Assembly: GCA_902578495.1 (NCBI GenBank) | Contig: CACHCY010000003.1 | Location: 1-32,336, forward strand | Origin: an uncultured SAR86 cluster bacterium | GTDB lineage: Bacteria > Pseudomonadota > Gammaproteobacteria > Magnimaribacterales > AG-339-G14 | Direction: 5' to 3' | DNA: 32,336 nucleotides | Part shown: positions 1-32,336 of the stretch, piece after piece | Position numbering within the stretch: position 1 is the stretch's first letter | Layout of the letters: the number at the start of each line of letters is the position of its first letter | Notes under the pieces: generated by a model | The model's input: only the letters and a program-made list of their open reading frames with translations | Told to the model about the DNA's origin: nothing | Databases searched by the model: none | Program-made: the position numbers and the translations under genes

Positions 1-44
1 ACTGTTGTGTAATTTATGTTGGTCTTGGAGTCCAAAGAAAGGAT

Positions 45-650
45 TTATTGAAAATTAAAGTCTTTGTATTCGGCTGAAGCAATTTGTCTTGTGTTATCTG
101 CATCTGTGATGACTCCCCAACCCCAGATCTTTTTTATATCGATGTTCAAGTATTTTTTAAAGTCTTCAACGAGGTTAATCTTCTCTTCTTTCCAGGTATC
201 GACTCCATCTTGACTATCTCTAAGTGCAATATTGATCTGTTTTGAGTTCCAGGGATTAACCCAAACCGTTCCTTTTTCAACTGAATCTGTCCAAACATAA
301 TTAAGACATCTCTTCTGTGTAGGAAGTATTCCGTCTGATTTACAAAAAATGATTCTAGCTGCAAAGTCATGATTTCTTCTCAAACGCTCATTAGCCTCAA
401 GCGGAATTAACACTTTCCATTGCCACGAAGCTGTATTTTTATCTAGGACATCAAAAGTATCAGTGGTCACGAATACACTGTTGCCTGAATTGGTATAACT
501 TCGCACATGATTGTCACTGATCACTTCATAATCAGTGGTTCCTCCAATAATGCTTCTGGAAAAAAAATCATCGAAATCAGGATACGTCATCACAGTAGGG
601 GCAACAAACAAGTAAGCCGCCAAAAAAAAGTTCCTCTTAAATGTGAACAT
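45..650 (-). CDS. Secreted DUF3047-like protein
   Basis: 201 aa protein of unknown function. The N-terminus has a Lys/Arg pair followed by a hydrophobic stretch (about residues 7-22), which suggests a signal peptide and a periplasmic location. The C-terminal half carries the pattern I associate with DUF3047: LNYVW near residue 116, a W-x-NPW segment near 130, then WGWGVITDADNT near 175-186. That family has no assigned reaction. The gene is divergent from the metallophosphoesterase gene, with 91 bp between them, so both promoters lie in that gap. I see no catalytic motif. The family assignment is from pattern memory and the role is unknown. Confidence 0.65.
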   Translation of the reverse strand: MFTFKRNFFLAAYLFVAPTVMTYPDFDDFFSRSIIGGTTDYEVISDNHVRSYTNSGNSVFVTTDTFDVLDKNTASWQWKVLIPLEANERLRRNHDFAARIIFCKSDGILPTQKRCLNYVWTDSVEKGTVWVNPWNSKQINIALRDSQDGVDTWKEEKINLVEDFKKYLNIDIKKIWGWGVITDADNTRQIASAEYKDFNFQ

Positions 651-695
651 AATGTGATATTTAAATAACTATTTAGTGATAATTTTCGATAGGGA

Positions 696-724
696 TTGCT
701 TACAAGATTTATGCGTTGTATTGT
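696..724 (+). promoter_or_regulatory. Putative sigma70 promoter of the plcP-agt operon
   Basis: TTGCTT (696-701) and TATTGT (719-724) are separated by 17 bp. The expected start site near 731 would leave only about 11 nt of leader before the ATG at 742, and I see no Shine-Dalgarno sequence there. No PhoB-type repeat is visible in this gap. Confidence 0.4.
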
Positions 725-741
725 ACTGATCCATATCTGAT

Positions 742-1539
742 ATGGAAACCACAAAAAAGCATTTTAGATCTATATTTCTTTCCGACATACATTTGGGGAC
801 AAGAGGTTGTCAGTCGGATCGTTTACTAGATTTTTTATACACTCACACCTGCGAAAAATTATATTTAGTCGGGGATATTATTGACGGCTGGAAGCTTGAA
901 CAAAGTATTTACTGGCCTCAAGAGCATACAAATGTAATTAGAAGGTTTTTATCTTTTGCTAAGCAGGGGACAGAAGTTATTTTTGTCACAGGAAATCATG
1001 ATGAATTTCTGAGGACTTTTACTCCCTTGAATCTTGGTAATATAAAAATGATAGATAAGGCTGAGCACATGACAGCTGATGGTAAAAACTTTCTTATTGT
1101 CCATGGTGATGAATATGATTTAGTTACGAGATACAGCAAATGGATTTCAATTTTAGGAAGCTGGGTCTATGAAGTTTTAATGTCTCTAAATACCTTCATA
1201 AATTCTTTGAGGAATTTTTTTGGACTCAAAAATTATTGGTCTTTTTCTGCATTTATAAAATACAAAGTTAAAAGCGCTGTGAATTTCATTAGTAAATACG
1301 AAGAAAGTCTTGTGAAAGCTTGTAAAAACGGGTCTTTCAATGGTGTTGTTTGCGGACATATTCACCATGCAGCTATAGAAGACTATGAAGGCATTACCTA
1401 TGTGAATTGCGGAGATTGGGTTGAATCTTGCACAGCCATTGTTGAGTCAAATGATGGCACATTATCGCTAATAGACTACTCTAAAGAAGAATTAACCATC
1501 AACACCAAAAGAATTGAGACTGCTGAAAAAGCAGCATGA
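742..1539 (+). CDS. plcP: PlcP-like metallophosphoesterase (phospholipid remodelling)
   Basis: 265 aa calcineurin-like phosphoesterase of the LpxH-related group (COG2908 type). All the metal-binding blocks are visible: D15/H17 in SDIHLG, D45 in GDIID, GNHD at 84-87, HGD at 121-123 and GHIHH at 205-209. The closest sensible functions are PlcP, which removes the phosphate head group from phospholipids to give diacylglycerol, and LpxH of lipid A synthesis. I favour PlcP because the gene overlaps a diacylglycerol-type glycosyltransferase by 4 bp and lies just upstream of phoB-phoR; PlcP plus Agt is the known lipid-remodelling pair of phosphate-starved marine bacteria. There is no signal peptide, so it acts on the cytoplasmic membrane face. 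The ATG at 742 is the only plausible start. Confidence 0.78.
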   Translation: METTKKHFRSIFLSDIHLGTRGCQSDRLLDFLYTHTCEKLYLVGDIIDGWKLEQSIYWPQEHTNVIRRFLSFAKQGTEVIFVTGNHDEFLRTFTPLNLGNIKMIDKAEHMTADGKNFLIVHGDEYDLVTRYSKWISILGSWVYEVLMSLNTFINSLRNFFGLKNYWSFSAFIKYKVKSAVNFISKYEESLVKACKNGSFNGVVCGHIHHAAIEDYEGITYVNCGDWVESCTAIVESNDGTLSLIDYSKEELTINTKRIETAEKAA

Positions 1540-2516
1540 AAATTTTAATTGCCACAGATGCTTGGACCCCCCAAGTCAATGGTGTCGTAACAACTCTTAC
1601 ATCTTTAGTTTCTGAATTATCTAAAGATCATGAAGTAAAAGTAATTGAGCCTAGTTTATTTGCTTCTTTACCTATACCCGTTTACCCAGAAATAAGAGCA
1701 TCTATTGATGTTTTCAACTCAAAAAAAATTCTAAAAGATTTTCAACCTGATGCTATCCACATCTCGACAGAAGGCCCAATAGGAATTTATTTGCGAAATT
1801 ACCTTGTAAGAAAAAGAATTCCTTTTACTACCGCAGTGCACACAAAATTTCCTGACTATTTAAAAGACTTAATGGGATTACCAACTTCTATTACCAATGA
1901 GTTTCTGAAGTGGTTTCATTCTGGTGCAGCTAGAACTTTAGTGAACACTCCTTCTCATCAAAGAGAGTTAGAGTCTATAGGAATTCAAAATCTTAAAATT
2001 TGGAATAGGGCAATTGATAAAGGTGTTTTTAGACCGCTATTATCAGAGGAGTTAGATCCTTATTATCTTTATGTTGGCCGGGTTTCAAGAGAAAAAAACT
2101 TAGAAGCATTTTTTAGTCTTGACTTAGATTTACCAAAAGTTGTCGTTGGTGAAGGCCCGCAATTAAAAGAATATAAAAAAAAATTTCCCGATGTAAATTT
2201 CATAGGATATAAATTTGGAGATGAACTCGCTGAAATTTACAGCAATGCAAGAGTAAAGGTATTTCCTTCGCTAACAGATACATTCGGATTAGTTATGTTG
2301 GAAGCAAACGCTTGCGGAACTCCGGTAGCTGCATACCCTGTTACAGGTCCTATTGATGTGATATCAAATGGTCTAAACGGATATTACGACCAAGATCTAA
2401 AAAATGCTATAGAAAAAGCTAGTTCTATTCAGAGAGCTTCTTGCTTTGAATTTGCTGATCAGTTTTCTTGGAGTAATGTTGCGAAACAATTTTTAGATAC
2501 CTTAATAAGATTGTGA
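1536..2516 (+). CDS. agt: GT4-type glycosyltransferase, Agt-like (glycolipid synthesis)
   Basis: 326 aa GT-B fold glycosyltransferase. The N-terminal domain begins with DAWTPQVNGV, typical of the MgtA/SqdX group. The C-terminal nucleotide-sugar domain contains YLYVGRVSREKN, VGEGP and FPSLTDTFGLVMLEANACG, the last holding the conserved E-x7-E type motif. In this context it probably glycosylates the diacylglycerol released by the upstream PlcP-like enzyme, making glycolipids such as glucosyl- or glucuronosyl-diacylglycerol that replace phospholipids. The sugar donor cannot be read from sequence. The start ATG lies within the ATGA overlap with the upstream gene, implying translational coupling. 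Alternatives are a mannosyltransferase for lipid or surface glycan, or a sulfolipid synthase. Confidence 0.75.
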   Translation: MKILIATDAWTPQVNGVVTTLTSLVSELSKDHEVKVIEPSLFASLPIPVYPEIRASIDVFNSKKILKDFQPDAIHISTEGPIGIYLRNYLVRKRIPFTTAVHTKFPDYLKDLMGLPTSITNEFLKWFHSGAARTLVNTPSHQRELESIGIQNLKIWNRAIDKGVFRPLLSEELDPYYLYVGRVSREKNLEAFFSLDLDLPKVVVGEGPQLKEYKKKFPDVNFIGYKFGDELAEIYSNARVKVFPSLTDTFGLVMLEANACGTPVAAYPVTGPIDVISNGLNGYYDQDLKNAIEKASSIQRASCFEFADQFSWSNVAKQFLDTLIRL

Positions 2517-2578
2517 CAAAAATGAAAACTTACTTTGATTGCCTTCATATTCTTTTAAAACAATAGGATAATAAATCA

Positions 2579-3268
2579 ATGAAGAAGTATGTTTTATTGG
2601 TTGAAGATGAGCCTGACTTAAATCAGACCGTTGCATTCAATTTAGACTCTGAAGGTTACTCAGTAGAGTCTGCTTTTAACGGCAAAGAAGCTCTTAAATT
2701 GATTGAAGAAAAAATACCAGATTTAATTTTACTCGATCTAATGCTTCCAGATATGTCTGGTCTTGAAATATGTAGAATTCTTCGATCCTCAAAAAAAACA
2801 AAGAACATTCCAATTATGATGGTAACTGCCAAAGGTGAGGAGATAGATAGAATTGTTGGTTTTGAGCTTGGTGCTGACGATTATATTGTAAAACCATTTA
2901 GCATTCGTGAATTTATGCTCAGAGTCGCCGCCATGCTAAAAAGGGCTGGTGATAAAATAAATAATGATGAAGAAAAATTAATTTTCGGCTCTCTTGAAAT
3001 TGATATTGCTGCACACAGAGTCAAGCTAAAAGACAAGGAAGTCCCTCTAACAGCTAAAGAATTTTCATTATTGCATTATTTAGTTGAGAGAATTGGAAGA
3101 GTTTCTACCAGGGATGCTTTGCTCGATGATGTTTGGGGTTATAACTGCGAAGTTACAACTAGAACTGTAGATACCCATGTAAAAAGACTAAGAGCAAAGT
3201 TAAGCGATGTTGGAAACAATATTGAAACTGTAAGAGGAGTAGGATATCGTTTTAATTCAGCATCCTAG
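2579..3268 (+). CDS. phoB: PhoB-family response regulator
   Basis: 229 aa OmpR/PhoB-class regulator. The receiver domain (about 1-120) has acidic residues E9/D10, phosphoacceptor D53 in LLDLMLPD, T83 and K105 in VKPFS. The C-terminal winged helix (about 130-227) contains VPLTAKEFSLL, TRTVDTHVKRLRAKL and ETVRGVGYRF. It lies 11 bp before a PhoR-type kinase and among phosphate genes, so phosphate control is well supported, although OmpR-family paralogs are hard to separate by sequence alone. It would bind 11-bp-spaced direct repeats such as those near 9890 and 10885. A weak AGGA at 2565-2568 could serve as ribosome binding site. No Pho box is evident in the 62 bp upstream. Confidence 0.85.
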   Translation: MKKYVLLVEDEPDLNQTVAFNLDSEGYSVESAFNGKEALKLIEEKIPDLILLDLMLPDMSGLEICRILRSSKKTKNIPIMMVTAKGEEIDRIVGFELGADDYIVKPFSIREFMLRVAAMLKRAGDKINNDEEKLIFGSLEIDIAAHRVKLKDKEVPLTAKEFSLLHYLVERIGRVSTRDALLDDVWGYNCEVTTRTVDTHVKRLRAKLSDVGNNIETVRGVGYRFNSAS

Positions 3269-3279
3269 TTGAATTAAAT

Positions 3280-5040
3280 ATGTCGGTTAGAGCAAAAATA
3301 TTTTTAATATCTTTCAGCCTGCTAGCGTTAGCATCTCTCGGGGGCGGTCTCTATATTCAAAGTCAACTTTCTACTTATTTAAATGACGATATAAATTCAA
3401 ATTTACAGAACCATGCAAAAATTGCTCAAAAACTATTTGTTGATGCTGGCTTAAATTACGAAAATGCTGATTTTTTAGCTGATGACCTTGGAGAGGCTTC
3501 TGGATTAAGAGTAACCTTGGTATCTAGTTCTGGACAAGTAATAGGAGATTCTGAAATTTCTAAACAGGATCTAGCATCTGTTGAAAATCATTCAAACCGA
3601 CCAGAAATTATTCAAGCAGTTAATCAAGGGTCAGGTTTATCCCAAAGATACTCCAATACAATTAATACAGATATGAGGTATTTAGCAGTAAAGATTCCTT
3701 TAGAGTCTTCAGAGGGTGTTGTTAGGGTAGCAGCTCCTCTGTCTCAAATAAATCAAGCATTGGCAAGGGTAAGATATACGGTTTTGGGTGCAGTTTTAGT
3801 AGGTTTTATTTTTGCAATTTTTGTTTCCTACTTCTCTTCTAATGTCATATTAGGATTTATAAAAGATTTTATTAATGAAGCTGATATTTCCTCTTCTAAA
3901 GATGACCAAGAACTTAGCGGTAATCAACAATATTCTCTTGAAACAGCCCAAAAGAATTTAAAGAAAGACCTTCAATTTCTTGCTAAGCAAAGAAAACAGT
4001 TCAGCTCAGTTTTAGAAAAAATGGGTCAAGGAGTACTGCTTATGAATAAAACTAATGAAGTTTTGTTCTATAACAAAACAATCAAAGAAGATTTCTGGCC
4101 TGAAATTGAAATTGGCTCTAAGTTTTTTTCAAACGTTAGTTATCCATCGTTTAAAAAATTTCTCAAGAAAGCTTGGGATAAGACAGACCACGCCGTTGAA
4201 ATAAATGGCCCTAAATCAATTGATTCCTCATACTTAATAAGCGCTAGAAGAGATAAAGCTAATGATGAAATCTTAGTTGTTTTTAATGATATTTCTAAAT
4301 TAAGAAGATTGGAACAAATGCGAGAGGACTTCATAGGAAATGTCTCACATGAGCTGAGAACACCAATATCAGTAATAAGGGCTAATGCTGAAACTTTATT
4401 ACACGGAAACTTTGTTAAGGATCCAAAAGCTTTAGTGTTTACAGAAGCAATTTTATCTCAATCGGAAAATATGACAGAAACAGTTTCTGAATTACTTAAA
4501 TTAAGTTCAATTGAAGCTGGAGAATTTGATTTGAATATGGGCAGACAAAACTTGAAATCTTTTATTGCAGGAATTTTAAAAAAGCACACCGATCATGCCT
4601 TAATAAAAAATATATCATTTGAGGTAGATATTGATGAAAACCTGGATGTATTAATTGACTCATCTGCTTTTGGAATAATAATGAGTAACTTTATTACAAA
4701 CGCTTTAAAACATTCGCCTGCAAGTTCTACCGTGATAATTAAAAATGATTTAACTGATGATTTTAATTCAAGACTGTCTGTAATTGATTCAGGACGTGGA
4801 ATTCCTAAAAAATATCGCCAAAGAGTTTTTGAAAGATTTTTCAGAGTTGATAGAGGAAGAGCCAAGCAATCCGGTGGAACTGGATTAGGATTGGCTATCT
4901 CTAAACACCTTGCCAGACTTATGGGTTACGAGATAGGCATGCAGCCAAACAAACCAAACGGCTGTAAGTTTTGGATAGAGATCAATTATTTATTGAACGA
5001 GGAAAAAGTTTCTTTAAACTCTGAACTTAATCCCGCGTAG
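3280..5040 (+). CDS. phoR: PhoR-family sensor histidine kinase with large periplasmic domain
   Basis: 586 aa membrane kinase. A first membrane helix at about 5-25 is followed by a periplasmic domain (about 28-165) resembling the extracytoplasmic PAS-like domain of PnpS/Bacillus PhoR, then a second helix (about 167-188), a cytoplasmic PAS region (about 240-340), HisKA with H357 in SHELRTP, and an ATPase domain with an N-box (NFITNALKHS), DSGRGIP and GGTGLGLAIS. This differs from E. coli PhoR, which has only a small periplasmic loop. It follows phoB by 11 bp, forming a two-gene operon. The last 55 bp overlap the 3' end of the convergent ppx gene. A related sensor with another ligand is possible; the gene neighbourhood favours phosphate. 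Confidence 0.82.
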   Translation: MSVRAKIFLISFSLLALASLGGGLYIQSQLSTYLNDDINSNLQNHAKIAQKLFVDAGLNYENADFLADDLGEASGLRVTLVSSSGQVIGDSEISKQDLASVENHSNRPEIIQAVNQGSGLSQRYSNTINTDMRYLAVKIPLESSEGVVRVAAPLSQINQALARVRYTVLGAVLVGFIFAIFVSYFSSNVILGFIKDFINEADISSSKDDQELSGNQQYSLETAQKNLKKDLQFLAKQRKQFSSVLEKMGQGVLLMNKTNEVLFYNKTIKEDFWPEIEIGSKFFSNVSYPSFKKFLKKAWDKTDHAVEINGPKSIDSSYLISARRDKANDEILVVFNDISKLRRLEQMREDFIGNVSHELRTPISVIRANAETLLHGNFVKDPKALVFTEAILSQSENMTETVSELLKLSSIEAGEFDLNMGRQNLKSFIAGILKKHTDHALIKNISFEVDIDENLDVLIDSSAFGIIMSNFITNALKHSPASSTVIIKNDLTDDFNSRLSVIDSGRGIPKKYRQRVFERFFRVDRGRAKQSGGTGLGLAISKHLARLMGYEIGMQPNKPNGCKFWIEINYLLNEEKVSLNSELNPA

Positions 5041-5915
5041 TTTTCATTTAAGTATCTATCCACTAGGGCATCAGAAATACTCCAAGATGCAGAGTGAAGA
5101 CTTGCAGTTGGAAAAAAATTCATGATTCTCAAAAAAATTTTACCAGCGCTCTCAATGATATCTGCTCTATCTTTTGAAAGTGAGAGTTTTGTTATCTTCT
5201 CTTCGTTACTCAATTTGAGTAAATTGTTCAAACATTTATCTAAATCTATGAGTGATATATCGTGTCCCTTATCTCTTGTGATAATTGAGATTAGTGATCT
5301 TATATTTCCTCCGACACCTACTATTTTTCTTATTGAAGATTTATCAAAAGAATTGAGATAATTTTCAAATTCATTCCACTCAGATAATCTATCTTTATCT
5401 AGGTATATTCGAACAGCACCAAGATTGAAAGATTTTGATGTCTTTATTTTATTTGAAGAATAAAAAAATTCTGTGCTTCCACCCCCAACATCAACAAACA
5501 AATGAGATCCGTCCTCAGGATATTTTTTTGTTAAGAATAAAAGTAAATCAGCTTCCTCTTCACCAGATAAAATTTTTAAATTAATATCAAAACTTTGATT
5601 TAAGAAATCACAAACCTCTTTACCGTTTCCAGCTGTCCTCATTGCAGAGGTTGCAAATCCACCAATAAATTTTACATTTTTTGACTCCAGCTGTTTTAAG
5701 AGGGCGCTTAGTTGATTTTCTATTTTTTTTATTGTCTTTTTCTTAATTTTGCCTTTATTAAAAACATCAGTTCCCAGCCTAATGGGTATCCTTTTGTATG
5801 TTTCAAGCTCTGGTTTAAGCGAAGCTTCATTTTTTATTATTCTGTACTGTTTGTACTTTAATGCATTTGATCCTAAGTCAAGACAGCCTACCCGAAATAA
5901 ATTTTTATTATTCAT
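4986..5915 (-). CDS. ppx: Ppx/GppA-family exopolyphosphatase (short form)
   Basis: 309 aa phosphatase of the actin-like ASKHA fold. Visible motifs are the N-terminal CLDLGSNALKYKQY phosphate-1 segment, FATSAMRTAGN, GEEEADLL, FVDVGGGSTEFF (about 140-151) and the adenosine-type VGVGGNIRSL loop. It lacks the C-terminal HD-like domain of the ~500 aa E. coli enzyme, as in the short Ppx group. It should remove terminal phosphates from polyphosphate or hydrolyse pppGpp. It follows ppk2 with an 8 bp overlap, so synthesis and breakdown of polyphosphate share an operon. Its 3' end runs 55 bp into the convergent phoR coding sequence, so part of the DNA is coding on both strands. Confidence 0.85.
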   Translation of the reverse strand: MNNKNLFRVGCLDLGSNALKYKQYRIIKNEASLKPELETYKRIPIRLGTDVFNKGKIKKKTIKKIENQLSALLKQLESKNVKFIGGFATSAMRTAGNGKEVCDFLNQSFDINLKILSGEEEADLLLFLTKKYPEDGSHLFVDVGGGSTEFFYSSNKIKTSKSFNLGAVRIYLDKDRLSEWNEFENYLNSFDKSSIRKIVGVGGNIRSLISIITRDKGHDISLIDLDKCLNNLLKLSNEEKITKLSLSKDRADIIESAGKIFLRIMNFFPTASLHSASWSISDALVDRYLNENYAGLSSEFKETFSSFNK

Positions 5916-6738
5916 CAGAAAAAGAACTTAGCACTTTGAACTGATCGTAAGATAAGTTTTCGAACTTTACGCCATTTATCTTGAGGTTATAAATATTCAT
6001 ACCTTTTGACCATTTTTTTGGTTTTGGGATATTTTTTTCAGGGTATTCAAATTTTTCTAAGATATATCTTAAGGAATTTAAAGAAGCTACCATTTTTGTA
6101 TTGGCATTTATTACTACCCATGGTGATTTTTCTGATGAAGTTGTAGCAAACATTTGATTTTTATAAAATGTAAAAGCATCCCATCTATCTGCAACTTTTA
6201 AGTCATTTTCGCTAAATTTCCAAAATATTAATGGGCTGTTTTTTCTTTTCTCAAACCTCTTTTTCTGGATGTCCTTTTTAACAGAAAGATATATTTTTAC
6301 TATTTCTATATTTTCTTTAGAAAATTCTTTTTCCCAAGACAATACATTTTTCATAAAGTATTTGTATTGTCTTTCAGAACAATAATTCATGGTTATTTCT
6401 GTTAGTGCTCGGGTATACCAAGATCTATCAAAAAAAACTATCTCACCAACATTTGGCATATGTTTTTCATATCGTGAAAACCAATGTTGGGATTCTCTTT
6501 TAGTTGGAATTCCCAACTTAACTAATCGAACATGTTCTGGTATCAAGTATTTAGATAAGACTGATATGCTTCCGGTCTTTCCAGCGGTATCTCTTCCTTC
6601 AAAGACAATAGCAATCTTCTTCTTTTCTTGAATCACCCATCTTTGTAATTTCAAAAACTCTGCTTGAAGTTTTCGTAACTCTCTACGATATAAATCAGGA
6701 TTAATTTGAGAATATTCAGCTATGTCATATTCAAGCAT
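5908..6738 (-). CDS. ppk2: Polyphosphate kinase 2 family protein
   Basis: 276 aa single-domain PPK2. The P-loop is FEGRDTAGKTG (about 47-57), with a T where many family members have G. Further motifs are GIPTKRESQHWFSRY, the Walker B-like VFFDRSWYTRA, and RWDAF in the lid region. The family transfers phosphate between polyphosphate and (d)NDP or NMP, so it may build polyphosphate or use it to make nucleotides; direction and nucleotide class cannot be read safely. It is the first gene of the minus-strand pair with ppx. Divergent pit starts 108 bp away, so the gap 6739-6846 must hold both promoters. I see no clear PhoB repeat there. Confidence 0.88.
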   Translation of the reverse strand: MLEYDIAEYSQINPDLYRRELRKLQAEFLKLQRWVIQEKKKIAIVFEGRDTAGKTGSISVLSKYLIPEHVRLVKLGIPTKRESQHWFSRYEKHMPNVGEIVFFDRSWYTRALTEITMNYCSERQYKYFMKNVLSWEKEFSKENIEIVKIYLSVKKDIQKKRFEKRKNSPLIFWKFSENDLKVADRWDAFTFYKNQMFATTSSEKSPWVVINANTKMVASLNSLRYILEKFEYPEKNIPKPKKWSKGMNIYNLKINGVKFENLSYDQFKVLSSFSDE

Positions 6739-6846
6739 TTAAAAACTCTTTTATGAAGATTTTGTGAATTTTAATTAAATCATCTTAAAAAGTTTAACTA
6801 AAGTAATAAATTCATATATCGTGCTACTACTTAAGTATTTTTATCA

Positions 6847-8097
6847 ATGGCTTTTGTTGGCATAGAAACTGAAATAATTATTTTAGCCTGCGTGTTTGGT
6901 TTTATCATGGCGTGGGGTATAGGTGCAAATGATGTCGCCAATGCATTTGGTACTTCGGTGGGATCTGGCGCCATAACGCTTAGAACAGCATTATTAATAG
7001 CTTGCATTTTTGAATTCGCTGGAGCTTATCTTGCCGGCGGCGAGGTAACAGATACCATTAGAAAGGGCATCATTGATGCTGAAGAGTTCACTGGAAAATC
7101 AGATGTTTTAGTTTTCGGGATGTTGTCAGCGTTATTAGCGGCTGGAACTTGGTTATTTTTAGCATCTGCTCTGGGATGGCCAGTTTCTACAACTCACTCT
7201 ATTGTTGGCGGGATTATAGGGTTCTCAATAATTGGACTTTCTTTTAATGCAGTCAACTGGCAAGCAGTTTCCAGTATTGCAACTACGTGGGTTTTATCTC
7301 CACTTTTATCAGGTTTACTGGCCTACTTTGTCTTTAAAAGTATTAAATTTTTAATTCTAGATACTGATAATCCTTTTTTAAATACTCTTAAATATAGTCC
7401 TATTTACCTTTTCTTTGTTGGTTTTGTGATTTCAATGTTAACTTTTTTGAAAGGTTTAAAGCACGTAGGAATTGATTTGAATTTTGAGTATGCATTCCTT
7501 CTCTCAGCTGCCTTTGGAATAATGCTTACTTTAGTGGGAATAATTCTTTTGAGAGCCAGCAACATCATGAAACAAAAAGATGCAAATATCGAATCATTTT
7601 TTGCGATTTTAGTCATATTTACTGCTTGCGCAATGGCATTTGCTCACGGTTCTAATGATGTAGCCAATGCAGTCGGACCGCTTGCAGCGGTAATCAATAC
7701 TGTTTCAGTAGAAAATTCAGTTAATAATCAGACCTCGATAACTTCTTGGATATTATTATTAGGGTCCATTGGGATAATTATTGGTCTTTTGACTATGGGC
7801 TTTAGAGTTATCGGAACCGTTGGGAAGGGGATAACCAAAATTACACCTTCTTCTGGGTTTGCAGCAGAATTGTCAGCTGCAACCATCGTTGTATTGAGTT
7901 CTAGTTATGGATTTCCCGTTTCAACAACCCACACATTAATTGGAGCAATCATTGGCATTGGGCTTGTTAATAGCTCAAAAAGTATGGACTGGTCAAAAGT
8001 GGTTCAAATTTTTTCAGGTTGGATAGTAACAATTCCTGTTGGGGGCTTTCTTTCAATCATTATATTTTGGATTTTTAAATCCATATATTCCTTTTAA
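6847..8097 (+). CDS. pit: PiT-family inorganic phosphate permease
   Basis: 416 aa integral membrane transporter with about 10-11 hydrophobic segments and the duplicated PiT signature: GANDVANAFGTSVGSGAI near residues 26-43 and AHGSNDVANAVGPLAAV near 265-281, each followed later by a GWPVSTTHSI- or GFPVSTTHTL-type loop. These permeases import phosphate (or metal phosphate) driven by an ion gradient. It sits between the polyphosphate genes and the arsenic genes; PiT permeases also admit arsenate. No pst or phoU genes are in the window. The stop TAA shares the 4 bp TTAA at 8094-8097 with the stop of the convergent prepilin peptidase gene. Confidence 0.93.
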   Translation: MAFVGIETEIIILACVFGFIMAWGIGANDVANAFGTSVGSGAITLRTALLIACIFEFAGAYLAGGEVTDTIRKGIIDAEEFTGKSDVLVFGMLSALLAAGTWLFLASALGWPVSTTHSIVGGIIGFSIIGLSFNAVNWQAVSSIATTWVLSPLLSGLLAYFVFKSIKFLILDTDNPFLNTLKYSPIYLFFVGFVISMLTFLKGLKHVGIDLNFEYAFLLSAAFGIMLTLVGIILLRASNIMKQKDANIESFFAILVIFTACAMAFAHGSNDVANAVGPLAAVINTVSVENSVNNQTSITSWILLLGSIGIIIGLLTMGFRVIGTVGKGITKITPSSGFAAELSAATIVVLSSSYGFPVSTTHTLIGAIIGIGLVNSSKSMDWSKVVQIFSGWIVTIPVGGFLSIIIFWIFKSIYSF

Positions 8098-8819
8098 ATA
8101 AAACTGAATGAGGATATTGAACCGATAGCCAATAAAGTTCCAAGAGGTACTTTATCTATTGGATTATTCATAAGACTTTTCAATACGAATATTACAATAC
8201 CTAAAGAGGAAGCAAGTAACAAAGTAAATGAAAACTCAATAGGGGAATGAAAGAAGCCCAAGCCAAATATTAAAAAAAGATCTCCGTTACCCAAAGTTTC
8301 TCTTTTCATAAGTCGGTCCATAATTTGTTTTGCAATAAAAACAGTCAAGGTCATTACCGATGCAAAAATGATATTCGTGAAACTCCCTTCAAAATATAGT
8401 GAAAAAAAGCTTATTAAAATAAAAAACAGCAAATAGATTTTTGGTATCAGAAAATACTTATAATCAAATAAGGCAATTGCGAATAAAAAGCTGAAAAATG
8501 GAATAGTCAAAAATAAATCTAGAGAATTATCAGACAAGATCAACAAACAAAAAATCAGCCCGAATAACAATTCAGATATTAAGTGATCAATCTTGATTGG
8601 CTTTTTGCAATATCTGCATTTACCTTTTAAAAATAGAAAACTAAAAATAGGGAATAAATCTAGCCAAGATAATTCTTTTTTACAGTGATCGCATTGAGAA
8701 CGTAAAAATCTTTTATTGCTGTCTAAGATTAAATTATCGTCTCTGGCAATTCTTTGATTTGTAGTTTCAAAATAACTCCCAACAATACTTCCAAAGAAAA
8801 AGAATAAGAATAAAGTCAC
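8094..8819 (-). CDS. gspO: Prepilin peptidase/N-methyltransferase (GspO/PilD)
   Basis: 241 aa polytopic membrane protease. The N-terminal methylase-type domain has the two CxxC pairs (CDHC near 43-46 and CRYC near 68-71). The aspartyl protease part has D in LFDYKYFLIP and the second Asp in the GNGD segment of a GxGD motif. It would cleave and N-methylate the leaders of GspG, I, J and K encoded 12-14 kb away, so its presence here ties the secretion genes to the phosphate island. The start ATG overlaps the arsC stop by 4 bp, so it is the last gene of the aqpS-arsC-gspO operon. It is at the short end for the family. Confidence 0.9.
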   Translation of the reverse strand: MTLFLFFFFGSIVGSYFETTNQRIARDDNLILDSNKRFLRSQCDHCKKELSWLDLFPIFSFLFLKGKCRYCKKPIKIDHLISELLFGLIFCLLILSDNSLDLFLTIPFFSFLFAIALFDYKYFLIPKIYLLFFILISFFSLYFEGSFTNIIFASVMTLTVFIAKQIMDRLMKRETLGNGDLFLIFGLGFFHSPIEFSFTLLLASSLGIVIFVLKSLMNNPIDKVPLGTLLAIGSISSFSFI

Positions 8820-9196
8820 ACTAATAACTCAGAGATAATTTTTGATTTAATCATATCTCGAATTTCATCGAATTCCTCTTCCTCTAAAAACTTTGGATCA
8901 GGAATATTCCAATCAATATTTTTAATATTAGGTACATAAGGGCATACGTCGCCGCAACCCATTGTTATTACGTAATCAAAAGTATGATCTTCGAAGAAAT
9001 CAATTTTTTTTGGCTCACCAGAATGAGTGATATTGATTCTACTCAGAGATTGAATTGCTTTTGGATTTATCTTTTTAGCTGGATTTGAGCCGGCTGAATA
9101 AGCAAGAATTTTATGCGAATAGAGATTCTTGCAAATTGCTTCAGCTATTTGACTTCTACAGGCATTCTCCACACACAGAAATAAGACACTAATCAT
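8816..9196 (-). CDS. arsC: Arsenate reductase, LMW-phosphatase (thioredoxin-linked) type
   Basis: 126 aa with the start chosen here. The phosphate loop C8-x5-R14 opens the protein (FLCVENACRSQ), and MGCGDVCP supplies the resolving cysteines C81 and C85. The W-x3-DP segment near the end matches the family. It reduces arsenate to arsenite with a Cys relay. An upstream GTG at 9232 is in frame, but it would add 12 residues before the family's usual N-terminus and overlap the aquaporin gene by 44 bp; the ATG at 9196 gives an 8 bp overlap. It is co-transcribed with the aquaglyceroporin upstream and the prepilin peptidase downstream. No arsR is nearby. Confidence 0.86.
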   Translation of the reverse strand: MISVLFLCVENACRSQIAEAICKNLYSHKILAYSAGSNPAKKINPKAIQSLSRINITHSGEPKKIDFFEDHTFDYVITMGCGDVCPYVPNIKNIDWNIPDPKFLEEEEFDEIRDMIKSKIISELLV

Positions 9197-9830
9197 AAAT
9201 TCTTGTATAAACGAAGTAGGCAACAAAGCCACCTATTAGCTGAGCCAAAATGAAGTAAAAAATATATTCCGGATTAATTCCTGTAAATGTATTGGTTAGA
9301 GATCTAGCTATAGATACCGCAGGATTTGCAAAGGATGTGGAAGAGGTAAACCAGTATCCTGCTCCAATGTAAAATCCAACAGCATAAGGAGTAGAAAATT
9401 TAGAATTCTTCCTGACTAGCAAAATAGTCATAAGTAATCCGAAAGTAGCAATTATTTCACTGAGGAAGATATTTAAGCCATCTCTATCCTTTGTAGAAAT
9501 TTCTACAAAGCTAAGATCAAACATGATATTGGCTAATATCACTCCTAGAATAGCACCTGAAATCTGAGCAAGAAGGTAAAGAATAAATTGCTTAAACGGT
9601 AATTCTTTCAACATAAAGAACATCGTTGAAACGACAGGATTAAAATGACCTCCAGAAATGGTTCCAAACATTAAAATTAGAACAATCAATCCCAGGACAG
9701 TTGCTAAGGAATTAGCTAACAAAATAATTCCTTGATTAGTTGTTAGATTTTCAGCCATGATGCCGGAGCCCACAATGATCATGAGTAAAAACATTGTTCC
9801 AATAAATTCTGAAAAAACTTTTCTAAGCAT
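9189..9830 (-). CDS. aqpS: Aquaglyceroporin, AqpS-like (arsenite efflux channel)
   Basis: 213 aa MIP-family channel with six membrane helices. The first half-helix motif is NPV (N64-V66) instead of NPA; the second is NPA (N169-A171). The residue after the second motif is V172, where classical aquaporins carry the selectivity-filter Arg, so the pore should be wider and less water-selective. Together with the directly overlapping arsC this supports an AqpS-like role: arsenite made by ArsC leaves through the channel. It is the first gene of the operon and is divergent from the secreted protein gene at 9919. A TATATT near 9842-9847 on this strand could be its -10 element. A glycerol or urea channel is the alternative. 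Confidence 0.83.
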   Translation of the reverse strand: MLRKVFSEFIGTMFLLMIIVGSGIMAENLTTNQGIILLANSLATVLGLIVLILMFGTISGGHFNPVVSTMFFMLKELPFKQFILYLLAQISGAILGVILANIMFDLSFVEISTKDRDGLNIFLSEIIATFGLLMTILLVRKNSKFSTPYAVGFYIGAGYWFTSSTSFANPAVSIARSLTNTFTGINPEYIFYFILAQLIGGFVAYFVYTRIYD

Positions 9831-9880
9831 TTTTGTACCTTAATATATTTGACAGAGATTTTGATCCAATATTTTTCATC

Positions 9881-9900
9881 TTCACATTAATGTCACATTA
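9881..9900 (+). promoter_or_regulatory. PhoB-box-like direct repeat
   Basis: TTCACATTA (9881-9889) and GTCACATTA (9892-9900) match at 8 of 9 positions and lie exactly 11 bp apart, the helical spacing used by PhoB. The second copy contains TGTCA, the core of the E. coli half-site; the first has TTCA. It lies 18 bp before the GTG start at 9919, and a weak CAAAAT (9906-9911) could serve as -10. Confidence 0.5.
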
Positions 9901-9918
9901 CGTCTTCAAAATGCTCTC

Positions 9919-10866
9919 GTGAAAAATTTCATATTATGTGTTTTAGTGATAAGCAGCTTTAATTTAGCTTCTCTCGGAACTCTAGACGAACGCTTAGACC
10001 CGATTGTGATCAAAGAATACGGAACAAGGCTAGCTCAACCGACACTTTCTCATACTGAGATCAAGCCAGGTGCCTATTTAATTGAATGCGACACCATCTG
10101 CGGCAATTCTCTGTTAGTTTATGGCAAAGAAGGCGCCATTTTGATCAACTCAATGTTGGCCAAAATGTTGCCTTGGCTTCGCAAGGAAATAAGAGATATA
10201 TCAGGTATCAACAATATAAAAATTCTTATCAGCTCTAACCCTCATTTTTGGAACACCAACGCAAACGGTCTGTTCGGTGGAATGATGGATTTTATGATCT
10301 CTCATCAAAATACTCGCGATAGAATTCTACAAGACTCAACCATCGGTGATTTAAATATTCTCCCAAACTATTTTCAACAAAGTCATGTGGATAATGCAGG
10401 TGCAAGAATAACTTTTGAAGACAAGGTAAGAATTAATTTTAATAATGAAAAAATTGATCTTATGCATATGGAGAAGGCTTCTACCGATGGAGACTTATTG
10501 GTTCATTTCACTGAAAAAAATGTAATTTTTATAGGAGACATAGCCAAAAGTAATGGATTGCCTTTTGTGAACAATAATGCGGGTGGATCCGTTGAAGGAA
10601 CTCTAGCTGCTTTAAAAAAAGCTCTTGATTTAGGTAATGAAAACACAGTTTTCATTCCGAGCTTAGGACAGGCTATGTCTTTTAAACAACTCAAGCGATA
10701 CATCAATAAGCTAGACAAGATTTATCTAAGAATTGATTCTCTCAAGAAAGAGGGTCTTTCTGTCTTAGAAATACTCAACGACAGGGAAATTAAAAATCAA
10801 TTAATTACATTTAAAGATAACTTCATGTCCAGTAGAGAAACCTACGTAAAACAACACTTTAATTAA
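9919..10866 (+). CDS. Secreted metallo-beta-lactamase-fold protein lacking metal ligands
   Basis: 315 aa with an apparent signal peptide (about 1-19). The order of motifs follows MBL-fold hydrolases, but the metal residues are largely gone. The HxHxDH site reads N107-P-H109-F-W111-N112; the AHTDGD motif reads ASTDGD with S188 for His; the PGHG loop reads PSLG with L249 for His. Asp207 in IGDI and the GGS segment (222-224) are kept. The frame is open and well formed, so this looks like a conserved pseudoenzyme, perhaps a binding or scaffold protein, and not a decaying gene. The start is GTG; the only nearby ATG (9911) ends after three codons. A PhoB-like repeat lies directly upstream, suggesting induction in phosphate limitation. 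Confidence 0.75.
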   Translation: MKNFILCVLVISSFNLASLGTLDERLDPIVIKEYGTRLAQPTLSHTEIKPGAYLIECDTICGNSLLVYGKEGAILINSMLAKMLPWLRKEIRDISGINNIKILISSNPHFWNTNANGLFGGMMDFMISHQNTRDRILQDSTIGDLNILPNYFQQSHVDNAGARITFEDKVRINFNNEKIDLMHMEKASTDGDLLVHFTEKNVIFIGDIAKSNGLPFVNNNAGGSVEGTLAALKKALDLGNENTVFIPSLGQAMSFKQLKRYINKLDKIYLRIDSLKKEGLSVLEILNDREIKNQLITFKDNFMSSRETYVKQHFN

Positions 10867-10875
10867 TTTACATTT

Positions 10876-10893
10876 TTGACACATTTCTGTCAC
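10876..10893 (+). promoter_or_regulatory. PhoB-box-like direct repeat
   Basis: TTGACAC (10876-10882) and CTGTCAC (10887-10893) form a 7-4-7 direct repeat at 11 bp spacing. The second half-site matches the E. coli Pho box CTGTCAT/C fully and the first at 5 of 7 positions. TATTTT (10901-10906) is a possible -10 element, giving a leader of about 60 nt before the lipoprotein start at 10973. Confidence 0.62.
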
Positions 10894-10972
10894 TTCATCT
10901 TATTTTTACAGCACAATTCTGACAAATTAGATTTGTATTATTTCATGGTCGATTTATTAACGGAGTTTTAAC

Positions 10973-12403
10973 ATGACAAAAAATAAAATTTTTAATTTAT
11001 TTCTTTTAACTTCTGTTATAGGTCTAGTCATTAGTTGCGGGGGAAGCGATAACGATAGTTCCTCTTCTGCTTCAAGTTCATCAAGTTCTTCGACTCCAGC
11101 AGCAGCATCTTGCCCCACAGTTACGAATGCTGCTGGAGCTTCTGTTGTTTCAGGAACAGATGCAGCTGGTGCTTTGACTTGTACTTATACAGGAACTTAC
11201 AACGATAGTTTTCAAATGAAAGCATCTGCTACACATATTTTAAGTGGCCCAGTTAAAATTGGTGACGATACTACTTCACCAACCCTAACTATTGATGCGG
11301 GATCTACTATCAGGGGAGAATCTGGAGAAGACTCTTTGAATATTCTTAGGGGAGCAAAGATTCTTGCAAAAGGAACTGTCTCAAATCCTATTATCATGAC
11401 TTCTGCTAGCGATGACGGAACTTTAGCTGCTGATGCTAATGCTCAATGGGGCGGATTGCAGATAATGGGTAAGGCTACACAAAATTGTACTGATGCAGAA
11501 AAAAATGCAAGCGGAATTTGTGAAAGATCTGCAGAAGGGTTCGATGCTGTACCAGTTCAATACGGCGGTAACGATGATAACGACGATTCTGGTGAATTAT
11601 CCTATGTAGTCGTTAAATATGCAGGTTACCAATTTAATCAGGAAAACGAACTTAACGGTATAGCGTTTTATGCGGTTGGTGATCAAACAGATGTAAATTA
11701 CATCAGAGTTCACAACAATAAAGATGACGGTATTGAGTTTTTTGGTGGGACAGTTAACTTCAAATACGCTTACCTTACCGGTAACCAGGACGATTCGTTT
11801 GACTTCACAAACGGTTGGAGAGGAAAGGCTCAATGGGTAATTATTGACCAAAACACTCCGGATCCTGCTACCGCTACGGGTAACGAGCCGGATAACGGAA
11901 TGGAATTCGATAGCAACAGTAAGGCTCCTAACGCCACACCTAGGTCTAATCCGACTATATCTAATTTCTTAGTAATCGGTAACAGTGCAAAACACGGTGA
12001 GCTCGTTCACCTAAGAGCCGGAACTTCAGCTACTTTGGTTAATGGAATTATTGTGGATTCATCAAACCTAGGACCTTGCATTGAGATTGATGATGCCGAG
12101 ACTTTTACTGCTGCAGGTTCAGCTTCTTCTACTACACTCAGAGCTGTCTCAGTAATGATAGATTGCGGTGATAACAAGTTCAGTGGAGAGTCTTCTGGTG
12201 ATGCATTTAGTACAGCTGCTTGGGCTACTGCGCAAGGAATCACAGAAGGTACTAATTCGTTAACTGGATATGTAAACGGTGCTACAGAGGCATCTGTGAC
12301 AGTTAATACTGCGTTATTAGGGTCTTTCTTTGATGTACCAACGGAGATCGGTGCAGTTCCATCTACTGGTTCTGACTGGACTGCCGTTTGGTCTGATATT
12401 TAA
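10973..12403 (+). CDS. Surface lipoprotein, ElpS-like candidate
   Basis: 476 aa. The lipoprotein signal ends in VISC with the acylated Cys at residue 22, followed by a Ser/Ala-rich linker (about 23-47). The remaining ~430 residues are rich in Gly, Asn, Asp and short beta segments (WGGLQIMG, DGIEFFGG, GNQDDSFDF), which suggests a right-handed beta-helix or similar repeat fold; I see no enzyme motif. A GGAG at 10962-10965 is well placed before the ATG. A PhoB-like box lies upstream and a strong terminator downstream. Its position beside a T2SS recalls Caulobacter ElpS, a phosphate-starvation lipoprotein released with T2SS help. That link rests on context, not on a sequence comparison. Confidence 0.7.
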   Translation: MTKNKIFNLFLLTSVIGLVISCGGSDNDSSSSASSSSSSSTPAAASCPTVTNAAGASVVSGTDAAGALTCTYTGTYNDSFQMKASATHILSGPVKIGDDTTSPTLTIDAGSTIRGESGEDSLNILRGAKILAKGTVSNPIIMTSASDDGTLAADANAQWGGLQIMGKATQNCTDAEKNASGICERSAEGFDAVPVQYGGNDDNDDSGELSYVVVKYAGYQFNQENELNGIAFYAVGDQTDVNYIRVHNNKDDGIEFFGGTVNFKYAYLTGNQDDSFDFTNGWRGKAQWVIIDQNTPDPATATGNEPDNGMEFDSNSKAPNATPRSNPTISNFLVIGNSAKHGELVHLRAGTSATLVNGIIVDSSNLGPCIEIDDAETFTAAGSASSTTLRAVSVMIDCGDNKFSGESSGDAFSTAAWATAQGITEGTNSLTGYVNGATEASVTVNTALLGSFFDVPTEIGAVPSTGSDWTAVWSDI

Positions 12404-12419
12404 GACTAAAACAATTGAT

Positions 12420-12459
12420 AAATTGAGCTACCACCTTAAAATGGTAGCTCAATTTTTTT
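12420..12459 (+). terminator. Strong intrinsic terminator
   Basis: Perfect 14 bp stem, AAATTGAGCTACCA (12420-12433) with TGGTAGCTCAATTT (12442-12455), an 8 nt loop, and a T-run at 12453-12459. It lies 17 bp after the lipoprotein stop. The T-run is directly followed by GGAG (12460-12463), the ribosome binding site of the next gene. Confidence 0.92.
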
Positions 12460-12471
12460 GGAGCTAAAAAA

Positions 12472-14973
12472 ATGAAACATCCTTCCCTGATATCTTTATT
12501 TATTTTCTACTCTGCTCTCTCTTTTACACAAGATACTGGCGACTTTGAAGAATTAGTAGTTTCGGGAATTTTTATCCCAGACGAAAAACGAACAACTTCT
12601 GAAATTTCAAATGTCATTGATTCGACTCAAATGTCTGAGGCAGGCGATAGCAATATAGCTGACTCTTTGAAAAGAGTAACCGGTCTTAGTTTAGTTGAAG
12701 GCAAATACGTTTACGTTAGGGGTTTGGGCGATAGATATTCAACTGCTTTGCTTGATGGTTCTTCGATAGCATCACCAGAACCATTGAGTCGAGTTGTCCC
12801 TCTGGACTTATTTCCGACTAATATCTTAGAAAGCGTCTTAGTTCAAAAAACTTTTTCTCCAGAGTACCCTGGAAATTTTGGGGGAGGCGTGGTGAATTTA
12901 AGAACGGTTGCAGTTCCCGAACAAGCATTCACTGATTTCTCTTTCTCGTTAGGCGGTGACAACCTAACCACTGGTAAAAGTTTCTTAACAGCTCCAAATT
13001 ATGATTTAGATATTTTTGGCATTGGTTCGGAAGATAGAGCGATACCCAATGCATACTTAAAAGCACAATCGGAAGGTAAAATAATCAGAAGAAATAATAA
13101 TTTTTTCTCAGGCGGCTTATCTCCAGTAGAACTTCAAGAAATTGGTGTTGCACTTGCAGCTAACATGCCTACAAGAACAAAATCTTCTTCCTTAGATCCT
13201 GATTTTTCTTTGTCTTTGTCGACTGGTGATTCGTTTGATATCGATAGAGGAGATATGGGGTTAATCTTTGCGTTAAATTATTCAAACGCATGGGAATCTC
13301 AAGAAAAAATGCGTAACTCAAACTCTTGGAATTCAGATGCTGAAGATCCTGAGGACGTTTTAATAGTTCTTGATAGAGAAACGTTTACCAATTCAACCAA
13401 CACAATAAATCTATCTTCTCTTTTGGGTCTGGGATTTAATATAGATGACGATCACACAATAAAATTAACCAGTTTTTTAACTCGAAAATCTTCAGACACA
13501 GTATCTTTTATTTACAGCGATTTAGCTCTTTCTAATTTTCCAATGGAGAAAACTTATGTTGAGTGGGTTGAAAGACAAGTCTGGACCAACCAAGCTTCAG
13601 GAGAACACTTTTGGGGAGATTTGCAATTCAATTGGCGTACATCCTTTGCAGACAGCACCAGAGAATCCCCTAATAACCTCGATACACAATATGAAGTCTA
13701 CGAAGATGGCACGAGATATTTTGGTAACAGAAATGATAAATTTAGATTAAAGTTTTTTGATCTTCAAGACTCTGTTGTTGATATAGGGGCAGATATCAAA
13801 TACTTTATTATCACTGGCGATGTCAGCATGGATTTTAAAGCTGGAGCTTCGTATTATTTCAAAGAAAGAGATAATCAAATTTCTAATTTTGAATTTGATC
13901 GCTCTCCAACTGCTACGACCTTATTTGATGAGACATTTCTTACTCAGCCTTTAACGGAGATTTTTGCAGAACAAAACATCGGTCCAGACACATGGGAAAT
14001 AAACGAGATTACTGGAGCAGCTGATTACTACAAAGCAGATTCAGAAATATTAGCTTTTTACGCTGGTATCGATGGTCAATTTACAGATTCTTTAAGATTG
14101 TCAATCGGATTTAGGTATGAAGATTCCGACATTAATGTTTCAAACTTTAACAAATACACTAAAGCTGAAAGTGATAGAAGCGATTTAGCGCTAGATAAAG
14201 TTTTGCCTGCAATAACACTTACTCAAACCTTAGATAATAATATGCAAATAAGATTGGGTGTGAGTGAGACCGTGGTGAGGCCTAATTTTAGAGAATTAGC
14301 CCAGTCCGTTTTCTTTAATCCCGCCACTAACAGATCTTTCGTGGGAAATCCTGACTTAAAAATTACCGAAATTACCAATTTAGATTTTAGATACGAATGG
14401 TATTTTGGTGACGGTGGTCAGTATTTTTCTGCAGGATTGTTTGCAAAAGATCTTACAAATCCTATCGAGCAAGGAATTCAACCAGGGACTTTTTATAGAG
14501 AGTTTTCAAACGTAGATGAAGGTCAAATGACCGGTGCAGAATTTGAAATTTTTTATGATTTTTTCCCATTCTTCATAAGAAGCAATCTAACCTTTATGAA
14601 TTCAGAGGTTGATACAACATCTCAGTTTGTTCAAGAAGAAAGAAGCCTGCAAGGCCAGTCAGACTTCTTAGGTAACTTTACTTTCGGCTACGAAACGGAT
14701 GCACACAAAGTTATTCTTGCATATAACTACACAGGAGAACGTATATCTGAATTAGCTCCAATTAAGGGTGCACCTGCTTATTATGAGCAAGGTACAGGAA
14801 TTCTAGATTTTAATTACACTGCTTATATCTATAACGGAAACAATGATCTTGAAATAGGGTTTAAGCTTGGTAATTTAACGGGTGAAAAATATGAAGTTTT
14901 TCAATTGGATGAAATGGTAGAACAATACGAATATCCAACATCATATTCATTCAGTATTAAAGTTAATTTCTAA
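12472..14973 (+). CDS. TonB-dependent outer membrane receptor
   Basis: 833 aa. A signal peptide (about 1-19) is followed by a TonB-box-like EELVVSG (26-32), a plug domain (about 40-150, including YVYVRGLGDRYSTALLDG and FGGGVVNLRT), and a 22-strand-type barrel ending in Phe833. It takes up a bulky or scarce substrate across the outer membrane with TonB energy; the ligand cannot be read from sequence. Its position between a Pho-boxed lipoprotein and the T2SS suggests a phosphorus-containing substrate or a substrate released by secreted hydrolases, but this is inference. I see no separate promoter in the 68 bp upstream, so transcription may depend on read-through of the terminator there. Confidence 0.93.
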   Translation: MKHPSLISLFIFYSALSFTQDTGDFEELVVSGIFIPDEKRTTSEISNVIDSTQMSEAGDSNIADSLKRVTGLSLVEGKYVYVRGLGDRYSTALLDGSSIASPEPLSRVVPLDLFPTNILESVLVQKTFSPEYPGNFGGGVVNLRTVAVPEQAFTDFSFSLGGDNLTTGKSFLTAPNYDLDIFGIGSEDRAIPNAYLKAQSEGKIIRRNNNFFSGGLSPVELQEIGVALAANMPTRTKSSSLDPDFSLSLSTGDSFDIDRGDMGLIFALNYSNAWESQEKMRNSNSWNSDAEDPEDVLIVLDRETFTNSTNTINLSSLLGLGFNIDDDHTIKLTSFLTRKSSDTVSFIYSDLALSNFPMEKTYVEWVERQVWTNQASGEHFWGDLQFNWRTSFADSTRESPNNLDTQYEVYEDGTRYFGNRNDKFRLKFFDLQDSVVDIGADIKYFIITGDVSMDFKAGASYYFKERDNQISNFEFDRSPTATTLFDETFLTQPLTEIFAEQNIGPDTWEINEITGAADYYKADSEILAFYAGIDGQFTDSLRLSIGFRYEDSDINVSNFNKYTKAESDRSDLALDKVLPAITLTQTLDNNMQIRLGVSETVVRPNFRELAQSVFFNPATNRSFVGNPDLKITEITNLDFRYEWYFGDGGQYFSAGLFAKDLTNPIEQGIQPGTFYREFSNVDEGQMTGAEFEIFYDFFPFFIRSNLTFMNSEVDTTSQFVQEERSLQGQSDFLGNFTFGYETDAHKVILAYNYTGERISELAPIKGAPAYYEQGTGILDFNYTAYIYNGNNDLEIGFKLGNLTGEKYEVFQLDEMVEQYEYPTSYSFSIKVNF

Positions 14974-14980
14974 AAATTAC

Positions 14981-15000
14981 TATGTTTTTAAGTAAACATA
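14981..15000. repeat. Short inverted repeat before gspC
   Basis: TATGTTT (14981-14987) and AAACATA (14994-15000) flank 6 nt, ending 4 nt before the gspC start. It could be an operator or a weak hairpin covering the start region. It is too AT-rich to call a terminator. Confidence 0.3.
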
Positions 15001-15004
15001 TATA

Positions 15005-15832
15005 ATGAATTTTATGGTTTTTGGCATTAAGCTCGATTTTCAGAGCTATTTTGATTACGCAACGGAATTTGCACTTAAATTCCGTCTAGTTTTTGCTTCT
15101 GTTTTTGCCATTTTTATTTCCGTTCAACTTTATTCTTCTGTAAACAGCATATTGTTTCCAGATATAGATTTTAAAGCTTCTACTGTTGTAAATACTTCTC
15201 AACAGTACGTTGCGCTTAATTCGGATCCTTTTTCTTCAGCTAAGGCCAGCGCTATCAATCAATCCATAGCTAATTCTTCTGAAAGTAATAAAAAAGGCCC
15301 TGAAACTGATCTGAATATAAAATTGTATGGAATTGTAAAATCTAAAGAAGAAAATGTTGCCATTATTGGTCTTCCAAATGAAAAACAGAGGAGTTATAAA
15401 ATTGGAGATAAAATTTCAGGTAATCTCGTTGTGGAGTCAATAGATGACACGTTTGTTAATTTGAGAAGAAACGGGAAACTTGAAAGCTTATCTTTTGCCG
15501 AAGTTATAAAAAACAAAGGTTTTAAACAATCCATAGATCCAACCAAAGTGGCTTCAAAAGATTGGTTACAAAATCTTGAAATCAAAGAGCTTATTTCATT
15601 CAATCCCGTCATCAGAGATGGGGAAGTTTTAGGAATAAGAGTTAATCCGGTGAAATCTTCACCATTTTTTCAAGATGATAATTTAGAACCCGGAGACATC
15701 CTTACATCCTTCAACGGTCAAAAGGTAACGACAGTTGATCTAGAACGAGAACTTAACCAAAAAGTTAGAAATATAGAGGTTGGTGTTATCAGAGACGGTA
15801 GCCCAATTACCCTTACAATTAACCTAAATTAA
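15005..15832 (+). CDS. gspC: T2SS inner-membrane protein GspC
   Basis: 275 aa. There is a short cytoplasmic part, one membrane helix (about 27-48), a Ser/Asn-rich linker, the HR domain (about 100-165: LYGIVKSKEEN, YKIGDKI) that contacts the secretin N0 domain, and a C-terminal PDZ domain (about 195-275: GIRVNP, LEPGDILTSFNGQ). GspC links the inner-membrane platform to the GspD channel and helps choose substrates. It is the first gene of the secretion operon, 31 bp after the TonB receptor. A second ATG at 15014 is an alternative start that would not alter the domains. Confidence 0.9.
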   Translation: MNFMVFGIKLDFQSYFDYATEFALKFRLVFASVFAIFISVQLYSSVNSILFPDIDFKASTVVNTSQQYVALNSDPFSSAKASAINQSIANSSESNKKGPETDLNIKLYGIVKSKEENVAIIGLPNEKQRSYKIGDKISGNLVVESIDDTFVNLRRNGKLESLSFAEVIKNKGFKQSIDPTKVASKDWLQNLEIKELISFNPVIRDGEVLGIRVNPVKSSPFFQDDNLEPGDILTSFNGQKVTTVDLERELNQKVRNIEVGVIRDGSPITLTINLN

Positions 15833-15835
15833 AAT

Positions 15836-17740
15836 ATGATTTTTACGAGAGGGATTTTACTCCTTGCGCTCGCCTGTGCATCTTTGTCATTGGCGTCTGC
15901 AAAAATAAATTTACGTGATGCCGATATCAAGGTGTTCATATCAGATATGGCCGGCGTGACCAATAAAACCTTTGTAGTCGATCCCAGGGTAAAAGGCTCG
16001 GTAACGGTCGCATCTGAGATTGATTTAAGCATTGATGAGGCTTACGAAGTATTTAAGTCTGTGATGGCTGCCCACGCTTATTCTGTGGTTGATTATGGGA
16101 ATCTTGCCAAGATAGTGCCTGAAGTCGTTGGTAGAACGGAATTCCAAGCCAACTACTCTGAAAATAGTTTGTCTGATGGATTGTCAATAAATGTTTTTAG
16201 ACCAAAAAATATTTCTGCAAAACCTTTAGTGGCTCTCTTGAAACCCATTACCAACAGATCAGGTCACCTTGAAGCCTTTGTTGATGCAAATGCAGTTTTA
16301 ATTGCAGACAAGGCATCGAACATTACAAAAATTATGAACATTGCAAATGAGTTAGATCGTCTTGATCAAGATCTGGTTGAATTAATTTCTCTCAAAAACT
16401 CTTCTTCTAAGGAAATGGCTAAGATGCTTAATGATCTACATTTGAAGAGTGCATCTAACCGAACAACTGCACAATTTAATGCCTTTGGAATTGATCGCAT
16501 TAATGCAGTATTGTTAGTTGGAAATCAAGAAGTTACGACAAAAATGAAATCCATAGCATTTGATTTAGATAACGAAGTCAGCGAGTCAAAAAGTTTAAAA
16601 GTTAGGTATTTAAAGTATGCATCTGCAGAAGAGATAAAGGATATTTTGACCAATGTTGCGGAAAATATAGATAAGAGCCCTCAAGGGAGTTCTGGTGGGA
16701 AAATTAAGACATCTATATCAGCTCATAAAGAGACAAACTCTTTAATCATTAATGCTGATCCGGATATCCTTGGCCAATTAGAAGATGTCATAGACAAAAT
16801 AGATATCAGAAGAGCTCAGGTCTTAGTCGAAGCAATTATCGTAGAAATCTCGGAACAACTTACAAAAGATCTTGGTGTACAGATTCTTTTTCAAGGCGAT
16901 GGAGTGGAACAACCAGCATTCGGCACAAGGTTTGGAAGTCCGAATCCTGATTTAACCGCTTTTGCTGCTTCTAGTTCAAGTCTCTTGGCAGAAGAGGGCT
17001 TAGCTGGAACAGTTAAATCCGTTGCAGCATCCTCATTGCTGGGAATTGAGGGTATTGCGGTTGGGATTGGAAAAATTGTTGCTGGTCAAAGTAGCTTTGC
17101 ATCTATTTTGAATGCTATTGCAAAAGACTCTGATTCTAACGTCCTATCTACACCTTCAATCTTAACTATGGATAATGAAACTTCTTCTATTTTAGTAGGA
17201 CAAGAAATTCCTATCACCACTGGAGAATCTCTAGGTGCAAACAATGCTAATCCATTCAGAACTATCAACCGTCAAGAAATAGGAATTAAACTTTTGGTAA
17301 CTCCGCAAATCAATGACGGTGACTCAATTAGACTTGATATCGAACAAGAAGTTTCCAGTTTATTTGGACCCATAACAGAAAGTGCGTCAGAGATAATTAC
17401 AAACAAAAGAGAGATTCAAACTAAAGTCATGGTTGAGGATAGACAAACCGTTGTGCTTGGAGGTTTGATCGATGAAGATATTCAAGAAGTTGAAAGAAAG
17501 GTTCCAGGACTAGGAGATATTCCAGTATTTGGAAATCTTTTTAAATCAACATCTAAATCCAAAGTGAAAAGAAACCTTGTTGTGTTCCTTAAACCAACAA
17601 TTATTAAAAATGCTGCTGATATGCAAACTATCAGCACTGAAAAGTACAATTTTCTGAAAGCAGAACAACTGCTATTAGAGAAAAGAGGTAAGCCTGTCGT
17701 TGATTTGAGCCTCATCGAGACGTTTTTAGAAGATCAGTAG
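15836..17740 (+). CDS. gspD: T2SS secretin GspD
   Basis: 634 aa outer-membrane channel. A signal peptide (about 1-22) precedes N0 (INLRDADIKVFISDMAG), N1-N3 domains (about 110-340), and the secretin core with NVLSTPSILTMDN, VGQEIPITTG, EIGIKLLVTPQI and VPGLGDIPVFGNLFKS. It ends about 60 residues after the core, in a short tail that could hold a pilotin-binding segment; no pilotin gene (gspS) is in the window. It starts 3 bp after the gspC stop and lies 3 bp before gspE, so all are translated from one mRNA. Confidence 0.96.
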   Translation: MIFTRGILLLALACASLSLASAKINLRDADIKVFISDMAGVTNKTFVVDPRVKGSVTVASEIDLSIDEAYEVFKSVMAAHAYSVVDYGNLAKIVPEVVGRTEFQANYSENSLSDGLSINVFRPKNISAKPLVALLKPITNRSGHLEAFVDANAVLIADKASNITKIMNIANELDRLDQDLVELISLKNSSSKEMAKMLNDLHLKSASNRTTAQFNAFGIDRINAVLLVGNQEVTTKMKSIAFDLDNEVSESKSLKVRYLKYASAEEIKDILTNVAENIDKSPQGSSGGKIKTSISAHKETNSLIINADPDILGQLEDVIDKIDIRRAQVLVEAIIVEISEQLTKDLGVQILFQGDGVEQPAFGTRFGSPNPDLTAFAASSSSLLAEEGLAGTVKSVAASSLLGIEGIAVGIGKIVAGQSSFASILNAIAKDSDSNVLSTPSILTMDNETSSILVGQEIPITTGESLGANNANPFRTINRQEIGIKLLVTPQINDGDSIRLDIEQEVSSLFGPITESASEIITNKREIQTKVMVEDRQTVVLGGLIDEDIQEVERKVPGLGDIPVFGNLFKSTSKSKVKRNLVVFLKPTIIKNAADMQTISTEKYNFLKAEQLLLEKRGKPVVDLSLIETFLEDQ

Positions 17741-17743
17741 ATT

Positions 17744-19126
17744 ATGGAGAATAAGAATACACAAGACTTTCAATTGAGCTATAAATTTGCTCGTGAAAAT
17801 GGAATTTTTATTGCAGGGATAAATGAAAACAACTTAGAAGTATTGACTTCCGACGAAGTTAAATTAAATAAATTATCTCAATTAGAAACTAAATTTAAGA
17901 AGCCGCTAGTAATTAAATCATTATCCGGAGCAGATTTTTTTAAACACATTTCATCTTTTTATTCAGAAAATACCGATAAGTCAGAAGATATTGTGGATGG
18001 CCTTGGAGATCAAATTAATTTAGAACAATTAGCTTCCGATTTACCAAAAACTGAAGATCTTCTGGATGACTCAACCGAAGCTCCCGTAATCAGACTAATT
18101 AATGCCGTTTTATCGGAAGCAATTAAATCAAATGCATCTGATATACACATAGAGCCTTACGAAAAAAATCTCTCTATAAGGTTTAGGGTAGACGGTATAT
18201 TGAAAGAAATACTTTCTCCAAGTAGCAGAATAGCCTCTCTTTTAAATGCCAGAATCAAAGTCATGGCTAATCTTGATATTGCAGAAAAACGAGTTCCTCA
18301 AGACGGCAGAATCTCATTAAAGCTCGGGGAAAAATGGGTAGATTTAAGAGTATCAACTTTACCCTCTAATTACGGTGAGAGAATTGTTCTCAGACTTCTT
18401 GATAAATCTGAAGCAAAATTTAATTTAGACGATCTTGGTATGCCTGCTGGGCAAAAAGAAGTATTCACCAAGTCCCTCGCTCAAAATAATGGAATCATAT
18501 TAGTAACAGGGCCAACGGGTTCCGGTAAAACCACAACTTTGTATGCCGGTTTAAACCTATTGAATGATCAAAGTAGAAACATTTTAACGGTCGAGGATCC
18601 AATTGAATATGCCGTGGACGGTATAGGACAAACACAAGTCAATAATAAAGTTGGAATGACTTTTGCCGCGGGACTGCGAGCAATTTTAAGACAGGATCCA
18701 GATGTGGTGATGGTAGGTGAAATAAGAGATAAAGAAACAGCTGAGATTGCAATTCAGGCATCTCTAACTGGTCACTTAGTTTTATCAACGATTCACACCA
18801 ATGACACCTTAGGGGCTATTACTAGATTGATAGATATGGGCGTTGAACCTTATTTATTAGCTTCATCGTTAAGAACAATAATTTCACAACGACTGGTAAG
18901 AAAACTTTCATCAGATGGAGAAACTTATTCAGGGAGGCAAGGTATTTTTGAAATTTTAGATATCGATCAAAACGTTAAAGAACTTATTAACGATGATTTT
19001 TCTGAAAAGAAAGTCAGGGATATTATCGATCCGCAGCATGATTTTCTTGAAGAATCAGGTCAAAAACTTATTCAGGAGGGCGTCACAACTCTTGAAGAAG
19101 TTAGAAGAGTTCTTATGGAGGCCTGA
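17744..19126 (+). CDS. gspE: T2SS ATPase GspE without zinc subdomain
   Basis: 460 aa cytoplasmic motor. The N-terminal domain (about 1-105) binds GspL; the core has SDIHIEPYE, Walker A GPTGSGKT (256-263), the Asp-rich VEDPIEY, Walker B-like VVMVGEIRD and the His box. In most GspE proteins QRLVRKLC is followed by about 40-50 residues with two CxxC pairs that bind zinc. Here QRLVRKL (382-388) is followed by only about 9 residues before the GRQGIFEIL segment, and the entire protein has no cysteine. The rest is intact, so this is a clean loss of the subdomain and not decay. Its stop overlaps the gspF start by 1 bp. Confidence 0.95.
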   Translation: MENKNTQDFQLSYKFARENGIFIAGINENNLEVLTSDEVKLNKLSQLETKFKKPLVIKSLSGADFFKHISSFYSENTDKSEDIVDGLGDQINLEQLASDLPKTEDLLDDSTEAPVIRLINAVLSEAIKSNASDIHIEPYEKNLSIRFRVDGILKEILSPSSRIASLLNARIKVMANLDIAEKRVPQDGRISLKLGEKWVDLRVSTLPSNYGERIVLRLLDKSEAKFNLDDLGMPAGQKEVFTKSLAQNNGIILVTGPTGSGKTTTLYAGLNLLNDQSRNILTVEDPIEYAVDGIGQTQVNNKVGMTFAAGLRAILRQDPDVVMVGEIRDKETAEIAIQASLTGHLVLSTIHTNDTLGAITRLIDMGVEPYLLASSLRTIISQRLVRKLSSDGETYSGRQGIFEILDIDQNVKELINDDFSEKKVRDIIDPQHDFLEESGQKLIQEGVTTLEEVRRVLMEA

Positions 19127-20334
19127 TGCCTGCATTTAATTACGAAGCATTATCGTCGGATGGAAAAAAAATAAAAGGCAGCTTAATTGCAGATGATATC
19201 AATTTAGCCTCTCAAGAATTAAAAAGTAGGAGTTTAATTCCTATAGATGTAAAAGAAAGAAAAGCTTCAGGATCTTTTTTAAGTTTTTTGTCACATAAAA
19301 TTAAATCAAGCGATTTAGCATTAATTACTCGTCAAATGTCCACTCTTATAAATGCGGGTATACCTGTTGATAGGGCATTAGATTCGGTAGCTGAACAGCT
19401 TTCAGATAAATCAAGTGCCAATAAACTCAAGGAAATATCCATGCGGGTTAAAGAGGGGTATAAGTTCTCTGAAGCTTTAAAGGAATTCCCAGAATCTTTC
19501 GATAGTTTATATGTGTCACTTATCGAAGCAGGGGAATCTTCTGGAGAATTGGGAAATGTTATGGATGAGACAGCTGATTACCTAGAAAAAAGAGCAACTC
19601 TAAATCAAGAGATTCTTGGTGCAACAATATATCCAATGGTTTTATTTGCAACTTCCTTAGTGATAATAAGTTTGTTGCTAATCTTTGTTGTTCCAAATGT
19701 TGTCTCTCAATTTGCTAACTCTAATCAGCAATTACCATTCTTAACAATGGCAATGTTAGGAATTTCAAATTTTTTTACAAGCCTCTGGTTCGGATTGCTT
19801 ATAGTTTTTTTAGCTTTAATTGCTTTTATTGGAATCAGATTGATTGGGATTAATAAGTTTTTTCTTTATGTTGATAAAGTCCTATTAAAACTTCCAATAA
19901 TTAATAAATTTATCATTGATTCAGACTTATCAAGATTCACTAATTCTCTATCCATTCTCAGATCAAGCAATGTTCCCATAATTAGGTCATTGGATATTTC
20001 TGCAAATACTGTCAGCAACAGAATTTTAAAAAAAGATATTAATTTTGCATCCGTGGAAGTTTCTGAAGGAAATTCTCTTGCAAGATCATTGAGTAAATCA
20101 AAATACATACCTTCATTGATCATTGAAATGATATCAAGCGGTGAAGCAAGTGGAGAGTTAGAAAATATGTTAATTAAGGTTTCAAAATACCTCCAGGATA
20201 GATTTAATCATTCTACTAAGATAACTTTAAATCTTTTGGAACCTGCGGTTATTATTTTTATGGGTGGATTTGTTTCTTTGATTGTTTTGGCAATTTTATT
20301 ACCGTTGATTCAGTTAAATACATTCAGCCTATAA
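19126..20334 (+). CDS. gspF: T2SS inner-membrane platform protein GspF
   Basis: 402 aa, a normal length. Two repeats of the T2SSF domain are visible: the first around 70-195 with ITRQMSTLINAGIPVDRALD and LIEAGESSGELGNVMD, the second around 270-395 with RFTNSLSILRSSNVPIIRSL and MISSGEASGELENML. Three membrane helices lie near 167-190, 215-240 and 372-397. GspF forms the platform around which GspE drives pseudopilus assembly. The start is TGATG-coupled to gspE; an AGGAG for gspG follows its stop. Confidence 0.95.
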   Translation: MPAFNYEALSSDGKKIKGSLIADDINLASQELKSRSLIPIDVKERKASGSFLSFLSHKIKSSDLALITRQMSTLINAGIPVDRALDSVAEQLSDKSSANKLKEISMRVKEGYKFSEALKEFPESFDSLYVSLIEAGESSGELGNVMDETADYLEKRATLNQEILGATIYPMVLFATSLVIISLLLIFVVPNVVSQFANSNQQLPFLTMAMLGISNFFTSLWFGLLIVFLALIAFIGIRLIGINKFFLYVDKVLLKLPIINKFIIDSDLSRFTNSLSILRSSNVPIIRSLDISANTVSNRILKKDINFASVEVSEGNSLARSLSKSKYIPSLIIEMISSGEASGELENMLIKVSKYLQDRFNHSTKITLNLLEPAVIIFMGGFVSLIVLAILLPLIQLNTFSL

Positions 20335-20347
20335 CGAGGAGTAAAAT

Positions 20348-20779
20348 ATGATGATGAAAAAAATAAAATTAAAAGGCTTTACACTTATTGAAATCTTAGT
20401 TGTTTTAATGATTTTAGGTTTATTGACTGCCGTTATTGCAATCAATGTTTTACCGAGTCAAGAAAGGGCAAGAGAAGATAAAGCTAAAGCCGACATTAGA
20501 CTTTTAGAACAAGCTCTTGAGCTCTATCGTCTTGACATGATCTCTTACCCAAATTCCAGAGAGGGTCTTCAAGCTCTTGTGATAGTTCCGGAAAATCATA
20601 GATTTAAAGAAAGATACAGATCAGGAGGGTATGTAAGAAGATTGGAAAAAGATCCCTGGGGTAATGATTATAAATATAGAAGACCCGGAAGATTTGGAAC
20701 TTTTGATTTATATTCTCTAGGGGCTGATGGTGAGGAAGGTGGAGAAGGATCGGATAAAGATATTGGCAACTGGGAATAA
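20348..20779 (+). CDS. gspG: T2SS major pseudopilin GspG
   Basis: 143 aa. A short basic leader ends at Gly10, with cleavage before FTLIEILVV; Glu at +5 of the mature protein is present. After the hydrophobic helix come the GspG hallmarks YPNSREGLQAL, DPWGNDYKY and the acidic calcium-loop tail LGADGEEGGEGSDKDIGNW. It is the main subunit of the pseudopilus that pushes substrates through GspD, and is processed by the prepilin peptidase encoded at 8.1-8.8 kb. AGGAG at 20337-20341 fits the first or second of three consecutive Met codons. It overlaps the downstream reading frame. Confidence 0.97.
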   Translation: MMMKKIKLKGFTLIEILVVLMILGLLTAVIAINVLPSQERAREDKAKADIRLLEQALELYRLDMISYPNSREGLQALVIVPENHRFKERYRSGGYVRRLEKDPWGNDYKYRRPGRFGTFDLYSLGADGEEGGEGSDKDIGNWE

Positions 20780-21143
20780 AACATTATCTGGGTTCACAAT
20801 AATAGAAATCTTAGTTGCTTTCTTTATTCTTGCTATTGCTGCACTGGCTTTCTCTTCTTTAATCACTGATTCTTCAAGATCCATTAACTTAATTGAAGAA
20901 AGATTCTTGGCAAATAATATTGCAGAAAACTTAGCTTTGAAAAACTTAGTCAAGGACGATTATCTTACTTCTTCGCAATACGACGAAGGAGAGGAAACAT
21001 TTCTAGGCATGCCGTTCACTTGGGAAAGAGAGTTAGCAACTTCAATTGAGAGAAATAGAATTGAAATCGAAATAAAAGTTTTTTCTGAAAATGGTGATTT
21101 ATTGGGAAAATCAAAGGTTTTTAAAGAGGTTCTGGCTCAATGA
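20727..21143 (+). CDS. gspI: T2SS minor pseudopilin GspI
   Basis: 138 aa with the start given. The type IV prepilin leader is cleaved after Gly22 before FTIIEILVA, with Glu at +5. The C-terminal part (FLGMPFTWERELATSIERNRIEIEI) fits GspI, which with GspJ and GspK forms the pseudopilus tip. The start is uncertain: ATG 20727 overlaps gspG by 53 bp and gives a 22-residue leader. A TTG at 20763 would give a 10-residue leader and a 17 bp overlap, with a GGAGAAGGA stretch upstream but rather distant. The position right after gspG is where gspH normally lies; the tail argues for GspI. Confidence 0.82.
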   Translation: MVRKVEKDRIKILATGNKTLSGFTIIEILVAFFILAIAALAFSSLITDSSRSINLIEERFLANNIAENLALKNLVKDDYLTSSQYDEGEETFLGMPFTWERELATSIERNRIEIEIKVFSENGDLLGKSKVFKEVLAQ

Positions 21144-21730
21144 AAGGCTTATCTTTAATCGAAATGCTCATTGCAATATCTTTATTCGCTCTTTTGGCAT
21201 TATTAGGCTCATCGTTATTGAATATATCTGTTTCTTCGAATCTTTCCATTCAAGAAAAAAATGATAGGTTAGATAAATTGGTTCTTTTGAATAAATATTT
21301 AAGACAAGATTTTACGCAATCCGTAAATACAATCCCAAGAGATCAGATGGGCGCTTATGAATTATCAACCATGGAATTAAATTCCTCAGATTCTGACGAA
21401 ATCTTACTAAGGTTAATAAAACTCTCAGATACAGATGGATTGGAAGATACCGGTGCTCTAAGAAAGATAATTTATAAACTAGATAACGGAGAGCTGATCA
21501 GAGAATCCTACAGGTACATAGATAACGAGGATCCTTTTCAAAGTGAAATCCTTCTTGATGATGTGGATTATGTAGATCTTGAAATATTTTTTGAAAATGT
21601 CTCTTATGAAGCATGGCCTATATCAGAAGAAATATTTTTTGATAGCAGCCTTCCGGAGGCAGTTGAAGTCAAAATAGGATTTTATGACCTTTCAATATTC
21701 AATAAGATTTTATTGGTGAATTATGGATAA
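21140..21730 (+). CDS. gspJ: T2SS minor pseudopilin GspJ
   Basis: 196 aa. The very short leader MKG is followed by LSLIEMLIAISLFALLAL, with Glu at +5 of the mature protein. Length and the position between gspI and gspK fit GspJ, and the remainder has the expected pattern: LNKYLRQDFTQSV soon after the helix, then a beta-rich region with RKIIYKLDNGELIRES. It starts within an ATGA overlap with gspI and its end overlaps gspK by 8 bp. It is a component of the tip complex. Confidence 0.9.
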   Translation: MKGLSLIEMLIAISLFALLALLGSSLLNISVSSNLSIQEKNDRLDKLVLLNKYLRQDFTQSVNTIPRDQMGAYELSTMELNSSDSDEILLRLIKLSDTDGLEDTGALRKIIYKLDNGELIRESYRYIDNEDPFQSEILLDDVDYVDLEIFFENVSYEAWPISEEIFFDSSLPEAVEVKIGFYDLSIFNKILLVNYG

Positions 21731-22706
21731 GAAAGAAAGTCTGCCTGGAATAGCGCTAATATTATCCTTATTTATTATAACGATCGTTTCTTCTATCGGT
21801 GTAATGATGAGCAATGAGACGCAGCAAAAAGTTAAATTTCATATTTACGAAAATTTTTTCTCTCAAGCATATCTTGATCTTTTAAGTCTCGAAGTAATTG
21901 GAAAAGAATATTTAAAACCGGAACAAAATAGACAGCAAATTGCTTTAGCCAGCTCATCAGAGTCCATTGAAAACTCATTAAGTTTTGAGACTGAAAACGG
22001 TCGAGTTTTTGGAAATTTTTATGACAGGAATAATTGTTTTAATGTTAATTCTTTGGTTTCAAAAATCAATAATTCTCAAGATAGGGTTAGTAGGATCAAT
22101 TCGCAGCTATTAAAAAACCTTGGAATGAGTCTAGAAATTCCTGAATATGACATGGATATAATTGTGTCCTCATTAATTGATTGGATTGATACCAATTCCA
22201 CTCCACAGGATACTCTTGGCGCAGAAGATGTTAATTACACAGCCAAAAAGAATCCATACCTTCCAACTAATCAATTAATTGCTGACTTGCCTGAAATTAG
22301 AAACATTAATGGGATGAATGATGAGATTTACAAACAACTAAAACCTTATCTATGTGTTCATCCTTCCAGGGAGCTAAACATCAATATAAATGCTTTGTCT
22401 CCAAAATATCCTCATCTAATAATTGCCATTACGGAAAATCAATTAGATTTTTATTCAGCTCAAAATGTGCTGTTATCAAAACCTTTTGGTGGCTATAAAT
22501 CAGCTAAGGAATTCTTTGATATGCCAGAATTTGATGGATTGGCTTTATCAGGATCTATTAGAGAGTCGTTATCAACTCAAAGTAATTATTATGAAATAGA
22601 TGTAGAAATTACTAATGGATCAAATACTTACGATTTAATTTCAAAAATCGAAATAACCTCAACAGGACCAAAAGTTTACATGCGGAAGATTGGAAAATAT
22701 CTATGA
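21723..22706 (+). CDS. gspK: T2SS minor pseudopilin GspK
   Basis: 327 aa, normal for the large GspK. The leader MDKKESLPG is cleaved before IALILSLFII; Glu5 is absent, as usual for GspK. The large soluble domain has LSLEVIGKEYL, DRNNCFNVNSLV, LIDWIDTNSTPQD, GAEDVNYTAKKNPYLPTNQL and LNININALSPKYPHL, all typical. GspK caps the pseudopilus tip with GspI and GspJ and is thought to sense substrates. It overlaps gspJ by 8 bp and gspL by 4 bp. Confidence 0.94.
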   Translation: MDKKESLPGIALILSLFIITIVSSIGVMMSNETQQKVKFHIYENFFSQAYLDLLSLEVIGKEYLKPEQNRQQIALASSSESIENSLSFETENGRVFGNFYDRNNCFNVNSLVSKINNSQDRVSRINSQLLKNLGMSLEIPEYDMDIIVSSLIDWIDTNSTPQDTLGAEDVNYTAKKNPYLPTNQLIADLPEIRNINGMNDEIYKQLKPYLCVHPSRELNININALSPKYPHLIIAITENQLDFYSAQNVLLSKPFGGYKSAKEFFDMPEFDGLALSGSIRESLSTQSNYYEIDVEITNGSNTYDLISKIEITSTGPKVYMRKIGKYL

Positions 22707-23824
22707 TACAAAAAGTAATAGAGCTTATTGAACAAGATAAAAGTCATTATTTTCTTCAAGATAATGACACTTTTAAATCAGTAAAATTTGATTCCGAAAG
22801 TCACAAAGTATCAGGAAGAATATTGCTGACTAACGAGTTCCATAATATTGATCTTAATCTCCCCGATGTATCAGATGCACAGCTTAAGAAAGCTATTCCT
22901 TTCATGATAAAAGATGAGCTTATTGAAGGTGATTCTGAAGATGATTGGATCCAATCAAAAGACTCAAAAGAGATTCTTTCTGCATCAAGCGAATATCTTA
23001 ATTCAGTTAGAGATTTAGCTTTTCAAGAAAATCTTGATTTTTTAACACCATTTCACGCTTTTGATTCCGAAGTAAATACTTTAATTTTCTTTGAAAATTT
23101 TGTTTACGTACACTCTAAGAGAAACAAAATAAGATTGATGATGTCTTTGGCAACCTTCAAATTAAGTAAAGAAAATATTTTTAATCAATTTAAAGCTGAT
23201 CCTCTTGAAGTCTTTAGCGTCGAAGAAATATCCCTCGATAAGGATTTAAAAATTCAATCAAAAGTCTTTGATTCTTATGAAGATCTTATGATCCATTCTT
23301 TCAAATCAATAGACTTTTCATATTTCAATCTCATGCAGGGAAGGTATGAAAAACGTCTAGATATAGATAAGTTATTCAAGCAAAGCAAAAAACCTTTAAT
23401 CGCTTTAGCTTCAATTTATTTATTTTTTATTAGTTTGAGCCTGATTGAAATTATTTCCTATTCTTTTCAAATTGATAATTCGTTAGAAAAGTCAAAGCAA
23501 GTTTTTAACCAAAAATTCCCAAGTCTGAATTACGAGACCGATTTCAATGAAATTAAATACCGTTTGATGAGACAGAATAACGATCAAGATCAATTAAAAT
23601 TAATATCTACAGTCAGTAATGCTGTTACCTCTCTAAGTTCAACTAATTTAAATTCATTTGTGTTGTCACAACAAAGAACTGCTTTTGAAGTTGAGGCAAA
23701 TTCATTTGCCGATTTAGAAAGAATAATAGCTAAATTGGAAGGAGAGGGGATTTACGCTCAAATAGGCACATCGAATAGAAGTAATAATTTCATCATAGGA
23801 GAAATCATAATTGAAAGTTTTTAG
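22703..23824 (+). CDS. gspL: T2SS assembly protein GspL
   Basis: 373 aa. The N-terminal cytoplasmic actin-like domain (about 1-215) is divergent but ends with the family-typical FNLMQGRY segment (near 207-214). One membrane helix (about 232-253) and a periplasmic ferredoxin-like domain follow. GspL anchors the GspE ATPase at the membrane and pairs with GspM. The start is in an ATGA overlap with gspK. Assignment rests on the topology, the QG-Y segment and the gene order. Confidence 0.88.
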   Translation: MIQKVIELIEQDKSHYFLQDNDTFKSVKFDSESHKVSGRILLTNEFHNIDLNLPDVSDAQLKKAIPFMIKDELIEGDSEDDWIQSKDSKEILSASSEYLNSVRDLAFQENLDFLTPFHAFDSEVNTLIFFENFVYVHSKRNKIRLMMSLATFKLSKENIFNQFKADPLEVFSVEEISLDKDLKIQSKVFDSYEDLMIHSFKSIDFSYFNLMQGRYEKRLDIDKLFKQSKKPLIALASIYLFFISLSLIEIISYSFQIDNSLEKSKQVFNQKFPSLNYETDFNEIKYRLMRQNNDQDQLKLISTVSNAVTSLSSTNLNSFVLSQQRTAFEVEANSFADLERIIAKLEGEGIYAQIGTSNRSNNFIIGEIIIESF

Positions 23825-24257
23825 TTATCTAAATTCCTTAACTCGACAACAACAAATAATATTTATTTTGACGTTGTCTTTACTTGTTCTAATCGTTCTT
23901 AGTTTCTTTTTGAATTTTATTCAAAAGACATCAAACAATCTTGAAATCGAAAGAAATAAAATACTCACAGAAGAAAGATTAATAAATAAAATTAATTTTT
24001 TCCCAGGATTTATCAATCAAGATAATGTTTCTATATCTTCCTTAATAACCAATTCTTCTGGCGATTTTAAAATTACCATCGATAGAACTCAGGTCATAGA
24101 CGAAGAGTCAATTATTGTCTGGATAAATGATGCAGATTTTATGAGACTTTATGACTGGCTTTTCTCAATTCAAGATCGAGTTTCATTAGATAAAACTAGT
24201 CTTACTAAGTCTTCAGGCGGGAGAGTGTCTGCTCAATTAAATTTATCTAAAATCTAA
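23811..24257 (+). CDS. gspM: T2SS protein GspM
   Basis: 148 aa bitopic membrane protein. A short cytoplasmic N-terminus is followed by one helix (about 15-38), a coiled-coil-prone stretch (ERNKILTEERLINK) and a small periplasmic domain ending in a QLNLSK strand. It pairs with GspL in the inner-membrane platform. The start is TTG at 23811, overlapping gspL by 14 bp; no ATG is available before the helix. Sequence conservation in GspM is low, so the call depends on size, topology and order. Confidence 0.83.
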   Translation: MKVFSYLNSLTRQQQIIFILTLSLLVLIVLSFFLNFIQKTSNNLEIERNKILTEERLINKINFFPGFINQDNVSISSLITNSSGDFKITIDRTQVIDEESIIVWINDADFMRLYDWLFSIQDRVSLDKTSLTKSSGGRVSAQLNLSKI

Positions 24258-24970
24258 TGAGTCTTCGATATTTATTTATCTCGGTAGTTTCTCTCTTCCT
24301 TATACTTCTTTTTTTATTTTTACCCTTAAGGATTGCTTATTCCACTGTTGATGATCTTTTTCCAGAAATCTCTTATAGAGACATCAACGGAACAATTTGG
24401 AATGGCACATTTGAAGAAGTTTTTTATGGTGATACTCTGATTGGGAACCTTAATACCTCTGTTGGTTTTAATAAACTTCATATAAAAATTGATCGTGGGA
24501 GGCTTGATCTAACAGGAGATATTTCAATAGCAGAGCTAGTCATGAATGAAGTAATTAGTCTTAGCTCCATAAAATTTATATTTGATAGTGACAACTTTGG
24601 CTCAAAATTGCCTATGAAAATCCTTCTTTCATCAGATAACTTAAAGTTAGGTTTTGATAAAGATAGATGTATTTCTTCTTCAGGAAGAATTAACGCTATG
24701 GTGAATGATCTTGAATTGTTTGGTGAAGTTTACGAAACTTCGGTTGAAGCAAGTATAAATTGCGAAAATAATAAATTAATTGCTAATTTTATAACTTTTC
24801 CAAATGCTAATCTCTTATCAGGCAATATAGTTATAGATAAAGAATTAAATTATGAAATATTTGGCTCCTCTAGAATGTTGGAAAAAGTATTAGAACAATC
24901 TCTTACCGCAGGAGTTAATGTCAATCCGTCCATAGAGTTTCAAGGAAATATTCATTCCTTACTTAGATAA
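24257..24970 (+). CDS. gspN: T2SS protein GspN
   Basis: 237 aa with an N-terminal membrane anchor (about 5-25) and a periplasmic beta-rich domain. DINGTIWNGTFEEVFYG near 42-58 matches the G-x-xWNG motif of GspN, and the alternating hydrophobic strands fit its elongated beta fold. GspN is found in only part of T2SS operons and its role is poorly known; it is the last gene of this one. It overlaps gspM by 1 bp. Downstream, 23 bp separate it from a new gene with its own -10 element. Confidence 0.85.
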   Translation: MSLRYLFISVVSLFLILLFLFLPLRIAYSTVDDLFPEISYRDINGTIWNGTFEEVFYGDTLIGNLNTSVGFNKLHIKIDRGRLDLTGDISIAELVMNEVISLSSIKFIFDSDNFGSKLPMKILLSSDNLKLGFDKDRCISSSGRINAMVNDLELFGEVYETSVEASINCENNKLIANFITFPNANLLSGNIVIDKELNYEIFGSSRMLEKVLEQSLTAGVNVNPSIEFQGNIHSLLR

Positions 24971-24981
24971 CTAATATTCCG

Positions 24982-24987
24982 TATAAT
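24982..24987 (+). promoter_or_regulatory. Consensus -10 element of a probably leaderless mRNA
   Basis: A perfect TATAAT ends 6 nt before the ATG at 24994, so the expected transcription start falls on or beside the start codon. No good -35 hexamer is visible, and there is no room for a Shine-Dalgarno sequence. Confidence 0.5.
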
Positions 24988-24993
24988 CGCGCC

Positions 24994-25875
24994 ATGTTAA
25001 TTGGAAAAAATCCTCTGGGTCTAGCACCAGAATGGTTCATAAATAATATTGAATATCCTTCAGAACAATTATCGATAGATTCATCTGGGGTCAAAATAAA
25101 TGTAAGGACTTGGGGTTCAAGTGAAAAAAAGTGCCTTCTGTTTTTACATGGCTTTAATGCGCATACGCATTGGTGGGATCATGTCATTCCAGAATTTGCG
25201 AATGATTATTTTGTTGTTGCCATGGATTTTAGCGGTATGGGAGATAGTGAACACAGAGAAGCTTATTCGCAAGAAACATACGCTGATGAAGTAAAAGACG
25301 TTATAGAAGGTTTAAAACTAGATAAACCGATTATAGTTGCTCACAGTATGGGAGGTCATGTTTCCATTATCTTTGGCAATAAATACAAAGACCTCTGCGA
25401 TGAAATAATCCTTGTGGATTCAACCATTGTTCTTCCTCCTGAAAAAGCAAAACAAATGTCATCTCGTAGGCCAACTGTTAGATTAGGAGTGGCATCCCCT
25501 ACTAAAGAGGATGCAATTGAAAGATTTAGGCTCATGCCTCCTCAACCTTGTGAGCTGGATTTTGTCTTGAAATATGTTGCCGAAACTTCTTATAGAGAAA
25601 CTGAGGAAGGGTGGAAATTGAAATCGGACCCTTCAATCATGAAAACTTATTCGTATTTAGATCAACATGAGAATTTAACCAACCTTAAATGCAAACTTTC
25701 TCTTATCTACGGTCAGCTTAGCCAACTCATGACCCAAGAAACTTTAGATTATTTTAAGTACGTGAGTGGTTTATCTGATGATAGGTTGCATATGATTCCT
25801 GGTGCAATGCATCATTTATTCTTAGATAAACCTAAAGAATTTATCGATTCATTAAAACAAGTTCTAGCATCATGA
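24994..25875 (+). CDS. Alpha/beta hydrolase
   Basis: 293 aa cytoplasmic hydrolase (no signal peptide). FLHGF (about 51-55) gives the oxyanion HG, DFSGMGDS follows beta4, and the nucleophile Ser lies in AHSMGGH (about 116-122). The catalytic His is probably in IPGAMHHLFL near the C-terminus. The usual acid loop after beta7 reads YGQLSQLM and has no Asp or Glu at the expected spot, so the acid may come from elsewhere. The substrate is unknown; an esterase, lipase or epoxide-hydrolase-like activity is possible. It overlaps the next hydrolase gene by 4 bp, so the two probably act in one catabolic step series. Confidence 0.85.
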   Translation: MLIGKNPLGLAPEWFINNIEYPSEQLSIDSSGVKINVRTWGSSEKKCLLFLHGFNAHTHWWDHVIPEFANDYFVVAMDFSGMGDSEHREAYSQETYADEVKDVIEGLKLDKPIIVAHSMGGHVSIIFGNKYKDLCDEIILVDSTIVLPPEKAKQMSSRRPTVRLGVASPTKEDAIERFRLMPPQPCELDFVLKYVAETSYRETEEGWKLKSDPSIMKTYSYLDQHENLTNLKCKLSLIYGQLSQLMTQETLDYFKYVSGLSDDRLHMIPGAMHHLFLDKPKEFIDSLKQVLAS

Positions 25876-27074
25876 TAGATGGATATTGTCACCCGGATTT
25901 TAAAGAGTTAGAGAATCACTTCCGTTCTTTGATAGATTCTGGTTATGAAACTGGCGCGTCATTCGCTGTGGAAAAAGATGGTGAAATGATAGTGGATTTA
26001 TGGGGTGGATTTAAGGATAAAGAAAAAACTATGCCTTGGGATAAAGATACCATTTGTAATGTCTTCTCTGTCACAAAAGGAATTATCGTCCCATGCATGA
26101 TGCACTTAGTTGAACAAGGAAAAATATCATTGGATGACAAGGTAAGTAAATATTGGCCAGAATACGGAACTAACGGAAAAGAAAATACCCTAATCAAACA
26201 TTTTTTAACGCATAGAGCGGGAATGTTTGGTTTCAGAGAAAGGCTTGAAAATCCAAGATGGCAAGATTGGTCTTCTTTCATCAAAGCTCTTGAAACCCAA
26301 GAACCATTTCATGAGCCTGGCACAAGCCAAGGTTACCATGCATTGACTTATGGTTTTCTTAATGGCGAACTCTTCAGAAGGGTTACAGGTCAAACAATAG
26401 GATCTTATTTTAAAGAATATATTGCTGATCCATTTGACCTAAATTTTAAGATTGGTTTAGACGAAGAGGATTTGCCAAATTGTGCAGATACAATTTCTAT
26501 TTCTGATGCTATGGGGCCCTCAAAAGGATTTCAGATATTTATATCTTTGATCCCAGAGTTATTTCTTCCTCAGCCACTGAAAAACATAAAGAGATGGTTC
26601 AGAAAGGGAGATTTTAAGGTTGCTTTTGACAGCACTGCAGCTAACGATGATCAGAACTATATGAATTCGACAGACTGGAGGATGGCAGAAATTCCAGCTG
26701 GAAACGGACACGGCAATTCAAATGCTTTAGCAAAGTTTTATGGCATCTTATCTAATGGTGGATCAAGAGATGGGAAGACAATCATGTCGAGGGAATCGAT
26801 CAATCAGGCTTTAACTCCCCATACTTCTGGACCGGATACAGTTCTTTTTTTTGGAGATATTAAATTTGGACTAGGATATTTGCTCAATACACCGCTTTCT
26901 CCAATTGGAAGATCTGAAAGTGCTTTTGGGCATGCAGGCATAGGTGGTGCCTGCGCTTATGGTGATACAGATAAAAAAATTGGTTTTTCTTATGTCAATA
27001 ACAAAATTCATAAAGGCTTGAAGCTATACCAATCCTCTAACGAATTATCCGATATTCTCTATAAATTAATTTAA
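25872..27074 (+). CDS. Beta-lactamase-family serine hydrolase (EstB/class C type)
   Basis: 400 aa, without a signal peptide. The nucleophile motif SxxK is SVTK (about residues 67-70); a Tyr motif lies in YHALTYGFLNG (about 155-165); the third motif, KTG in true beta-lactamases, reads HAG in GHAGIGG. This pattern is typical of family VIII carboxylesterases and related hydrolases, so cleavage of esters is more likely than antibiotic resistance. It is translationally coupled to the alpha/beta hydrolase upstream (ATGA). Such serine hydrolases are common in SAR86-type genomes. Confidence 0.87.
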   Translation: MIDGYCHPDFKELENHFRSLIDSGYETGASFAVEKDGEMIVDLWGGFKDKEKTMPWDKDTICNVFSVTKGIIVPCMMHLVEQGKISLDDKVSKYWPEYGTNGKENTLIKHFLTHRAGMFGFRERLENPRWQDWSSFIKALETQEPFHEPGTSQGYHALTYGFLNGELFRRVTGQTIGSYFKEYIADPFDLNFKIGLDEEDLPNCADTISISDAMGPSKGFQIFISLIPELFLPQPLKNIKRWFRKGDFKVAFDSTAANDDQNYMNSTDWRMAEIPAGNGHGNSNALAKFYGILSNGGSRDGKTIMSRESINQALTPHTSGPDTVLFFGDIKFGLGYLLNTPLSPIGRSESAFGHAGIGGACAYGDTDKKIGFSYVNNKIHKGLKLYQSSNELSDILYKLI

Positions 27075-27080
27075 AAGAAA

Positions 27081-27845
27081 ATGATTCTGGATCCATTGTT
27101 TTATGTGGTAGCAATCATTTCTGTTTTCCTTCATGGAATGGGAAAAGGAGGATTCATTGGAGCAGGATCCTTTGGTTCTCTTTTGGCAATTCCCGTTATG
27201 TCTTTTTTTGTTCCACCTTTTCAGGCTGTAGCAATTCTTCTTATACCTTTGATTTTTATGGATTGCGTTACAGTTTGGAGATACAGGTATAAATGGAACA
27301 TTGAAATTATCAAATTTATAATTCCTCTTGCTTTCGTCGGAGTATTAATTGGGACTTTTACATTTAGCTATCTGACCAATGACCATATAAGAATCATCAT
27401 TGGACTAATGGCTATTATCTTCTGTTTGAATTATTACTTTCGTAAAGATTCAGATAAACCTAAAAAGCCATCTAAATTTGCCTCATACTTTTGGCCTAGT
27501 CTTTCAGGTTTTACCAGTTTTTCAATTCATGCTGGCGGATTGCCATTGAGTTTTTATCTTCTTCCTATGAGGCTAGATAGAACTATGTACGTTGCAACTG
27601 CCGGTCTTTTTTATTTAATGATAAATTTATTCAAAATTTTTCCCTATGCTTATTTAGGCGAAATGAATTTTGAAAATATATATACTTCACTCTTATTACT
27701 TCCTTTAGCTCCTCTCGGTGTTTATTTTGGAGCTTATCTTGTTGATAAAATAGGACAAGAATGGTTTTATAAAATTGGATACTTTTGTACTTTGCTCGCA
27801 GGCTGCAAACTATTTTATGATGGATCCATAAGGCTTTTTTTATGA
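27081..27845 (+). CDS. TauE/SafE-family permease
   Basis: 254 aa membrane protein with about 7-8 hydrophobic helices. The first helix pair has HGMGKGGFIGAGSFGS, the typical glycine-rich repeat of the family, and the second repeat has SGFTSFSIHAGGLPLSFYLL. Family members export sulfite, sulfoacetate or other organic anions. It starts 6 bp after the serine hydrolase and overlaps pdxJ by 4 bp, so it belongs to the same operon. The substrate is not readable. Confidence 0.85.
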   Translation: MILDPLFYVVAIISVFLHGMGKGGFIGAGSFGSLLAIPVMSFFVPPFQAVAILLIPLIFMDCVTVWRYRYKWNIEIIKFIIPLAFVGVLIGTFTFSYLTNDHIRIIIGLMAIIFCLNYYFRKDSDKPKKPSKFASYFWPSLSGFTSFSIHAGGLPLSFYLLPMRLDRTMYVATAGLFYLMINLFKIFPYAYLGEMNFENIYTSLLLLPLAPLGVYFGAYLVDKIGQEWFYKIGYFCTLLAGCKLFYDGSIRLFL

Positions 27846-28573
27846 CAAATTTAAGCATTAATATAAATAAGATAGCTTGGTTAAGGAATGCAAGAGAAGG
27901 AGATATTCCAAACTTGGTGGATATGACCATGAATATTATAGATTCGGGTTGTCATGGAATAACAGTTCATCCAAGACCTGATTTAAGACACATAACGCCA
28001 AAAGACGTTGCAGAAATAAAAAAGATCATACCAAGGAATATAGAATTTAATATTGAAGGAAATCCATTTGAACAGCCAAACGATGAATATCCCGGTTATA
28101 TGGAATTGATTAACTTCTATCAGCCTGATCAGGCAACTTTAGTCCCAGACGATTCGATACAAAAAACTTCTGATCATGGATTCGATTTAATTAAACCAAA
28201 TCTGGAATTAGAAAAAATAGTTAAAACATTAAAATCTTTCAATATAAGATCAAGCATTTTTATCGACCCAGATATTGAACAGTTAAAACGTGCCAAAGAT
28301 TTAGGAGTGGATAGGGTTGAACTCTACACAGGACCTTACGCATCTCTCTACGATAGCCAATCAACAAAAGATACTTATCGTTCTGTTATTGAACTTGCTA
28401 ACGAGATAAATTTGGATCTCAATGCCGGTCATGACTTAAATCTCAAGAATCTTCCTTTTCTTATGGATTGTGGTGAGATAAAAGAAGTTTCTATTGGACA
28501 GGCATATGTATCTGATTGTTTGATCTATGGAATCAAAGAAACCACTAAGAAATATCTTGAAGTGTTAAAATAA
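27842..28573 (+). CDS. pdxJ: Pyridoxine 5'-phosphate synthase PdxJ (Bacteroidetes-like form)
   Basis: 243 aa TIM-barrel enzyme that condenses deoxyxylulose 5-phosphate with 3-amino-2-oxopropyl phosphate in vitamin B6 synthesis. Visible motifs are SININKIAWLRNAR at the N-terminus, GITVHPRPDLRHI, FNIEGNP, VELYTGPYA and NAGHDLNLKNL. In gammaproteobacterial PdxJ the first motif reads NIDHVATLRQAR and the last GHGL; the NINK and GHDL forms here are those I associate with Bacteroidetes and related PdxJ. All active-site segments are present, so it should be functional. The start overlaps the permease stop (ATGA). acpS or recO, frequent PdxJ neighbours, are absent. Confidence 0.92.
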   Translation: MTNLSININKIAWLRNAREGDIPNLVDMTMNIIDSGCHGITVHPRPDLRHITPKDVAEIKKIIPRNIEFNIEGNPFEQPNDEYPGYMELINFYQPDQATLVPDDSIQKTSDHGFDLIKPNLELEKIVKTLKSFNIRSSIFIDPDIEQLKRAKDLGVDRVELYTGPYASLYDSQSTKDTYRSVIELANEINLDLNAGHDLNLKNLPFLMDCGEIKEVSIGQAYVSDCLIYGIKETTKKYLEVLK

Positions 28574-28577
28574 AATT

Positions 28578-28892
28578 ATGGACATTATTGAAAAGATTAA
28601 TAATCAAATTGCTGACAACAAAATTCTTTTATACATGAAAGGATCTCCTGATAAGCCTGAATGCGGTTTTTCTCAACGTGCATCACAAATACTAATGGCA
28701 TGTGGAAAGGAATTCTCTTTTGTAGATATTTTAAGTAATCCAGAAATCAGACAGGAACTTCCTTCTGTTTCGGAATGGCCAACTTTTCCTCAATTATTTA
28801 TCAACGGTGATCTAGTCGGCGGTAGCGACATCATGATGGAGATGTACCAAAACGGTGAACTCAAAGAATTGATAGATTCAGTTGAAATCTAA
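28578..28892 (+). CDS. grxD: Monothiol glutaredoxin, Grx4 type
   Basis: 104 aa, full family length. The CGFS active site is at 29-32, and WPTFPQLFINGDLVGGSDIM contains the TFPQ cis-Pro and GG glutathione-binding segments. Such proteins bind and pass on [2Fe-2S] clusters, often with BolA. It follows pdxJ by 4 bp and ends in a 4 bp stop overlap (CTAA) with the convergent membrane protein gene. Confidence 0.96.
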   Translation: MDIIEKINNQIADNKILLYMKGSPDKPECGFSQRASQILMACGKEFSFVDILSNPEIRQELPSVSEWPTFPQLFINGDLVGGSDIMMEMYQNGELKELIDSVEI

Positions 28893-29272
28893 ATTGGAAG
28901 AATCCAACTTAAGTTAGCTAATAAGGTAAACAAGGTTAAAACTACAGTTAGGGTATGCAATCTTCTAAAAGTTGTAGACCTGTCTTGATCTCGAGCTTTG
29001 TTTGTTGCTGGCACTACTAGGTAAGAAATAATCATTGAAATCGCAGTAACTGCTGCGATAACGATCCCCTGGATGCTCATAAATACTGATGAAACGATTA
29101 AAGCGCTAATACCTAAGATAAAAATTACCATAAAAAATCTAGGAAAAATTTTTCTTAAAAACTTTGAAGCATTTTCTGCATCAAGTGTGGTAAAAACTAC
29201 AGGAGCAACAATAGCAGTTTGAAAAAGAATCATCCCGGAAATTACTCCAGAAAGAAGTTCTATAAAAATCAT
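28889..29272 (-). CDS. Small membrane protein, DUF4149-like
   Basis: 127 aa with four predicted membrane helices (about 4-26, 46-64, 68-88, 104-125). The segments QTAIVAPVVFTTL, FPRFF and a FRRLHTLTVVL near the last helix are like the DUF4149/TMEM205 group, whose function is unknown. It starts 3 bp after the lipoprotein gene on the same strand, so the two are co-transcribed. Confidence 0.65.
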   Translation of the reverse strand: MIFIELLSGVISGMILFQTAIVAPVVFTTLDAENASKFLRKIFPRFFMVIFILGISALIVSSVFMSIQGIVIAAVTAISMIISYLVVPATNKARDQDRSTTFRRLHTLTVVLTLFTLLANLSWILPI

Positions 29273-29275
29273 TTG

Positions 29276-30175
29276 CTAGTCAGTAATGGTTATGACAGCA
29301 TCATTAGCCATACCAGAATGTATAAAACAGAAATAATATAGCTGATCGGGAGCATCGCTAGGTACGGTAATATAAATTGTATTGTTTGTTTTAGAAGTTT
29401 TCACACCTCTAATGAATTCCGGTTTAGAGGCATGTAAACCATTTTTTTCTATTGAGAATCTTAGCGGGTGAGAAGTATAAGAATCTGTTTGAACAAAAGC
29501 GTATGTCTTACCCCTTTCTAAGGTAAGGTCTTTAGCTAAGTCACCATCAATATAAAATTTATTTCCTGAATCTGTGCTCTGGACAGTTACCGTAAAAGAT
29601 TGAGTAGTTTCAGGAACGGATTCTGTATCTTCTAGATTTACTGAACCATTTGGAAGAAAAAGTCTCCAATTAGCATCTTCACAACCTGCATTGTAGTCAT
29701 ATGCATCAGCAGAGCATTGATAACTGGGACGAAAATTTATTCCTACAATATCGTTACTATTTGTTGTATTGGAAAGCTTTGTAACTTGTGCGGTAACAGA
29801 ATCAGATTTACTGATTTCGGTTCCAGAAAATCGTACCCTCGGCCATGCATTGCCTTCGTAGGTTGCAACTGAATCATCATCATTACTGTATGCGTAAACA
29901 GATCTTTTTGAACTAGTTGCAGATCCCCCCATATTTGACTCACTGTTAGCACCCATTATCTGAATTATTTCAAGACCATTTATCGTAGCAGTCGATGCTG
30001 CAAGGGTAGGTGATGAGGATTGGCTGCTGCTTGACGAGCTCGATCCATAGCTTGATGAACTTCCATAATCACCAGAAGAACCTGTACCAGTTTCTTCAGA
30101 GCTTCCATACATGGAACCACCGCCTCCACCACAAGAATAGAGAAAAAGAATTAGAATAGGTATAAAAATTTTCAT
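29276..30175 (-). CDS. Lipoprotein with putative C-terminal cupredoxin domain
   Basis: 299 aa. A short lipoprotein signal has Cys15 in LYSCGG, followed by a Gly/Ser/Tyr-rich low-complexity linker (about 16-55). The middle part has a DYNAGCEDANWRLF segment. The last ~80 residues look like a blue-copper fold: H236 in SHPL, then C283-x2-H286-x2-M289 in YYFCFIHSGM, which together give the His, Cys, His, Met ligand set of type 1 copper sites. It may therefore bind copper at the cell surface or in the periplasm. The domain call rests on these residues only. TATAAT on this strand (30250-30255) is a probable -10 element. Confidence 0.7.
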   Translation of the reverse strand: MKIFIPILILFLYSCGGGGGSMYGSSEETGTGSSGDYGSSSSYGSSSSSSSQSSSPTLAASTATINGLEIIQIMGANSESNMGGSATSSKRSVYAYSNDDDSVATYEGNAWPRVRFSGTEISKSDSVTAQVTKLSNTTNSNDIVGINFRPSYQCSADAYDYNAGCEDANWRLFLPNGSVNLEDTESVPETTQSFTVTVQSTDSGNKFYIDGDLAKDLTLERGKTYAFVQTDSYTSHPLRFSIEKNGLHASKPEFIRGVKTSKTNNTIYITVPSDAPDQLYYFCFIHSGMANDAVITITD

Positions 30176-30249
30176 AACAACTCGTAAAGTGAATCAGAAT
30201 TGATCCTTCTTAGCATTAACGCAGTAATAGGGCCAAATCACTAATAGTC

Positions 30250-30255
30250 ATTATA
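30250..30255 (-). promoter_or_regulatory. Putative -10 element for the lipoprotein operon
   Basis: The minus strand reads TATAAT here, about 75 nt before the lipoprotein start at 30175. No clear -35 hexamer is visible. The 129 bp gap 30176-30304 holds nothing else I can recognise. Confidence 0.35.
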
Positions 30256-30304
30256 GCTAATTTTTATAACCAAAATCCTAAACTGAACTTTTAGAGATAA
30301 GCAA

Positions 30305-30745
30305 TTAACTAAAGTCTTTTAGCATCTTGCGGAGTTCGAGTTGATGCTGTTCTTCTTGTCCAATTAAATCTCTTGTATATTCTTCAAGATAGACTGATTC
30401 ACCCTCAACTTTAGTGAGAAGTTTTTTGTAGAGATTCAATGCATGCATTTCATGCTCAAGACTTTCTTCTAAAATATCTTTTATTGAGTGGTTATTTGTT
30501 TCAACGATATTAGCTATTTTCTGACTTGGATGGCCATCTAAACCTGTTAATAATTCGCCAGCTTGTTGTGCATGTTGTAATGACTCGCTTGCTTGTTCTT
30601 TTAAAAAATCCACGATGGGCAGCCTATGAGGACCAGTAACCATCAAAGACGAATGGGTATATCGCACCACACCTGATAGTTCATATTCCATGATTTCATT
30701 TAATATTCCGCACACTACGCTTGTATCAAAATTTTCATTTTCCAT
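30305..30745 (-). CDS. Ferritin-like diiron protein (bacterioferritin family)
   Basis: 146 aa, nearly all helical. Candidate ligands are E22, H58, E94 or E97, and E131-x2-H134 in the last helix. The first ExxH pair is not regular: H58 is preceded by Ser55 at the usual Glu position, with E54 one residue further away, so the metal site may differ from classical bacterioferritin. It may store iron, or detoxify iron and peroxide. GAGGTG 6 nt before the ATG is a good ribosome binding site. A Fur-like inverted repeat lies about 70 bp upstream. Confidence 0.75.
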   Translation of the reverse strand: MENENFDTSVVCGILNEIMEYELSGVVRYTHSSLMVTGPHRLPIVDFLKEQASESLQHAQQAGELLTGLDGHPSQKIANIVETNNHSIKDILEESLEHEMHALNLYKKLLTKVEGESVYLEEYTRDLIGQEEQHQLELRKMLKDFS

Positions 30746-30814
30746 TCTTTACACCTCAAAATTTTTCAAACTATATCAGTTAATTCTTTGAAAATTCTTG
30801 ATGAGAAATAGATG

Positions 30815-30833
30815 GGAATTGATAATCATTTTT
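30815..30833 (-). promoter_or_regulatory. Possible Fur box
   Basis: The plus strand reads TGATAATCATT at 30820-30830, identical to the centre of the Fur consensus; the full 19 bp window matches at 14 positions. It lies 70 bp before the ferritin-like gene and 111 bp before argG. The ferritin-like gene is the plausible target. Confidence 0.4.
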
Positions 30834-30894
30834 ATTAAGCATTTAACTTAGCAACGTAGAAGAAATTTTGGATACGAAATGTTTTTCATATTGA

Positions 30895-30925
30895 TTTACA
30901 TTGGCAAGATGTTTAAAGATATAAT
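30895..30925 (+). promoter_or_regulatory. Putative argG promoter
   Basis: TTTACA (30895-30900) and a perfect TATAAT (30920-30925) are 19 bp apart. The expected start near 30932 leaves a leader of about 12 nt before the ATG at 30944. That leader is A/T-rich and has no Shine-Dalgarno sequence. Confidence 0.45.
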
Positions 30926-30943
30926 CCTCAAAAATTTTTTTAT

Positions 30944-32131
30944 ATGAATAAGATAATACTAGCTTACTCAGGCGGACTAGATACGACTGTTATCCTTAAA
31001 TGGTTGCAAGAAAACTATGATGCTGAAGTTATTACGTATACCGCAGATTTAGGACAAAACGACTTAAGAGATGACGTGGAAGATAGAGCTTCACAAGCTG
31101 GTGCATCTCACTCAATAGTTGAAGATCTTAAAGATAATTTTGTAGAAAATTACGTTTTTCCTATGTTTAGAGGGAATGCTATTTACGAAGGTGAATATCT
31201 TTTAGGTACTTCAATTGCAAGACCCTTAATCGCCAAAAGGCTCATTGAAATTGCAAGAGAGGAGGGAGCTCAATTCATATCTCATGGGGCTACAGGTAAG
31301 GGAAACGATCAGATTAGATTTGAATTAGGAGTTTATGGACTAGCTCCTGAATTGAAAATTATTAGTCCTTGGCGCGAATGGGATCTAGTATCGAGGAAAG
31401 ATTTAGTTAAATACTGCAATGAAAATCAATTGCCAGTTGAAGAGGGTAGTCAAAACGAACCTCCTTTTTCAACCGATGAAAATTTATTACATATTTCTTA
31501 TGAAGGTGGAATCTTAGAGGATATAACCTCGGCACCTCCAGAAAGTATGTGGCGCAATACTAAATCAATCGATGATGCGCCTGATTCGGGAGAAGAATTT
31601 TCCATAGAGTTTGAAAACGGAGATCCTATTGCAATTAATGATGAAAAGCTTTCTCCTGCAGCATTATTAACGAAGTTGAATGACATTGGTTCAAGAAACG
31701 GTATAGGCAGGCTGGATATTGTTGAATCAAGATCTACTGGAATGAAGTCAAGAGGTTGCTACGAGACGCCTGGTGGCTCGATTTTACTGAAAGCAAGAAG
31801 GGCAATAGAATCAATCTGCATGGATGGAGAATCAATAAAAACTAAAGACGAACTTATAAGTAAATATTCCGGTTTAATTTATGATGGTTTGTGGTGGGCG
31901 CCTGAAAGATTTGCAATACAAAGTCTTATAGATAATTTCTCAAAAAATATTCAAGGACAAATAAAAATACTAGCCAAGAAAGGTAATGTAATCATTTTAA
32001 GCAGACGAAGTGATAAATCTTTATATAAAGCAGATTTAGCAAGTTTTGATGAGAAAGGTGACTTTGATCAGAAAGATGCCGAAGGTTATATTAAGATCAA
32101 ATCGTTAAGATTAAAAAATAGAGATAATTAA
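30944..32131 (+). CDS. argG: Argininosuccinate synthase
   Basis: 395 aa, full length. The enzyme joins citrulline and aspartate with ATP cleavage in arginine synthesis. The N-terminal AYSGGLDT P-loop (residues 7-14) is intact, followed by SHGATGKGNDQIRFE and SPWREW, all hallmark segments; the C-terminal part has GIGRLDIVESR and a KSRGCYETPGG motif. It is transcribed alone, with its own promoter. The stop TAA shares 4 bp (TTAA) with the stop of the convergent FabD-like gene. Confidence 0.97.
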   Translation: MNKIILAYSGGLDTTVILKWLQENYDAEVITYTADLGQNDLRDDVEDRASQAGASHSIVEDLKDNFVENYVFPMFRGNAIYEGEYLLGTSIARPLIAKRLIEIAREEGAQFISHGATGKGNDQIRFELGVYGLAPELKIISPWREWDLVSRKDLVKYCNENQLPVEEGSQNEPPFSTDENLLHISYEGGILEDITSAPPESMWRNTKSIDDAPDSGEEFSIEFENGDPIAINDEKLSPAALLTKLNDIGSRNGIGRLDIVESRSTGMKSRGCYETPGGSILLKARRAIESICMDGESIKTKDELISKYSGLIYDGLWWAPERFAIQSLIDNFSKNIQGQIKILAKKGNVIILSRRSDKSLYKADLASFDEKGDFDQKDAEGYIKIKSLRLKNRDN

Positions 32132-32336
32132 GAATCAATTAAAGCTAGTTTCTCCATTTCTTTAAACTTCCTAGCCATTCCTATTATTGTTTTTCCGGGT
32201 CCAGAATCCGTAATGCTCAAAACTTTGCTTTTATCAAGAAAATCTAAAGTTTCTCTCCACCTAACAGTTTCACATAGTTGATTGATCAAATTATCTTTAA
32301 TTTCATCGATATCAGAAGTTGGGAGCGCAGTAAAAT
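32128..32336 (-). CDS. FabD-like acyltransferase, C-terminal fragment (cut by window edge)
   Basis: 69 codons up to the window end, with the 5' part outside. The segment EIKDNLINQLCETVRW followed by SITDSGPGKTIIGMARK matches the C-terminus of malonyl-CoA:ACP transacylase (FabD), where a Q-L-x3-V-x-W block and a GPGK-type block are conserved. If so, it supplies malonyl-ACP for fatty acid synthesis. The active-site Ser and His lie outside the window. It is convergent with argG, with a TTAA stop overlap. Confidence 0.65.
   Translation of the reverse strand, partial: FTALPTSDIDEIKDNLINQLCETVRWRETLDFLDKSKVLSITDSGPGKTIIGMARKFKEMEKLALIDS

Follow-up and report, generated by a model that had tools for sequence, protein, structure and literature searches.

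Metallo-beta-lactamase (MBL)-fold proteins are commonly annotated as hydrolases from the fold alone. In the class B2 enzymes (CphA and SFH-1), an asparagine replaces the first histidine of the HxHxDH motif, which becomes NxHxDR, while D120, C221 and H263 bind one zinc ion. An MBL superfamily protein of Burkholderia cenocepacia (8D2Z) carries SHYHAVR in place of HxHxDH. INTS9 is described as an MBL/beta-CASP pseudoenzyme whose residues are unable to coordinate catalytic metals (PMC7980224). An LMWP-type ArsC and an adjacent aquaporin are postulated as an arsenic resistance module in SAR11, where ArsC becomes more frequent as surface phosphate falls (PMC6426599). AqpS is regarded as the exit for arsenite in Sinorhizobium (PMC4435449, PMC6205960, PMC4531530) and is treated likewise in Frankia (PMC4531530).

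The window, i.e. the whole stretch of 32,336 nucleotides analysed here, belongs to a SAR86 assembly (G000) of 1.18 Mb in 27 contigs that is 88% complete. Its plus-strand gene at 9919-10866 (GTG start, TAA stop), open over 315 amino acids, encodes a protein with a predicted MBL fold and an altered metal site, referred to below as pseudo-MBL. We consider it rather probable that this protein is a selectively maintained pseudoenzyme, acting as a Pho-controlled periplasmic binder and not as a hydrolase, within the arsenate/phosphate response. INTS9 differs from it: it is not secreted, acts as a subunit in eukaryotic RNA processing and has a beta-CASP domain. The gene pair of the ArsC-AqpS module of Sinorhizobium, Frankia and SAR11, the last in a phosphate-limited setting, adjoins pseudo-MBL. 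None of the literature matches listed, by their titles and abstract starts, connects a pseudoenzyme of the MBL fold with ArsC-AqpS or with phosphate starvation in SAR86; PMC4435449, PMC6205960 and PMC6426599 do not use the word "lactamase" in their main texts, and it is found once, concerning chromate resistance, in PMC4531530.

Predicted fold and former metal site

Pseudo-MBL has a hydrophobic N-terminus that resembles a signal peptide by eye, and may be exported. Sequence models recognise it faintly: Pfam PF00753 (Lactamase_B) matches it with a weak tail of 13.8 bits, below the gathering cut-off of 22.7 that an intact paralogue encoded in this genome passes (56.6 bits), while the NCBIfam class B core domain gives 30.1 bits (4.7e-7) against a cut-off of 100 and the class B2 model 15.6 bits against 240. 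The AlphaFold2 model, built from 19 sequences, has a pLDDT of 83.1 and a pTM of 0.84. In a comparison with solved structures it could be aligned to 720 of 1000 chains with a Z of at least 8, and the best 50 of these 720 are MBL-fold proteins, in part going by their titles. The best solved match is 6UXU (VIA Z 26.2, 266 residues aligned, 2.9 A); 8D2Z, which is also the best profile match (2e-21), follows at Z 24.6 (260 aligned, 3.1 A), and class B1 enzymes reach Z of about 21-23. Chance resemblance to MBLs is ruled out by the fold and profile matches together, and a gene on the wrong strand by the reverse frame of 9919-10866, which is full of stops.

The intact paralogue carries the motifs INTHWHFDHADGN, GPAHTTGD, TGDL and PGHG, to which ISSNPHFWNTNAN, EKASTDGD, IGDI and PSLG of pseudo-MBL are aligned. 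Five of the seven metal-ligand positions are replaced, with loss of four of the five metal-binding histidines and one of the two aspartates. Going along the plus strand, N107 (codon 10237-10239) stands for the first histidine of HxHxDH in relatives, W111 and N112 (10249-10254) for its Asp-His pair, S188 (10480-10482) for the third-motif histidine and L249 (10663-10665) for the last histidine, while H109 (10243-10245) and D207 (10537-10539) are kept. The preliminary description, made from the window's letters, had placed its substitutions at N107, S188, L249 and W111-N112, and the alignment to the paralogue puts all of these at ligand positions.

Pseudo-MBL thus does not carry the residues of a metal-dependent MBL hydrolase, i.e. 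HxHxDH, the third-motif histidine, the aspartate and the last histidine together. It can not be placed in class B2 either, as the Asn and His are present but W111, D207 and L249 take the places of D120, C221 and H263, and N112 follows W111; what we take to be class B2 entries are among its best PDB sequence matches. The motif of 8D2Z lacks the Asp-His pair like that of pseudo-MBL, so part of the second metal site is missing there too, but 8D2Z, unlike pseudo-MBL, keeps the first two histidines and the third-motif histidine.

The changes extend beyond the ligands. Asparagine replaces aspartate in pseudo-MBL at 77 and 218, where the aspartate is invariant in the 14 intact SAR86 rows of the alignment. 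Altogether, 12 of 289 mature positions are invariant within the five pseudoenzymes and invariant but different in the 14 intact relatives, and these include four of the seven ligand positions (hypergeometric P 5.7e-5, with the relatedness of the rows ignored). A C-terminal P(F/Y)(V/I)(N/D)xxxGG block is common to pseudo-MBL and its intact relatives from SAR86 and other Gammaproteobacteria. The protein would be an exported descendant of a SAR86-lineage hydrolase of the MBL family whose site was intact; it would have lost the dinuclear metal site, and metal-dependent hydrolysis with it, and may bind through a remodelled, less charged pocket formed by N107, H109, W111, N112, S188, D207 and the asparagines at 77 and 218. 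We infer a binding or scaffolding role of this kind, as the preliminary description also did.

A tentative alternative is that a metal or metalloid centre has been rebuilt in the old pocket from C57, C61, H109, D207 and perhaps H156, which would make pseudo-MBL a metalloprotein, enzymatic or not. These five residues are each invariant in all five orthologues. The mature protein has no cysteines besides C57 and C61 (C57-x3-C61, codons 10087-10101), which stand where intact SAR86 relatives of the subfamily have Gly-Gly or Ala-Gly and have no cysteine counterpart at either position in the other 50 aligned loci; their loop presumably matches, by sequence position, the active-site flap of class B1 enzymes. 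Periplasmic cysteines four residues apart may, however, simply form a disulfide. The removal of the metal site stated in the preliminary description accordingly holds for the canonical site, while the invariant cysteines, H109, H156 and D207 leave room for a rebuilt one.

Phosphate genes, Pho-like boxes and the ArsC-aquaporin pair

The left part of the window contains phoB-like and phoR-like two-component genes (2579-5040, plus strand), identified by NCBIfam profile matches that stay below the cut-offs: the PhoB-like gene scores 262 bits against 296 with its best PhoB model, TIGR02154, and the kinase 260 against 400 with PnpS and 226 against 334 with PhoR. They are followed, at 4986-8097 and by Pfam matches, by Ppx and PPK2 on the minus strand and a PHO4/Pit-type phosphate transporter on the plus strand. 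To the right of pseudo-MBL lie a lipoprotein-like gene (10973-12403, plus strand; lipobox by eye), present in all nine genomes of the genus, a TonB-dependent receptor and a type II secretion operon.

Both strands of the window were scanned with a Pho-box matrix whose weights were assumed from a consensus. The best site (10876-10893, plus strand, intergenic, score 18.1) precedes the lipoprotein-like gene, and the second best, TCTTCACATTAATGTCAC (9879-9896, plus strand, intergenic, score 12.6), precedes pseudo-MBL. Across 30 random windows, the top score has a mean of 13.7 and about 1.5 sites per window reach 12.6, so the site at 10876-10893 stands out and that at 9879-9896 is weak by score alone. 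The latter is conserved, with small changes, upstream of all five orthologues. A possible -10 element, CAAAAT (9907-9912, plus strand), placed 6 bp ahead of the window's start codon, was found by eye in the orthologue alignment; in the five orthologues, CAAAAT or CACAAT lies 10 bp past the box and 6-7 bp before the start codon. This spacing suggests a PhoB-type promoter with a nearly leaderless transcript. The Pho-like box of the preliminary description is a candidate that draws more on its conservation in five orthologues than on its score, which is no better than chance, while the phosphate-starvation setting proposed there gains support from the phoBR-like genes, PPK2, the Pit-type transporter and the conserved box. 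A stretch like TTGACACATTCTTGTAAC, resembling the site at 10876-10893, also precedes the lipoprotein-like counterpart in G002 (L091), a genome of the genus without pseudo-MBL.

The most informative neighbours, absent from the preliminary description, are a MIP-family aquaporin (9189-9830, minus strand; PF00230, 2.6e-26), divergent from the pseudo-MBL gene, and an LMWP-type arsenate reductase ArsC (8816-9232, minus strand), identified from Pfam, NCBIfam and PDB profile matches. As listed, the two frames overlap by 44 bases (9189-9232); arsC more likely starts from the internal ATG at 9196, and its overlap with the aquaporin frame would then shrink to 8 bases. In the PDB, ArsC matches arsenate reductase best (6.6e-22), ahead of a low molecular weight phosphatase family entry (2.5e-8) and tyrosine phosphatase entries (8.9e-6 or worse); in NCBIfam, arsenate reductase models are also the best but below their cut-offs (61-66 bits vs 158-215). 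An LMWP-type ArsC adjoining a MIP-family channel is the composition of the ArsC-AqpS module.

The aquaporin-arsC pair is adjacent in four genomes of the genus (G000, G004, G007 and G008). The aquaporin and pseudo-MBL are both present in five of the nine genus genomes and both absent from the other four; an ArsC match occurs in four of the five pseudo-MBL genomes, and the contig of the fifth, G006, breaks off within the aquaporin gene. In the four cassette-free genomes, gspO adjoins the lipoprotein-like gene (the junction sequence was read in G002), which is in each case 71-72% identical to that of the window. As these four genomes are alike, a single deletion or one to two gains may account for the pattern, and co-presence is weak evidence for a shared function. 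The pair also occurs outside the genus, in three other SAR86 genera (G009, G010 and G014), in a similar Pho neighbourhood and without pseudo-MBL alongside, and thus does not need it. In G010 (L089:7034-12828), pstS (148.7 bits, cut-off 206.6) comes directly after aquaporin and arsC, and then pstC, pstA and pstB, all above their cut-offs, an arrangement that ties the arsenate pair to phosphate uptake. No ACR3-type arsenite pump was found in any of the 16 SAR86 genomes searched (the control was positive in 7 of 14 genomes), and tblastn detected neither the window's ArsC nor its aquaporin beside the relatives at loci L007-L031 and L035-L062, which have flanks of some 1.5 kb at most.

On the reading preferred here, in which pseudo-MBL is a pseudoenzyme that binds, its most probable role is that of a periplasmic binding protein made under phosphate scarcity. 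Phosphate limitation would induce its expression from the PhoB-type promoter, and together with ArsC and the aquaporin it would form a small cassette against arsenate entering by phosphate uptake: ArsC would reduce arsenate to arsenite, arsenite would leave through the aquaporin channel into the periplasm, and pseudo-MBL would bind its putative ligand there. The link of pseudo-MBL to arsenic rests on its position and on shared presence, which involves few evolutionary events. If the link is real, an exported protein joins a detoxification module proposed for abundant ocean bacteria of phosphate-poor water, and the periplasmic fate of arsenite becomes testable.

A narrower version, which we regard as doubtful, makes pseudo-MBL a dedicated periplasmic arsenic handler, the third component of the ArsC-aquaporin system, in which a hydrolase's zinc site would have been exchanged for the thiol pair C57/C61, capturing or reporting exiting arsenite during phosphate starvation. 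As(III) binding by these two cysteines is a guess. The AioX family comprises periplasmic proteins sensing arsenic oxyanions, going by the title and opening of the abstract of PMC5908839; the words cysteine, Cys108, disulfide and covalent are absent from that source, and it thus lends no support to a thiol mechanism at C57/C61. Were arsenite the ligand, an MBL-fold protein would have turned from a metalloenzyme into a metalloid binder.

Orthologues, intact relatives and selection

The order is represented by 203 genomes, of which many are incomplete (40 reach 90% completeness with 5% contamination) and 30 contain a match to pseudo-MBL at 1e-20. The pseudoenzyme form is present in five of these 203, all within the window's genus, of which nine genomes were available. 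The altered site is common to all five orthologues, down to 45% identity, the only variation being L or I at 249. Of the 55 loci read at the motif, five are pseudoenzymes, 46 are intact, three carry an HSNGDH variant and one (L031) is degenerate in another manner; HxHxDH, the third-motif histidine and the last histidine are thus retained in 46 of the 50 others. The motif alignment left out L025-L027 and L030 (below the cut), the 19-row alignment L010, L013 and L017, and the tree L003, L010, L024 and L031; the second copies of G004 and G007 are the order matches left out of the motif reading.

In the wider class, 36 of 369 genomes drawn from a larger group have matches, the window's own included, and the motif is intact in all 19 loci (L044-L062) that were read among the other 35. 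A scan of named genomes with pseudo-MBL returned three loci, all from SAR86 (95%, 92% and 63% identity). Searching viral_contigs with the alignment of the five orthologues gave 43 pattern matches, none of them a relative. One phage record matches 71% of the pseudo-MBL query at 22.7%.

The intact relatives from SAR86 and other Gammaproteobacteria belong to the same fold family, are of similar length and share 23-32% identity with pseudo-MBL, but keep all the metal ligands, five of seven of which the pseudoenzymes lose while gaining C57/C61. One of them, L002, the intact paralogue, resembles the SoxH-type quinoprotein relay metallohydrolases (TIGR04559, 82.8 bits, below the cut-off of 280). In the tree, the pseudoenzymes fall together with the SAR86 relatives at 98/93 support, and the intact ones form their sister group (84/80). 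A duplication within the SAR86 lineage likely gave rise to the pseudoenzymes; their stem branch is long, at 2.49 changes per column, which makes the age of the split uncertain. The substitutions are conserved and not a local decay, a point on which the preliminary description had made its proposal depend: the orthologues lack the histidines, which a distinct paralogue and more distant relatives keep. Local decay or sequencing error is ruled out, as five genomes agree and no copy has a stop.

The intact paralogue (G000:C2), which the same genome encodes, is 31% identical to pseudo-MBL, has every ligand intact and lies on another contig. Together with the conserved switch at the metal site, it allows a direct before-and-after comparison. 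It is conceivable, by analogy with catalytic INTS11 and non-catalytic INTS9 of the Integrator complex, that pseudo-MBL serves as a pseudoenzyme partner, a regulator or scaffold, of this paralogue. Similar second matches occur in G004 and G007 (motif unread), but none in two other pseudoenzyme-bearing genomes, G006 (71% complete) and G008 (87% complete), and the location of the two G000 genes on different contigs also speaks against a partnership, which we hold to be improbable.

The loops of the former site are more invariant in the orthologues than the remainder of the protein (41 of 68 against 64 of 221 positions, Fisher P 5.5e-6, in segments chosen by the authors). Taken with the invariance of H109, S188 and D207, this could be read as hydrolysis that persists without metal and relies on S188, H109 and D207 or on the Asn-rich pocket; yet the pocket is strongly altered by W111 and by the missing aspartates at 77 and 218, and no MBL-fold hydrolase is known to us to work in this way, which makes this quite improbable.

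Pseudo-MBL is under purifying selection in the three orthologue pairs with unsaturated dS: dN/dS is 0.137, 0.195 and 0.290 by NG86 and 0.128, 0.197 and 0.311 by YN00, pairs with G006 and G008 being left out as dS was saturated or failed. For the intact paralogue dN/dS is 0.04-0.055, several times lower, which indicates weaker constraint on pseudo-MBL. Pseudo-MBL is also among the fastest-evolving genes of the stretch, at 45.5% identity in G008 and 63% in G006, where GspC-E reach 82-99% and only GspO (38%, G008) is lower. These rates and the patchy presence in the genus could suggest a decaying gene on its way out, a very improbable reading that is largely refuted by the dN/dS well below 1, the absence of internal stops from all five copies, the same new residues at the ligand positions across 45% identity and the conserved upstream element. 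A pseudoenzyme with a retained fold, as first proposed in the preliminary description, is instead supported by the fold prediction, the shared substitutions and the purifying selection.

L031 (G033; L094:8150-9184) is a 344-aa MBL-fold protein of another SAR86 genus that is degenerate in a different way, with NxFxDH for HxHxDH, Met for the third-motif histidine, Asn for the ligand aspartate and the last histidine kept. When 17 window proteins were used as queries in the 16 kb around it, only pseudo-MBL itself matched. Weak matches with the same frame length as L031 occur in G025 and G035. In the window, positions 8094-14973 show a steep divergence gradient against L063 and L064, as in a variable island, with pseudo-MBL, the aquaporin, the lipoprotein-like gene and the TonB receptor at 45-88% identity across G008 and G006.
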